The notes below the pieces were generated by a model. The model searched no databases and was not told the DNA's origin. It saw only the letters and a list, made by a program, of their open reading frames with translations. Positions 1 to 64,000 of a DNA stretch of 64,000 nt are shown here, one piece after another. A program made the translations under genes and the position numbers. Origin of the DNA: Pseudomonas wenzhouensis (GTDB lineage Bacteria; Pseudomonadota; Gammaproteobacteria; Pseudomonadales; Pseudomonadaceae); contig NZ_CP072610.1 of NCBI RefSeq assembly GCF_021029445.1, positions 62,001-126,000 on the forward strand, in the 5' to 3' direction. Every line of letters starts with the position of its first letter. Position 1 is the stretch's first letter.

Positions 1-1373
1 CTGCGCTGCAGTAGTTGCTGGATGTACTGGCAGGCGCCGAAGAAGATCGAGCCGTCGATGCGCAGCACCTCATCCTCACCGTCCTGCCACAGGCGCACGC
101 GCGGTTGCGAGGTACGCTTGAGGTAGAAGAACAGCGAGGCCAGCACGCCGGCGTAGATCGCCGTCTGCAACTCCAGCACCAGGGTGGCGGTGAAGGTCAG
201 CAACATCACCATGAACTCGGCGCGGCTGACCCGGCGCAGCGCGCCAATCGCCGGCAGATCCACCAGCCCCCAACAGATCAGCAGGATGCCGGCCGCCATC
301 ACCGGCAGCGGGATATGCGTCAGCAGCGCTGCGCCGAACACCGCGAACAGCGCCACCAGCAGCGCCGAGAACACCCCGGCCAACGGCGTACGCGCGCCAG
401 CCTGCAGGTTCAGCGCCGAGCGGGTGAAGGAGCCGGCTGACAGCGAGGCAGAGAACCACGGCCCGAGCATGTTCGACAGACCCTGGGCGCGCACCTCCTG
501 GTTGGCGTCGAGGAACTGGTGTGACTTCACTGCCAGCGCGCGGGCGATGGACAGGCTGGTGACCAGCCCGAGCATGCCGCAGGCCACCGCTGCCGGTAGC
601 AGGCGCAGCACGTCGTCGAGGTCGAAACTCAGCATGGTCAAAGGCGGCAGGCCTCCTTCGAACGGTGCCACCAGGGCGATGTCAGCGGTGAAACGTGCCG
701 GTAATAGCCACGCCAGCAGACTGCCGCAGACCAGGCCGATCAGCAGTGCGGGGGCCTTTGGCCAGCACTTGCGCACAGTCAGGCTCAGCAGCAGGGTCAG
801 AGCGGCCAGGGCAACGCTGGGCCAGTGCGCTTCGGGCAGGTGCTGGCCGATCAGCAGCAGGCTGGTCAGGGCCGTGGGTTGGTTGGCGACCTCGACGCCG
901 AGCAGATTGGGCATCTGGCCGATGGCGATCACCAGCGCCGCGCCCAGGGTGAAACCGAGCACCACCGACTGCGAGACGAAGTTCACCAGCGCGCCGAAAC
1001 GCAGCAGGCCCAGCAGCCACTGAAACAGCCCGGCGAGAAAGGTCAGCAGCAGGATCAACGCGATGAACTCGTCGCTGCCGATACGCGCCATGGGCGTGAC
1101 ACTGGTGAACAGGACGATGGAGATAGCCGCTGTCGGCCCGCAGATCAGGTGCCAGGACGAGCCCCACAGGCAGGCGATGATCACCGGCACGATGGCGGCG
1201 TACAGGCCGTATTCGGCGGGCAGGCCGGCAATCAGTGCGTAGGCCAGCGATTGCGGCAGGGCCAGGATGGCACCGGCCAGGCCCACCAGCAGGTCGTTGC
1301 CGAGGGTCTTGCGGCCAGTGTCAGGCAACCAGCGGAGAAACGGTAGCAGGCTCTGAAGCTCGGGTAAGTGCAT
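1..1373 (-). CDS. SulP family anion permease (3' end cut by window edge)
   Basis: Multi-pass inner-membrane transporter of the SulP (sulfate permease) family, likely moving sulfate, bicarbonate or another small anion. It starts at the ATG read leftward from 1373, and 457 codons are visible. The N-terminus carries the SulP hallmark (GLAGAILALPQSLAYALIAG, then GLYAAIVPVIIACLWG and the CGPTAAIS loop), followed by about ten hydrophobic segments. A cytoplasmic STAS domain is just beginning (DGEDEVLRIDGSIFFGA) where the window ends. Substrate cannot be told from sequence. A second SulP gene lies at 4743, in the opposite direction. Confidence 0.9.
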   Translation of the reverse strand, partial: MHLPELQSLLPFLRWLPDTGRKTLGNDLLVGLAGAILALPQSLAYALIAGLPAEYGLYAAIVPVIIACLWGSSWHLICGPTAAISIVLFTSVTPMARIGSDEFIALILLLTFLAGLFQWLLGLLRFGALVNFVSQSVVLGFTLGAALVIAIGQMPNLLGVEVANQPTALTSLLLIGQHLPEAHWPSVALAALTLLLSLTVRKCWPKAPALLIGLVCGSLLAWLLPARFTADIALVAPFEGGLPPLTMLSFDLDDVLRLLPAAVACGMLGLVTSLSIARALAVKSHQFLDANQEVRAQGLSNMLGPWFSASLSAGSFTRSALNLQAGARTPLAGVFSALLVALFAVFGAALLTHIPLPVMAAGILLICWGLVDLPAIGALRRVSRAEFMVMLLTFTATLVLELQTAIYAGVLASLFFYLKRTSQPRVRLWQDGEDEVLRIDGSIFFGACQYIQQLLQR

Positions 1374-1611
1374 GGCAGGCGTGTTTGACTCGTCCGTATT
1401 GATGAAGTGCAAGCGCCGCAGGCCCGCGCCTGGAGCGCTACCCGGCGCGGATGAACGCCGCACAGGACTATAACCCTCTCTGCGCGCAATAACCGTCCGA
1501 GCGCGCCATACTGCAATAGCCAGACGTGATCCTTATACTGAGCGTCGCTGTTCAGGTCGTCATCGCTGCATGCCTGACAGCACTCCCACACTCCAACCGG
1601 TGAAATGAACC

Positions 1612-2514
1612 GTGAGACTGCGTCATTCGATTTTGGGCCTGCTGCTGTGCGGTAGCCTTGTTGTTTCGAACCTTCAGGCCGCCCCGACCCAGGCGAAGCA
1701 GGAACTGGCCGCTGGCAGTGCATTGCTGATCGACCTGAAAACCGGCCAGGAACTCTACTCCAGCAACCCGGATCTGCGCCTGCCGGTGGCCTCGGTGACC
1801 AAGCTGATGACCGCCATGGTGGTGCTCGACGCCAAGCTGCCGCTGGATGAGCGGCTGCCGATCACCATACGCGACACCCAGGAAATGCAAGGCGTGTTCT
1901 CCCGCGTGCGCATCGGCAGCGAAATCACCCGCCGCGAAATGCTGCACCTGGCGCTGATGTCCTCAGAGAACCGCGCCGCTGCCAGCCTCGCGCACCACTA
2001 TCCGGGCGGCCACGCGGCATTCGTCGCAGCGATGAATGCCAAGGCCAGGGCGCTGGGCATGCGCAATAGCCACTTCGTCGAGCCCACCGGCCTGTCCGAG
2101 CGGAACGTCGCCACGGCGCGTGATCTGGCGCTGATGGTCAAAGCCGCCAACCAGTATCCGCTGATTCACCAGTTCAGCACCGACTCCGAAGCCACCATTG
2201 CCTTCCGCAAACCCAACTACACCCTGGGTTTTCGTAACACCAACGCCCTGGTGCGCAAGCCCGACTGGAGCATCGACCTGAGCAAGACCGGCTTCACCAA
2301 TGCCGCCGGCCGCTGCCTGGTGATGGCCACCACCATCGCCAACCGCCCGGTGGCCTTCGTGGTACTCGGCGCCTTTGGCAAGTACACCCACATGGCCGAC
2401 GCCAACCGCCTCAAGCGCTGGATGGAAACCGGCAAGGTCACCCCGGTGCCGGCTGCAGCGCTGAGCTACAAGCAGCAGAAGCTGGCCGAGTGGAATCTGC
2501 AGGCCAGGCAGTGA
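1612..2514 (+). CDS. pbpG: D-alanyl-D-alanine endopeptidase (PBP7-like)
   Basis: Periplasmic serine DD-endopeptidase of the S11 (low-molecular-weight penicillin-binding protein) family, which cuts cross-links between peptidoglycan stems. The 300-residue protein has an N-terminal signal peptide (cleavage probably after LQA, about residue 23) and all three active-site motifs: SVTK at 61-64, SEN at 119-121 and KTG at 226-228. It lacks the extra C-terminal domain of DacA/DacC, which matches PbpG. The start is GTG; the ATG a few bases upstream is in another frame. It is a single gene followed by its own terminator. Confidence 0.92.
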
Positions 2515-2531
2515 ACCGGCGCTGATGCAGA

Positions 2532-2560
2532 AAAGGGCGACTCGATGAGTCGCCCTTTTT
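2532..2560 (+). terminator. Rho-independent terminator of pbpG
   Basis: A nine-base-pair stem GGGCGACTC / GAGTCGCCC around a three-base loop, followed by five T, starts 18 bases after the pbpG stop codon. Flanking A and T runs make it possibly bidirectional. Confidence 0.9.
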
Positions 2561-2954
2561 CATGCGGCCTCTGCCGCGCAGCCCGGATGTGATCTCAGGC
2601 AAGCGCTGCACATGCAGCGCACTGCATCCGCCCCAACCGCCTTGCCCACAGGCTGGCAGCGGTAATCAGCAGGTTTCTGCGCATGGCTAAGCGTCTTGTC
2701 CTGCCTGCATTCAGGTTGCCGAACTGGCCGTGTGCGCGCTACGCGGGTCTCTTCCGATGAGTGGTAGATGCCGACCATTCGCGTCTATTCCAGGCATCGG
2801 CAGGTATTTTGCCAAGCGCTTGCTGAACCAGTAGCCGACAGAAACAGTAGGAATAACTAAGGCGTGATATTAAAATCGATTGTTATTCTATTAAAGAATA
2901 TCTGATCGCGGCACAGGTGCCGCGGCAGGAAGAATCACGTCAACAGGAGGTGCG
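2561..2954. other. Intergenic region upstream of ybaL
   Basis: About 394 bases without a convincing gene. Near 2579-2640 there is a degenerate relative of the GTAGCCCGGATG palindromes seen elsewhere in the window. The last 90 bases turn AT-rich (around 2861-2905) and probably hold the ybaL promoter. A good ribosome binding site, AGGAGGTGCG, ends just before the ybaL ATG. The 72-codon reading frame on the minus strand here has no family character and I do not call it. Confidence 0.5.
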
Positions 2955-4682
2955 ATGGAGCACAACATATCCCTCATTACCATGTTGGCCGGTGGTTTCG
3001 GTCTTGCCCTGATCTTCGGATTCATGGCGGAAAAGCTGAAGCTGCCGGCGTTGGTGGGTTATCTCTTAGCCGGCATCGCACTCGGCCCGGCAACGCCTGG
3101 CATGGTCGCGGACATGGAACTGGCCCCGCAGTTGCTGGAAATCGGCGTGATGCTGCTGATGTTCGGCGTCGGCCTGCACTTCTCCCTGAAAGACCTGCTG
3201 GCCGTGAAGAAGATCGCCCTGCCCGGTGCGGTGGTGCAGATGAGCATGGCCACCGTACTAGGCCTCGGTGTCGCCAGCTGGTGGGGTTGGACCTTCGGCG
3301 AGAGCCTGCTGCTCGGGCTGTCGCTGTCCTGCGCCAGTACCGTGGTGCTGCTCAAGGCGCTGGATACGCGCGGCATCACCGACTCGATGAATGGCCGTAT
3401 CGCCGTGGGCTGGCTGGTGGTCGAAGACCTCGCCACCGTACTGGTGCTGGTACTGCTGCCGCCGCTGGCCGGCATGCTCGGCGGCAAGGTGATCGGTGCC
3501 GATGCCGCTACGCCGCTGTGGCAGGTACTGGGCGTGACCCTGCTGCAAGTGGTCGGCTTCATTGCGCTGATGCTGGTGGTTGGGCGCCGCGTACTGCCCT
3601 GGATGCTGCTGCAGATCGCCAGGACCGGCTCGCGCGAACTGTTCACCCTGTCCGTCGTCGCCGCGGCCATCGGCATCGCCTACGGCGCTTCGGTACTGTT
3701 CCACGTGTCGTTCGCCCTCGGCGCCTTCTTCGCCGGTACGGTGATGCGCGAGTCGGACCTCTCGCACCGTGCGGCCGAGGAGTCGCTGCCGCTGCGTGAC
3801 GCCTTCTCGGTGTTGTTCTTCGTTTCCGTCGGCATGCTGTTCGAGCCGGCCGTGCTGATCGAAGAGCCGCTGCACGTGCTGGCCGTGGTAGCCATCATCA
3901 TCCTCGGCAAGGGGCTGGCCGCAGCGCTGCTGGTGTTGGCCTTCCGCTACCCGCTGAGCACGGCACTGACCGTGGCGGCGAGCCTGGCGCAGATCGGTGA
4001 GTTCTCCTTCATCCTTGCCGGTCTGGGCAAGGATCTTGGCCTGGTCTCGGCCGAGGGCATGAGTCTGGTGCTGGCGGGTGCGCTGATTTCCATTGCCCTC
4101 AATCCACTGGTATTCGCCTGCATCAAACCGCTCAAGGAGTTGGCGCTGCGCCGCTCGGCGCTGGCGCGTCGTCTCGAATACCGCGAAGACCCGCTGGCCG
4201 TGCTACCGGCGACGACCGAGCGCAAATACCTCGAGGGACAGGTGGTGGTGGTCGGATACGGCCGCGTGGGCCGGCGTATCGCCAAGGCGCTGCTCGATCG
4301 TGGCATTCCCTTCGTCGTGGTCGAGCAGAATCGTGAGCGTGTCGAGCAGATCCGGGGCCAGGGCATCGCTGCGGTCAGCGGTGATTCGGCCGAGCCGGGT
4401 ACGCTGATCCAGGCCCATATCGCCAAGGCAGCGATGCTGGTGATCGCCACGCCCGATCCACTGCACGTGCAGCGCATGGTCGAAACCGCGCGCCTGCTCA
4501 ACCCAGGTATCGACGTGGTGATCCGCACGCACAGCCCCGATGCAGTGGAAATCTTCCGTCGTGAGGCCATCGGCGCAGTGTTCTTCGATGAGGAAGAACT
4601 GGCGCGCGGCATGAAGAATCACATTCTCTCCAGGTTCGCCCCTCAGCAAACCGAGGGCCATACACCTGCTCACGGGCACTGA
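2955..4682 (+). CDS. ybaL: YbaL-type cation:proton antiporter (CPA2) with RCK domain
   Basis: Inner-membrane monovalent cation:proton antiporter of the CPA2 (Kef/YbaL) family, probably exporting K+ in exchange for H+. Residues 1-390 are a Na/H-exchanger-type membrane domain with about 12 helices. Residues from about 424 form a TrkA-N/RCK nucleotide-binding domain with the Rossmann motif VVVGYGRVGRRIA and a following acidic strand end (VVVEQN). At 575 residues it matches YbaL rather than KefB/C. The ATG follows AGGAGG at ideal spacing. No ancillary KefF/G subunit lies next to it; the neighbouring genes are unrelated transporters. Confidence 0.9.
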   Translation: MEHNISLITMLAGGFGLALIFGFMAEKLKLPALVGYLLAGIALGPATPGMVADMELAPQLLEIGVMLLMFGVGLHFSLKDLLAVKKIALPGAVVQMSMATVLGLGVASWWGWTFGESLLLGLSLSCASTVVLLKALDTRGITDSMNGRIAVGWLVVEDLATVLVLVLLPPLAGMLGGKVIGADAATPLWQVLGVTLLQVVGFIALMLVVGRRVLPWMLLQIARTGSRELFTLSVVAAAIGIAYGASVLFHVSFALGAFFAGTVMRESDLSHRAAEESLPLRDAFSVLFFVSVGMLFEPAVLIEEPLHVLAVVAIIILGKGLAAALLVLAFRYPLSTALTVAASLAQIGEFSFILAGLGKDLGLVSAEGMSLVLAGALISIALNPLVFACIKPLKELALRRSALARRLEYREDPLAVLPATTERKYLEGQVVVVGYGRVGRRIAKALLDRGIPFVVVEQNRERVEQIRGQGIAAVSGDSAEPGTLIQAHIAKAAMLVIATPDPLHVQRMVETARLLNPGIDVVIRTHSPDAVEIFRREAIGAVFFDEEELARGMKNHILSRFAPQQTEGHTPAHGH

Positions 4683-4742
4683 CAGCAACGTCCTGAGAAG
4701 CCGCTGGCGGTAAGCCCGGCAGCGGCTGTTACCTATCAGCGC

Positions 4743-6245
4743 ATGACGACTGCAACCTTGGGCGTTACCATGCGCGCCCATTCGCTTGTCCCGCTGCCGC
4801 TGATGAAACCCGCCTCCCTACGCGCCGACCTGCTGGCCGGCCTCACCTCCTCCTTCGCCCTGGTGCCCGAGTGCATCGCCTTCGCCCTGGTGGCGCAGGT
4901 CAACCCACTGATGGGCCTGTACGGCGCCTTCATCATCTGCACCCTCACCGCACTGTTCGGTGGCAGGCCGGGGATGATCTCCGGTGCGGCCGGTTCGATG
5001 GCGGTGGTGATCGTCGCCCTGGTGGTGCAGCACGGTGTGCAGTACCTGCTGGCCACGGTGCTGCTCGGCGGCCTGATCATGCTCGCGTTCGGCCTGCTGC
5101 GCCTGGGCAAGCTGATCCGTATGGTGCCGCACCCGGTGATGCTGGGTTTCGTCAACGGCCTGGCGATCATCATCGCCCTGGCCCAGTTCGAGCACTTCCA
5201 GCATGACGGTCACTGGCTGCAGGGCAAGGCGCTGTACCTGATGCTCGGTCTGGTGGCGCTGACCATGCTCATCGTCTACCTGCTGCCACGCCTGACCCGC
5301 GCGGTGCCGCCAGCGCTGGTGGCGATCCTCGGCATCGGTGCGCTGGTCTACCTGCTCGATCTGCCCACGCACACCCTCGGCGACATGGCGCAGATCGCCG
5401 GTGGCCTGCCGAGCCTGGTGCTGCCGGACATTCCCTGGAACCTGGAAACCCTCGCCATCATCGCTCCCTATGCGGTGCTGATGGCCCTGGTCGGCCTACT
5501 GGAAACCCTGCTGACGCTGAACCTCACCGACGAGATCACCGCCACGCGCGGCCACCCGGATCGTGAGTGTGTCGCCCTCGGTGCGGCCAACATGGTTTCC
5601 GGCGCATTCGGCGGCATGGGCGGTTGTGCGATGATCGGCCAGACCGTGATCAACCTCAGCTCCGGCGGGCGCGGACGCCTGTCCGGGGTGGTCGCCGGGG
5701 TGATGATCCTGCTTTTCGTGCTGTTCCTCTCGCCGCTGATCGAGCGCATCCCACTGGCGGCGCTGGTGGGCGTGATGTTCGTGGTGGCGCAGCAGACCTT
5801 CGCCTGGGGTTCGCTGCGCGTCGCCGGCAAGGTGCCGGCCAATGACGTGCTGGTGATCGTTGCGGTGACCGCCATCACTGTCGCCACCGACCTGGCCACC
5901 GCCGTGCTCTGCGGCATCGTCATCGCCGCGCTCAACTTCGCCTGGCAGCACGCCCGCGAGCTGTACGCCGACAGCGATATGCAGGCCGACGGCAGCAAGC
6001 TGTACCGCGCCCACGGCACCCTGTTCTTCGCCTCCTGCACCACCTTCCTGGCACAGTTCGAGCCAGCCGACGACCCGCAACAGGTGACTCTCGACTGCCG
6101 CCACCTGAGCTTCGTCGACTACTCGGCCATCGCCGCGCTGAAGACCCTGCGCGAGCGCTACGAACGCGCCGGCAAGCACCTGCGCGTGGTGCACCTGTCC
6201 GAGCGTTGCAAGCAGTTGCTCAAGCGGGCGGGCTCAGAACACTGA
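4743..6245 (+). CDS. SulP family inorganic anion transporter
   Basis: Second SulP-family permease: a membrane domain of about 10-14 helices (residues 30-400) and a C-terminal cytoplasmic STAS domain (about 415-500; strands TLDCRHLSFVDYSAIAALKTL). The family motif after the first helix reads ALVPECIAFALVAQVNPLMGLYGA. The 500-residue length is typical of bacterial SulP. No start has a strong Shine-Dalgarno; the ATG at 4743 gives the full frame, but ATGs at 4770 and 4803 (MKPASLRADLLAG) are equally plausible, the latter fitting the family N-terminus best. Substrate is not assignable. It shares a bidirectional terminator with trpA. Confidence 0.9.
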   Translation: MTTATLGVTMRAHSLVPLPLMKPASLRADLLAGLTSSFALVPECIAFALVAQVNPLMGLYGAFIICTLTALFGGRPGMISGAAGSMAVVIVALVVQHGVQYLLATVLLGGLIMLAFGLLRLGKLIRMVPHPVMLGFVNGLAIIIALAQFEHFQHDGHWLQGKALYLMLGLVALTMLIVYLLPRLTRAVPPALVAILGIGALVYLLDLPTHTLGDMAQIAGGLPSLVLPDIPWNLETLAIIAPYAVLMALVGLLETLLTLNLTDEITATRGHPDRECVALGAANMVSGAFGGMGGCAMIGQTVINLSSGGRGRLSGVVAGVMILLFVLFLSPLIERIPLAALVGVMFVVAQQTFAWGSLRVAGKVPANDVLVIVAVTAITVATDLATAVLCGIVIAALNFAWQHARELYADSDMQADGSKLYRAHGTLFFASCTTFLAQFEPADDPQQVTLDCRHLSFVDYSAIAALKTLRERYERAGKHLRVVHLSERCKQLLKRAGSEH

Positions 6246-6292
6246 TCGCGTAGGGTGGGTAGCACAACGCGAAATCCAGGCGATAAACCATG

Positions 6293-6331
6293 AAAAAGCC
6301 GCTGACGGATCGCTCCGCCAGCGGCTTTTTC
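6293..6331. terminator. Bidirectional terminator between sulP and trpA
   Basis: AAAAAGCCGCTG and CAGCGGCTTTTT form a perfect 12-base inverted repeat with A and T tracts outside, between two convergent genes, so it can serve both strands. Confidence 0.9.
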
Positions 6332-6348
6332 GTATGCCAGAGCGGGTA

Positions 6349-7158
6349 TCAGCGCCGAGCGCCGCGCACCCCTTCGGCCAGTTCGCGGCACAGACCGAGC
6401 ACGCCGTCGATGGCCTGCTGCGGGCTTTGTGCCTCGGCGATCTTGTCGATCAGTGCCGAGCCGACCACCGCACCTTCGGCGCGCTTGGCCACTTCGGCGG
6501 CGTGCTCCGGAGTGCGGATGCCGAAGCCGATGCACAGGGGCAGGTCGGTGTGGCGACGCAGGCGCGCCACGGCCTCCTCGACGTGATCCATGGTTGCCGC
6601 ACCGGCGCCGGTGACGCCGGCCACCGATACGTAGTAGACGAAGCCGGAGCTACCAGCCAGCACGGTGGGCAGGCGGTCGTCGTCGGTGGTCGGCGTGGTC
6701 AGGCGGATGAAGTCCATGCCTGCGCTCTGCGCCGGCTCGCACAGTTCGTCGTTATGCTCCGGCGGCAGGTCGACCACGATCAGGCCGTCGACACCGGCTT
6801 CCTTGGCGTCACTGATGAAGCGCTCGACGCCGTAGACGAAGATCGGGTTGTAGTAGCCCATCAGCACCAGCGGCGTGCTCTGGTTGCCAGCGCGAAATTC
6901 GCGAACCATCTGCAGCGTCTGCTGCATGCCCTGCTTGCCAGCCAGCGCGCGGATGTTGGCGAGCTGGATGGCCGGGCCGTCGGCCATCGGGTCGGTGAAC
7001 GGCATGCCCAGTTCGATCACGTCGGCACCGGCGTCCGGCAGGCCCTTGAGGATGCTCAGCGAGGTGGCGTAGTCGGGGTCACCGGCGGTGATGAAGGTCA
7101 CCAGCGCGGCGCGGTTTTCCGCTTTCAGTTCGGCGAAACGGCTTTGCAGGCGGCTCAT
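6349..7158 (-). CDS. trpA: Tryptophan synthase alpha subunit
   Basis: Alpha subunit of tryptophan synthase: splits indole-3-glycerol phosphate into indole and glyceraldehyde 3-phosphate and channels indole to TrpB. The 269-residue TIM barrel has both catalytic acids at the classical positions, E49 (DVIELGMPF) and D60 (DPMADGP), plus the phosphate-binding GFGIR strand near the end. The chosen ATG at 7158 overlaps the trpB stop by four bases (ATGA), giving translational coupling; a longer open frame upstream runs through trpB and is not used. Confidence 0.98.
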
Positions 7159-8369
7159 GCGTGCTTCTCCTGGTTGTCCTGCATGTGGTGCATCACGGTC
7201 TGCATGTCCTTGTCGCCACGACCGGACAGGTTGATCACCATCAGGTGATCCTTGGGCAGTTTGGGTGCGCGCTTGAAGGCTTCGGCCAGCGCGTGGGCGC
7301 TTTCCAGGGCCGGGATGATGCCTTCCAGGCGGCAGCACTGGTGGAAGGCGGTGAGCGCTTCATCGTCGCTGATCGGCACGTATTCGACGCGCTTGATCTC
7401 GTGCAACCAGGCGTGTTCCGGGCCGACGCCGGGGTAGTCGAGGCCGGCGGAAATCGAGTGGGCGTCGGTGATCTGGCCGTCCTCGTCCTGCAGCAGGAAG
7501 GTGCGGTTGCCGTGCAGCACGCCCGGCGCGCCGCCGGCCATGCTCGCCGCGTGCTTGCCAGTGTCGACGCCGTGACCGGCGGCTTCGACGCCGACGATCT
7601 GCACGCCTTCATCATCGAGGAAGGGGTGGAACAGGCCGATGGCGTTGGAGCCACCGCCGATGCAGGCTACCAGCGAGTCGGGCAGGCGGCCTTCCTTCTC
7701 GAGGATCTGCTCGCGCACTTCGTTGCCGATTACCGACTGGAAGTCGCGCACCATGGCCGGATACGGATGTGGGCCGGCGGCGGTGCCGATCAGGTAGAAG
7801 GTGTTGTGAACGTTGGTCACCCAGTCGCGCAGGGCCTCGTTCATGGCGTCCTTGAGGGTGCCGGTGCCGGCGGTGACCGGGATCACCTCGGCGCCGAGCA
7901 GCTTCATGCGGAAGACGTTGGCCTGCTGGCGCTCGATGTCGGTGGCGCCCATGTACACCACGCACTGCATGCCGAAGCGCGCGGCCACGGTGGCAGTGGC
8001 CACGCCGTGCATGCCGGCGCCGGTCTCGGCGATGATGCGCTGCTTGCCCATGCGCTTGGCCAGCAGGATCTGACCGATGCAGTTGTTGATCTTGTGCGCG
8101 CCGGTGTGATTCAGGTCTTCGCGCTTGAGGTAGATCTTCGCCCCGCCGAAGTGCTCGCTCAGGCGCTCGGCGTAATAAAGAGGGGTAGCGCGACCAATGA
8201 AGTCGCGGTGGAAATAAGTGAGCTCTTCGAAGAAAGCCGGATCACTCTTGGCCTTCTCGTATTCGGCGGCCAGCGAGTTGATCAACGGCATCAGGGTTTC
8301 GGCGACGAACTGACCGCCGAAACGGCCGAACAGGCCGCGGGCGTCGGGGCCGGTGCGAAATGAGGTCAT
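7155..8369 (-). CDS. trpB: Tryptophan synthase beta subunit
   Basis: PLP-dependent beta subunit that condenses indole with L-serine to L-tryptophan. The Schiff-base lysine is K93 in GAHKINN; the PLP-phosphate loop GGGSNAIG lies at 238-245; the monovalent-cation and indole-tunnel regions are intact. 404 residues, normal length. First gene of the trpBA operon, transcribed divergently from trpI. In pseudomonads trpBA is induced by TrpI with indoleglycerol phosphate rather than repressed by tryptophan; the intergenic LysR-type site supports the same arrangement here. Confidence 0.98.
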
Positions 8370-8423
8370 GGCGTGCTCCTTGTCGACAGCGCAGGGCTGG
8401 CAGGGCGAGTGAGTGATGGAGCC

Positions 8424-8470
8424 ATTCTACCGCTGGCCGACGCGGAAAAAAGCGATTAGATTGCACTAAC
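8424..8470. promoter_or_regulatory. trpBA promoter and TrpI (LysR-type) binding site
   Basis: In the 124-base gap between trpB and trpI, TTAG-N6-CTAA at 8456-8469 is a LysR-type palindrome. On the minus strand a -10-like TAGAAT lies at 8429-8424 with no good -35, as expected for an activator-dependent promoter. The palindrome centre would sit about 45 bases upstream of the trpB start site, a normal activating position. Assignment to TrpI is by context. Confidence 0.55.
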
Positions 8471-8493
8471 ACGTCAGAAAAAGTCACATATTC

Positions 8494-9393
8494 ATGAGCC
8501 GAGAACTGCCCCCGCTCAACGCCTTGCGCGCCTTCGAGGCCGCTGCCCGCCTGCAAAGCGTCAGCAAGGCGGGGGAAGAGCTGCATGTTACCCACGGCGC
8601 GATCAGCCGGCAGATTCGTGCACTGGAAGAACAGCTTGGCGTTAGCTTGTTCGACAAGGACGGGCGTGGCGTGAAACTCACCGATGCCGGGTTGCGCCTG
8701 CGTGATGTCAGCACCGAGTGCTTCGAGCGTCTGAGTAGCGTCTGCGCCACCCTGCGCCGTGAAACCGAAGATCGCCCCTTCGTGCTCGGCTGCTCGGGTA
8801 GCCTGCTGGCGCGCTGGTTCATTCCGCGCCTGGATCGCCTGCAGCGCGAGCTGCCGGAACTGCGCCTGCAACTGTCGGCCAGCCAGGGCGAGCTGGACCC
8901 GCGCAGCGCCGAGGTGGATGCCACCCTGCTGTTCACCGATCCGCCGTGGCCTGCGGATATGCAGGTGTTCGAGCTGGCGCAGGAGCGCATCGGCCCGGTG
9001 CTCAGCCCGCGTTATGTCAATCATGCACAACTGAGCGCCGCCAGCGCCGACGCGCTGTATGCCGAGCCGCTGCTGCACACCACCTCGCGTCCGCAGGCCT
9101 GGCCGCAGTGGACACAGGCGCAGGGACTGGCAGCTGAACGGCTGCAACTGGGACAGGGTTTCGAACACCTCTATTACCTGCTGGAGGCTGCCGCTGCGGG
9201 TCTCGGCGTGGCCATCGCGCCACAGACATTGGTTGCCGACGACCTGCGCGCTGGCCGCCTGGCCGCGCCCTGGGGCTTCGTCGAAACCACGGGCAGTCTG
9301 GCGCTGTGGACACGCCGCACCGATCCGCGCAGCGAGCGCCTGGCGCAGTGGCTGCGTAAGGAGTTGGCAGACAGCGCGGCGCAGGTGCGTTAG
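8494..9393 (+). CDS. trpI: LysR-type activator of trpBA
   Basis: LysR-family transcription factor of 299 residues. The N-terminal winged helix-turn-helix (residues 5-64; [19 protein letters not shown] ... [19 protein letters not shown]) is followed by a two-lobed effector-binding domain. The divergent position next to trpBA is diagnostic of TrpI, which activates trpBA on binding indole-3-glycerol phosphate. It also resembles GcvA-type LysR proteins, but context decides. Its start overlaps the shared regulatory gap, so autoregulation is likely. Confidence 0.93.
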
Positions 9394-9463
9394 CACGCGC
9401 TTATGAAACCCATGCACGGCGGGCTAGTCTTAACAGGACCTTTCACACCACAGGAGCTTCATC

Positions 9464-9679
9464 ATGTCCGACCACCACACCTACAAGAAGATCGAAATCG
9501 TCGGCTCGTCGCGTACCAGTATCGAAAATGCCATCGAGAATGCCCTGGCCTAGTGCGCCAAGAGCGTGCGCAACATGGACTGGTTCGAGGTAACCGAGAC
9601 CCGTGGCCATATCGAAAACGGCAAGGTCGGCCATTACCAGGTCACCCTCAAGGTCGGTTTTCGTCTCAGCGGCAGCTGA
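9464..9679 (+). pseudogene. Dodecin family gene with in-frame TAG at codon 30
   Basis: Reading from the ATG at 9464 (preceded by AGGAG) gives MSDHHTYKKIEIVGSSRTS..., then TAG at 9551-9553, then the rest of a dodecin (CAKSVRNMDWFEVTETRGHI... YQVTLKVGFRLSGS) to a TGA at 9677. Without the stop this would be a complete 71-residue dodecin, a small flavin- or CoA-binding dodecamer. The expected residue at codon 30 in the family is glutamate, so a single GAG-to-TAG change explains it. The remainder shows no other damage, so the lesion is recent, an error, or suppressed. Confidence 0.88.
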
Positions 9680-9813
9680 CAGGCACTCAGCCAAGCGAGC
9701 CGCCGGCCGCTCGAAGCACAGGGCTGTGGCGCCGCGCACAGTGATGAACGCGGTCGCTGGCGAGGCGCAGCGGGTTCGGGCAAGCTGCCCGGGCCGATTC
9801 AGGGAGGAATGCC

Positions 9814-10395
9814 ATGTTCAGACCGTTGCTGCTGATCAGCCTGCTGTCACTCACAGGCTGCGTCGACAACGAGCCGCCGCTTGCCGAGGAACGTCGCCTG
9901 CTGCTCAGCGGCGAGGACTTCGCCAATTACGAGGCGCCGCAGGAGGGTCGTTACCAGAAGCTGGTGACCTATGCCACGCGTACCATCGACCTCAATTTCG
10001 AGAGCCGCAGCAGCGACTGGTTCTACCTCTATAGCGGTGTATCGCTCTACCCACGTGCCGGCGATGCGCTGATGACCAGCTACGCCGAAACCTTCGGCGC
10101 TTGATTCGGCCTGCGCCACAGCGGGCTCGAACAAGAGGATCTGCCGCTGGAAACTACGCTGGCCAGCCGTGCCAGTCTCAAGCTGCTGACCCAGGACGGC
10201 GAGCCGGTGGGCAACCTGTTCTATGCCACCGTCGGCAACAAATCGATGTTCACCCTTTTCACCGGGGTGTACTTCGAGCAGGCCGAAGACTTCGAGGCAT
10301 TCATCGCGCCCAAGCTGCTGCAACTGCGTGAATACCAGCACAGCGACCCTATATTGACCTGGGCGGGCAACACGTTGGGCCTGGGCAGCGACTGA
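9814..10395 (+). pseudogene. Lipoprotein gene with in-frame TGA at codon 97
   Basis: The ATG at 9814 follows AGGGAGGA. The product has a lipoprotein signal peptide with lipobox LTGC (Cys about residue 16). The frame hits TGA at 10102-10104 and continues open in the same frame for 96 more codons to the TGA ending at 10395. The downstream part (LPLETTLASRASLKLLTQDGE ... NLFYATVGNKSMFTLFTGVYF) has normal codon use and protein character, so the gene was about 193 residues. Function unknown; I do not recognise the family. It lies 134 bases after the broken dodecin. Confidence 0.8.
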
Positions 10396-10417
10396 GCAGC
10401 GCCCAGGCCGAAGACGC

Positions 10418-11647
10418 TCAGCCGAAGAACCAGTAGGTCACGGTGATCGCGGCAATGACTCCGGCCAGCTCCGCCAACAGGGCGCAGCCCACCGCATGGC
10501 GCGCACGCTGAATGCCGACGGCGCCGAAATACACCGCCAGCACGTAGAAGGTGGTTTCCGTGCTGCCCTGGACGATCGCCGCCGCCAGCGCCGGGAAGCT
10601 GTCGACGCCATGGGTCTGCATGGTCTCGATCAGCATGGCGCGTGCCGCGCTGCCGGAAAACGGCTTGACCAGCGCAGTGGGCAGCGCATCGACGAAGCGC
10701 GTATCCCAACCGAAGGTTTCCACCAGCCAGCGAATGCCGTCGAGGCCGAACTCCAGAGCGCCGGAAGCACGTAACACACCAATCGCGCAGAGCATCGCCA
10801 CCAGATACGGCAATAGACTCTTGGCGATGTCGAAGCCCTCACGGGCACCTTCGATGAATTGTTCGTAGACCTTGACCTTGCGCAGCGCACCAACCAGCAG
10901 GAAAGCCAGGATCACACCGAACAGGGTCAGATTGCCGAGCAGTGACGAGAGCGCCGCCAGGGCAGTGGCGCTGAGCCCGGCGAGCAGGGCCATGAAGCCA
11001 CCCAGCAACAGGGCACCGGGAATCAGATACGCCAACACCACCGGGTCCCACAGACGCAGGCGCTGCATCACGGCCACCGACAGCAGGCCGACCAGGGTCG
11101 AGGCGCTGGTGGCCAGCAGAATCGGCAGGAACACCAGGGTCGGATCTTCCGCACCCTGTTGCACGCGGTACATGAAGATCGATACCGGCAACAGGGTCAG
11201 CGACGAGGCGTTGAGCACCAGGAACAGGATTTGCGCATTGCTCGCCGCCAGCTTGTTCGGGTTCAGCTCCTGCAGGCTGCGCATGGCCTTGAGGCCGATG
11301 GGCGTGGCAGCGTTGTCCAGGCCCAGGCCGTTGGCAGCAAAGTTCATGGTGATCAGCCCGAGCGCCGGATGGCCGCGCGGCACCTCCGGCATCAATCGCG
11401 CGAACAACGGGCCGAGTACACGCGCCAGGGCATCGACCAGACCGGCTTGCTCGGCGATACGCAGCAAGCCGAGCCACAGGGTCATGGTGCCGAACAGCAG
11501 CACCATCACCTCCACTGACAGCTTGGCCATGGCAAACAGACTCTCGACCATGGCACCGAACACCGCCGGGTCATCGCCGATCAGCCAGCGGGAAAAACCC
11601 GCCACTGCTGCCACCAGAAAAAAGCTCAGCCACAGGCCGTTGAGCAT
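10418..11647 (-). CDS. Nucleoside-recognition (Gate) domain membrane protein, SpmA-SpmB fusion type
   Basis: 409-residue inner-membrane protein built like a fusion of spore maturation proteins SpmA and SpmB: two Gate domains, each with several hydrophobic helices (first around 40-200 with NFAANGLGLDNAATPIGLKAM, second around 235-405 with KPFSGSAARAMLIETM and QGSTETTFYVLAVYFG). In non-sporulating bacteria the family's substrate is not established; a transport role is presumed from relation to nucleoside transporters. The ATG at 11647 follows GGGGGA; the frame is open 19 codons further upstream but without a better start. Confidence 0.85.
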   Translation of the reverse strand: MLNGLWLSFFLVAAVAGFSRWLIGDDPAVFGAMVESLFAMAKLSVEVMVLLFGTMTLWLGLLRIAEQAGLVDALARVLGPLFARLMPEVPRGHPALGLITMNFAANGLGLDNAATPIGLKAMRSLQELNPNKLAASNAQILFLVLNASSLTLLPVSIFMYRVQQGAEDPTLVFLPILLATSASTLVGLLSVAVMQRLRLWDPVVLAYLIPGALLLGGFMALLAGLSATALAALSSLLGNLTLFGVILAFLLVGALRKVKVYEQFIEGAREGFDIAKSLLPYLVAMLCAIGVLRASGALEFGLDGIRWLVETFGWDTRFVDALPTALVKPFSGSAARAMLIETMQTHGVDSFPALAAAIVQGSTETTFYVLAVYFGAVGIQRARHAVGCALLAELAGVIAAITVTYWFFG

Positions 11648-11805
11648 TGTGATCCCCCTAGATTGGCCAGCAACACCTGCCTGCATGCCCTTCTGCCCAC
11701 GCAAGAAGGTGACGCGAAGCGCCAGACGAGGGAGGCGATGCCGTTATGGCGGGGGATGATAACGTGCCGGCGGTGACTATGGGACAGCCGGCAAACTGCC
11801 GTCAC

Positions 11806-12267
11806 TCAATACCAGTTCGGATCGTTGCGCAGCTGCTCCATGAGCATCTGCCGAATCTCCTCGTCCGGGTCGCCCAGCCAGCGCAAGGTGGCGTGCTCAC
11901 TGGGTACGCGATCTTCCGGCAGGCCATCCGGCACCTGCACATACAGCGCATAGGCGTCATCGTTTTCCCACTCGAAAGCGACATAGAGGCGCTGGCTGAA
12001 GCAACGCTGCGCTTCGCAGACCTGGCCGACCAGGTAGCGATCACTGTCGGCTTCCACGGCCTGCATCGGGGTGGACAGGCCACTGAGGTTGATCAGCCAG
12101 TCCGGCAGGCGCTCTTCGTCTTGCACCAGATCCTGCCAGGCCTGGCGACACTCGGCGTTGCCGGCCAGCAACTCGCCCGGCTGGAAACTGGCATCGCGGT
12201 CGGCGGCCTGAGCCGCCAGGGCGCCGCCCAGCAGCAGGGCGGCGGCGATGGGGTAAATCGACTTCAT
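11806..12267 (-). CDS. ivy: Ivy-type inhibitor of vertebrate lysozyme
   Basis: Periplasmic c-type lysozyme inhibitor. The 153-residue precursor has a clear signal peptide (cleavage after AAQA). The inhibitory loop held by a disulphide is present as CEAQRC (family consensus CKPHDC), followed by the typical strand RLYVAFEWENDDAYALYVQVPDG. The ATG at 12267 is preceded by GGAGGTGTC. The loop lacks the usual histidine seen in E. coli Ivy, so potency could differ. It lies 13 bases downstream of the small DUF1328 gene, probably in one transcript. Confidence 0.85.
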   Translation of the reverse strand: MKSIYPIAAALLLGGALAAQAADRDASFQPGELLAGNAECRQAWQDLVQDEERLPDWLINLSGLSTPMQAVEADSDRYLVGQVCEAQRCFSQRLYVAFEWENDDAYALYVQVPDGLPEDRVPSEHATLRWLGDPDEEIRQMLMEQLRNDPNWY

Positions 12268-12280
12268 CAATGACACCTCC

Positions 12281-12445
12281 CTACAGGCGCGGGCGACGGC
12301 CCATGACGAACGAGACGATGAACAGCACCAGGAACACCACGAAAAGAATCTTGGCGATGCCTGCGGCGGTGCCGGCGATACCACCGAAGCCCAGTACGGC
12401 GGCGATGATGGCGATGATCAGGAATGTGACTGCCCAACTCAGCAT
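12281..12445 (-). CDS. DUF1328 / YtjA family small membrane protein
   Basis: 54-residue hydrophobic protein with two transmembrane helices separated by a glycine-rich turn ([21 protein letters not shown]) and a basic C-terminus, as in E. coli YtjA. Start ATG at 12445 after GAGGAGAACG. Function unknown; family members are often stress-induced. Upstream of ivy on the same strand. Confidence 0.88.
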
Positions 12446-12837
12446 GGTCGTTCTCCTCGATGGATCAGTGGTCAATGGCCCTGGCAGGCCATGACCTTGC
12501 GCATTACTCGGGTTCATAGGCGGATGGCTGAAAGTCCGGCTATCCGTACCGGTCGTTCCTGACCGGCTGCCTGAGAACAATGTTGCAGAGCCCGTGCCAG
12601 GCCTGAAATTTAGATAAATTCCTTTTAAATCATCGAGTTGAAAATTATCGAGAAGAGGTAAGGGCGGGCATCCTGCCCGAATGGCACTGGCCTGATCGTG
12701 CGTTTTGCCCGATCAGTCACCGGCCACGGCTCGCCAGAGTGGTCGCCCGCCGACTGCACAGTCGGTATACTCGTCGCGCCCGCGTGCCATGCGGGTTCCG
12801 CGCTCAGAACAACAACCGCGCCACGAGCCTCGAAACC
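12446..12837. other. Intergenic region between DUF1328 gene and thioesterase gene
   Basis: 392 bases without a gene I can support. An AT-rich patch at 12605-12660 stands out from the GC-rich surroundings and lies between two divergent genes, so it probably carries their promoters. No terminator or repeat was recognised. Confidence 0.4.
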
Positions 12838-13242
12838 ATGAACGACTACGAACAGGAAGACCCGATTCCCCAGGGCGACCTTGCCCTGCAGATCACCGCG
12901 CTGCCGCGTGAGACCAATGGTTTCGGAGATATCTATGGCGGTTGGCTGGTATCGCAGATGGACCTGGCCGGTACGGCCATGGCCAGCAAGATCGCCGGTG
13001 GCCGCGTCGCCACTGTCGCCATCGACCGCATGGCCTTCCTCGTGCCGGTGGCGGTGGGTGCGCAGTTGTCCTTCTACACTCAGGCGCTGGAAATTGGCCG
13101 CAGCTCGATCCAGATGATGGTCGAGGTGTGGAGCGACGATCCGCTGTCCAATGAATGGCGCAAGGTCACCGAAGCGGTATTCGTCTTCGTCGCCATCGAC
13201 GGCAGCGGCCGCACCCGCCCGGTGCCGCCGCGGCGCGGCTGA
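12838..13242 (+). CDS. yciA: YciA-type acyl-CoA thioesterase
   Basis: 134-residue hot-dog-fold acyl-CoA thioesterase, hydrolysing acyl-CoAs to free acid and CoA in the cytoplasm. The YciA/BFIT signature is present: TNGFGDIYGGWLVSQMDLAG (catalytic Asp and helix) and VATVAIDRMAFLVPVAVGA. Length equals E. coli YciA (about 132). The ATG at 12838 starts MNDYEQED; the frame is open upstream but only this start gives the family length. Followed by a terminator. Confidence 0.88.
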   Translation: MNDYEQEDPIPQGDLALQITALPRETNGFGDIYGGWLVSQMDLAGTAMASKIAGGRVATVAIDRMAFLVPVAVGAQLSFYTQALEIGRSSIQMMVEVWSDDPLSNEWRKVTEAVFVFVAIDGSGRTRPVPPRRG

Positions 13243-13277
13243 GGCTCAGCCCGCAGCAAAGCACACGGCAATAACCA

Positions 13278-13305
13278 GAACGCCGGCTTTCAGGCCGGCG
13301 TTTGG
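13278..13305. terminator. Terminator between thioesterase and TRAP binding-protein genes
   Basis: AACGCCGGC and GCCGGCGTT form an inverted repeat with a short loop, followed by TTGGTTG; it lies between convergent genes. The T run is poor. Confidence 0.7.
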
Positions 13306-13320
13306 TTGTGTGCAGGGTGA

Positions 13321-14421
13321 TCAGCCACGGATGTTGTAGATGTCTTTCTCGTTGCTTTCCGCGTAGGCATACAGCCGCTTCAGATAAGCCTTCTGGTGCT
13401 CCCAGACCTTGGCAGCGGCAGGGTCAGCCGCCGCACTGGCCTCGACCACTTCGGCCGCCACTTCCTTCAGGCGGGCCAGGACTTCGTCCGGCAGGCGGCG
13501 TACTTCCACACCGTCGGCCTTGAGTTGCTCCATGGCTTCCATGTTCTTGGCGTTGTAGTCATCGAGCATGTCGCCGTTGACGTCGCGGGCAGCGGCGCGA
13601 ACGATGGCCTGCAGATCCGGCGGCAGGGTTTCCCAGGCCTTCAGATTGACGTCCAGCTCGAACAGTACGCTGGGCTCCTGCCAGCCCGGGGTGTAGTAGT
13701 ACTTGGCTGCCTTGTGCAGACCCAGGGCCAGGTCGTTGTATGGGCCGATCCATTCAGTGGCGTCGATGGCACCGGTCTGCATGGCGGTGAAGATCTCACC
13801 GGCCGGCATGTTGACCACGGTACCGCCCATCTTGGTCAGCACTTCGCCGCCCAGGCCAGGGGTACGCATCTTCAGGCCCTTGAAGTCATCGACCGAGTTC
13901 ATTTCCTTGTTGAACCAGCCTGCGGTTTGCACACCGGTGTTACCACAGGCCATCGGCAGCACGCCGAACGGCTTGTACACCTCTTCCCACAGCTGCTGAC
14001 CGCCACCGCGATGCAGCCAGGCGTTCATTTCCTGAGCATTGGGGCCGAATGGCGAGGCGCAGAAGAACTGTGCGGCCGGCACCTTGCCTTTCCAGTAGTA
14101 CGGCGCGCCGTGACCCATTTCGGCGGTACCGCGGGAGACTGCATCGAACACTTCCAGTGCCGGCACCAGCTCGCCTGCTGCATACACCTTGACCTTCAGG
14201 CGGCCGTTGCTCATTTCATCGACCAGCTTGGCGAAGCGCTCGGCTCCCACGCCGACGCCCGGGAAGTTTTTCGGCCAGGAGGTGACCATCTTCCAGTTGA
14301 AGGTTTGGGAACTCGAACCCTCTTGAGGTGCTGCGGCGCTCTTGGCATCTTCCTTACAGCCGGCCAGGGCGGTTGCTGCAAGGCCTACGCCTGCTGCGGC
14401 GAGTATGTCGCGACGTTTCAT
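13321..14421 (-). CDS. TRAP transporter substrate-binding protein (DctP type)
   Basis: 366-residue periplasmic solute receptor of a tripartite (TRAP) transporter. The N-terminus combines a twin-arginine start (MKRRDIL) with a lipobox-like LAGC at 19-22, so it may be Tat-exported and possibly lipid-anchored. The DctP-fold signatures are the KMRTPGLGG loop (the Arg contacts the substrate carboxylate) and the ATEWIGPYND segment, which resembles keto-acid-binding members such as TakP. Exact ligand is unknown, but a carboxylate is very likely. Divergent from the two permease genes. Confidence 0.88.
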   Translation of the reverse strand: MKRRDILAAAGVGLAATALAGCKEDAKSAAAPQEGSSSQTFNWKMVTSWPKNFPGVGVGAERFAKLVDEMSNGRLKVKVYAAGELVPALEVFDAVSRGTAEMGHGAPYYWKGKVPAAQFFCASPFGPNAQEMNAWLHRGGGQQLWEEVYKPFGVLPMACGNTGVQTAGWFNKEMNSVDDFKGLKMRTPGLGGEVLTKMGGTVVNMPAGEIFTAMQTGAIDATEWIGPYNDLALGLHKAAKYYYTPGWQEPSVLFELDVNLKAWETLPPDLQAIVRAAARDVNGDMLDDYNAKNMEAMEQLKADGVEVRRLPDEVLARLKEVAAEVVEASAAADPAAAKVWEHQKAYLKRLYAYAESNEKDIYNIRG

Positions 14422-14530
14422 GCAATGCTCCTTCTTGTTGTATTGGTCTTACCACGGGATCGCCGAAGGTAGACCGGGCGTGAATAACATAGGGGGTCGT
14501 GACCTACAAGCCTAGTTAATACGACTAAAG

Positions 14531-14546
14531 TTGCACGGGCATTGCT
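14531..14546 (+). promoter_or_regulatory. Candidate sigma-54 promoter for the TRAP permease genes
   Basis: TTGCACGGGCATTGCT matches the sigma-54 consensus TGGCACRNNNNTTGCW at all fixed positions except one (T for G in the -25 region). It points at the permease genes, whose first ATG is 120 bases downstream. Many dicarboxylate TRAP operons are sigma-54 dependent; no activator gene is adjacent. Confidence 0.5.
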
Positions 14547-14665
14547 GCATGACCGCAGGCCTGCCTAGAATCGCCGGCCTGCGCCCCACAAGGACACAGG
14601 TGGCGTGACGCGCGGCCAACCGGTTTGCTGTCCTGTCTCCTACTCATAACGATAAAGGACTCACT

Positions 14666-15211
14666 ATGTCCGACAAGCCTTCATTTCCCCTCGCTCTTGC
14701 ATACCTGATCGATGCCCTCAACAGCTGGTTCGGCAAGGCCTGTGCCTGGCTGACGGTTTTTCTGGTAATCGGCACCGCTGTCGTCGTGGTGCTGCGCTAT
14801 GGCTTCGGCATCGGCGCCACGGCTCTGCAAGAGGCGGTGCTCTACGCGCATGCACTGGTGTTCATGGGTGCAGCGGCCTGGACGCTGCAACGCAATGGCC
14901 ACGTGCGTGTGGACATCTTCTACCAGAAGTTCAGCGGCCGCCGTCAGGCGCTGGTGGAGATTCTCGGCAACCTGCTGTTCCTGCTACCGGTTGCGCTGTT
15001 TCTCGGCTGGGCCAGCTGGGATTACGTCAGCAACGCCTGGTCGACCCTGGAAGCATCCAGCGAATCTGGCGGCCTGAAATTCGTCTACCTGCAGAAAAGC
15101 ATCATCCTGGTGCTGGTCATCAGCCTGGTTCTGCAAGGTGTCTCCAATCTGATCAAGGCGCTCTACGTCATCACTGGCCGCCTGCCTGCTCCGGAGGTGA
15201 AACATGGCTGA
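14666..15211 (+). CDS. TRAP transporter small permease (DctQ type)
   Basis: 181-residue membrane protein with four predicted helices, the DctQ-type subunit that joins the large permease. Conserved features: LQEAVLYAHALVFMGAAAWTL and NGHVRVDIFYQKFSGRRQA. AAAGGACTCACT precedes its ATG. It overlaps the next gene by eight bases, so translation is coupled. Confidence 0.92.
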   Translation: MSDKPSFPLALAYLIDALNSWFGKACAWLTVFLVIGTAVVVVLRYGFGIGATALQEAVLYAHALVFMGAAAWTLQRNGHVRVDIFYQKFSGRRQALVEILGNLLFLLPVALFLGWASWDYVSNAWSTLEASSESGGLKFVYLQKSIILVLVISLVLQGVSNLIKALYVITGRLPAPEVKHG

Positions 15212-16580
15212 GTTGATGTCGATTCTGCTGTTCATCGGTATTTGTATGGCCTTGATGGCCGGTTATCCGGTGGCGTTCACCCTGGCGGGCGTATCTCTGC
15301 TGTTCGCGGGTGTAGGTGTACTGACCGGCACCTTCGATGCGGGTTATCTCAGCGCACTGCCCAACCGCCTGTTCGGCATCATGAACAACCAGACCATGCT
15401 GGCCGTGCCGCTGTTCGTGTTCATGGGGGTGATGCTGGAACGATCACGGGTAGCCGAGGATCTGCTCGAGTCCATGTCGCGCCTGTTCGGCACGCTGCGT
15501 GGTGGCCTGGCGATCTCGGTGTGCGTGGTCGGCGCCCTGCTGGCAGCGAGCACCGGTATCGTTGGTGCCACCGTGGTAACCATGGGTCTGCTGGCGCTGC
15601 CAACCATGCTCCGTCGCGGCTATGACCCAGCCATCTCCACCGGCACCCTGGCCGCCACCGGCACCCTGGGACAGATCATTCCGCCGTCGATCGTACTGGT
15701 ACTGCTGGGTGACGTGATGTCCAGCGCCTATCAGCAGGCGCAGCTGAAGATGGGTATCTTCTCGCCCAAGACCGTGTCGGTCGGTGACCTGTTCGTCGGT
15801 GCGCTGCTGCCGGGCCTGCTGCTGGTTGGCCTGTACATCGTGTACATCATCGTGGTTGCCGTCGTGCAGCCGAAGAAGCTGCCGGCCATGTCCAAGGAAG
15901 AACTGGGCGATGTCGAGTGGGGCCGCCTGCTCAAGGCACTGGTGCCGCCGATGCTGCTGATTGGCGCCGTGCTCGGTTCGATCCTCGCCGGTTACGCCAC
16001 GCCGACCGAAGCCGCTGCCCTGGGCGCTGTCGGCGCCATGCTGCTGGCTTTCAGCAAAGGCAAACTGAACTTCGGCCAACTCAAGGAAGTGGCCTACGGC
16101 ACCACCGAAATCAGTGCCATGGTCTTCATGATCCTGATCGGTGCGTCGCTGTTCTCCCTGGTGTTCCGTGGTTTCGGTGGCGAAGCGCTGATCGAGGACG
16201 TGTTCGCGCAACTGCCAGGTGGCGTGCTCGGTGCGTTCTTCCTGGTGATGCTGGTGATCTTTCTGCTCGGCTTCATTCTCGACTTCATCGAAATCACCTT
16301 CGTGGTGGTGCCGATCGTCGGGCCGGTACTGCTGGCCATGGGTCTCGACCCGATCTGGCTGGGCGTGATGATCGCGCTGAACCTGCAGACCTCCTTCCTC
16401 ACGCCCCCCTTCGGCTTTGCGCTGTTCTACCTGCGTGGCGTGACGCCGGCGAGCATTCCTACCAGCACCATTTACAAAGGTGTGGTGCCGTTCATTCTGA
16501 TCCAGCTGTTGCTGCTGGTGATCGCCTATATCTTCCCGGGCCTGATCACCTGGCTGCCGGAACAGGTGTATGGCAAGTAG
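15204..16580 (+). CDS. TRAP transporter large permease (DctM type)
   Basis: 458-residue channel-forming subunit with about 12 helices; it drives uptake using an ion gradient. DctM hallmarks seen: AVPLFVFMGVMLERS, GGLAISVCVVGALLAASTGIVGAT, TLGQIIPPSIVLVLLGD and LGFILDFIEITFVVVPI. Start ATG at 15204 follows GGAGGTGAAAC inside the small-permease gene. Ends shortly before a strong terminator, so the unit is a two-gene operon plus the divergent binding protein. Confidence 0.95.
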   Translation: MAELMSILLFIGICMALMAGYPVAFTLAGVSLLFAGVGVLTGTFDAGYLSALPNRLFGIMNNQTMLAVPLFVFMGVMLERSRVAEDLLESMSRLFGTLRGGLAISVCVVGALLAASTGIVGATVVTMGLLALPTMLRRGYDPAISTGTLAATGTLGQIIPPSIVLVLLGDVMSSAYQQAQLKMGIFSPKTVSVGDLFVGALLPGLLLVGLYIVYIIVVAVVQPKKLPAMSKEELGDVEWGRLLKALVPPMLLIGAVLGSILAGYATPTEAAALGAVGAMLLAFSKGKLNFGQLKEVAYGTTEISAMVFMILIGASLFSLVFRGFGGEALIEDVFAQLPGGVLGAFFLVMLVIFLLGFILDFIEITFVVVPIVGPVLLAMGLDPIWLGVMIALNLQTSFLTPPFGFALFYLRGVTPASIPTSTIYKGVVPFILIQLLLLVIAYIFPGLITWLPEQVYGK

Positions 16581-16601
16581 GTCATAACATGCAGTGAGCA
16601 G

Positions 16602-16627
16602 ACGCCCGTCCCTGTGACGGGCGTTTT
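16602..16627 (+). terminator. Terminator of TRAP permease operon
   Basis: ACGCCCGTC-CCTGT-GACGGGCGT followed by TTTGCTT, beginning 22 bases after the large-permease stop. Confidence 0.88.
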
Positions 16628-16677
16628 GCTTCCAGGGTTGTCACATTAGCCGTCATCTATCTCAGCGAGAGGTCGTC

Positions 16678-17577
16678 ATGAGCACCGCCCAAGTCGAACG
16701 CGTGGAACTGGATCAACTGACCTGCTGGCGCATTCGGGCTGCCGGCAGCGAATTGCTGGTGGCTCAACAGGGCGCGCAGATTCTCAGTTACCAACAGGGC
16801 GAGCAGCCGCCGCTAATCTGGCTGAGCCCACAGGCAGCCTACCAACGCGGACAAAGCGTGCGCGGTGGTGTGCCGCTGTGCTGGCCCTGGTTCGGTGACC
16901 TGCGGCGCAATCCGCAGGCGGTGCAGGCGCACTTTCACCTAGAGCAGGCGCCGGCTCATGGCCTGGTGCGCACGCTAGACTGGGAGCTGCTGGGCATTGA
17001 GGAGGAGGACGACGCCGTCACCCTGCGCTTCGCCTACGACACGCGCACTCAGCCGCTGGAAGGCTGGCCCCGAGACGCCGGCCTGACCTTTGTCGTGCGT
17101 GTGGCGCAGGACCTCGGCATGAGCCTGGAGACTCACAATCGCGGCAACACACCACTGACCCTGAGCCAGGCGCTACACAGCTACTTCGCCGTCAGTGACG
17201 TGCGCCAGGTCAAAGTCGAGGGGCTGCAGGCCTGTCGCTATATCGACACCCTGCAGGACTGGCAGGAGCTGCGTCAGCAGGACGACCTGAGGTTCAGCGC
17301 CGAGACGGATCGCATCTATCTCGATACCGCCGCACGACTGAGCATCATCGATCCGGGCTGGGGCCGACGCATCCACCTCGATAGCCGTGGTTCACGCTCG
17401 GCCGTGCTGTGGAATCCCTGGATCGACAAGGCCCGACGCCTCTCGCAGTTTCCCGCCGACGCCTGGCAAAACATGCTGTGCATCGAAACGGCCAATGTGC
17501 TGGAGGACGTCGTGCAGCTGAACGCTGGCGAACGGCATCGTCTGGAGCTGCGCCTTTCAAGCGAGCTGATCGGCTAA
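16678..17577 (+). CDS. yeaD: D-hexose-6-phosphate mutarotase (YeaD-like)
   Basis: 299-residue galactose-mutarotase-fold aldose epimerase that interconverts anomers of glucose 6-phosphate and related sugars in the cytoplasm. Family motifs: RGGVPLCWPWFGD (phosphate-binding Arg), PAHGLVRTLDWEL (first active-site His), ALHSYFAVSD (second His) and the C-terminal acid region LNAGERHRLELRLS. Start ATG at 16678. Single gene between the TRAP terminator and a palindromic repeat. Confidence 0.92.
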   Translation: MSTAQVERVELDQLTCWRIRAAGSELLVAQQGAQILSYQQGEQPPLIWLSPQAAYQRGQSVRGGVPLCWPWFGDLRRNPQAVQAHFHLEQAPAHGLVRTLDWELLGIEEEDDAVTLRFAYDTRTQPLEGWPRDAGLTFVVRVAQDLGMSLETHNRGNTPLTLSQALHSYFAVSDVRQVKVEGLQACRYIDTLQDWQELRQQDDLRFSAETDRIYLDTAARLSIIDPGWGRRIHLDSRGSRSAVLWNPWIDKARRLSQFPADAWQNMLCIETANVLEDVVQLNAGERHRLELRLSSELIG

Positions 17578-17662
17578 ACATCGCATCCGCAGTGGCGCGG
17601 CGCTGCGAATCGCAAGCACGCCGCAAACCGGGCGCCTACCGAAGGCCGTGTTGGCAACTATT

Positions 17663-17690
17663 GTCCCTCTCCCATCAGTGGGAGAGGGAC
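17663..17690. repeat. Perfect palindrome after yeaD
   Basis: GTCCCTCTCCCA-TCAG-TGGGAGAGGGAC, a perfect 12-base stem with a four-base loop and no T tract. It lies between convergent genes and resembles dispersed palindromes common in pseudomonads; it may also act in transcript termination or stability. Confidence 0.6.
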
Positions 17691-17752
17691 ACAGCGCCAC
17701 CGCCCTCAATGGAGAAGGTGGCGCGAAGCCCCGGATGAGGGGGTAGACGCGC

Positions 17753-19414
17753 TTAACGCGGCTCGCTCATCAGCCCCTTGACGATGGAAATACAACCCAC
17801 CAGCAGTACCAGGGTGAACGGCAGCCCCGTCGACACAGCCATGGCCTGCAGCGCCACCAGGCCGCCGCCAAGCAGCAGGGCGATGGCGATGACGCCTTCG
17901 ATGCTGGCCCAGAACACCCGCTGCACCACAGGCGCGTTGACCTTGCCGCCTGCGGTAATGGTGTCGATCACCAGGGAGCCGGAGTCCGACGAGGTGATGA
18001 AGAACATGATCACCAGGACGATGGCGATGAACGACATGATGCCGCTCAACGGCAGCTCACCGAGTAAAGCGAAGAGCTTCAGCTCCAGCGCCGCGTCGGC
18101 GACACCGTTCAAGCCGGCGCCGATCTGCTCGAAGGCGCTGCTGCCAAAGGTGGTCATCCACAGTACCGACACCAACGACGGCACCAGCAGCACGGCAATG
18201 AGAAACTCGCGCACGCTGCGGCCACGGCTGATACGGGCGATGAACATGCCGACGAACGGCGACCAGCTGATCCACCAGGCCCAGTAGAAGGCCGTCCAGC
18301 CTTGGGTGAAGTTGACGTCTTCACGGCCGACCGGGTTGGACAAGGCAGGCAGATGCATCAGGTAAGCGCCCAGGTTCTCGAAGAAGCCCAGGGCGATGGC
18401 CAGCGTCGGCCCGGCGATGACGACGAAGGCGAGCAGCAGGAAGGCCAGGAAGATGTTGATCTCCGACAGCCGACGCACGCCCTTGTCCAGGCCGGACACC
18501 ACCGAGCACAGCGCTACCAGGGTGATGGCGATGATCAGCAGGACCTTGCTGGCGTTGTTCGCCTCGATCCCGAACAGGTGCTCGATACCACCGGCCGCTT
18601 GCTCCGCACCGATCCCGAGGGAGGTCACCAGGCCGAACAGGGTGGCGAATACCGCAAGGATATCGATCACATGGCCCGGCCAGCCCCAGACGCGCTCACC
18701 GAGAATCGGATAGAAGATCGAACGTACCGCCAGCGGCAAGCCTTTGTTAAAGGAGAACAGCGCCAGGGCCAGCGCGACGATGGCATAAATGGCCCAGGGG
18801 TGCAGACCCCAGTGGAAGATGGTCGCGGCCATGGCCAGGCTCTGCGCCTCGGCGGCATTGCCGGCGGCGCCCCCCAAAGGAGCCCAGTCGGTGCGCACGC
18901 CATTCTCCACGGTCACTCCGCCCATCGCGGCATTGAAGTGCGATACCGGCTCGGCGACACCGTAGAACATCAGGCCGATGCCCATGCCGGCGGCGAACAG
19001 CATGGCGAACCAGGTCAGGTAGGAAAAGTCGGGGGTCGCGTCACGACCACCGATGCGTACCCGCCCCAGCGGCGAGACGATCAGCCCCAGGCAAAGCAGG
19101 ACGAAGATGTTCGCCGCACCGAGGAAGAACCAGGCCATATGGTGCGTCAGCCAGTCACGCAGCGCGGTGAACAGTGGTTCGACCTCGGTCTGTAGCGCGA
19201 GAGTGAGGATGACGAAGATCACCGCGACCAAGGCCGAAATGGTGAAGACCTTGCCGTGAATGTCGAGGGAAAGGACAAACTGACCTTTGATGTTGTCCTG
19301 ACCGATGACGTAGTCGGTGTCGATCAGGTTGGCTTCGCCGGTTGGCGCCGGGATGCCTTCGTGGGTCTGTGCTGTGGATGACGGGGTCGTGTCATGTGAA
19401 GGGACGTTTCCCAT
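17753..19414 (-). CDS. BCCT family transporter (betaine/choline/carnitine type)
   Basis: 553-residue secondary transporter of the BCCT family with 12 predicted helices. The family box of aromatic residues appears in the segment FYWAWWISWSPFVGMFIARISRGRSVREF, and MGIGLMFYGVAEPVSHF is the conserved glycine-rich helix. The N-terminal 50 residues form a hydrophilic cytoplasmic tail; the C-terminal tail is very short, unlike osmotically regulated BetP or BetT, so it may be constitutive rather than osmosensing. Likely substrates are quaternary amines such as choline or betaine; which one cannot be decided here. Confidence 0.92.
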   Translation of the reverse strand: MGNVPSHDTTPSSTAQTHEGIPAPTGEANLIDTDYVIGQDNIKGQFVLSLDIHGKVFTISALVAVIFVILTLALQTEVEPLFTALRDWLTHHMAWFFLGAANIFVLLCLGLIVSPLGRVRIGGRDATPDFSYLTWFAMLFAAGMGIGLMFYGVAEPVSHFNAAMGGVTVENGVRTDWAPLGGAAGNAAEAQSLAMAATIFHWGLHPWAIYAIVALALALFSFNKGLPLAVRSIFYPILGERVWGWPGHVIDILAVFATLFGLVTSLGIGAEQAAGGIEHLFGIEANNASKVLLIIAITLVALCSVVSGLDKGVRRLSEINIFLAFLLLAFVVIAGPTLAIALGFFENLGAYLMHLPALSNPVGREDVNFTQGWTAFYWAWWISWSPFVGMFIARISRGRSVREFLIAVLLVPSLVSVLWMTTFGSSAFEQIGAGLNGVADAALELKLFALLGELPLSGIMSFIAIVLVIMFFITSSDSGSLVIDTITAGGKVNAPVVQRVFWASIEGVIAIALLLGGGLVALQAMAVSTGLPFTLVLLVGCISIVKGLMSEPR

Positions 19415-19700
19415 ACGTGGCGTACTCCTTGATGTGTTGTGGGCTCGCTAAGCCGAACGTGAACAGGACGGATGCCCTCCTCCAATTGAAAACGACCCAC
19501 GAGCGGGTCGAACCGACAAGGGTAGCACATGAATTTGGCTCACCAAAAATTACAGACACATGAAATAGCTGAATAATTCCCTGGCACATGGCGATATGCC
19601 TGGCACTGCCACACTGCGAAACACCATGGCAGGATGCATGCAGAACGCTCTGCAACCGCCGTAGTCAGTAGCACACGACCTGTGCAAAGGAAGAGCCTGC

Positions 19701-21146
19701 ATGCCTGTGGATTTCGGCATTCCCCATCTGTTCGCCTATCTCATCGCCGGTGTCCACGCGCTGGGCGTGCTGGCCGCCATCCATGCCGTACTGACCGTGC
19801 GCACCGCACAGGGCGCGCTGGCCTGGGGCCTGTCGCTGTTCTTCATGCCCTACCTGACGCTGTTGCCATACCTGATCTTCGGCCGCAGCCGCTTCGATGC
19901 CTACGTCAAGGCGCGGCGCCAGGCCGACAAGCAAATGCACCACGCCATGGCCGCGCTGGACTGGCGCCCCTGGGTCGAGGAAGCCAAGGCCGCGCACCTG
20001 TCGCCGGCCTACGAGCGCCTGCGCGCGCTGCCGCGTCTGTCGCATTTGCCGGGGCTGACCGGCAACCGCGTCGAACTGCTGATCGATGGCGAAGCCACCT
20101 TTGCGGCGATCTTCGCAGCCCTGGCCAGCGCCCAGCAGGTGATCCTGTTGCAGTTCTTCATCATCCGCGATGACAGCCTCGGTCGGCGTCTGCGCGACGT
20201 GCTGCTGGAGCGCGCCGCTGCGGGTGTACAGGTGCATGTGCTGTATGACGGCGTCGGCAGCCATGCGCTGTCCACCGCCTTCATCGAGCGCCTGCGCCGG
20301 GGCGGCGTGCAGGTACATGCCTTCCCCACCCGCGCTGGGTTGTTCAATCGCTTTCAGCTGAATTTCCGCAACCACCGCAAGATCGTCGTGGTCGACGGCG
20401 AAATCGGCTTTCTCGGAGGGCTCAACGTCGGCATCGAATACCTCGGCCAGAAGCCACCGTTGGCGCCCTGGCGCGACACCCACGTCGAAGTACGCGGCCC
20501 GGTGGTGGCCAGCCTGCAGGAAGCCTTCGCCGAAGACTGGTACTGGGCCTGCCAGGCGCTGCCGCCTCTGCTGCTGCCAAGCAAGCAGGACGAACCCGGC
20601 CAGCTCTGCCAGGTGATCGCCAGCGGCCCGGCCGACGCGCAGGAAACCTGTTCGCTGCTGTTCGTCGAAGCGATTCACGCCGCGCGCCAGCGAGTGTGGC
20701 TGAGCAGCCCGTACTTCATCCCCGACGAGGCGCTGTCCGCCGCGCTGCGCCTGGCCGTGATGCGCGGCGTCGATGTGCGTCTGTTGCTGCCGTCGCGCCC
20801 GGACCACCGCATCGTTTTCGCTGCCTCCAGCCTGTACGCCTTCGAGGCGCTGCGCGCCGGCGTGCGGGTGTTCCGCTACCAACCGGGCTTCCTGCATCAG
20901 AAGGCGCTGCTGATCGACCACGACGCCTGCGTGCTGGGCAGCGCCAACCTCGACAATCGCTCGTTCCGCCTGAATTTCGAGGCCAGCCTGCTGACCTTCG
21001 ACGAAAGCTTCAACGCCCAGGTGGCGAACATGCTGGAGAATGATTTCAGCCGCTCGCGCGAACTGGTCAATGCCGACCGGCGCAACGTGCACCGCCTGCA
21101 GCAACTGGGCATGCGCGTAGCACGGCTGATTTCGCCGATTCTCTGA
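19701..21146 (+). CDS. cls: Cardiolipin synthase
   Basis: 481-residue phospholipase-D-superfamily enzyme that condenses two phosphatidylglycerols into cardiolipin and glycerol at the inner membrane. Two N-terminal helices ([38 protein letters not shown]) anchor it. Both HKD motifs are complete: [19 protein letters not shown] (about 226-244) and [24 protein letters not shown] (about 396-420). The ATG follows AAAGGAAGAG. Domain order and length match bacterial ClsA. Confidence 0.94.
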
Positions 21147-21269
21147 GCCCGCGATCAGGTAACGGGGTTCGCCTGCTCAGGGCAGCACGGAAACTTTGAA
21201 CGGGCGCAGAGACGCAGCTATGGTTACCGAAGCCAACGCTTGTTCGCTGCCTGCGAGATCTTGCCCGTC

Positions 21270-22001
21270 ATGAATAGATGCTCTGCCCTGCTGCTTGGTC
21301 TGTTCCTGTGCGCAATGCCCGTCCTGGCCCTGGAAGAGATTCGCGTCGGCGTCGAACTGCAGCCTTATGCGCCCTATTCCGAAGTGGTGGAGGGCGAATA
21401 CCGTGGCTATGCCCGTGATCTGCTGGACGCCTTCGCCGCCGAGCATGGCTATCGCTTCGTCTATACACCGTTGCCGGTGCGGCGTTTGCTCAATGATTAT
21501 CTCGCAGGCCGGGTCGACCTGAAGTTCCCCGACCATCCACAGTGGAACGCCGATCAGAAAACTGGCCATACCCTCCACTACAGCGATCCGGCTGCACCCT
21601 ACGTCGACGGTATTCTGCTCAAGCCGCAATACCTGGGTCAGGGCATGCAGCGCATCGAGCGGCTCGGCACGCAGAACGGTTTTACACCCTGGCCTTACCT
21701 GACGGAGATCCACGCCGGGCGCATCCACCTGATCCAGGCCAACCAGATCGAATCCCTGCTGCGCATGGCCAGCAGCGACCGCGTCGACGCGGTCTACCTC
21801 AACCCCAAGGTGGTGGCGCACCATCTCGGGCAGATGGGCATGGCGACGGACAGCCTGGTTTACGACCCAACGCTGCCGCATGTGGAAGATCACTACTACC
21901 TGTCGAGCATTCGCCATCGGCAACTGATCGAGGCGTTCAATCGCTTCCTCGCAGAGCGTGCCGACCTGGTCACGGCGATACGTTTACGCCATGGCCTGTG
22001 A
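21270..22001 (+). CDS. Orphan periplasmic solute-binding protein (SBP_bac_3 type)
   Basis: 243-residue protein with a signal peptide (cleavage after LALA) and the fold of amino-acid-type extracellular solute-binding proteins (EIRVGVELQPYAPYSEV ... GYARDLLDAFAAEHGYRF). No ABC permease or ATPase genes are nearby, so it may serve a distant transporter or act in sensing. The mid-section diverges from well-known amino-acid receptors, and the ligand cannot be assigned. Start ATG at 21270; the frame is open ten codons upstream. Confidence 0.75.
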   Translation: MNRCSALLLGLFLCAMPVLALEEIRVGVELQPYAPYSEVVEGEYRGYARDLLDAFAAEHGYRFVYTPLPVRRLLNDYLAGRVDLKFPDHPQWNADQKTGHTLHYSDPAAPYVDGILLKPQYLGQGMQRIERLGTQNGFTPWPYLTEIHAGRIHLIQANQIESLLRMASSDRVDAVYLNPKVVAHHLGQMGMATDSLVYDPTLPHVEDHYYLSSIRHRQLIEAFNRFLAERADLVTAIRLRHGL

Positions 22002-22183
22002 CGCGGTGCGCTGGCGCTGTCCTGCACCGGCGAGTGACGCTTTCTGGCCCGGCTCGTGGAAGCCGACGCCGTAAACGCCGAACTAGGTCGAGTGGAACCG
22101 CTCGCCAGCAAAAAGGCAGACAGATTTGTTTTTGGCTGACGGCCCTGCGTCATCAATAAATCTGTCGCTCTTTTTCCTTCGAA

Positions 22184-22246
22184 TGCGCCGGCAAGGCGCT
22201 CTACCGTACCAAGACCGAGGGACGCAACCAGGTCGAGCTGACGGGG
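22184..22246 (+). pseudogene. Remnant of a GGDEF domain C-terminus
   Basis: In one frame the plus strand reads AGKALYRTKTEGRNQVELTG, which closely fits the final helix and strand of diguanylate cyclase (GGDEF) domains, usually A(D/E)xALYxAKxxGRNxV. No start, no GGDEF motif and no upstream part remain, and the frame then runs into the antisense of the cryptochrome gene. I read it as the stub of a deleted diguanylate cyclase gene. Confidence 0.55.
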
Positions 22247-23665
22247 TTAGACGACCGGCAGATAGGGCCGCCAGGTCTCCGGTATCTGCTCCAGGCGTGG
22301 ATAGCGCATGGCCTCCAGCTGCCGCGCCGGGAGCAGGAAGGGCGTATGCCGCAGGTGCGCGGGCAGCGTATGCAGCTCCGGCATCCACAGGCTCACGTAG
22401 CGCGCATCCGCGTCATACTGGTATGCCTGGCGCAATACGTTGAACACACGGTTCTGCCGGGGATCGTTACCCACGCCAGCCAGATAGGCCCAGTTACCCC
22501 AGTTGCTCGCCGGGTCGTAGTCGAGCAGGTGCTCCTCGAACCACGCGGCGCCATGCCGCCAGTCCTGTTGCAGGTCATGCACCAGATAGCTGGCCACCAC
22601 CTGCCGACCACGGTTGGACATGAAGCCGGTGGCGGCCAGTTCGCGCATGTTGGCATCGACGAAGGGCATGCCGGTACGCCCGGCACACCAGTGCTGGAAG
22701 CGCTCATCGAGGTTGCGCGGCGTGCGGGCAGCACCCTTCAGCCCGCCGGCCTTGAACAAGGCACTGCCATGGCGCACCAGCGTCCAGCGGAAGAAATCGC
22801 GCCAGAGCAACTCCACCCATAACCAGTGCGTGGAATCGTTGCGCCCGTATTGCGACTCGTGGCGCTGCAACTCGGCCACCACGCGCCGGGCCGAGAGACA
22901 GCCATTGGCCAGCCAGGGGGAAAACTTGGTGGAGTACTCGGTACCGACCAGGCCGTTGCGGGTGTCCTTGTACTGCCGCACGCCCTGGCTGTTCCACAGG
23001 TAATCACGCAGACGGGCCTGTGCGGCGGCCTCGCCACCAGAGAAAGGGAAGGCGCTGGCAGGCACCTTGGACGGCTCGCTCAGGCCGAGCTGAGCGAGAG
23101 TCGGTAATGGCTGCAGCAGATCGAGCGCAGCATCGGGCAGCGCTGGCAGCGCCGACGGCGCGGCGTGTGGCTGGAACACCCGTGAACGCCGTTCGCACAA
23201 CTCGCGAAAGCGCGTGAAGACATGCGGCAGATCCTCGGGCGGGCAGGGCAGCTCCGCCTCTCGCAGCAGACCATTGCCGGGACATTCACGCAGCGGCACC
23301 ACCCCCAGGGCATCACGCACGCGGCGCTGCAGGGCACGCTCTTCAGGCGCGATCTCGGCATGCGTCAGCACCTCCTGCACACCCAGACGCTCGACCAGTT
23401 GCGCGATCACCCGCTCTGGCTCGCCTTGCAGCACCAGCAGGCGAGAACCACGCTGACGCAGGGCGTCATCCAGCGCGCTAAGGCTTTCCAGCAGCAGGCG
23501 GGTGCGATGCACACCCTGGCGCCGAGTGCCCATGGGCCCCAAGCTCAATGTGCGGGGGTCGATCACGTACAGCGGTAACAGGCGCTCGCTCTTGAGCCCT
23601 GCCTGCAGGGCCGGATTATCGTCGAGACGAAGATCCTGTTTGAGCCACAGCAGCGAGGTCTGCAT
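22247..23665 (-). CDS. DASH-family cryptochrome / photolyase
   Basis: 472-residue FAD-containing photolyase-family protein. The N-terminal alpha/beta domain (residues 1-130) begins with the photolyase hallmark LLWLKQDLRLDDNPAL. The FAD-binding helical domain carries YSTKFSPWLANGCLS, WVELLWRDFFRW and, diagnostically for the DASH subgroup, GVGNDPRQNRVFNVLRQAYQYD followed by YVSLWMPEL. DASH proteins repair cyclobutane dimers in single-stranded DNA under blue light. ATG at 23665 follows GGAGTGAAGC. Distinct from the classical PhrB that many pseudomonads carry. Confidence 0.88.
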   Translation of the reverse strand: MQTSLLWLKQDLRLDDNPALQAGLKSERLLPLYVIDPRTLSLGPMGTRRQGVHRTRLLLESLSALDDALRQRGSRLLVLQGEPERVIAQLVERLGVQEVLTHAEIAPEERALQRRVRDALGVVPLRECPGNGLLREAELPCPPEDLPHVFTRFRELCERRSRVFQPHAAPSALPALPDAALDLLQPLPTLAQLGLSEPSKVPASAFPFSGGEAAAQARLRDYLWNSQGVRQYKDTRNGLVGTEYSTKFSPWLANGCLSARRVVAELQRHESQYGRNDSTHWLWVELLWRDFFRWTLVRHGSALFKAGGLKGAARTPRNLDERFQHWCAGRTGMPFVDANMRELAATGFMSNRGRQVVASYLVHDLQQDWRHGAAWFEEHLLDYDPASNWGNWAYLAGVGNDPRQNRVFNVLRQAYQYDADARYVSLWMPELHTLPAHLRHTPFLLPARQLEAMRYPRLEQIPETWRPYLPVV

Positions 23666-23840
23666 GCTTCACTCCTTCAGGGACGAGCCCCTGGTATATA
23701 CGAATCGTCGGCGGATGCAAGGCCGCGGGCGGCTCTTTCGCCCAGACTGCTCGCCCTTGTTGCGGCACTTGCTGCCTCTGCGGCGCGCACTGACAAGTGG
23801 CCGAGGGCAAGGCGGTGGCACCATCGGCAAGACAGCAGCG

Positions 23841-24196
23841 TCAGGCCACGTCGGCATCCAGCACGCTGAGATCGAGAGGATGCGAACGCCCCAGCCACAA
23901 GGCCCAGTCACGATGATCGCGCAGCTCGAAGCCGGTGATCGGGTGCACCAGTACGTCGAGCCCTTCGCGGTGTTGCATCAGCCAGGGCAATAATTCGGCG
24001 AACAGCTCGGGACGGAAGGCTAGCTGGCAGCTCCAGCAGGGATGTGGCCCGACGAGTTGCTGATGCAGACGCCCCATTTTCAGCGGGAAGCGCTGCACCG
24101 CTGCTTCGCACAGGGCGCGAGCCTGCGGCAGCGTAGCGGCGTCGTAATAGACGTGGGCGTGGTAGCCTTGATTCTCGGCGGCGCAGTATCCGTCAT
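23841..24196 (-). pseudogene. DOPA 4,5-dioxygenase-like gene with a one-base frameshift near the start
   Basis: The body reads GYHAHVYYDAATLPQARAL... LVGPHPCWSCQLAF... LDVLVHPITGFELRDHRDWALWLG, a DOPA 4,5-dioxygenase family protein (small His-rich extradiol-type fold). That frame has no usable start. The ATG at 24196, placed ideally after GAGGAGG, reads MTDTAPPRIK and then leaves the family frame exactly before GYHAH. Adding one G in the AAGG run at about 24167 would restore MTDTAPPRIKGYHAHVYYD, matching the family N-terminus. Either a real frameshift or an error. Ten bases after aroE. Confidence 0.75.
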
Positions 24197-24205
24197 CGCG
24201 CCTCC

Positions 24206-25027
24206 TCAGCCCGTCAGTTGACGGCGCAACTCGGCCAGCACTGGCGCAGTATCCGGGCGTACGCCACGCCACAGCTCGAAGGCCTCGGCGGCCTGCTCGA
24301 CCAGCATGCCCAGGCCATCCAGGCAACGCGCCGCGCCCTGTTCGGCCGCCCAGCGGTTGAAGGCGGTCGGCTCCTTGGCATACATCATGTCGTAGCAGAC
24401 CGTATGCCCAGGCTGGATCAGGCTCGGCGCAATCGGTGGCAACTCGCCACCGAGGCTGGCGGACGTGCCGTTGACGATCAGGTCCACCGGCGCGTCGATC
24501 CAGTCGAAGCCGGTGGCCACCAGTGGGCCGAGGTCGGCAAATTCACGCACCAGTTGCTCGGCCTTGGCCACGGTGCGGTTGGCGATCACCAGCACCGCCG
24601 GCTTCTGGGCCAGGAAGGGTTCGAGCACACCGCGCACGGCACCGCCGGCACCGAGCACGAGGATGCGCTTGCCGGCCAGGGCAAAGCCGGCGTTGTCCTG
24701 CAGGTCACGGGTCAGCCCGGCACCATCGGTGTTGTCACCGAGCAGGCGGCCATCTGCCAGTTTCTGCAGGGTATTCACCGCGCCAGCGCGGCGGGCGCGT
24801 TCGGTGAGCTCGTCGGCCAGGCGAAAGGCCTCTTCCTTGAACGGCACGGTGACATTGCCGCCCAGACCGTCGGCAAAAAAGGCGCGGGCGTCGCCGACGA
24901 AGTCATCCAGCGGCGCCAGGCGCGCATCGTAGGTCAGCGCCTGGCCGGTCTGCTCGGCGAACAGGCGGTGAATCAGCGGTGATTTGCTGTGGCCGATGGG
25001 GTTGCCGAAGACGCAGTAGCGATCCAT
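24206..25027 (-). CDS. aroE: Shikimate dehydrogenase
   Basis: 273-residue NADP-dependent enzyme reducing 3-dehydroshikimate to shikimate in aromatic amino-acid synthesis. N-terminal substrate domain: [13 protein letters not shown] and [11 protein letters not shown] with the catalytic lysine; NTDGAG carries the catalytic aspartate region; the NADP domain has [13 protein letters not shown] and [11 protein letters not shown]. Length and order are normal. Next to hemF, as in P. aeruginosa. Confidence 0.97.
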
Positions 25028-25065
25028 GGAAAGTCCTGTAACGGTAGAAATCTACGAAACTAACG

Positions 25066-25230
25066 CCGTCTTGTAGGAGCCCCGCCTCGGGGCGAAGCCT
25101 TTGCTTTACCTCGGTAGCACACGCCGCCGTCATTCGCTGCGGGGCGCAGCTCCCACAAAAGAATTCGTAGCCCGGATGAAATCCTGGAGCGGTCGATAAG
25201 TGCCCCGGATTGCATCCGGGCTACGCGAAA
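25066..25230. repeat. Pair of palindromic repeats between aroE and hemF
   Basis: Two elements in a 207-base gap. At 25072-25100, GTAGGAGCCCCGCCTCGGGGC is part of the GTAGGAGC / GCTCCTAC family (full copy at 50766). At 25169-25226, GTAGCCCGGATG ... CATCCGGGCTACGC is a REP-type inverted pair, repeated at 27275, 34881 and 35361. Nothing coding was seen. Confidence 0.8.
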
Positions 25231-25234
25231 AAGC

Positions 25235-27267
<2,033 letters not shown>

Positions 27268-27274
27268 GAGCCCG

Positions 27275-27335
27275 TAGCCCGGATGAAATCCGGGGCCAAT
27301 CCCGCCCCCCGGATTGCAGCCGGGCTACGAAGTCG
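27275..27335. repeat. REP-type inverted pair between qor and tsaC
   Basis: GTAGCCCGGATGAAATCCGGGG and the opposed CCCCGGATTGCAGCCGGGCTACG lie between convergent genes; same family as the copies at 25169 and 35361. May double as a transcript end. Confidence 0.82.
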
Positions 27336-27353
27336 AGCGAGCCGGGCACGTGA

Positions 27354-27911
27354 TCAGGACGGGCGAATCACATCGCCCGTACGCAGGTCGCGGATCAGGC
27401 TGGGGTTCTTGCGCCCGCCCAGGGCGCCGCCGAGCACCTTGTCCAGCTCACCGGGGAAGTACTGCTCGACGCGCAAGCGTGAACGCGCCGAAGGGCGCCC
27501 CGCCGGGTTGGCCGAGGTGGAGATCAGCGGCCCGGTGTAGCGGCACAACGCGCGAACCAGCGGATGATCGCTGACGCGCAGGGCCACGGTGTCGTGCTCA
27601 CCGGTAACCCACTCGGGCAGACGGTTCTGATGTGGCACCAGCCAGGTATTCGGACCAGGCCAGCTGCCGGCCAAACGTTGCAGCCAAATCTCCGGCAGAT
27701 CATCGAGCAGGAAGTCGAACTGTTCGATGTCATCAGCCACCAGAATCAGCCCCTTGTGCATGGGCCGCTCCTTGAGCGCCAGCAAGCGGTCCACCGCCTC
27801 GCCGTTCCACGGATCGCAACCCAAGCCCCAGACTGCCTCGGTCGGATAGGCAATCACGCCCCCCTCACGTACCACTCGCGCCGTTTGCTGTATCTGCCAG
27901 TTGCTGGCCAT
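27354..27911 (-). CDS. tsaC: L-threonylcarbamoyladenylate synthase
   Basis: 185-residue YrdC/Sua5-fold enzyme making threonylcarbamoyl-AMP from threonine, bicarbonate and ATP for the t6A37 tRNA modification. Motifs: [18 protein letters not shown] (substrate pocket), [14 protein letters not shown] and [17 protein letters not shown] (ATP loop). A GTG lies directly before the ATG at 27911; AGGAG spacing favours the ATG. Next to dprA, the usual arrangement. Confidence 0.95.
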
Positions 27912-27986
27912 CACCTGTCTCCTGCGGAACTGATGGCCGGCAGTCTATCCAAGCCCATCATTGCCTGCCACGGCCTCAACAGGCGG

Positions 27987-29105
27987 TTAACGACTGCGCG
28001 CCAACCAGCGGCCCGCTTCGTTGCAGACCAGCCCGTCGAGTTCCAGCTCGGTCAAGGCCGCCAGCACCTGCGTCAGCGGCCAACCGCAGGCCTGCACCAA
28101 TGCTTCGGTGCTGTGCGGCGCGGCATGCAGCAAGTCCAACAATGGATGCTCGATACGGCCAGCAGGTGCCGTCACCCGGGATTCGACAGTGGGCGCCTGC
28201 CAGCCACGCAGGGCTTCAAGGATATGCTCGATGCTTTCCACCAGCGTGGCGCCATCGCGGATCAACTGGTGACAGCCCCGCGCACCGGGGTGATGGATGG
28301 AGCCGGGAATGGCATAGACCTCGCGCCCCTGTTCGGCGGCCAGGCGCGCGGTGATCAGCGAGCCACTGGAGGGGCTGGCTTCGACCACCAGCACGCCCAG
28401 CGACAAGCCGCTGATGATTCTGTTGCGCCGGGGAAAGTTGCTCGCCTGTGGCGCACAATCCAGCGGTAACTCGGAAACCAGCGCGCCACCCTGTTCGACG
28501 ATCCGCGCCGCCAACCCGACATGCCGACGCGGATACAGGCATTGCAAGCCGGTGCCCAGCACGGCAATCGTTTTGCCGCCGCCGTCCAGCGCGCCCTGAT
28601 GCGCGGCGCCGTCGATGCCCAACGCCAGGCCACTGGTGATGACGAAACCACCGCCCGCCAGGCTGCGGGCAAAGGCCCGCGCGTTATCCAGGCCGGGCTG
28701 CGAAGCGCGCCGACTGCCGACCATGGCCAGTTGCGGTGCCTCCAGCACACCGGGATCGCCAGCGACGAACAGCAGCGGCGGTGCATCCGCCAACTCGGCA
28801 AGCAGGGCGGGGTAGGCTGGATCGTCCCACAGCAGCACCTGCTGATCAGGCTCATCCAGCCACTGCAGCGCCGCGCGCGCCCGCTCGCGGATGCTTTCAC
28901 TGCGCCGCTGCTCGGCACAGATGGCAGGCAAGCCCAACGCCCGCCAGGCGCTGGCCGGTGCAGCAAGCGCCGCCGAAGCGCTGTCGAAGGCACTCAGCAG
29001 TTTGCGAAAGCGTCGCGGCCCCAGCTCCGGCAGCAGATGCAGACGCAAACGGGCTTCGAGCTCAGCAGGAGAGATGGAGAAAGCAAGCGGAGAGGGTATG
29101 GACAT
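27987..29105 (-). CDS. dprA: DNA-processing protein DprA
   Basis: 372-residue protein that loads RecA on incoming single-stranded DNA during natural transformation. Rossmann-like core with GSRRASQPGLDNARAFARSLAGGGFVITSGLALGIDGAAHQGAL and NFPRRNRIISGLSLGVLVVEA; N-terminal SAM-like region and a C-terminal winged-helix (PLLDLLHAAPHSTEALVQACGW). ATG at 29105 after GGAGGAGTCGCC. Frame is open 17 codons upstream without support. Likely co-transcribed with tsaC. Confidence 0.95.
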   Translation of the reverse strand: MSIPSPLAFSISPAELEARLRLHLLPELGPRRFRKLLSAFDSASAALAAPASAWRALGLPAICAEQRRSESIRERARAALQWLDEPDQQVLLWDDPAYPALLAELADAPPLLFVAGDPGVLEAPQLAMVGSRRASQPGLDNARAFARSLAGGGFVITSGLALGIDGAAHQGALDGGGKTIAVLGTGLQCLYPRRHVGLAARIVEQGGALVSELPLDCAPQASNFPRRNRIISGLSLGVLVVEASPSSGSLITARLAAEQGREVYAIPGSIHHPGARGCHQLIRDGATLVESIEHILEALRGWQAPTVESRVTAPAGRIEHPLLDLLHAAPHSTEALVQACGWPLTQVLAALTELELDGLVCNEAGRWLARSR

Positions 29106-29149
29106 GGCGACTCCTCCCTGAAACGTGACGCCGCCATCCTGACGGCCAG

Positions 29150-29178
29150 AAAACACAAGCCCCGCACTGGGCGGGGCT
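29150..29178 (-). terminator. Terminator of tsaP
   Basis: Read leftward: AGCCCCGC-CCAGT-GCGGGGCT then TGTGTTTTC, ten bases after the tsaP stop; located between tsaP and dprA, which are both on the minus strand. Confidence 0.85.
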
Positions 29179-29187
29179 CGTTGGGTA

Positions 29188-30225
29188 TTACGGGTTGCGA
29201 ACCTTGTCCATCACCGCCAGTTGGCGACTGGCCTGCAGGACCAGGCCATAGCTGAGCTTGTCATAGGTGCGGAACACCATCAGCAGGCCGGAACGCTCGT
29301 CGGGAATCTTCACGCTTTCGCCGGTGACACGGTCGCGCACGGTTTCGCCGGTCTTGTAGATGGCCAGCACGTTGCCGATTTCCAGACCATCGCGAGCACC
29401 TTTATTCAGGGTCACCACATCGAACTGGCCGATCTGGGTCACGCCACGCGGGACGTCGAGGATCAGACCGTTGATCTCGCTGGTCGGCTCGTTGGGCATG
29501 AAGGTGGAGTTGATCGCACGCTCTTCGGTAGGGAACAGGCGGTCACCGATGCGCACTTCCTGAGTCGAACGGCTCAGGACGAGGGTACCGATATCACCTT
29601 CCTCGGCGACGACTTCGCCGGTGCCAATGTCATCGGCGTTGATACCGAGGAATTCCTGAGTATCCGGATCCACGTAGGTCTTGCCCTGGCGGAAGATGCC
29701 GTAGATCGGATGAGCCTCGTCGAACTGACCACGCGCGTAAACGCGATCACCGGCGCCGCTGACCACACGCTCGGCGTTACCGGCGACAACGTAGGGCTTG
29801 CCGTTGAACTCCTCCGGCGTGTTGACGATACGGTTGCTCAGCAGGAAGCTGTTGATCGCCTCCAGCGGAATGGTCGGGATCGCCTCGGCCATCGGCGTAC
29901 TGCGCACCTGTGGCGACAGCTTGATGGTGCCGCGCGACTCGCCACGATTGAGCATCAGACGCGGCTGACCATCGATATAGACCAGATTGAGGGTGTCACC
30001 GGGATAGATCAGATGCGGGTTGGCCACCTGCGGGTTGGCATGCCAGATCTCCGGCCACTTCCACGGCTGGCTGAGGAATTTACCGGAGATGTCCCAGAGC
30101 GTATCGCCCTTGACCACGGTGTAACGGTCCGGGTGACCGTCCTTGAGTTGCACTGCGGCCTGAGCCAGGCAGGTCAGGGCCATTCCGCCGGCTGCAAAGA
30201 GCAGGGCGAGTAGTGATTTCCTCAT
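29188..30225 (-). CDS. tsaP: LysM-domain pilus-secretin-associated protein (PA0020/TsaP type)
   Basis: 345-residue exported protein: signal peptide (MRKSLLALLFAAGGMALTCLAQA), then one LysM domain (RYTVVKGDTLWDISGKFLSQPWKWPEIWHANPQVANPHLIYPGDTL split across about 33-83) and a long C-terminal region with a FlgT-C-like end. Position between def and dprA is that of PA0020, whose product TsaP binds peptidoglycan and stabilises the type IV pilus secretin PilQ. ATG at 30225; the frame is open 35 codons upstream but starts before the signal peptide. Confidence 0.87.
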   Translation of the reverse strand: MRKSLLALLFAAGGMALTCLAQAAVQLKDGHPDRYTVVKGDTLWDISGKFLSQPWKWPEIWHANPQVANPHLIYPGDTLNLVYIDGQPRLMLNRGESRGTIKLSPQVRSTPMAEAIPTIPLEAINSFLLSNRIVNTPEEFNGKPYVVAGNAERVVSGAGDRVYARGQFDEAHPIYGIFRQGKTYVDPDTQEFLGINADDIGTGEVVAEEGDIGTLVLSRSTQEVRIGDRLFPTEERAINSTFMPNEPTSEINGLILDVPRGVTQIGQFDVVTLNKGARDGLEIGNVLAIYKTGETVRDRVTGESVKIPDERSGLLMVFRTYDKLSYGLVLQASRQLAVMDKVRNP

Positions 30226-30378
30226 ACGGTGAATCCCTTTATTATGTGCCTTCACGTGAAGCGCCCTAGCGCCGCGTGCCAAACCCGCTGATTCCGCGGC
30301 GTGAAGCCGTTTTTCAATGCTGTTCATCATCTTAGCAGCGGATTTTGACTTTATTCTACAAGTGCATCACAAACGCAT

Positions 30379-30885
30379 ATGGCGATCCTGAATATCCTCG
30401 AATTTCCTGATCCACGCCTGCGTACCATCGCCAAACCGGTGGACGTCGTGGACGACTCCATCCGTCAACTGGTCGACGACATGTTCGAGACCATGTATGA
30501 CGCACCAGGTATCGGCCTGGCCGCGACGCAGGTCAACGTGCACAAGCGCGTGGTGGTCATGGACCTGTCCGAGGACAAGTCCGAGCCACGGGTGTTCATC
30601 AACCCCGAGTTCGAATCGCTGACCGACGAGATGGACCAGTACCAGGAAGGCTGCCTGTCGGTGCCCGGCTTCTACGAGAACGTCGACCGCCCGCAAAAGG
30701 TCCGGATCAAGGCGCTGGATCGTGATGGCCAGCCTTATGAGCTGATCGCCGAAGGCCTGCTGGCCGTGTGCATCCAGCACGAGTGCGATCACCTCAACGG
30801 CAAGCTGTTCGTCGACTACCTGTCCAACCTCAAGCGCGACCGCATCAAGAAGAAGCTGGAAAAACAGCATCGTCAGCGCGCTTGA
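30379..30885 (+). CDS. def: Peptide deformylase
   Basis: 168-residue Fe2+ metalloprotease removing the formyl group from new proteins. The three family motifs are intact: GIGLAATQ at 44-51, EGCLS at 90-94 (metal-binding Cys92) and HECDH at 134-138 (metal-binding His, catalytic Glu135). Divergent from tsaP; TTGACT about 35 bases ahead of the ATG could be a -35 box. Separated from fmt by an unusual inverted repeat instead of the more usual close spacing. Confidence 0.97.
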
Positions 30886-30900
30886 TCCACTTATTCCTAG

Positions 30901-31080
30901 GGCTTGCGTAGCAGGTCGCATGGAAACGTCACGAGCGAAGGTTAGGCAAGGCGAAAACAGGCGAGGAACGGTCGGAGTCGCGTTCGACTTTACGAGCTGT
31001 AAATGAGCAGTCCGAGTCTGTTTTCAACGCGGCCTAACCAAGCGCAGTAGTTTCCATGTGACCTGCCAGGCAAGCCTTTT
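30901..31080. repeat. Large imperfect inverted repeat between def and fmt
   Basis: The outer arms 30901-30927 and 31050-31076 pair (GGCTTGC-N3-GCAGGTCRCATGGAAAC on both strands, one mismatch in the last 17 bases). The inner arms GGTTAGGC...GAAAACAG (30940-30960) and CTGTTTTC...GCCTAACC (31018-31039) also pair, with a small apical hairpin TTTAC-GAGCT-GTAAA near 30990. The plus-strand copy ends with CAAGCC followed by six T, so it could form and terminate a long structured RNA. No gene is inside. Confidence 0.8.
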
Positions 31081-31096
31081 TCTTTAGTGACCGCCC

Positions 31097-32041
31097 ATGT
31101 CTGACTCATTGCGTATCGTCTTTGCCGGCACTCCGGAATTTGCCGCCGAGCACCTCAAGGCCTTGCTGGCCAGTCGGCACCATATCATCGCCGTCTACAC
31201 CCAGCCGGATCGCCCCGCCGGTCGCGGCCAGAAGCTGATGCCGAGCCCGGTCAAGCAACTCGCCGTCGAGCATGGCATCCCGGTCTACCAGCCGGCCAGC
31301 CTGCGCAACGAAGAGGCCCAGGCCGAGCTGGCGGCGCTCAAGCCGGATCTGATGGTGGTGGTCGCCTATGGCCTGATCCTGCCGCAGGTGGTGCTCGACA
31401 CCCCGCGCCTGGGCTGCATCAACAGCCACGCCTCCTTGCTCCCGCGCTGGCGTGGCGCCGCGCCGATCCAGCGCGCGGTGCAGGCCGGCGATCTTGAATC
31501 CGGCGTCACCGTGATGCAGATGGAAGCCGGCCTCGACACCGGGCCGATGCTGCTCAAGGTCAGCACACCGATCAGCGCTAGCGACACCGGTGGCAGCCTG
31601 CACGACCGCCTCGCCCAGCTCGGCCCGCAGGCGGTGCTGCAGGCTATCGAGGGCCTGGCTGCTGGCACGCTCACAGGTGAGGTGCAGGACGATGCCCTGG
31701 CCAACTACGCCCACAAGCTGAACAAGGACGAAGCGCGCCTGGACTTCAGCCGCCCGGCCGTGGAACTGGAGCGCCTGGTGCGCGCCTTCCATCCCTGGCC
31801 GATCTGCCACACCACGCTGAACGGCGAGGCGTTGAAGGTGCATGCGGCAGAGCTGGGCGAGGGCAGTGGTGCCCCCGGCAGCATTCTCGCCGCTGACAAG
31901 AGCGGCCTGACCGTGGCCTGCGGCGACGGCGCGCTGCGCCTGACTCGTCTGCAATTACCCGGCGGCAAGCCGCTGGCCTTCAGTGACCTGTACAACAGCC
32001 GTCGCGAGCAGTTCGCCCCCGGTCTGGTGCTCGGTCAATGA
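31097..32041 (+). CDS. fmt: Methionyl-tRNA formyltransferase
   Basis: 314-residue enzyme that formylates initiator Met-tRNA with 10-formyl-tetrahydrofolate. The catalytic region is intact: [21 protein letters not shown] and the aspartate in [10 protein letters not shown]; the N-terminal Rossmann-like strand [15 protein letters not shown] and the C-terminal OB-type domain are present. Its stop overlaps the rsmB start (ATGA). Confidence 0.97.
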
Positions 32042-33345
32042 ACCCGCGTCTGGCCGCCGCACGTGCCCTGACTGCCGTACTGTCCGGCAAGGCCTCGCTG
32101 GGCAGCAGCCTGCCGCCGCAGCTGGACAAGGTCGAACACCACGACCGTGCCCTGGCCCAGGACCTGGCTTTCGGCGCCGCGCGCTGGCAACCGCGCCTGC
32201 AACTGCTGGCCGAGAAACTGCTGGAAAAGCCCTTCAAGGCCGCCGACAAGGATGTAGAAGCGCTGCTGCTGATCGGCCTCTATCAGTTGCTGCACAGCCG
32301 CATCCCCGAACATGCCGCCATCGGCGAAACGGTCGGCTGCGCTGGCGCGCTGAAAAAGCCCTGGGCCAAGGGCCTGCTCAACGCCGTGCTGCGCCGCGCC
32401 CAGCGCGAACATGAAGCGATTTTCGCCGAACTGGATCGCGATCCGGTGCTGCATAGCGCGCACCCACGCTGGCTGCAGAAAGCGCTCAAGGCGCATTGGC
32501 CACAGCACTGGCAAGCCATCTGCGCCGCCAATAACGCCCATCCGCCGCTGATCCTGCGGGTCAATCGCCGCCATGGCAGCCGCGACGCCTATCTGATCGA
32601 GCTGCGCACTGCCGGTATCGCCGCCGAGCCCTGCACCTATAGCCGCGACGGCGTGCGCCTGCTGCAGCCCTGTGATGTGACCACCTTGCCCGGCTTTAAG
32701 GACGGCCGCGTCAGCGTGCAGGACGAGGCTGCGCAACTGGCCGCCGACCTGCTCGAACTGGCGCCCGGCCAACGCGTGCTGGACGCCTGTGCCGCACCGG
32801 GTGGCAAGACCTGCCACCTGCTGGAAGTCGAACCGGCGCTGGCCGAAGTGGTCGCTGTCGATCTGGAAGCCAAACGCCTGGCGCGCGTTCGCGAAAACCT
32901 CGACCGCCTGCAACTCGACGCCACCCTGATCGCCGCCGACGGTCGTGACACTGGCGCCTGGTGGGACGGCCAGCCGTTCCAGCGCATCCTGCTCGACGCG
33001 CCCTGTTCGGCCACCGGGGTGATCCGCCGCCACCCGGACATCAAGCTGACGCGCAAGCCCGAGGACATTCCCGCGCTGGCACACCTGCAGGGTGAGCTGC
33101 TCGATGCCCTGTGGCCGACCCTGGCCCCCGGCGGCATCCTGCTTTACGCCACCTGCTCGGTGCTGCCAACGGAAAACAGCGAGACCATCGCCGCCTTTCT
33201 CGCCCGCACCGCCGACGCGCAGGAAGTGGCCATCGCCGGCGACTTCGGCCTGCAGCCCGGCCATGGCCGCCAGTTGCTGCCACAGCTGGACGGCCACGAC
33301 GGCTTTTACTATGCCAAGCTGATCAAAAGGCCACAGGTACTCTGA
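32038..33345 (+). CDS. rsmB: 16S rRNA (cytosine-967-C5)-methyltransferase
   Basis: 435-residue RNA m5C methyltransferase. N-terminal NusB-like RNA-binding domain (1-140), C-terminal SAM domain with [15 protein letters not shown], the cysteine motif [15 protein letters not shown] and the second catalytic cysteine [12 protein letters not shown]. Translationally coupled to fmt by a four-base overlap; trkA follows after a repeat-containing gap, the classical def-fmt-rsmB-trkA order. Confidence 0.96.
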
Positions 33346-33416
33346 AATAGTCGTCATTACTCGCTGCGCTCGCCCTATTCGGGCCGCACTTAAGTGCGTT
33401 CAGCGCAAGCGCTGTC

Positions 33417-33471
33417 CCGCGAAGGCGGGAACGCAGATAACCTAAGCACCTGGGCTCCCGCCTTCGCGGGA
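33417..33471. repeat. Inverted repeat between rsmB and trkA
   Basis: CCCGCGAAGGCGGGAA and, 25 bases on, CTCCCGCCTTCGCGGGAG: each is itself palindromic and they pair with each other. This is the dispersed CCCGCGAAGGCGGGA type. It sits about 70 bases after the rsmB stop in the 161-base gap before trkA. Confidence 0.75.
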
Positions 33472-33506
33472 GTGACGGTTGCCAATATTTCCAACGGAGC
33501 GTATCG

Positions 33507-34880
33507 GTGAAGATCATCATTCTCGGCGCCGGCCAGGTGGGCGGCACCCTGGCGGAACACCTCGCCAGCGAAGCCAACGACATCACCGTGGTCGACACCG
33601 ATGGCGACCGCCTGCGCGATCTCGGCGACCGCCTGGATATCCGCACCGTGCAGGGCAAGGGCTCGTTCCCCACGGTGCTGCGCCAGGCCGGCGCCGACGA
33701 TGCCGACATGCTGGTGGCGGTAACCAACAGCGACGAAGTCAACATGATCGCCTGTCAGGTGGCCTACACCCTGTTCCACACGCCGACCAAGATCGCCCGC
33801 GTACGCGAGGCGGCCTATCTGACCCGCGAGGCGCTGTTCGACAACGAAGCGATTCCGGTCGACGTGCTGATCAGCCCCGAGCAGGTGGTGACCAACTACA
33901 TCAGACGCCTGATCGAATACCCCGGCGCCCTGCAGGTGATCGACTTCGCCGAAGGCAAGGCCCAGCTGGTGGCGGTCAAGGCCTACTACGGCGGCCCGCT
34001 GGTCGGCCAGCAGCTGCGCCAGTTGCGCCAGCACATGCCCAACGTCGACACCCGCGTGGCCGCCATTTTCCGCCGCAACCGGCCGATCATGCCCAAGGGC
34101 GACACCATCATCGAGGCCGATGACGAGGTGTTCTTCATCGCGGCCAAGGCACATATCCGCGCGGTGATGAGCGAGATGCGCCGCCTGGAAGACAGCTACA
34201 AGCGCGTGGTCATCGCCGGCGGCGGCAATATTGGCGAACGTCTGGCCGAGGCCATCGAAAGCCGCTACCAGGTGAAGATCATCGAGATGAACCCGGCGCG
34301 CTGCCGCTACCTGTCGGAAAGCCTCGACAGCACCATCGTCCTGCAGGGCAGCGCCTCGGATCGCGACCTGCTGGTGGAAGAGAACATCAACGACGCCGAC
34401 ATCTTCCTCGCCCTGACCAACGACGACGAAGCCAACATCATGTCGTCGCTGCTGGCCAAACGCCTCGGCGCGCGCAAGGTGATGACCATCATCAACAACC
34501 CGGCCTACGTCGACCTGGTGCAGGGCGGCGAGATCGACATCGCCATCAGCCCGCAGTTGGCGACCATCGGCACCCTGCTGACCCACGTCCGTCGTGGCGA
34601 TATCGAAAGCGTGCACAGCCTGCGCCGTGGCGCGGCGGAAGCGCTGGAAGTGATCGCCCATGGCGATGCCAAATCGAGCAAGGTGATCGGCCGCGCCATC
34701 GAGGACATCGCCCTGCCGCCGAGCACCACCATCGGCGCCATCATCCGTCACGAGGAAGTGCTGATCGCCCATGACAGCACGGTGATCGAGTCCGGCGACC
34801 ATGTGATCCTGTTCGTGGTCGACAAGAAATACATTCGCGATGTCGAGCGCCTGTTCCAGGCCGGTCTGACCTTCTTCTGA
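33507..34880 (+). CDS. trkA: Trk potassium uptake regulator TrkA
   Basis: 457-residue peripheral membrane protein that gates the Trk K+ channel in response to nucleotides. It has the duplicated layout: TrkA-N with [20 protein letters not shown] (1-120), TrkA-C, second TrkA-N with [18 protein letters not shown] (about 233-350), second TrkA-C. Start is GTG after AACGGAGCG. No trkH/trkG gene is adjacent. Confidence 0.96.
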
Positions 34881-34930
34881 GTCCCGGATTACATCCGGCT
34901 ACCAGCGCGTAGCCCGGATGAAATCCGGGG
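34881..34930. repeat. REP-type repeat after trkA
   Basis: CCCGGATTACATCCGG and GTAGCCCGGATGAAATCCGGGG lie immediately after the trkA stop; same family as the copies at 25169, 27275 and 35361. Confidence 0.75.
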
Positions 34931-34959
34931 AGGCCCACCATGACGATGCAGGAGCCGAA

Positions 34960-35286
34960 ATGAGTACAGATGCGCTGAAAAAGATGCTGGCCAAGGGCAT
35001 GGACAACGCCCTGCTGCGCTTCGGCCTGGGCAAGGCCCACCTGGATGGTGGTAACGCCGCCCAGGCTGCCGAGCACCTGCAACGTTGCGTCGAATTCGAC
35101 CCCGGCTATTCCGCTGCCTGGAAACTGCTGGGCAAGGCGCTGCAGGCCAAGGGCGACGCCGAAGGTGCACGCCAGGCCTGGCAACAAGGCCTCAAAGCCG
35201 CCCAGGCCAAAGGCGACAAGCAGGCCGAGAAGGAAATGAGCGTGTTTCTGCGCAAGCTGGACAAGCCGGCGAGCAATCGCGGCTAA
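34960..35286 (+). CDS. Small TPR protein
   Basis: 108-residue cytoplasmic protein made of about two tetratricopeptide repeats (LRFGLGKAHLDGGNAAQAAEHLQRCVEFDPG, then SAAWKLLGKALQAKGDAEGARQAWQQGLKAA) and a charged tail. No enzymatic domain; likely a protein-protein adaptor of unknown partner. ATG at 34960 follows CAGGAGCCG. A TPR gene occupies the same place near trkA in P. aeruginosa. Confidence 0.85.
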   Translation: MSTDALKKMLAKGMDNALLRFGLGKAHLDGGNAAQAAEHLQRCVEFDPGYSAAWKLLGKALQAKGDAEGARQAWQQGLKAAQAKGDKQAEKEMSVFLRKLDKPASNRG

Positions 35287-35360
35287 AGCCCCTCCCACAA
35301 GCTCTCTAATACCCCGTGGGAGGCGCTTCAGCGGCGAGTATTTTACGGCCGACTCAGCCG

Positions 35361-35424
35361 CGTAGCCCGGATGCAATCCGGGGCGGTTCCGGCAGTATGT
35401 CCCCGGATTGCATCCGGGCTACGC
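35361..35424. repeat. Complete REP inverted pair between TPR gene and yhhQ
   Basis: CGTAGCCCGGATGCAATCCGGGG and CCCCGGATTGCATCCGGGCTACG are nearly perfect inverted copies separated by about 19 bases; this is the cleanest copy of the family in the window. A further palindrome, CCTCCCAC ... GTGGGAGG, precedes it at about 35290-35325. Confidence 0.88.
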
Positions 35425-35438
35425 AGTTGCGATGCGAC

Positions 35439-36089
35439 TCAGGCGGTCGCGGTACGCTGCGGCAGAGCCCGCACGATGGCGCTGAGCAGCATGCCGTATA
35501 GCGGCACGAAGAGGATCAGGCTGATGGCCAGTTTGATCACGTAGTCCACTGTGGCGATCTCCACCCAGTTGGCGGCCATGAACGGATCGTCGCTGCGCCA
35601 GAAGGCCACCGAGAAGAACAGGTAGGTATCGAGCAGGTTGCCGAGGATGGTCGAGGCGGTCGGCGCAATCCACCACTGGCGCATCTGCCGCAGGCGGTCG
35701 AACACCTGAATGTCCAGCAACTGACCGAAGGCATAAGCGAGGAAGCTGGCCACGGCGATGCGGAAGACGAACAGGTTGAACTCGCCCAGCGCCGCCAGGC
35801 CGCCAAAGGCGCCTTCATGGAACAGTACCGATACCACGTAGGAAGCGACCAAAGCCGGCAGCATGACGCGGGCAATCACCACCCGCGCCGCATGCTTGCC
35901 GATCAGGCGCACGGTCAGGTCGGTGGCCAGGAAGATGAACGGGAAGCTGAACGCGCCCCAGGTGGTATGCCAGCCGAACAGGGTGATCGGCAGCTGCACC
36001 AGGTAGTTGCTGGCGATGATGATGAGGATGTGGAAGGCGATCAGGCCGGCCAGCACGAGTCGGCTGACCGACGCGGGAATCAGGGTCAT
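35439..36089 (-). CDS. yhhQ: Queuosine precursor transporter (YhhQ family)
   Basis: 216-residue inner-membrane protein with about six helices of the YhhQ/COG1738 vitamin-uptake-like family, which imports 7-cyano-7-deazaguanine (preQ0) or preQ1 for queuosine tRNA modification. Family segments: WGAFSFPFIFLATDLTVRLIGKHAARVV and FGQLLDIQVFDRLRQ...WWIAPTASTILGNLLDTYLFFSVAF. ATG at 36089 has its Shine-Dalgarno (AAAGGA) inside a preQ1-I riboswitch, which independently supports the substrate. Confidence 0.93.
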   Translation of the reverse strand: MTLIPASVSRLVLAGLIAFHILIIIASNYLVQLPITLFGWHTTWGAFSFPFIFLATDLTVRLIGKHAARVVIARVMLPALVASYVVSVLFHEGAFGGLAALGEFNLFVFRIAVASFLAYAFGQLLDIQVFDRLRQMRQWWIAPTASTILGNLLDTYLFFSVAFWRSDDPFMAANWVEIATVDYVIKLAISLILFVPLYGMLLSAIVRALPQRTATA

Positions 36090-36095
36090 GTCTGT

Positions 36096-36130
36096 GTCCT
36101 TTTTCGTAGAGTGGGGTTAGGGAACCCACT
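36096..36130 (-). promoter_or_regulatory. preQ1-I riboswitch of yhhQ
   Basis: Read leftward from 36130: P1 is GUGGG (36129-36125) paired with CCCAC (36115-36111); the loop UUCCCUAAC supplies UCC, which pairs with GGA (36099-36097) after an A-rich stretch (ACGAAAAA) to make the H-type pseudoknot of class I preQ1 aptamers. The segment UAACCCCA is identical to the Thermoanaerobacter aptamer as I remember it. GGA is also the yhhQ ribosome binding site, so ligand binding should block translation. Confidence 0.88.
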
Positions 36131-36319
36131 GCCGCCGCCGACATGGCCGCGAGCGGCGCGCATTCTAGCGCCATCCTGACTTGCGGGATAGGTTTTCCGG
36201 CGCCAGACCCAAGCGGCCGGATGAAAGGTCACGCCTTCACCGCATGCTGATTGGATCAGCCCACTCGCACCTGCCGGGGTAAGGAGCAAGCACCCGCTCG
36301 CAAACGCGCAATCGCAGAG

Positions 36320-36811
36320 TCAAGCCTGCGCCACGACCCGCTTGGCCAGCTGGAAATGGCGCTGCCAATACGCGTTGTTCAGGCGGTCGATGCGCACCTT
36401 GGTACCGCGACGTGGCGCATGGACGAAACGACCGTCGCCGATGTAGATGGCCACATGATCCACCGAGCGGCTGCGAATGCGGAAAAACAGCAAGTCACCC
36501 GGCTGCAGGTCACTACGCTTCACCGAGGGCGCATCCAGACGTGACAGCTCGCGCGAGGTGCGCGGCAGTTCAAGATCTGCCTGGGTCTTGAAGGCGTACT
36601 GCACCAAACCGCTGCAATCGAAACCATGGTGCGGGCTGGTGCCGCCCCAACGATAGGGTGTACCCAGTGCACCGAGGGCACGGTCGATCACTTCACGGGC
36701 AGGTTCTGGCTCGGCCGCCTGGGCGCTGGCGGGGACGGTGTACATGCGAAAAGAGGCAGAGGCTTGGCTGCAGATGCCCAGTAAAAGAACGCCTCCCAGA
36801 CAGAATGACAT
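36320..36811 (-). CDS. NlpC/P60 peptidoglycan endopeptidase (MepS/Spr-like)
   Basis: 163-residue exported cysteine peptidase that cuts peptidoglycan stem peptides. Signal peptide MSFCLGGVLLLGICSQASA; catalytic Cys in FDCSGLVQYAF, His in VDHVAIYIGDGRFVHAP (HVAIYIG gives the catalytic His), and the upstream RWGGTSP loop typical of NlpC/P60. ATG at 36811 chosen as the start of the signal peptide; a TTG lies five codons earlier and neither has a strong ribosome binding site. Neighbouring yhhQ is probably transcribed separately. Confidence 0.88.
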   Translation of the reverse strand: MSFCLGGVLLLGICSQASASFRMYTVPASAQAAEPEPAREVIDRALGALGTPYRWGGTSPHHGFDCSGLVQYAFKTQADLELPRTSRELSRLDAPSVKRSDLQPGDLLFFRIRSRSVDHVAIYIGDGRFVHAPRRGTKVRIDRLNNAYWQRHFQLAKRVVAQA

Positions 36812-37147
36812 GAAGAACTTATTCAAACGCGGTGACCCTGGTGACAGCCTTGGTGCAGAAGTCCTTCCCAATCAAGGCATTGCATCGGAAACGAGCCTCC
36901 TGCCCGTCCCGGTGACGGACTGCCAGAAAAAGCCTTGAGTTCATTTTCATGCAGCACGGGTCGACGAACGGTTTTTCGCTGATCAGCGCGGATAGCCGCC
37001 AGATAGCCTCTGTTTACTCTCACAACACTGCTCGGATAGCTGCCAGGTCAACCTTGCGCAGGAGCCGCCCACAGACAATCGCAGCCTCGCCATTGAACTG
37101 ACTACCACGGCCTCTGCGCCGCGTTTAGTAGGTATGCGCCCGCGAGA
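36812..37147. other. Intergenic region upstream of the NlpC/P60 gene
   Basis: 336 bases between two minus-strand genes. I see a short palindrome (CCGTC-ACCGG-GACGG, minus strand, near 36915) and a GGTGACCCTGGTGAC partial repeat just ahead of the gene, but no riboswitch or small gene that I can support. Confidence 0.4.
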
Positions 37148-38413
37148 CTAACGCGGCTGCCGCGCCTTGATCGCCGCCAGCATCTTCTGCGCCAGGGCGG
37201 CGTAGTCACCGTCGAAGTGGTGGCCGCCCTCGATCATCAGCTGCTCCCCCGGGGCACCGGCTTCGGTACAGCCGCTTTCAGCCGCTTCCTCGCTGCCGTA
37301 GATGCAATACACCTTGGCTGCCGGCACCCCGCGCAGTTCGGGGCCGGTCGGCGCCTCCGCACCATCCTTGCCAAGCCAGCCGCTGACGGCGATCTCGAAA
37401 CTGCCGCTGCGGGCAAAGGCCAGCAGCAGCATGGCATCGACCTGCTGCTGATCACTGGCCGGCAGGCGGTTGTAGATCGCCGGCAGCACGTCGGCGCCAA
37501 AGGAGTAGCCGGCCAGCACGAAGCGCTTGATATGCCACTTGTCGCGGTATTGCTGCATCAGCCGCGACAGGTCGGCGGCGCTTTGCTCCGGGCTCTTGTG
37601 CTGCCAGTAGTAGCGCAGGGTGTCGATGCCCACCACCGGATAACCGGCAGCGGCCATGTGTTCGGCCGAGGCGCGGTCGAGATCGCGCCAGCCACCATCA
37701 CCGGAATAGAACAGGGTCAGGGTATCGGCCGTTTGCGCCGAGGGGTGCTCGATCACCGGCATCGCCGCGCCCTGTCCGGCGAGCAAATGCTGCAACTGCT
37801 CGGCCAGCAGCGTTGGCAGCGGCGTTGGCAGCGGCGTGCCCAGCGCGCCGATGCGTGGCTCGCCGTTAGCCTGTTCACGCAGGAAGCGGGCGTTGTCGTC
37901 ACCAGGGTTGTCGTTCCACAGGGCGATCCAGTGACCGTGCTCGGCCTTGTTCGGCAAGGGCTCGGCGCAATCGGGCTTGGCCAGATCGAATCCGACCGAC
38001 AACGCCTGAGCCTCATCGCTCTGCTGCGCCGCCAGCCAGCGCCAGGCCGAGGCCGCCGCCGGGCCGATACCGGCGACCAGGGTCGGTGCACCGCCCAGTT
38101 GTTCGCTGGCCTGACGGATCAGTTGCTGTTGCGCCTGGCAGTCGCCAGACGGGAAGGGCAGTTGCAACAAACGCAGATCACCGGCTTCGGCAAGACGGCG
38201 CAGCGTGGCTTCATCCAGCGCCTGATCAGCCGGTGCAATCAGCAGCACGCGCTGGCGCGCCTCGCCCTGGCTGAGCAACTGCACCGGTTGCCCCTGGATT
38301 TGCAGCGTCTGCAAATGCACGGCCGTCTGCATCGACCACCACCAGATCAACGCTGCGGCGCCCAATGCTGCAACCAGCAACACCAGACCCAGCCTCCTTG
38401 TCGTCCTGCTCAT
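37148..38413 (-). CDS. VirJ/AcvB-type hydrolase, probable aminoacyl-phosphatidylglycerol hydrolase
   Basis: 421-residue protein with an N-terminal membrane anchor (LGLVLLVAALGAAALIWWW) and a periplasmic alpha/beta hydrolase (VirJ) domain from about 225: LFYSGDGGWRDLDRASAEHMAAAGYPVVG, nucleophile GYSFGAD and C-terminal His in GGHHFDGDY. It starts one base after the mprF stop. In P. aeruginosa the same pair (PA0919-PA0920) is an alanyl-phosphatidylglycerol hydrolase and synthase, and Agrobacterium AcvB hydrolyses lysyl-phosphatidylglycerol; by context this gene trims MprF products. Confidence 0.85.
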   Translation of the reverse strand: MSRTTRRLGLVLLVAALGAAALIWWWSMQTAVHLQTLQIQGQPVQLLSQGEARQRVLLIAPADQALDEATLRRLAEAGDLRLLQLPFPSGDCQAQQQLIRQASEQLGGAPTLVAGIGPAAASAWRWLAAQQSDEAQALSVGFDLAKPDCAEPLPNKAEHGHWIALWNDNPGDDNARFLREQANGEPRIGALGTPLPTPLPTLLAEQLQHLLAGQGAAMPVIEHPSAQTADTLTLFYSGDGGWRDLDRASAEHMAAAGYPVVGIDTLRYYWQHKSPEQSAADLSRLMQQYRDKWHIKRFVLAGYSFGADVLPAIYNRLPASDQQQVDAMLLLAFARSGSFEIAVSGWLGKDGAEAPTGPELRGVPAAKVYCIYGSEEAAESGCTEAGAPGEQLMIEGGHHFDGDYAALAQKMLAAIKARQPR

Positions 38414-38414
38414 C

Positions 38415-41051
38415 TCAACGCCTCACCAGTCCACCCAGGCCGCCGGCGATCAGCGCGGCGGTGTCGGCCAATGCCACCCAGGGGTCGAGCCCGGCCGGCA
38501 CGGCCAGGTAGCGCGGCTCCCACTGCGGCAGGAACTTGTCCTTGAAGCGTCGCAGCCCCTGGAAGTTGTAGAAATTCTCGCCACGGTCGAACACCAGTGC
38601 ACCGAGGCGCAGCGGCAGCGGCGCGCCCTTGCGCGTCTGCAAGCCGGCCAGCGGCACCATGCCGAGGCTGAAGCGCGCATAGCCCTCGCTCTGGAATTGC
38701 TGGATAAGCCCCAGCATGAGGAACTCCATGGTCGACTTCGGCGCATCCGGCAGTACGCGCATCAGATCGAGGCTGGCCACCGCGCGCGTCTCGCATTCCA
38801 ACAAGTTGGCGAAGGCCACCGCACGCCCCTCGAAACGCACCACCACGACGCGGAAGTGCGCCAGGTACTCAGGGCTGAAACGGCCCAGGGAAAAACCCTT
38901 CTCGCGTACATTCTTGCCCTGCAGCCAGGCATCGGAAATGGCCTGTAGTTCCGCCATCGGCACCTGGCCGGGGGCGTGGAACTCCAGGCTCAGGCCGTCG
39001 CGCTGGCCACGGTTCCAGGTGTAACGCAAGGCCTTCATCTCCTTGCCATTGCTGGCCAGGTCGAAGGTTTTCAGATCCACCAGCGCTTCTTCGCCGAGCT
39101 TCAGCGCGGTCAGGCCGATGTCGATATAGCCGGGCAGATTCTCCGCGCGCACCTGGTAGAAAACCGGCCGCGCATGGTGGCGGTCGCACAGGTCGCGGAA
39201 CTGCCAGATCAGCTCGGCACGTGCGGCGGGCGGGCCGATGGGGTCGAACAGCGCCACCAGGCTGCGCCCTCGCCGCGCATACATGAGAAAGGCTTCGCCA
39301 TCAGGATGGAACAGCAGGGCTTTGTCGCCACTCAGCGCCAGGCCACCTTCGGGTTGCCGTGAGGCCTGGACGATGGCCCGCGCGCGCAGCAACGCATCCT
39401 CGTCCGGCAGGCTGATACTTGGCGGCGTGGCACGCAGCAGCCAGGTCAGGCTGACTGCCAGCAGCACCAGGGCACTACCCAGCGCTGCACGCAGGCCTCG
39501 CGGGGCATTGGCATCCAGTTCGAACTGCCACCACAGCTGATGGCTATAGGCGACATCCTGATAGGCAAACAGCAACAGCCACACCGACGTCGCGATCACC
39601 CCGACCGTCGCCGCCAGCGCCAGACCCGAGGCAGGCACATCCATCAGCCGGCTACGCCGGTAAAATTCGCGGCGAAACAGCGCCAGCAATCCGGCGACAA
39701 TCGCCAGCGCCAGTGACTCCAGCCAGTCGAAGCCCTTGAGCAACGACAGCACCACGCCCAGGCACAGCAGCACCAGGGTCAGCGCCCAGGCCGCCGACAG
39801 GCGCCGGCGCAGCCCTTGCGCCAGCAACAGGCAGAGCGTACCGACCAGGCTGGCCGCCAGGTGCGAGGCGGCGATCAATTGCGGCGGCATGAGAAAGCCC
39901 AGCGCTTCCAGATGCTCGTCCACGGTCGGCGTTACCCCGGAGAACAGCAGCACCGTGCCGGCGCAGAACACCAGCAGCGCCAGCACAGGCACCGCCATGC
40001 CACTGGCCATGCGCGCCACCTGGCGCGGGAACCACAGGCGACGCGCTTCGCTGGCCAACAGCAGGAGCCCAGCCGCCACCAACGGCAGAATCACATAGAG
40101 CAGGCGATAGAGCAGCATCGCCGCAACCAGACCGGCCGGGTCGATACGCGAGGAAAAGGCCGCCAGCAGCACCGCCTCGAACACCCCGACACCGCCCGGC
40201 ACATGGCTCAGCACACCAGCGGCCAGGGCCAGCATGTAGACCAGCACGAAGCTGGAGAAAGGCGGCGCCTCGGGCAGCAGCAGGTACAGCACGCTGGCGG
40301 CGATCAGCACGTCCAGGCTGCTGATCAGCAGTTGCGTCAGGCTCATGCGCAGGCCAGGCAGACGCAGGCTGAAGCGCCCCAGATCGACCTGCCAGCAACC
40401 GGGAGCAGGACGCTCGGCCAGGCGTTTGCGGCTGACCAGCAGTCCCACGACCAGCGCCGCAAGCAATATCACAACGGCCAGTACCGCCAGCACGGGCTCA
40501 GGCAGACGCAGTGCAGCTGACGCATCGCGCAAATCGAACAAAGCGGCCAGTGCCGCAAGAATCGGCAGGCTGACGCCCAGCGACAGGCTGGCGAACAGAC
40601 TCATGCGCGCCACATCGCCCGCACCGAGGCCATTGCGCCCGTACAGACGGTAGCGCACCGAACCGCCGGACAGCGCCGACAGGCCCACGGCATTGCCGAT
40701 GGCGAAGGCGCAGAAGCCGCCCAGCGCCAGGGTCGGCGGCGGCAGATCGACGTTGGCATAGCGGCTGGCCGACCACTCGTAGGCGAGCATCACCGCAAAA
40801 CCCAGCACAGTGGCCAGCAGGGCGCCGAGCAATGCCTGCGGCGGCACGGCTGCGAGCGACTCGCGCACCTGATCCGGGTTGATCTCGCGCACCAGATGCC
40901 AACAGGCGACCAGCGCCAGGCCGAACAACAGCAGCGACAGAGCAAGGCCGATCAGGTGGCGGTTGCGTTGCAGCCAGCCAGGTTGAGAGGAAGTAAGCAG
41001 ATCAGGCGCATCAGCGCCCTGGACGGGAAGTTCGGGTACCGCTCGACTCAT
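38415..41051 (-). CDS. mprF: Aminoacyl-phosphatidylglycerol synthase/flippase MprF
   Basis: 878-residue bifunctional membrane protein: N-terminal flippase domain of 12-14 helices (to about 540), then a cytoplasmic GNAT-like synthase (DUF2156) domain with LALSGDKALLFHPDGEAFLMYARRG and the catalytic-end motif VASLDLMRVLPDAPKSTMEFL, FSLGMVPLAG. It transfers Ala or Lys from tRNA to phosphatidylglycerol and flips the product, lowering surface charge and reducing cationic-peptide and drug binding. ATG at 41051; frame open nine codons upstream. First gene of a two-gene operon with the hydrolase. Confidence 0.94.
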   Translation of the reverse strand: MSRAVPELPVQGADAPDLLTSSQPGWLQRNRHLIGLALSLLLFGLALVACWHLVREINPDQVRESLAAVPPQALLGALLATVLGFAVMLAYEWSASRYANVDLPPPTLALGGFCAFAIGNAVGLSALSGGSVRYRLYGRNGLGAGDVARMSLFASLSLGVSLPILAALAALFDLRDASAALRLPEPVLAVLAVVILLAALVVGLLVSRKRLAERPAPGCWQVDLGRFSLRLPGLRMSLTQLLISSLDVLIAASVLYLLLPEAPPFSSFVLVYMLALAAGVLSHVPGGVGVFEAVLLAAFSSRIDPAGLVAAMLLYRLLYVILPLVAAGLLLLASEARRLWFPRQVARMASGMAVPVLALLVFCAGTVLLFSGVTPTVDEHLEALGFLMPPQLIAASHLAASLVGTLCLLLAQGLRRRLSAAWALTLVLLCLGVVLSLLKGFDWLESLALAIVAGLLALFRREFYRRSRLMDVPASGLALAATVGVIATSVWLLLFAYQDVAYSHQLWWQFELDANAPRGLRAALGSALVLLAVSLTWLLRATPPSISLPDEDALLRARAIVQASRQPEGGLALSGDKALLFHPDGEAFLMYARRGRSLVALFDPIGPPAARAELIWQFRDLCDRHHARPVFYQVRAENLPGYIDIGLTALKLGEEALVDLKTFDLASNGKEMKALRYTWNRGQRDGLSLEFHAPGQVPMAELQAISDAWLQGKNVREKGFSLGRFSPEYLAHFRVVVVRFEGRAVAFANLLECETRAVASLDLMRVLPDAPKSTMEFLMLGLIQQFQSEGYARFSLGMVPLAGLQTRKGAPLPLRLGALVFDRGENFYNFQGLRRFKDKFLPQWEPRYLAVPAGLDPWVALADTAALIAGGLGGLVRR

Positions 41052-41168
41052 GTCGAAAACGCCTCTGATGGACGCCACCTCGGAGCGAGGCCTTGATCAG
41101 AGTGTAGATGTAACAAAATGTTCCATTTATCCGAAACATTTATTGGAAGTTAAACCGATGCGAATCGC

Positions 41169-41435
41169 TCAGGCCTCGCCGAGAAACCGCAGACCAGCGC
41201 CTTCGGGATCCACGCGCATCACTTCCATCTTCAATACCGGCGCGGGGAAGGGCAGATCCTGCACCTGGCCAATCACTTCGGTGCCAACCGCCAGGCCAGC
41301 CATGTCCGGGTGCTTCACGTAGACACCACTGTCGGACAGGTCACGGGTCTGCGCCAGCAGCTCACCAAAACTGGGGTGGCTGATCTTGATCCGGCACTTC
41401 ATCGGGGTACGCACCTGCTGGCGCTGGTTGGGCAT
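41169..41435 (-). CDS. PilZ domain protein
   Basis: 88-residue stand-alone PilZ domain, a cyclic-di-GMP receptor fold. Both binding motifs are present: R5-Q-Q-V-R9 (RxxxR) and D32-L-S-D-S-G37 (D/NxSxxG). Occupies the place of PA0012 next to the lipid A acyltransferase gene. Target is unknown. Confidence 0.9.
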   Translation of the reverse strand: MPNQRQQVRTPMKCRIKISHPSFGELLAQTRDLSDSGVYVKHPDMAGLAVGTEVIGQVQDLPFPAPVLKMEVMRVDPEGAGLRFLGEA

Positions 41436-41505
41436 GACGGCTCCATGATTGGGCGAGCAATGTCGCCTTTAATAGCCTATTCGCGCGTTGGCGCCCAGCA
41501 GGCGG

Positions 41506-41533
41506 CAGAAAAAAGGCGCCATCGAGGCGCCTT
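41506..41533 (-). terminator. Terminator of the lipid A acyltransferase gene
   Basis: Read leftward: AAGGCGCC-TCGAT-GGCGCCTT followed by TTTTC, 29 bases after the acyltransferase stop. Confidence 0.9.
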
Positions 41534-41561
41534 ACTTACATCTTGCTCAGTGACGGGTACG

Positions 41562-42449
41562 TCAGTACCACTTGGCCTCACCGTCCGGGCGCTTCTTGAA
41601 GCGCTTCATGCTCCACATGTACTGGCTCGGGTAGCTGCGCACGTAGCGCGACACCACTTCGCTCATCGCCGCCACGCCTTCTTCGACGTTCTCGCTGTAC
41701 ATGCCTTCGGGAGCGGCCTCGAGGATCACCTTGTAGCCGCTGCCATCCGGCAGGCGCAGCGCATGCAGGAACACGCCGACCGCCTTGCCGCCGGTGAGCA
41801 TGCCGGGGACGAACTTGCTGGTCAGCGCGGTGGTGCCGAGAAAGGGCACGAAAACACCCGACGAACGGCTCGGCTCCGGATCGGCCGGAATGCCCACGGC
41901 GCCGCCACGGCGTACTTCCTTGATGACGCTGAGGATGCCTTCCTTGGTCGACGGCGCGACACGGTTACCCATCTGCACGCGCTGCTGCTGCAGCAGTTCG
42001 TCGACCGCCTTGAGCTTCGGTGGGCGGTAGAAAATGATCGGTTTGCACTGGTTGCAGTAGAAGTGGTTGAGCACTTCCCAGTTACCCAGGTGGCTGGTGA
42101 TGCCGACCACGCCCTTGCCGGACGCCAGCGCCTGTTGCAGCACTTCCAGGCCTTCCACTTCGCGCACCAGCTTCAGCGACTTCTGCGCCGGCCAGATCCA
42201 GGCGCAGGCACTTTCGGTCAGGGTCTTGCCGATGTCCTTGAGGCTCTGCCCGACCAGACGCTCACGCTCGGCCTCGCTCAGTTCAGGGAAGCACTTGCTA
42301 AGGTTGATGCGCACCACGTCGCGCGAGCTGTTCGGTAGCTTCCACATCAGCCAACCGATGGCATTGCCCACGGCCTGCACCGCACGCCAGGGCAGCAGTG
42401 CGAAGAGGCGCAGGAAACCCACCACCAGAGCGCCCTTGAGTTTTTCCAC
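41562..42449 (-). CDS. htrB: Lipid A late acyltransferase (HtrB/LpxL family, PA0011 type)
   Basis: 295-residue inner-membrane enzyme of the LpxL/HtrB family that adds a secondary lauroyl (or 2-hydroxylauroyl) chain to lipid A. N-terminal hydrophobic anchor, catalytic HxxxxE motif SHLGNWEVL, then GIPADPEPSRSSGVFVPFLG. I start at the GTG of VEKLKGALVVGF (GGAG six bases before); the frame is open four codons further up to another GTG. Its position beside tag, glyQ and glyS is that of PA0011. Confidence 0.9.
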   Translation of the reverse strand: MEKLKGALVVGFLRLFALLPWRAVQAVGNAIGWLMWKLPNSSRDVVRINLSKCFPELSEAERERLVGQSLKDIGKTLTESACAWIWPAQKSLKLVREVEGLEVLQQALASGKGVVGITSHLGNWEVLNHFYCNQCKPIIFYRPPKLKAVDELLQQQRVQMGNRVAPSTKEGILSVIKEVRRGGAVGIPADPEPSRSSGVFVPFLGTTALTSKFVPGMLTGGKAVGVFLHALRLPDGSGYKVILEAAPEGMYSENVEEGVAAMSEVVSRYVRSYPSQYMWSMKRFKKRPDGEAKWY

Positions 42450-42503
42450 GACAGACTCCACCGCTCAGAAAAGCGCCAAGTGTAACGGCGTGAGCCCATG
42501 CAG

Positions 42504-43112
42504 TCAGTACAGGCTGGTGCGCTGCCGCTGTTGCAGGTCGCGCTCATAGGCCGCGACATCGAAGGTTTCATCGATGCAGCGGAAGATATCACCGGCGCTG
42601 GGCAGACTACCGCGCTCGACCTGGCGCGCGGCATCCCATAGCCCCGAACGCAGCGCCGCCTTGGCACACTGGAAATAGCAACTCTGCACCTGAATGCGCA
42701 GCACGCTGCGCGGCAGCTTGCCCTGAACGCGGCCCAGCTCGAGCAACTCGGGATCGAGCGAGATTTCCGCGCGGCCATTGACCCGCAGACTCTCACCAAC
42801 GCCGGGAATCAGGAACAGCAGCGCCACCTGCGGATTGAGGACGATATTGCGCAGGCTGTCGATGCGGTTGTTGCCGGGACGATCCGGCAGCAGCAGGGTC
42901 TGCTCGTCGAGAATCTGCACGAAGCCCGGCGTATCACCGCGCGGCGAACAATCCAGGCCATCCGCACCGGCGCTGGCCAACACCACGAAGGGCGAGGCCT
43001 GGATCAGCGCACGATAAGGTTCGATCAGGTGCGGCAGCTCCTTGCGCCGCGAGCGCTCGTGGCTTTCGCCGTAGAGTGCCTGCAGTTCGTCCAGGGTGGT
43101 GATGGTGGTCAT
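42504..43112 (-). CDS. PPOX-class FMN-binding oxidoreductase-like protein
   Basis: 202-residue protein of the pyridoxamine-phosphate-oxidase-like split-barrel fold. Characteristic stretches: SPFVVLASAGADGLDCSPRGDTPGFV, LLLPDRPGNNRIDSLRNIVLNPQVALLFLIPG and LRVNGRAEI, which resemble the MSMEG_1061/DR2398-type flavoproteins. Reaction and substrate unknown. Its ATG overlaps the tag stop (ATGA), so the two are co-translated. Confidence 0.82.
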   Translation of the reverse strand: MTTITTLDELQALYGESHERSRRKELPHLIEPYRALIQASPFVVLASAGADGLDCSPRGDTPGFVQILDEQTLLLPDRPGNNRIDSLRNIVLNPQVALLFLIPGVGESLRVNGRAEISLDPELLELGRVQGKLPRSVLRIQVQSCYFQCAKAALRSGLWDAARQVERGSLPSAGDIFRCIDETFDVAAYERDLQQRQRTSLY

Positions 43113-43663
43113 GAGCCCTTCAGTTGCGCGTAGCGGTCGCAGTCTGTGGTGTGGTCCATCACCATACCCGTGGCCTGCATGAAGGCATAGCAGATGGTCG
43201 GGCCGACGAAGGTGAAGCCGGCCTTTTTCAACGCCTTGCTCATCGCCTCGGCCTCGGGCGTCAGCGCCGGCACCTGGCTGCGTTCGCTGAAATGGTTGAT
43301 CTTCGGCGTGCCGCCAACGAACGACCAGAGCAGCGTCACCGGGTCGTCCAGTTTCAGCCAGGCCTGGGCGTTCTGCCGCACGGCCTTGAGCTTGAGGCGG
43401 TTACGGATAATGCCTGGATCCTGCATCAGCGCCTCGATTTCGTCGTCAGTGAGACGCGCCAGACGCTCGGCATCGAATCCATGCAGCACCTGCCGATAGC
43501 GCTCGCGCTTCTTCAGCACGGTGATCCACGACAGGCCGGCCTGCGCGCCCTCGAGCAGCAGCATCTCGAACAGATGCCGGGGATCGCGCTGCGGCACCCC
43601 CCATTCCTCGTCGTGATAGGCCTGGTACAGCGGATCGTCGGTACACCAGAAGCAGCGGGGCAT
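43109..43663 (-). CDS. tag: DNA-3-methyladenine glycosylase I
   Basis: 184-residue helix-hairpin-helix-type glycosylase removing 3-methyladenine from alkylated DNA. The zinc-binding residues are present: C4 (MPRCFWC), H17 (YHDEEWG) and the C-terminal H and C in MVMDHTTDC. WGVPQRDPRHLFEMLLLEGAQAGLSW is the family core. Same place as PA0010. Confidence 0.96.
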   Translation of the reverse strand: MPRCFWCTDDPLYQAYHDEEWGVPQRDPRHLFEMLLLEGAQAGLSWITVLKKRERYRQVLHGFDAERLARLTDDEIEALMQDPGIIRNRLKLKAVRQNAQAWLKLDDPVTLLWSFVGGTPKINHFSERSQVPALTPEAEAMSKALKKAGFTFVGPTICYAFMQATGMVMDHTTDCDRYAQLKGS

Positions 43664-43834
43664 GGTCGTGAACCTCGGTCAGGGTCGAAACGGCGACTAT
43701 AGCGGCACAATAACTGGATATAAATACAGCCATCGAGAAGCCGAATGATGCCGATGTGCCGTACCCTGCGGCCTGCGCCGAGTTTCGATATACTCACCTG
43801 CTTTCCCTCGCAAGCCTCCACAGGTGATTTTTTC

Positions 43835-44782
43835 GTGAGCCAGACCAAGCCTGCCGTGCGCACCTTCCAGGACCTGATCCTGGCCCTGCAGAACTACTGG
43901 GCCGAGCAGGGCTGCGTGGTGCTGCAACCCTACGACATGGAAGTGGGCGCCGGCACCTTCCACACCGCCACCTTCCTGCGCGCCGTCGGCCCGGAGACCT
44001 GGAACGCCGCCTACGTGCAGCCGTCCCGCCGCCCGACCGACGGCCGCTACGGCGAAAACCCCAACCGCCTGCAGCACTACTACCAGTTCCAGGTGGTCTT
44101 GAAGCCCAACCCGGAGAACTTCCAGGAGCTGTACCTGGGTTCGCTCAAGGCCATCGGCCTCGACCCGGAAGTGCATGACATCCGCTTCGTCGAAGACAAC
44201 TGGGAGTCGCCGACCCTCGGCGCCTGGGGTCTGGGCTGGGAAATCTGGCTCAACGGCATGGAAGTCACCCAGTTCACCTACTTCCAGCAGGTCGGTGGCA
44301 TCGAGTGCTACCCGGTGACCGGCGAGATCACCTACGGCCTGGAGCGCCTGGCCATGTACCTGCAGGGCGTCGACTCGGTCTACGACCTGATCTGGACCGA
44401 CGGCCCGTTCGGCACCGTGACCTACGGCGACGTGTTCCACCAGAACGAAGTGGAACAGTCCACCTACAACTTCGAGCACGCCAACGTCGAGAAGCTGTTC
44501 GAGCTGTTCGATTTCTACGAGAGCGAAGCCAATCGCCTGATCGAGCTGGAACTGCCGCTGCCGACCTACGAAATGGTGCTCAAGGCCTCGCACACCTTCA
44601 ACCTGCTGGATGCCCGCCGCGCCATCTCGGTGACCGCACGTCAGCAGTACATCCTGCGCGTGCGCACCCTGGCCCGCGCCGTGGCGCAGAGCTACCTGCA
44701 GGCCCGCGCCCGACTCGGCTTCCCCATGGCCACCCCCGAACTGCGTGACGAAGTACTGGCCAAGCTGGAGGCGCAAGCATGA
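43835..44782 (+). CDS. glyQ: Glycyl-tRNA synthetase alpha subunit
   Basis: 315-residue class II catalytic subunit of the alpha2beta2 bacterial GlyRS, attaching glycine to tRNA-Gly. Family core: [48 protein letters not shown] and [14 protein letters not shown]. Starts at the GTG at 43835 ([14 protein letters not shown]); an in-frame ATG 90 bases earlier would add an unconserved extension. Four-base overlap with glyS. Confidence 0.97.
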
Positions 44783-46833
44783 GTGCACAAGATTTTCTGG
44801 TCGAACTGGGCACCGAAGAGCTGCCACCGAAAGCGCTGAAAAGCCTCGGTGATGCTTTCCTCGCCGGTATCGAGAAAGGCCTCAAGGCCGCCGGCCTGAG
44901 CTACACCGCCAGCCGTGTATACGCCGCGCCACGGCGCCTGGCCGTACTGGTCGAGCAGCTCGAAGAGCAGCAGGCCGACCGCAGCATGAACCTCGACGGC
45001 CCGCCCATCCAGGCCGCATTCGACGCTGACGGCAACCCGACCCAGGCCGCCCTGGGTTTTGCCCGCAAGTGCGGCGTGGATATCGCCGAGATCGACCGCA
45101 GCGGCGCGAAGCTGCGCTTCGCCCAGCACATCCCTGGTCAGCCGGCGGTGAACCTGCTGCCGACCATCGTGCAGGATTCGCTGAACGACCTGCCGATTCC
45201 CAAGCGCATGCGTTGGGCTGCCCGTCGTGACGAGTTCGTGCGCCCGACCCAGTGGCTGGTGATGCTGTTCGGCGACGCCGTGGTCGATTGCGAAATCCTC
45301 GCGCAGAAGGCCGGTCGCGTGTCTCGTGGTCACCGCTTCCACGCCAACCGTGAGGTGCGCATCAGCAGCCCGGCCAACTACGCCGAAGACCTGCGCAGCG
45401 CCTACGTGCTGGCCGACTTCGCCGAGCGTCGTGAGCTCATCAGCCGCCGCGTCGACGAACTGGCCGCCGCTGAGCAGGGCAGCGCCATCGTGCCGCCGGC
45501 GCTGCTGGACGAAGTCACCGCCCTGGTCGAATGGCCGGTGCCGCTGGTTTGCTCGTTCGAGGAGCGCTTCCTGGAAGTGCCGCAGGAAGCGCTGATCAGC
45601 ACCATGCAGGACAACCAGAAGTACTTCTGCCTGCTCGATGCCAACGGCAAGCTGCTGCCGCGCTTCATCACCGTGGCCAACGTCGAGTCCAAGGACCCGG
45701 CGCAGATCGTCTCGGGTAACGAGAAAGTCGTGCGCCCGCGCCTGACCGACGCCGAGTTCTTCTTCAAGCAGGACAAGAAGCAGAAGCTCGAAGGCTTCAA
45801 CCAGCGCCTGGCCAACGTGGTGTTCCAGGCCCAGTTGGGTTCGGTATTTGAAAAAGCCCAACGGGTATCGGCGCTCGCCGGTTTTATCGCCCGCGAAGTC
45901 GGTGGCGACGCCCAGCGCGCCGCCCGTGCCGGTCTGCTGTCCAAATGCGACCTGGCCACAGAGATGGTTGGCGAATTCCCCGAAATGCAGGGCATCGCCG
46001 GCTACTACTACGCGCTCAACGACGGTGAGCCGCAGGACGTCGCCCTGGCCCTGAACGAGCAATACATGCCGCGCGGTGCTGGTGCCGAACTGCCGAGCAC
46101 CCTGACCGGTGCTGCCGTGGCCGTGGCCGACAAGCTCGACACCCTGGTCGGCATCTTCGGCATCGGCATGCTGCCGACCGGCTCTAAAGACCCCTACGCT
46201 CTGCGTCGCGCCGCCCTCGGCGTGCTGCGCATCCTGATCGAGAAGGGCCTGGATCTGGACCTGGCCACTGCGGTCGACTTCGCCGTCGCCCAGTACGCCG
46301 GCAAGATCAAGACCGACGGTCTGGCAGCTCAGGTGCTGGAGTTCATCTTCGACCGCCTGCGTGCGCGCTACGAAGACGAAGGCATCGAAGTCGCCGTGTA
46401 CCAGGCCGTGCGTGCGGTGGGCCCGACCTCGCCGCTGGACTTCGACCAGCGCGTGCAGGCCGTGCAGGCCTTCCGCAAGCTGCCGCAGGCCGCTGCCCTG
46501 GCCGCTGCCAACAAGCGTGTGTCGAACCTGCTGAGCAAGGCCGAAGGTGGCGTCGCCGCCCAGGTCGAAGCGCACTACTTCGACAACCCCAGCGAGTTCG
46601 CCCTGCACGCTGCCATCCAGCAGGCCGACCAGGCCGTTCAACCGCTTGCCGCCGCCCGTCAGTACAACGAAGCACTGGCCAAGCTGGCCAGCCTGCGCGA
46701 GCCGGTGGACGCCTTCTTCGAGGCGGTGCTGGTCAACGCCGAGGACGCACGCGTGCGTGCCAACCGTTACGCCCTGCTGGCTCGCCTGCGCGGGCTGTTC
46801 CTCGGTGTGGCGGACATCTCGGTACTGGGCTGA
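44779..46833 (+). CDS. glyS: Glycyl-tRNA synthetase beta subunit
   Basis: 684-residue beta subunit that recognises tRNA-Gly. N-terminal [22 protein letters not shown], central HD-like region ([31 protein letters not shown]) and C-terminal anticodon-binding-like domain. Normal length. Followed by a long perfect hairpin. Confidence 0.97.
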
Positions 46834-46840
46834 CGCCAGG

Positions 46841-46870
46841 CGCTGGCCGCGAAGCTTTTCGCGGCCAGCG
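46841..46870 (+). terminator. Strong hairpin between glyS and gmhB
   Basis: CGCTGGCCGCGAA-GCTT-TTCGCGGCCAGCG is a perfect 13-base stem eight bases after glyS. Only GTCGTTT follows, so the T tract is weak; it may terminate, partly attenuate, or stabilise the glyQS transcript. Confidence 0.65.
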
Positions 46871-46902
46871 GTCGTTTCCATCTCTGCTTGTGGCGTGGCT
46901 GC

Positions 46903-47433
46903 ATGAAACTGCTGATTCTCGACCGCGACGGTGTCATCAACCAGGATTCCGACGCCTATATCAAGACGCTCGACGAGTGGATTCCGATCCCGTCGTCGAT
47001 CAGCGCCATCGCACGCCTGTCGCAAGCGGGCTGGACGGTGGCCGTGGCCACCAACCAGTCCGGTATCGCCCGTGGCTATTACGACCTGGCGACCCTGGAG
47101 TCGATGCACGCGCGCCTGCGCCAGCTGGTGGCGGAGCAGGGCGGTGAGGTCGGCCTGATCGTCCACTGCCCGCACGGCCCGGACGATGGCTGCGACTGTC
47201 GCAAGCCGAAACCTGGCATGCTCAACCAGATTGCTGCGCACTACACCACGGATCTGACAGGTGTCTGGTTCGTCGGCGATACCAGCGGTGACCTGCAGGC
47301 GGCGCTGGCCGTCGATTGTCAGCCTGTGCTGGTGAAAACCGGCAAGGGCGAACGAACCCTGGCCAAACCGTTGCCGCCGGGAACCCTGGTATTCGATGAT
47401 CTGGCGGCTGTTGCCGATCAACTGCTTTCATAA
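46903..47433 (+). CDS. gmhB: D-glycero-beta-D-manno-heptose 1,7-bisphosphate 7-phosphatase
   Basis: 176-residue HAD phosphatase of ADP-heptose synthesis for LPS inner core. Catalytic D7xD9 (LILDRDGVI), ATNQSGIARG (motif II), the zinc-binding loop CPHGPDDGCDCRKPKPGM and motif IV VGDTSGDLQAA. ATG at 46903 starts at the first conserved strand. Followed after 13 bases by the acyltransferase gene, as PA0006-PA0005. Confidence 0.95.
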   Translation: MKLLILDRDGVINQDSDAYIKTLDEWIPIPSSISAIARLSQAGWTVAVATNQSGIARGYYDLATLESMHARLRQLVAEQGGEVGLIVHCPHGPDDGCDCRKPKPGMLNQIAAHYTTDLTGVWFVGDTSGDLQAALAVDCQPVLVKTGKGERTLAKPLPPGTLVFDDLAAVADQLLS

Positions 47434-47446
47434 GGTGTGAAATTCA

Positions 47447-48214
47447 ATGGCGATCCTGCAGGCATTCAGAGTCACGCTTTTCTACCTGCTGCTGTCGTCC
47501 AGCTCGTTCTTCTGGTGCCTGATCAGCCTGCTGGTCGCACCTTTGCTGCCGTATCGCCAGCGCTATCGCTTCGTCATCCAGGCCTGGTGCAGCTGCGCCG
47601 TGTGGCTGGCCAAGGTGATCGTCGGGATCCGCTATGACGTGCGTGGCGTGGAGAACATCCCCGAGCGCCCCTGCGTGATCCTCGCCAACCACCAGAGCAC
47701 CTGGGAAACCTTCTTCCTTTCCGCCTACTTCGAACCACTCAGCCAGGTGGTCAAGCGCGAACTGCTGCGCGTACCGTTCTTCGGCTGGGGCATGGCGCTG
47801 CTCAAGCCCATCGCCATCGACCGCAGCAACCCCAAGGCCGCGCTCAAGCAGTTGGCCAAGCAGGGCGACGAACGCCTCAAGCAGGGCGCCTGGGTGCTGG
47901 TATTCCCCGAAGGCACACGCATTCCGCCAGGGCAGATCGGCAAGTTCTCTCGCGGCGGCACCGCCCTGGCGGTAAATGCCGGCTTGCCGGTACTGCCCAT
48001 CGCCCACAACGCCGGCGAATTCTGGCCCAAGGCTGGCTGGAGCAAGCGCTCAGGCACCATCCAGGTGATCATTGGCCAACCGATGTATGCCGAGGGCGAA
48101 GGCCCGCGCGCCATCGCCGAACTCAACGAACGTGCTTTCCAGTGGGTCTGCCAGCAACAAACCGAACTGAGTGGCGAAGCGCCGCAGCTGAGCCGCCTGG
48201 GTGAAACCGCCTGA
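47447..48214 (+). CDS. 1-acylglycerol-3-phosphate acyltransferase family protein (PA0005/LptA type)
   Basis: 255-residue PlsC-like acyltransferase with an N-terminal membrane helix. The catalytic box is NHQSTWE (H82, with Glu87 in place of the usual Asp), and the phosphate-binding motif is VFPEGTRIPPG. Probably acylates lysophosphatidic acid or other lysophospholipids. Co-transcribed with gmhB. The synteny with gyrB seen in P. aeruginosa is broken here by about 10 kb. Confidence 0.9.
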   Translation: MAILQAFRVTLFYLLLSSSSFFWCLISLLVAPLLPYRQRYRFVIQAWCSCAVWLAKVIVGIRYDVRGVENIPERPCVILANHQSTWETFFLSAYFEPLSQVVKRELLRVPFFGWGMALLKPIAIDRSNPKAALKQLAKQGDERLKQGAWVLVFPEGTRIPPGQIGKFSRGGTALAVNAGLPVLPIAHNAGEFWPKAGWSKRSGTIQVIIGQPMYAEGEGPRAIAELNERAFQWVCQQQTELSGEAPQLSRLGETA

Positions 48215-48478
48215 TCTGTGGATAAGCTGTGCATGGAATACCATCAGAAAGCCATTATCTACGCATAACCAATTGATTTTAAATACACTTTTCCCGCGCG
48301 AAGGAAGCTTAACAGCAGGGTATAAGTTGTCATGCAGGAGCAAGTTGCTTCGCGTGTAAACTGCTGCCGGGGTAGCGGCAACATGCAGGCCGTCGACGAA
48401 TCCGCAGGAACTCGATAAGTTCACAGTCTCATCTGCGGCCTTGGCCGATGATTGGATCAGTAAAGGGAATTCACTGCC

Positions 48479-49084
48479 ATGCCATCGATCTACCAGCTCA
48501 AACCCGCTTTCCAGAATCTGCTGCGTCCCGGCGTCGAGCGCCTGCATGCCCGCGGCGTCACCGCCAACCAGGTGACGCTGGCCGCAGCCCTCGTCTCCGT
48601 GCTGCTCGGCGCACTGCTCGCCGCCTGTAGCCATGTCGCCTGGCTGTTCGCCCTGATCCCCCTGTGGATGCTGCTGCGCATGGCACTGAACGCCGTCGAC
48701 GGCATGCTCGCCCGCGAGTTCGGCCAGCAGTCGAAGCTGGGTGCCTACCTCAACGAGCTTTGCGACGTGGTCGCCGACAGCGCGCTGTACCTGCCCTTCG
48801 CCCTGCTGCCAGGTGTCTCGCCGCTGCTGGTGATCCTGGTGGTGGTGATGGCCGTGATCAGCGAATACGCCGGCGTGCTCGGCCCCATGGTCGGCGCCTC
48901 GCGGCGCTATGACGGGCCGATGGGCAAGAGTGATCGCGCCTTCTGCTTCGGCGTGATCGGTGCAGGCGTCGCCACGGGCCTGCTGCCAGCACTGTGGATC
49001 AATCTGCTGCTGGGCCTGATCCTCGCCCTGCTGCTCCGTACCCTCTATAACCGCGTTCGTCACGGGTTGGCCGAAGCCACCTGA
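48479..49084 (+). CDS. CDP-alcohol phosphatidyltransferase (YnbA-like)
   Basis: 201-residue integral membrane protein with six helices. The family motif DGMLAREFGQQSKLGAYLNELCD (positions 74-96, then D100) fits D-G-xx-A-R-x8-G-x3-D-x3-D except that Asn92 replaces the third Asp, and Asn71 replaces the first (NAVDG). Transfers a phosphatidyl group from CDP-diacylglycerol to an unidentified alcohol. First gene of a three-gene phospholipid cassette with an acyltransferase and a CdsA-like enzyme, like E. coli ynbAB and P. aeruginosa PA2536-2541. Confidence 0.86.
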   Translation: MPSIYQLKPAFQNLLRPGVERLHARGVTANQVTLAAALVSVLLGALLAACSHVAWLFALIPLWMLLRMALNAVDGMLAREFGQQSKLGAYLNELCDVVADSALYLPFALLPGVSPLLVILVVVMAVISEYAGVLGPMVGASRRYDGPMGKSDRAFCFGVIGAGVATGLLPALWINLLLGLILALLLRTLYNRVRHGLAEAT

Positions 49085-49194
49085 GCCCTTGATGCGGAAT
49101 AAGGAGATTCCATGCTCGGCATTACTGGACGATCACAGCATCCACGATCTGTAGATGCCCACAACCCCTGCCTCGTCTTGGTTAAGGAGTCGCC

Positions 49195-49815
49195 ATGCTC
49201 GCTGCATTGACCGCTTTTGCCATCACCTCGGCCGCACGCCTGCTCACTGGCGCCCGCGCCCTGTGGCTCGGCAGCACCGCACAGCCAACGCAACGCCTGT
49301 ACTACGCCAACCACAGCAGCCACGGCGATTTCGTCCTGCTCTGGGCCTCGCTGCCGCCGGAGCTGCGCAAACGCACCCGACCGGTGGCTGGCGCCGACTA
49401 CTGGCAGAAACCGGGCGTGCGCAGCTTCCTGATCAACAAGGTCTTCAACGGCGTACTGGTCGACCGCGAGCGCAAGGAAGGCAGCAACCCGCTGCAGGCG
49501 ATGCTCGATGCGCTGGACGGCGGCGACTCGCTGATCATCTTCCCCGAAGGCACACGCAACCTCGGCGACGAACCATTGCTGCCCTTCAAGAGCGGTCTTT
49601 ATCACCTGGCACAAGCCCGCCCGGATGTGGAACTGGTGCCGGTGTGGATAGCCAACCTCAACCGGGTGATGCCAAAGGGCAGGGCGCTGCCGCTGCCATT
49701 GCTGTGCACCCTGAGCTTCGGCGCTGCGCTCGAGCGCATCGAGGGGGAGGGCAAAGGCGACTTCCTCGAACGCGCACGTAACGCTCTGCTGGCACTGGCG
49801 CCTGAGGAGGCCTGA
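49195..49815 (+). CDS. Lysophospholipid acyltransferase family protein
   Basis: 206-residue small PlsC-type acyltransferase. Catalytic NHSSHGD (H40, D45) and LIIFPEGTRNLGDEPLLPFKSG; one N-terminal hydrophobic segment. Lies between the phosphatidyltransferase and CdsA-like genes, one base from the latter, suggesting the three remodel or make a particular phospholipid. Confidence 0.88.
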   Translation: MLAALTAFAITSAARLLTGARALWLGSTAQPTQRLYYANHSSHGDFVLLWASLPPELRKRTRPVAGADYWQKPGVRSFLINKVFNGVLVDRERKEGSNPLQAMLDALDGGDSLIIFPEGTRNLGDEPLLPFKSGLYHLAQARPDVELVPVWIANLNRVMPKGRALPLPLLCTLSFGAALERIEGEGKGDFLERARNALLALAPEEA

Positions 49816-49816
49816 G

Positions 49817-50749
49817 ATGGATACCAACACCTTGCTGCTGTTCGCCGGTATCGGTGCCCTGCTCCTGCTGGCCAGTCTGATCGGCTTCGTTCTGAAAAAA
49901 CGCAGTGGCGATCAGCCCAACCCGGTGGTCGACAACCTCAACGCACGGATCAACGCCTGGTGGGTGATGGTGTTGGTCATCGGCATCGCCTTCCTGTTCG
50001 GCAACATCGGCGTCATCGTGCTGTTCTACTTCGTGTCCTTCTATGCGCTGCGCGAGTTCATGACCCTGGCACCGACCCGGCGCAGCGACTACCCGGCGCT
50101 GGTAGCAGCCTTCTACTTCGCCCTGCCGATGCAGTACCTGCTGATCGCCCTGGACTGGTACGGCCTGTTCGCCATCTTCATCCCGGTCTACCTGTTCCTC
50201 CTCCTACCGATTCTCGCCTCGCTGGGCGGCGATACCACCCGCTACCTCGAGCGCGCGGCCAAGGTGCAATGGGGGCTGATGATCGCCGTGTTCTGCATCT
50301 CCGCCGTACCGGCGCTGCTGACGCTGGACATCCCCGGCTACGAGGGGCGCAACCTGCTGTTGATCGCCTGGCTGATCATCGTCGTGCAACTCTCCGACGT
50401 GCTGCAGTACGTCTGCGGCAAGCTGGCCGGTAAGCACAAGATCGCGCCCAACCTGTCGCCCTCGAAAACCGTGGAAGGCTTCATCGGCGGCGTGGCACTG
50501 GCCACGCTGATTGGCGCGATGCTGTGCTGGATCACCCCGTTCGCCTTCTGGCAGGCGGCGCTGATCGCCCTGCTGGTGTGCCTGCTCGGCTTTGCCGGTG
50601 GCCTGGTGATGTCAGCGATCAAGCGCGACCGTGGCGTGAAGGACTGGGGCCATATGATCGAAGGCCACGGCGGCATGCTCGACCGCCTGGACTCGGTGTG
50701 CTTCGCTGCACCGGTGTTCTTCCATATGGTGCGCTACTGGTGGGCCTGA
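49817..50749 (+). CDS. Phosphatidate cytidylyltransferase (CdsA-like)
   Basis: 310-residue membrane enzyme making CDP-diacylglycerol from phosphatidate and CTP; about eight helices. C-terminal signature of the family: SAIKRDRGVKDWGHMIEGHGGMLDRLDSVCFAAPVFFH, preceded by APNLSPSKTVEGFIGG. It supplies CDP-diacylglycerol for the phosphatidyltransferase two genes upstream. Not the housekeeping CdsA, which in pseudomonads lies beside dxr and uppS. Confidence 0.92.
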   Translation: MDTNTLLLFAGIGALLLLASLIGFVLKKRSGDQPNPVVDNLNARINAWWVMVLVIGIAFLFGNIGVIVLFYFVSFYALREFMTLAPTRRSDYPALVAAFYFALPMQYLLIALDWYGLFAIFIPVYLFLLLPILASLGGDTTRYLERAAKVQWGLMIAVFCISAVPALLTLDIPGYEGRNLLLIAWLIIVVQLSDVLQYVCGKLAGKHKIAPNLSPSKTVEGFIGGVALATLIGAMLCWITPFAFWQAALIALLVCLLGFAGGLVMSAIKRDRGVKDWGHMIEGHGGMLDRLDSVCFAAPVFFHMVRYWWA

Positions 50750-50765
50750 CGTCAGGCGGCGAATG

Positions 50766-50840
50766 CGTAGGAGCGGCGCCCCGCCGCAAACCGGGGCGAT
50801 GCGCAATTGAATAGCTTCGCCCCGGGGCGGGGCTCCTACG
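50766..50840. repeat. GTAGGAGC-type inverted repeat
   Basis: CGTAGGAGC ... GCCCCG and CGGGGC ... GCTCCTACG are inverted arms around a 25-base centre just after the CdsA-like gene; same family as the half-copy at 25072. Confidence 0.8.
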
Positions 50841-50905
50841 AAAGGCTGCTTTGGCAGCCTTATCTGATCGGCATTAGCTCTGGCAGCACGCCTTTTACGC
50901 AAGCA

Positions 50906-51012
50906 ACAAAAAACCCGCCGAAGCGGGTTTTTAAGACCTTCCGACATCCTGTCGTTTGCCATCCTGGCGCGGTCTGTCTTCCTTGACCCGGGACATCCAG
51001 TTCCCGGTACGT
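50906..51012 (-). ncRNA. Rsm-type (RsmX/Y/Z-like) small regulatory RNA
   Basis: Read leftward from about 51012, roughly 107 nt carry six GGA motifs, most in hairpin loops: CCGGGA-ACTGGATG-TCCCGG (51007-50988), GTC-AAGGAA-GAC (50987-50976), GCCA-GGA-TGGC (50968-50958) and CGACA-GGA-TGTCG (50954-50942), then GGAAGG. It ends in a classical terminator AACCCGC-TTCG-GCGGGTT plus T run (50932-50906). This is the architecture of Gac/Rsm sRNAs that sequester the CsrA/RsmA translational repressor. No reading frame fits. Confidence 0.82.
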
Positions 51013-51086
51013 GTGTGTAGATTAGCCAGGCTTCTCAGGCCAGGGCAGAGGCCCATTGCGCCTCGCCGTGTAAGCCTTTTGCCATA
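51013..51086 (-). promoter_or_regulatory. Promoter and GacA-like upstream site of the Rsm-type sRNA
   Basis: Minus strand: -10-like TAATCT at 51024-51019. The sequence TATGGC-N6-CTTACA at 51086-51069 has one perfect half of the GacA element TGTAAG-N6-CTTACA; its centre is about 65 bases ahead of the predicted start, the spacing seen for rsm genes. The left half-site is poor. Confidence 0.6.
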
Positions 51087-51432
51087 ACTCCATGCCTGAA
51101 GGCCTGACCTGGCTCGCATCACAGCGACAACCCATGTCGACGGGCGATAAACGTGGCATTCACCATCCTATAAAAATCAATGACTTACGCGAAAAATGGG
51201 CGCCATTATTGGCATGATTGAGCCAGATAAAGTGGCATTTTCCGTCGAAATGACCGGAATAAATGGCATTTTCCGTATGCCCTGCCTTCCGGGCACTACA
51301 AGCCTGATAAACCGCAGCCACTAAGCCACGTGGGCAATGGGCTGAACGGATTGCCAACCTGTCAATTGAACGCAGCGTAGCGGGGTTCCTGACTTAGCGG
51401 AATCCCCATCCGTCGCAGGTTTCAAGGCTTTA
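51087..51432. other. Non-coding stretch with transposon-end-like repeats
   Basis: 346 bases, AT-richer than the left flank, with no gene. TGGCATTTTCCGT occurs twice in direct orientation (51233-51245 and 51264-51276) with CGAAATGACCGGAATAAA between, and a related inverted segment CGAAAAATGGGCGCCA lies at 51190-51205. Short spaced terminal repeats like this are typical of IS21-family ends, but no matching transposase is present. GGGGTTCC...GGAATCCCC near 51380-51406 is a hairpin after the TOTE gene. Confidence 0.45.
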
Positions 51433-53820
51433 TCAATCCTGCGGCAGAAGCTCCATTGAGCTGGGTGCGTCGGCAAACTCGTAGCCCATGGCCTTATAGC
51501 CAGCCTGGCGCTTGCTCCACATACGCAGTAAGGCTGGATGCCCCGAGTCGATGAAATCGATGATGCGGACATCTGCCTTATCAGCATGCTCCCGATGCAG
51601 GCGACCTGCATACTGCTGGAGGGTGCCCTTCCAGGAAACCGGCATGGCCAGCACCAAGGTATCCAGCGCAGGATGATCGAACCCCTCACCTACCAGTTTC
51701 CCAGTGGCCAGGATCACCCTGGCTGCATCGGGCGACAGCGCTTCCAGTTCACCGATTAGCGCGGCGCGCTGTTTCTTGGACAGCCGCCCGTGCAGGGTAA
51801 ACAGGCTTTCGACTCGCCCAACTAGCCTTTCCTCAATAGCACTGAGGTGATCAGTTCGCTCCGTCAGCAGCAGAATCTTTCTCCCCTGGCCAAAAGCTGC
51901 TTCGACCTCAGACACAATCTTGTCTGTCCGTTCCGCATCGCTGCACACCTGCAAGAAAACATCCTGAATACCGGCTCCTTCTGGCATGACGATAGGCCGG
52001 AACAACCACTTGGGAATTACCCTCAACTCTGCCGGGGCACTCTCAGGCCGAGAGGCGGTATGCCGAATCGGCCCGCACTGCATGAAAATAATCGGTTGTT
52101 GGCCATCGCGCCGAATGGGTGTAGCGGTCAGCCCCAGCACATATCTCGCAGGGGCAGCCTTGAGAAGGGCCTCAAAGGAGAACGCCGACAGGTGATGGCA
52201 TTCATCCACGATGATTTGCCCGTAGTTCTTTACCTGTTCGCTGACCTCACCTTGCCGCGATAGCGACTGCATAACCGCCACATCGATGATGCCGGTCGGC
52301 TTGGCCTTACCTCCACCGATGCTGCCAACAGTCTTCTTGTCTGCCCCCAGAAACGCCTGCAACCGTTCCTTCCACTGCTGGAGCAGTTCCGTTCGGTGAA
52401 CCAGCACCAGCGTGTTCACGCCACGCTGCGCAATCAGGGCAGCAGCAGTGACCGTTTTGCCGAATGCAGTCGGAGCGTAGAGGATGCCGGTGTCGTGCCC
52501 CAGCATACCCGCCAGTGCAGCCTCCTGATCCGAACGAAGTTTTCCCACAAAGCGGACATCGATGGGCTCCCCAGCGAAGCGCTCATCATGCAGCACCAGC
52601 TCTACCTTGTTTTCGCCCAACAGTGCCCGGACGTCATCCAGGCATCCTCGCGGCAGGGCAATGTGCTGCGGATAGTTTTCGGCACAGCCGATGATCCGGG
52701 GCTTATTCCATACCGGCAGCCGCATGGCTTGAGCCTTATAGAATTCGGGATTCTGAAATGCCGCCAGCCGAATGAGCTTGTTGACCAATGGCTGGGGTAG
52801 TTCGGACTTGCTGAAATAGATCTGGTTGGCCAGGGTCACGCTTACCGACGCTGGTAACGAAAAGGTCAGTTTCTGAGTCTTTTCCGACGTGCGCTGCCAG
52901 GGCTTCGCGCTTTCATCATCTGTTAGGTCAGCGACATCCAACGGATGGCGACCGCCGCTAGCCCGCAGAGTGGCCGGTGAAATGTCCCTCACCTGCATGG
53001 GTTGGACACTGGCCAGAAATGCCCACTGATCGGGATAGGGCATCAGCGTCTCATCGACAAAAACACTGCCACCTTGTGCTCGGGCCCTCTTCTGCAAGGG
53101 CAACGCAATCAAATTTCCGAAACCACCCTTGGGCATGCTGTCCTGGTTTGGAAACAGCCGGTCGTAAGAGCCCAGCGTCAGCTGCCGGGTACGTTCACAG
53201 GTATGGCTGATGATCGCGGAGCCAAGCAGACGTGCCTCAGCCGCCGGGACGCTGTGCTCGAAGAATATCCAGGCATGAGCACCGTTTCCGGAGCGAGAAA
53301 CCTCCAGCGCGACCGGCACGCCTAACTTGCGACATGACTGGGCAAACGCCGTGACATCTTCACGCCAGTCGGCTTCATCAAAGTCCACAGCCAGGAAGTA
53401 GCAGGTGTCATCCGGCAGCAGTGGGTAAACGCCGACGACAATCTCTCCGGCCAAGTGCTTGTAGAGCACCTGGTCGGTCAGCGGTAGTAACTGTCGGTAC
53501 GAGCAATCGCCACATTTAATCCGTGGCTTCTCACAAACACCTGGGCGCCATTCATTAGCGCACGCAGGTGAGTAGCCGGTCTTTCCGGTCTTGCTTTCCC
53601 AGCGCAGGGGAAAGACATCGGCACGCCCCCGGAATAGACGATTGAACAGCGCCAGCTTCTCATTGGTATCCAGAACCGGGACTAGCGGTGGCAGCGCCAC
53701 GGCCTGCTCAGGCTTTGGCCGCTCAGCCGGTAGCCGCCACTCAATGCCATGCGTTTCCAGCAATGCGATCAGACGAGCATTCTCAGCCCGCAGTTGCTCC
53801 AACAGATCGCCATCACTCAT
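51433..53820 (-). CDS. TOTE-type archaeo-eukaryotic primase / SF2 helicase
   Basis: 795-residue protein. Residues 1-60: coiled region. 84-106: four cysteines (87, 96, 103, 106) forming a likely zinc knuckle. 120-245: archaeo-eukaryotic primase (AEP) core with metal-binding D146-F-D148, SRSGNGAHAW (175-184) and YDRLFPNQD. 425-760: superfamily 2 helicase with Walker A APTAFGKT (449-456), DECHH (539-543), LTATP (564-568) and motif VI QYAGRLHR. Fits the AEP of TOTE conflict systems. No separate nuclease domain is evident. Role presumed in conflict with invading DNA; unproven. Downstream of relBE on the same strand. Confidence 0.85.
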   Translation of the reverse strand: MSDGDLLEQLRAENARLIALLETHGIEWRLPAERPKPEQAVALPPLVPVLDTNEKLALFNRLFRGRADVFPLRWESKTGKTGYSPACANEWRPGVCEKPRIKCGDCSYRQLLPLTDQVLYKHLAGEIVVGVYPLLPDDTCYFLAVDFDEADWREDVTAFAQSCRKLGVPVALEVSRSGNGAHAWIFFEHSVPAAEARLLGSAIISHTCERTRQLTLGSYDRLFPNQDSMPKGGFGNLIALPLQKRARAQGGSVFVDETLMPYPDQWAFLASVQPMQVRDISPATLRASGGRHPLDVADLTDDESAKPWQRTSEKTQKLTFSLPASVSVTLANQIYFSKSELPQPLVNKLIRLAAFQNPEFYKAQAMRLPVWNKPRIIGCAENYPQHIALPRGCLDDVRALLGENKVELVLHDERFAGEPIDVRFVGKLRSDQEAALAGMLGHDTGILYAPTAFGKTVTAAALIAQRGVNTLVLVHRTELLQQWKERLQAFLGADKKTVGSIGGGKAKPTGIIDVAVMQSLSRQGEVSEQVKNYGQIIVDECHHLSAFSFEALLKAAPARYVLGLTATPIRRDGQQPIIFMQCGPIRHTASRPESAPAELRVIPKWLFRPIVMPEGAGIQDVFLQVCSDAERTDKIVSEVEAAFGQGRKILLLTERTDHLSAIEERLVGRVESLFTLHGRLSKKQRAALIGELEALSPDAARVILATGKLVGEGFDHPALDTLVLAMPVSWKGTLQQYAGRLHREHADKADVRIIDFIDSGHPALLRMWSKRQAGYKAMGYEFADAPSSMELLPQD

Positions 53821-53858
53821 CGCATTGAAACCCGATTCTGTCTGACGCAGGCAGCTCG

Positions 53859-54146
53859 TTATTTGAGCCGCTCAGCGGCCTTGCGATAGGCCTGCTCGCG
53901 TTCACGCCGATCCACGGCCACGACAAACACCACCACCTCATGGTCGATCACCTGATACACCAGGCGATAACCGCTGCTGCGCAGTTTGATCTTGTAGCAG
54001 TCGGGAAGTGAATGAAGGCGATTTGCCTCAACACGCGGATTGACCAACACCTCCGCGAGCTTTTTCTTGAGCTGCTCCCGGACGGTATCCCCCAACTTGT
54101 GCCACTCCTTCAGCGCCCGCGCATCAAATTCGAGGCTATAGGTCAT
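53859..54146 (-). CDS. relE: RelE-family toxin
   Basis: 95-residue ribosome-dependent mRNA interferase of the RelE/ParE fold. Core: YSLEFDARALKEWHKLGDTVREQLKKKL and the basic strand pattern CYKIKLRSSGYRLVYQV...VVFVVAVDRRERE, with Arg and Tyr in the positions used for catalysis. Its start lies inside the antitoxin gene (11-base overlap), the normal antitoxin-first layout. Confidence 0.93.
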   Translation of the reverse strand: MTYSLEFDARALKEWHKLGDTVREQLKKKLAEVLVNPRVEANRLHSLPDCYKIKLRSSGYRLVYQVIDHEVVVFVVAVDRREREQAYRKAAERLK

Positions 54147-54375
54147 CCAGCGAAACCTTCACGCGCTGGGGAGCAGCAAGGCGCTCACGCACAGTGGCGA
54201 TCAGGGCCTCATCTTCCTCGGTCATCAGTACCGGACGGAAGGGCAGCTGACCGCGTTCGGCCACGTATTGCAGAGCTTGGCGCATCAGCTCAGAAGGAGT
54301 GACGCCAAGCTTTTCCAGTTCCCGGTACGCGCGGACTTTCAGCTCGTCGTCGATGCGGATATTGATCGAAGCCAT
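54136..54375 (-). CDS. relB: RelB-family antitoxin
   Basis: 79-residue ribbon-helix-helix antitoxin (ASINIRIDDELKVRAYRELEKLGVTPSELMRQAL) with an extended C-terminal toxin-binding tail. ATG at 54375 follows GGAGGCAG. It should autorepress its promoter, in the AT-rich 54376-54500. Pair with RelE stabilises the accessory region. Confidence 0.92.
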   Translation of the reverse strand: MASINIRIDDELKVRAYRELEKLGVTPSELMRQALQYVAERGQLPFRPVLMTEEDEALIATVRERLAAPQRVKVSLDDL

Positions 54376-54508
54376 GGGGACTGCCTCCATGTAAAGACAT
54401 TCGTCATTACGATGGCATTCTTTCGCTTATTTGGCAACCGCTCGTTCACGATTGACGGGCATGGGTTGATGCCTGCCGCCGCGTTGCTCAGGAATTTATT
54501 AACAATCC

Positions 54509-54556
54509 TGTTAAGAAAATCTCGACCCACTCTGCCGACTAAATTTGACCCAGGGC
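54509..54556 (+). mobile_element. Solo IS21-like terminal repeat
   Basis: TGTTAAGAAAATCTCGACCCA followed by CTCTGCCGACTAAATTTGACCCAGGG matches the left end of the intact IS21 element at 55238 (TGTTGGCGCTGATGGAAAATTGACCCACCCTGCCGATTGAAATTTGACCCAGGG) in order and spacing, in the same orientation, but no transposase belongs to it. It is a leftover end or half of a larger unit reaching to 57842. Confidence 0.72.
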
Positions 54557-54612
54557 ATACAGGGATCCAGCAGGGCTGCAAGCTGGCAGAGGTAGGCTCC
54601 ACCTGTGCGATA

Positions 54613-54644
54613 GGTCAACAGGCCCATTGATGAGCCTGTTGACC
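54613..54644 (-). terminator. Hairpin terminator after the small Pro/Gly-rich gene
   Basis: GGTCAACAGGC and GCCTGTTGACC are perfect inverted 11-base arms, nine bases beyond the stop codon at 54653. No long T tract on the minus strand. Confidence 0.65.
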
Positions 54645-54652
54645 TTATTCAA

Positions 54653-54790
54653 TTACTTCGACTTCGCTGGTGGGTAATTACCGCGACCACCTCCCGATTT
54701 GTTCCCCGTGGTGCTGGGCAAATTGGGGACGACCGGGCGAGGAGCTGGTTTGGGTGTTTGGCCGGAAGGGCTTTTAGGCTGCTTACTCAT
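54653..54790 (-). CDS. Small Pro/Gly-rich hypothetical protein (45 residues)
   Basis: Too short for routine gene calling. GGAGGTGGAT stands directly before the ATG at 54790, an optimal ribosome binding site. The product begins MSKQPKSPSGQTPKPAPRP and ends in GGGRGNYPPAKSK before TAA: rich in Pro, Gly, Lys and Ser, no hydrophobic segment, strongly basic, probably unstructured. It follows the glycine-rich-domain-like gene by 14 bases and precedes a terminator, so the two form an operon. Function unknown. Confidence 0.72.
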   Translation of the reverse strand: MSKQPKSPSGQTPKPAPRPVVPNLPSTTGNKSGGGRGNYPPAKSK

Positions 54791-54804
54791 ATCCACCTCC
54801 AGAT

Positions 54805-55206
54805 TTAATAGGCCGCTACATCGTCTTTGCATGCACCCTCAACACGGCATGCACACTTAGACTCGACGTGACACGCGTGATCCTTGCAGCGCATGGCTTG
54901 AGCTTCACTGCCACCGCCCGGATACGCACCAAAGTGCTTCTCATACAGCGCCACGGTTTGGGTAAAGGCGCTTTTCAACTCCTGATAGTCGTCCTTGCCG
55001 TAGATGCCGAAGTAGGGGTAGTGGTCAATGAAGCGACCGAAGACCTGCTGGCAATCCTCACGATAAGCGCGGGTATCCAGAATATGGGCGTGCCAAATGG
55101 CATCCACCATCTTGCTAGGCACCAAGGCTACCGAGGGATAAAAGCACTTCAGAGTCAGAAAGCGGCGGTACTCCTGCTCAGCAAAGTCCCACTCCGCCGC
55201 CGACAT
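54805..55206 (-). CDS. Glycine-rich-domain-like protein with Cys-rich tail, 5' end affected by IS21
   Basis: 133 residues from the ATG at 55206 (GGAAGCGGAA upstream). Core EYRRFLTLKCFYPSVALVPSKMVDAIWHAHILDTRAYREDC, then VFGRFIDHYPYFG, fits the glycine-rich-domain-like (GRDP-like) family, whose function is unknown; WHxHILDT is its hallmark. The last 30 residues hold five cysteines (CKDHAC...CAC...C). The frame is open 37 codons upstream but codons 1-27 are the end of the IS, so the original 5' part may have been lost. Operon with the 45-residue gene. Confidence 0.7.
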   Translation of the reverse strand: MSAAEWDFAEQEYRRFLTLKCFYPSVALVPSKMVDAIWHAHILDTRAYREDCQQVFGRFIDHYPYFGIYGKDDYQELKSAFTQTVALYEKHFGAYPGGGSEAQAMRCKDHACHVESKCACRVEGACKDDVAAY

Positions 55207-55431
55207 TTCCGCTTCCGAAGACTCGGTGTACTTATGCTGTTGGCGCTGATGGAAAATTGACCCACCCTGCCGATTGAAATTTGACCCAGGGCGGATTGCT
55301 GATTTTGTTACCAGCAACTGTGGATAAGTCTACCAGCGCAGCTGCTTTTGAACCCACTCCCTCGCTGTCCCAGTTCAGCTGTTGAAGACCTGCGACATGC
55401 AGCCATGCAGCAGGCCGTCGTCACCATGACA

Positions 55432-56235
55432 TCAGAACGGCTCATCGTCCTCCGGTTCCTGGCCGCCCTTACGCTTTCGCTCCCGTGATTTGATCTTGGC
55501 CTGGGCCGCCAAGCTACTGTGTTGCAGGCGATAGGACTCGTTACCGGTTTCGACGATGTGGCAGTGGTGGGTCAGCCGATCCAGCAGGGCGGTGGTCATC
55601 TTGGCGTCGCCGAACACGCTCGACCATTCGGCGAAGCTCAGGTTGGTGGTGATCACCACGCTGGTGTGCTCGTACAGTTTGGACAGCAGGTGAAATAGCA
55701 GCGCGCCACCGGCCTGACTGAAGGGCAGATACCCCAGCTCGTCGAGGATGACCAGATCCATGCGCAGCAGTGCCTGGGCGATCCGCCCGGCTTTGCCGTC
55801 GTGTTTTTCGCGCTCCAGCAGATTGACCAGATCGACCGTGGAGTAGAAGCGCACGCGCTTGCCATGCCGGGTGATGCCGGACACGGCCAGCGCGGTGGCT
55901 AGGTGGGTTTTACCGGTGCCTGGCCCACCGATCAGCACCACGTTCTGCGCGGTGTCGGTAAAGGCCAGGCTGGCCAGCTCGCTGATCAGGCGTGCGTCGG
56001 CGCTGGAGGCGCTGAAGTCGAAGCCGGCCAGATCGCGGTGCATCGGCAGCTTGGCCATGTTCATCTGGTGGCTCACCGAGCGCATGGCGCGATCTGTGTG
56101 CTCTTGTTCCAGCAGGTGTTCGAGCAGCCACTTGGACGAGGCTGTGTTCGACTCACCCTGTGCAGTTAACTCCGCCCAGGCCGTGGCCATGCCGTGCAGG
56201 CGCAGTTCCTTGAGTTCCGCCATCAAATCACGCAT
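55432..56235 (-). CDS. istB: IS21 helper ATPase IstB
   Basis: 267-residue AAA+ ATPase that activates and directs the IstA transposase. Walker [12 protein letters not shown], Walker [13 protein letters not shown], and the IstB-like [20 protein letters not shown] sensor region. The ATG at 56235 follows AGGAGG at seven bases and overlaps the istA stop by eight bases; longer starts are not needed. Intact. Confidence 0.95.
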
Positions 56236-57727
56236 GACCGACCTCCTCGGCCTGGCCACGCAGGCGGTCGTAGCGCGCCGTGTTAGCGACGGGGGCTTCC
56301 TTGAGCGACAAGTGGGTTTCGACGCTGGGTGGTGGTTCGGATGCTGTCAGCCGTGCCACGACATTGAGGATGTGTTCGGCGCTCAGGCTGCCGCTCTCCA
56401 GTACCAGCTCAACGGCTACCAGCACGGCATCGAGTCCGGCGACCGGTACGGCAGCCAGGACTTGCGCCATTATCCGGTCACCGCCGGCATGACGCCCCAG
56501 GCCGTGCTTAAGCTGACGCAGCGGCACCGGCAGATCAGCAAAGGGCGCGCCGTTGCGCAGCGCACCGGGCTTGCGTTCGATCAGCGGGAGGTAGTGCTGC
56601 CAGTCATAGCTGACCTGGTCGCGATCCAGCAAGCGGACATGGCTGGCGATCAGCGCGTCGTCAGCCACCACCTCGATTCGCGTCGGATACAAACGGCTGC
56701 TGACCCACTTACCCGCGTACTCACATGGCACCGAGTAGCGGTTGCGCCCGACGCTGACCAGGCAGGTGCTGGAGACCCGCGCAGGCCGCTCGACGTAACC
56801 GTCGAATGGCGCTGGCACAGGCATCAGTTCAGCGCGCTCCAACTCCAGCACTTCGGCTACACTCAGCCCGCTGTATTGAGGGTGCGTCAGCTCGTTCCAA
56901 AGCGCGCGGCAGCGCTGGCCCAGCCAGGCATTGAGTTCCTCGAAGGAGTGAAACTGGCAGTCGTGGGCGTCTAGCCAGATACGCCTGCGGCTGTCTTGCA
57001 CGTTCTTTTCAACGATGCCCTTTTCCCAACCAGCGGCGACGTTGCAGAAGTCCGGATCGAACAGGTAATGCGCGCACATCACCGCAAAGCGTGCATTCAC
57101 CGCCCGGCCTTTGCCCTTATTGACCTTGTCGACGGCGGTCTTCATGTTGTCGTAGATGCCCCGGCGCGGCACGCCGCCCAAGGCGCCGAACGAGCGTGTA
57201 TGGGCGTCAAATAACATCTCATGGCCCTGGCTCGGATACGCCACAAGCCAGAACGCACGGCTGGCACACAGCTTCAGATGTGCCACCTGCATACGCCGGT
57301 AAATGCCGCCGACCAGCAAGCCTTCCTCGCTCCAGTCAAACTGAAACGCCTCGCCAAGAGCAAAGGTCAGCGGCACAAAGGCCTGCGACGCCTTGCCCTG
57401 TCCCCCTCGCCAGGCACGGATAAACGCGGTGAGCTGGCTGTAGCCACCGTCATAACCATCGGCTTTGATTTGCGCCAACAGCGCCTTGGCACTGCGCCGC
57501 TGTTGCTTGGGGCGCAGCGAATCGGCTTTTAGCGCCTGCTCTAGCGTGGCGTGAAAAGGGCTGAGTTTGTTAAAGATCGCGCGGCGTTGGTACACCGGCT
57601 GCTTGGCCTCAGGTGCTCTGACCCACTTGCGAATCGTGTTGCGCGCCAGCCCGGTGCGCTTGGCTATCTCATGCAGCGACAGCTTGTCGCGGAAATACAT
57701 CCGCCGAATTTTGCCCATCATTTCCAT
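56228..57727 (-). CDS. istA: IS21 transposase IstA
   Basis: 499-residue DDE transposase. N-terminal HTH ([25 protein letters not shown]), integrase-like core with the catalytic acids in [22 protein letters not shown] and [15 protein letters not shown], and a C-terminal beta-barrel/Mu-type end. ATG at 57727 chosen (AGGGTG upstream); a GTG three codons earlier is possible. No frameshift or stop, so the element may be active. Confidence 0.95.
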
Positions 57728-57933
57728 ACTGATCACCCTGTGTTCTCCTGCTCAAAAATTGAGCAGAAGCAGTTGAACACCTGGGTCAGTTTTCAGTCGG
57801 CAGAACAGCCTCTACTGGGTCAGTTTTCGGTCAGCGGCAACACCATGGACTCCATCTTCGCCGAGAAAGACCTCGCCGAAGTGGCCATTTCCAAGCTTAC
57901 GCCCGACATGAAGATCTGGGACTACCCCAACCA

Positions 57934-58407
57934 TCAACGATTCCTCGCCGCAAGAATGAGCATTGCTGCCTCCCGACTGGTCTTTCTCAGATTGGCGCCA
58001 TCGATGCGACCATTCCAGAACCCATCGTCTCGTAAGTACTCGTCAACCTTCCGGTCACCAAAGGTACGGCTGATTACAGCCTTCGAAAGTATGAAGACCT
58101 CTGATGACGATGCTGCCGCTGCGATTACTACCCCCCTTACCTCAGCACTCTCAAGTAGTGCCAATTTCGCAGCCCCCGTGGGGAGGGCGCTTCCCTTGAC
58201 GACGACACGGTCAACCTTGTTCTCACGAACGTAATCAGAACAGCGCTGATGCAGCACAGAGAGCGCAGGCGCTCGGTCACCTTTTTGTAGATTCCACGTC
58301 GAGTCAGAAATGATTGTGATCGGTTGGCTTTGATCGTCTGGGACTTCTGTGTCCACAACCGTAGCGCTTTGCCCTACGACCACAATGCCGACAACACGTC
58401 TTGTCAT
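57934..58407 (-). CDS. Hypothetical protein with RNase H/RuvC-like character
   Basis: 157 residues from the ATG at 58407 (ACAGGAAGT upstream). Begins RRVVGIVVVGQSATVVDTEV, a short strand pattern like the first acidic strand of RNase-H-fold proteins, followed by CSDYVRENKVDRVVVKGSALPTG and a long alternation of strands and helices. I cannot name a family with certainty; DUF3010-like RuvC folds are the nearest I recall. Codon use is less GC-biased than the core genes, in keeping with transfer. Neighbours: IS21 upstream side and gyrB. Confidence 0.65.
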   Translation of the reverse strand: MTRRVVGIVVVGQSATVVDTEVPDDQSQPITIISDSTWNLQKGDRAPALSVLHQRCSDYVRENKVDRVVVKGSALPTGAAKLALLESAEVRGVVIAAAASSSEVFILSKAVISRTFGDRKVDEYLRDDGFWNGRIDGANLRKTSREAAMLILAARNR

Positions 58408-58704
58408 ACACGTACTTCCTGTTAGGTGCGATTTGGAGCAAAAGCGCTCCATTGATATCGCTTAAGTCTAACAGCACGGAAAAGGGCCTAGTGCGCACCT
58501 ACAGCCGCAAGAAAATTCGTTCGAGCAACATCCCCGATGGGTCGCGCTGCTTTGGATGCCATGAATTGCAGAGCTCCGGCTCCCCCTCAGAATCTCCCAG
58601 ATTCCGGCCCCGCCAGCACGAGATTTTCCAGCATTCTCTGTAGCTTCACTACAAACCCTACCAGTGGCGGGCTCCGTTTCTTCGGCTAATCCACTGATAC
58701 AAAA
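58408..58704. other. Intergenic region between the hypothetical gene and gyrB
   Basis: About 300 bases with no supported gene. GGAGC-AAAA-GCGCTCC at 58434-58450 is a short hairpin just upstream of the hypothetical gene. The right border of the accessory region must lie in or near this stretch; no direct repeat or tRNA marks it. Confidence 0.4.
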
Positions 58705-58731
58705 AGAAAAACCCCGGCTCTAGGCCGGGGT
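58705..58731 (-). terminator. Terminator of gyrB
   Basis: Read leftward: CCCCGGC-CTAGA-GCCGGGG followed by TTTTTC, about 70 bases after the gyrB stop. It closes the dnaA-dnaN-recF-gyrB transcript. Confidence 0.92.
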
Positions 58732-58799
58732 AGTGACAGAAATTGTCATGACAATAACTTGCACAAACATGACAATTTATCTGCCCGTCGACATGCGTA

Positions 58800-62327
<3,528 letters not shown>

Positions 62328-62328
<1 letters not shown>

Positions 62329-63431
62329 TAAAGGCGCATCGGCATTACAACGTAGGCAGAATCATCGTTGTCGGCTTCCTGCAACAGAGCACTGCTGTTG
62401 GAATCGGACAGGATCAGGCGCACTTGCTCGGTCCCCATTACGCCCAGTACATCCAGCAGATAGCTGACGTTGAAACCAATCTCCAGACCACCGCCGTTAT
62501 AGTCGACAACGATTTCTTCCTCGGCCTCTTCCTGTTCCGGGTTGTTGGCCTGAATTTTCAGCAGACCAGCCGCCAGAGTCAGGCGAATGCCACGGTATTT
62601 TTCGTTGGAGAGAATCGCCGTACGGCTGAAGGCTTCACGCAGGCCCTGACGATCCGCCAGTACCAGCTTGTCGCCACCGCGTGGCAGCACACGCTCGTAA
62701 TCCGGGAACTTGCCATCTACCAGCTTCGAGGTGAAGGTGAACTCGCCGGTGTTGGCACGGATGTGATGCTGACCCAGTACGATGCTGACTTCAGCGTCCT
62801 GCTCGGTGAGCAAGCGCGCCAGTTCAAGAATACCTTTACGCGGCACGATGACCTGATGCTTGCCTTCTTGTTGAATCACAGCCTCCATCGAGCACATGGC
62901 CAGACGGTGACCATCGGTAGCCACGGCTCGCAACAGGCCGCTCTGCACTTCCAGCAGCATGCCGTTGAGGTAGTAGCGCACGTCCTGCTGGGCCATGGCG
63001 AAGCTGGTGCGCTCTACCAGGCGACGCAGCTTGGCTTGCGGCAGGTTGAAGGTCAGCGAACCCGGGCCTTCCTCGACGGTGGGGAAGTCGTTGGCCGGCA
63101 GGGTGGACAGGGTAAAGCGGCTACGGCCTGCCTTGACCAGCAACTTCTGATCATCGACGCGGATGTCGATCAGCGCATCGCTCGGCAAGCTCTTGCAAAT
63201 GTCCATCAGCTTACGCGCCGGCACGGTGATCTCGCCCGGCTCGGCAGCGTCTTCCAGCGTCACACGACCTACCAGTTCGACTTCGAGGTCGGTACCGGTC
63301 AGCGATAATTGCTGGCCTTCGACGACCAGCAGCACATTGGACAGAACCGGCAGCGTCTGGCGTCGTTCCACGACACCGGCGACCAGTTGCAGGGGTTTCA
63401 ACAGGGCTTCGCGTTGAATGGTGAAATGCAT
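62328..63431 (-). CDS. dnaN: DNA polymerase III beta clamp
   Basis: 367-residue sliding clamp. Three-domain beta fold with [35 protein letters not shown], central [13 protein letters not shown] and the C-terminal VMPMRL end that contributes to the client-binding pocket. Part of the dnaA-dnaN-recF-gyrB operon; 31 bases after dnaA. Confidence 0.98.
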
Positions 63432-63462
63432 GGTCTAGTCCCTTGCCTCGTGGAGCTGCGAA

Positions 63463-64000
63463 TCAGGTTGTAAGCGTACGCAGCAGGTTCTTGTAATCCT
63501 CGCGGATGTCCGCATCGGATCCCCTAAGTTCAGCAATCTTACGGCATGCGTGCAACACCGTGGTGTGATCGCGACCGCCGAAGGCCACACCGATTTCCGG
63601 CAGGCTGTGATTGGTCAGTTCCTTGGATAACGCCATGGCCACCTGACGCGGCCGAGCAATCGAACGCGAGCGGCGCTTAGAGAGCAGATCGGTGATCTTG
63701 ATCTTGTAGTACTCGGCCGTGGTGCGCTGGATGTTGTCGATGCTGACCAGCTTGTCCTGCAGGGCCAGCAGATCCTTGAGCGATTCGCGAATCAGCTCGA
63801 TGGTGATGTCGCGCCCCATGAAATGCGAGTGGGCGATCACACGCTTCAGCGCACCTTCCAGCTCGCGCACGTTGGAACGGATGCGCTGGGCGATGAAGAA
63901 AGCGGCATCGTGCGGCAGATCGACCTTGGCCTGGTCGGCCTTCTTCATCAGGATCGCTACACGGGTTTCCAGTTCCGGCGGTTCCACGGCCACGGTCAGG
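63463..64000 (-). CDS. dnaA: Replication initiator DnaA (5' part beyond the window)
   Basis: C-terminal 178 codons of DnaA; the N-terminal domains lie past 64000. Seen are the end of the AAA+ domain ([20 protein letters not shown] with the box VII region [19 protein letters not shown]) and domain IV with the DnaA-box-recognition signature [20 protein letters not shown]...[16 protein letters not shown]. oriC itself should lie upstream of dnaA, outside the window. Confidence 0.97.

What the first reader, a model, noticed from the sequence alone, without database searches (positions are those of the whole stretch)
50906..51086. Unannotated Rsm-type sRNA at the border of an accessory region
The minus strand shows six GGA motifs in about 75 nt, four in short hairpin loops (one stem is CGACA-GGA-TGTCG, another GCCA-GGA-TGGC), ending in a strong terminator. 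A -10 box and a half-perfect GacA site (CTTACA with correct N6 spacing) sit at the right distance. That is the design of RsmX/Y/Z, which titrate RsmA/CsrA. It is next to a phospholipid cassette and an accessory region, not near rpoS (rsmZ) or other usual places, so it may be an extra family member.
Basis: partly seen in the sequence, partly recalled or inferred. Interest (0 to 1): 0.72.

Follow-up and report, generated by a model that had tools for sequence, protein, structure and literature searches.

The report
Ordinary rsmX regulatory RNA beside gyrB
This is a second copy of the known small RNA RsmX, which soaks up the regulator protein RsmA/CsrA in Pseudomonas; it looks like a normal, conserved gene next to the DNA gyrase gene, not a new kind of RNA.

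Summary
Window 50908-51012 (minus strand) matches Rfam rsmX (RF02144) at 72 bits, cut-off 56, the only Rfam hit above cut-off in the window. It has six GGA motifs, four in hairpin loops, a terminator, a -10-like box and a GacA-type site. That site is not "half-perfect": it is a full rsmX-type activating sequence, 15 of 18 bases identical to the one printed for P. brassicacearum.

The genome has a second rsmX (83.1 bits), one rsmY, one rsmZ, GacA, and one CsrA found by Pfam. The gene is not an accessory extra. Orthologues occur in 23 of 398 Pseudomonas genomes searched and in 28 named contigs, an overlapping set, beside gyrB and/or cdsA. In 9 of the 23 it is the only rsmX found. The TOTE protein, toxin and IS21 lie between gyrB and rsmX, and look like a later insertion.

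Several RsmX copies in P. mendocina ymp are already in print (Moll 2010, not held, as cited by PMC4950607). Transcription, GacA dependence and RsmA binding are inferred. Verdict: a real, ordinary member of a known family.

The parts
50908..51012 (-). rsmX sRNA (gyrB-linked copy), about 105 nt
   Evidence: Rfam RF02144, 72 bits, cut-off 56, E 2.7e-11 for the whole window, model positions 1-114 of 114
51069..51086 (-). rsmX-type GacA upstream activating sequence TATGGCAAAAGGCTTACA
   Evidence: 15 of 18 identical to the UAS printed for P. brassicacearum rsmX; exact CTTACA half in 22 of 23 orthologues; similar site before the other rsmX of the genome
51019..51024 (-). -10-like box TAATCT; a box of this kind starts 44 nt after the UAS in all 23 orthologues
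50988..51007 (-). hairpin 1, loop GGA at 50996-50998
   Evidence: fold; a GGA in this region in 23 of 23 orthologues
50976..50987 (-). hairpin 2 (GTC-AAGGAA-GAC), loop GGA at 50980-50982
   Evidence: fold; one pair is G-C in 23 and A-U in 23 of 49 sequences; GGA kept in 23 of 23 orthologues
50958..50968 (-). hairpin 3 (GCCA-GGA-TGGC), loop GGA at 50962-50964
   Evidence: fold; kept in 23 of 23 orthologues
50942..50954 (-). hairpin 4 (CGACA-GGA-TGTCG), loop GGA at 50947-50949
   Evidence: fold; kept in 23 of 23 orthologues
50909..50932 (-). intrinsic terminator, 10 pairs, tetraloop
49817..50749 (+). cdsA-like cytidylyltransferase gene, neighbour beyond the terminator of rsmX, convergent with it
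   Evidence: PF01148; neighbour in orthologous loci
58800..61283 (-). gyrB, upstream neighbour of rsmX in relatives, here 7.7 kb from the UAS
   Evidence: within 260 nt of the rsmX core in 12 of 28 named contigs
51433..57736 (-). accessory DNA: TOTE primase-helicase, ParE/RelE toxin, GRDP-like protein, IS21 istB and istA
   Evidence: no room for it in relatives where gyrB is within 260 nt

Best explanation
It is an rsmX gene. Phosphorylated GacA binds the 18-bp site at 51069-51086 and turns on leftward transcription from about 51012. A roughly 105-nt RNA is made and ends at the terminator near 50908. Its four loop GGAs bind dimers of the RsmA/CsrA protein and draw them off target mRNAs, relieving translational repression together with a second RsmX, RsmY and RsmZ. 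Shown here: family match, predicted structure, conserved site and spacing, conserved neighbours, presence of GacA and CsrA genes. Inferred from the family: transcription, GacA control, RsmA binding and the effect on translation.
For: Rfam rsmX 72 bits over the whole model. In 14 control genomes no rsmX hit over the cut-off, though 7 gave weak hits at E <= 1. All 23 orthologues keep the four GGA positions and a -10-like box exactly 44 nt from the UAS. UAS 15 of 18 identical to the one used to find P. brassicacearum rsmX-2, whose GacA dependence was measured there (passages). GacA matches NF007018 above its cut-off (314.5 bits, cut-off 280). One CsrA by Pfam.
Against: No expression data. Covariation within these sequences is thin: 1 of 25 pairs changes on both sides (401 of 500 shuffles do as well on that count, 500 of 500 on further pair types), hairpin 1 was left out because it could not be aligned between copy types, and pairs 48-87 and 69-83 do not form in the gyrB-linked copies. 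The score (72) is below those of many other pseudomonads (up to 125.7). A near-perfect GacA palindrome also occurs at a place with no known rsm gene (C1:1111993, 1 mismatch), so such sites alone prove little.
Confidence: 0.95

Rival explanations
1. A decayed or silent duplicate rsmX, kept by chance beside gyrB and doing nothing now that inserted DNA separates it from its old neighbour.
For: The lower-scoring of the two copies in this genome (72 against 83.1); the DNA upstream of the UAS differs from that of relatives.
Against: UAS, -10-like box, four loop GGAs and terminator are intact here and in relatives, while the sequence upstream of the UAS is not conserved; 9 of 23 genomes have only this copy.
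Confidence: 0.03
2. A GGA-rich 3' end or read-through product of the upstream gene rather than a free-standing sRNA gene.
For: In three relatives the UAS starts a few bases after the gyrB stop codon, and gyrB and rsmX run the same way (L057, L061, L063).
Against: It has its own conserved UAS and -10-like box at fixed spacing and its own terminator; here the upstream TOTE gene ends about 350 bp before the UAS.
Confidence: 0.01
3. A Gac-independent RsmA sponge of the RsmV or RsmW kind.
For: Those also sequester RsmA and are described as Gac-independent (passage of PMC7366521).
Against: Full match to the rsmX model and an rsmX-type GacA site.
Confidence: 0.01

Closest known systems
RsmX (Rfam RF02144) of Pseudomonas
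   Same: Full-length covariance match above the curated cut-off, same hairpin order, rsmX-type UAS, same kind of terminator
   Different: Shorter than the model (105 against 114 positions); two helix pairs present in most or many of the other copies do not form; sits between gyrB and cdsA
RsmX-1/RsmX-2 of P. brassicacearum NFM421 (PMC7911923, passages and section 3.1 read)
   Same: More than one rsmX; similar UAS (15 of 18)
   Different: There the copies are in tandem; here they are 1.3 Mb apart and lie on well-separated branches of the tree
Multiple RsmX of P. mendocina ymp (Moll 2010, not held; seen only as cited in PMC4950607)
   Same: P. mendocina, more than one RsmX
   Different: I could not read which loci were listed, so identity with this locus is likely but unchecked
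RsmY (RF00195) and RsmZ (RF00166)
   Same: Same GGA-titration design
   Different: This locus scores 31.2 bits for RsmY, cut-off 57, and is not among the three RsmZ hits at E <= 1; the genome has a separate copy of each over the cut-off

Membership tests
rsmX (RF02144) | Covariance score above the curated cut-off (56 bits) | tested here: met
   72 bits, positions 1-114 of 114
rsmX (RF02144) | Several GGA motifs in hairpin loops | tested here: met
   four in loops of the predicted fold, kept in 23 of 23 orthologues
rsmX (RF02144) | 18-bp GacA upstream activating sequence at promoter distance | tested here: met
   site 51069-51086, 44 nt before the -10-like box; a sequence match only, binding not tested
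rsmX (RF02144) | Compensatory changes supporting the structure | tested here: inconclusive
   95.2% of cells paired (0 of 500 shuffles reach it) but only 1 of 25 pairs changes on both sides (401 of 500 shuffles reach that); hairpin 1 left out
rsmX (RF02144) | GacA-dependent transcription | not testable with these tools
   needs RNA work; gacA is present
rsmX (RF02144) | Sequestration of RsmA/CsrA | not testable with these tools
   needs a binding assay; one CsrA by Pfam in the genome
RsmY (RF00195) | Score above cut-off (57 bits) | tested here: not met
   31.2 bits; an RsmY elsewhere at 105 bits
RsmZ/PrrB (RF00166) | Score above cut-off (44 bits) | tested here: not met
   no hit at this locus up to E 1; an RsmZ elsewhere at 106 bits

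The most novel reading that the evidence does not exclude
The gyrB-linked RsmX is an old, separate lineage of RsmX in this species group. Its place near the replication origin beside the gyrase gene links the dose of the RsmA sponge to replication or DNA supercoiling, giving it a role that the other rsmX copy lacks.
Probability: 0.07. Interest if true: 0.4.

Novelty: new member of a known kind. Interest (0 to 1): 0.17.

Why it matters
It gives the Rsm sRNA set of this genome (two RsmX, one RsmY, one RsmZ over their cut-offs, against one Pfam-detected CsrA) and shows that, among the 23 genomes with this locus, the gyrB-linked copy is the one present where the other is missing (9 of 23). That helps anyone annotating or deleting Rsm sRNAs in these strains: deleting only one rsmX with rsmY and rsmZ could leave an active copy. 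It does not change what is known about how the system works.

Tried and rejected
Third rsmX candidate at C1:588129 (30.1 bits rsmX, 22 bits RsmY): by eye the end of a coding region followed by a terminator of the same kind, and the scan around it printed no GacA palindrome within 4 mismatches; rejected. Plus-strand rsmX echo at 50786-50933 (20.6 bits): it rests on the palindromic terminator and a repeat; rejected. In one search, 392 of 398 genomes match at E <= 0.001; I take most weak ones to be other Rsm sRNAs or the shared terminator, but did not check them one by one, and the printed list of matches was cut. Only the 23 matches at E <= 1.2e-41 (own included) were taken as orthologues, the next match being 1.2e-22. 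Covariation gave little beyond Rfam's own model; of the 22 'other' RsmX used in the tree, 11 were used in that alignment. The tree of 60 copies (23 gyrB-linked, 15 second-locus, 22 others that I picked from the hits) is made of short sequences and unrooted; it separates the gyrB-linked copies from the rest (0.988) but does not say which came first.

Papers: PMC7911923 (passages and one section), PMC7366521, PMC4950607 and PMC2375449 (passages); other titles only as listings; (rsmX with pseudoalcaligenes) found none. Moll 2010 is not held. In what I saw of the results (rsmX, gyrB, sRNA; rsmX, mendocina) nothing describes the gyrB-cdsA locus, but most listed papers were not read.

Full report
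Observation. The fold is more stable than all 200 shuffles (z -3.27). In the 64-kb window, both strands, six GGA in 75 nt occurs at 3 places, and four hairpin-loop GGA within 80 nt, by a loose rule, only here.

Identity. A scan of the whole window against Rfam gives one hit above cut-off: rsmX, RF02144, 72 bits (cut-off 56), full model, 50908-51012 minus. In the own genome rsmX scores above cut-off at two places, this one and C1:1439761 (83.1 bits); 13 further hits at E <= 1 are below it. RsmZ is at C1:1634917 (106 bits) and RsmY at C1:4130118 (105 bits). At this locus RsmY scores only 31.2 bits. RsmX is common in the genus: 73 of 119 genomes have it over the cut-off.

Promoter. Against TGTAAG-N6-CTTACA it has 4 mismatches. 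But the activating sequence printed for P. brassicacearum rsmX is TATAGCGAAACGCTTACA (PMC7911923), and the site here, TATGGCAAAAGGCTTACA at 51086-51069, matches 15 of 18. The other rsmX of this genome has a site of the same type. A pattern that I wrote to cover these two sites, so that they fit with no mismatch by construction, has no other site with fewer than 3 mismatches in 4.45 Mb; nine sites have 3, and the reversed control gives 4 sites in all. RsmY has a perfect palindrome and RsmZ one with 1 mismatch about 150 bp upstream; a third palindrome with 1 mismatch, at C1:1111993, has no known rsm gene and was not followed. In all 23 orthologues the -10-like box starts 44 nt after the site; it reads TAATCT in 19, TACTCT in 3 and TAACCT in 1.

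Locus. A DNA search of 398 genomes drawn from the genus finds 23 (own included) with E <= 1.2e-41 and about 80% identity or more; the next match is 1.2e-22. With up to 1.5 kb of flank, 22 of the 23 show gyrB or cdsA in the held stretch; the one that does not (G368, L058) shows cdsA 2.9 kb away in a named contig of the same length, which I take to be the same contig (L132). A pattern scan of the named genome collection gives 28 contigs, all titled Pseudomonas (mendocina, chengduensis, toyotomiensis, alcaliphila, alcaligenes, composti, sediminis, khazarica, guguanensis, yangonensis, subflava and unnamed species); this set overlaps the 23, and the pattern would miss copies that vary in its fixed bases. 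All 28 have gyrB or cdsA in the held 8 kb: cdsA in 26, gyrB in 14, gyrB within 260 nt in 12; cdsA is within 200 nt in 15 and 1.3-2.9 kb away in 11. So the gene belongs to a conserved locus gyrB-rsmX-cdsA into which DNA has been inserted on either side in different genomes. In the window 7.7 kb separate gyrB from the UAS, and this stretch holds a TOTE primase-helicase, a ParE/RelE toxin, a GRDP-like protein, an IS21 pair and an ORF without a Pfam hit. That this DNA came later is an inference from the relatives that lack it. Upstream of gyrB lie ORFs that I read as recF, dnaN and dnaA from their order and sequence (recalled, not searched), so the locus is probably near the origin.

Copies. An rsmX search of the 23 genomes plus three others at E <= 1e-5: 14 of the 23 have a second rsmX (one of them two more), and 9 have only the gyrB-linked one. 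In all 14 the second copy lies in a place with a cytochrome b561-like gene on one side and a UvrD-like helicase gene on the other (gene names from sequence, the b561 model being matched below its cut-off). The two kinds do not look like a recent duplication: in a 60-sequence tree the gyrB-linked copies stand apart from the second-locus copies and 22 others (support 0.988, unrooted).

Mechanism. GacA is encoded (NF007018, 314.5 bits, cut-off 280) next to uvrC. One CsrA is found by Pfam; a divergent RsmN-type protein could be missed. The likely chain, GacA-P to RsmX to RsmA titration to relief of translation, is inferred from the family, not shown here. For P. brassicacearum rsmX-2, GacA dependence and rescue of a gacA mutant were measured (PMC7911923 passages).

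Limits. Only 1 of 25 tested pairs shows a change on both sides (401 of 500 shuffles reach that), hairpin 1 was excluded from that count, and two pairs seen in other RsmX do not form in the gyrB-linked type. No expression data were available.

Known or new. PMC4950607 (passage) states that multiple RsmX copies exist in P. mendocina ymp, citing Moll 2010, which is not held. The find is an ordinary member of a known family, probably already listed in that paper. What I add is the conserved gyrB-cdsA location, the full-length UAS, and the correction that the RNA is core and the DNA beside it accessory.

Noticed in passing
window 51433-53820 (-): TOTE conflict-system primase-helicase (PF22548, 337 bits) between gyrB and rsmX; relatives of about 93% identity sit just upstream of rsmX in G112 (L085), G254 (L056) and P. 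mendocina EF27 (L124), while 12 of 28 named contigs have gyrB within 260 nt, so this gap looks like an insertion hotspot.
   Followed up: partly
window 53859-54146 (-): ParE/RelE-family toxin gene directly beside the TOTE gene; same pair in G112 (L085 6579-6863). No antitoxin was looked for.
   Followed up: no
window 55432-57736 (-): IS21-family istA/istB pair; copies of about 99% protein identity lie some 4-6 kb upstream of the gyrB-linked rsmX in G063 (L088).
   Followed up: no
window 50770-50840: A long GC-rich inverted repeat (GTAGGAGC...GCTCCTAC) between cdsA and the rsmX terminator, REP-like by eye.
   Followed up: no
L050 7418-8677: A group II intron-type reverse transcriptase ORF next to the second rsmX copy (C1:1439761) in this genome (named from sequence, not searched).
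   Followed up: no
L091 (G077:C1:3724642 and 3726159): One relative carries two rsmX copies about 1.5 kb apart at the second locus, three in all.
   Followed up: no
G000:C1:1111993-1112010 (L192): A GacA-type palindrome with 1 mismatch at a place where no rsm gene was found by the three Rfam models.
   Followed up: no
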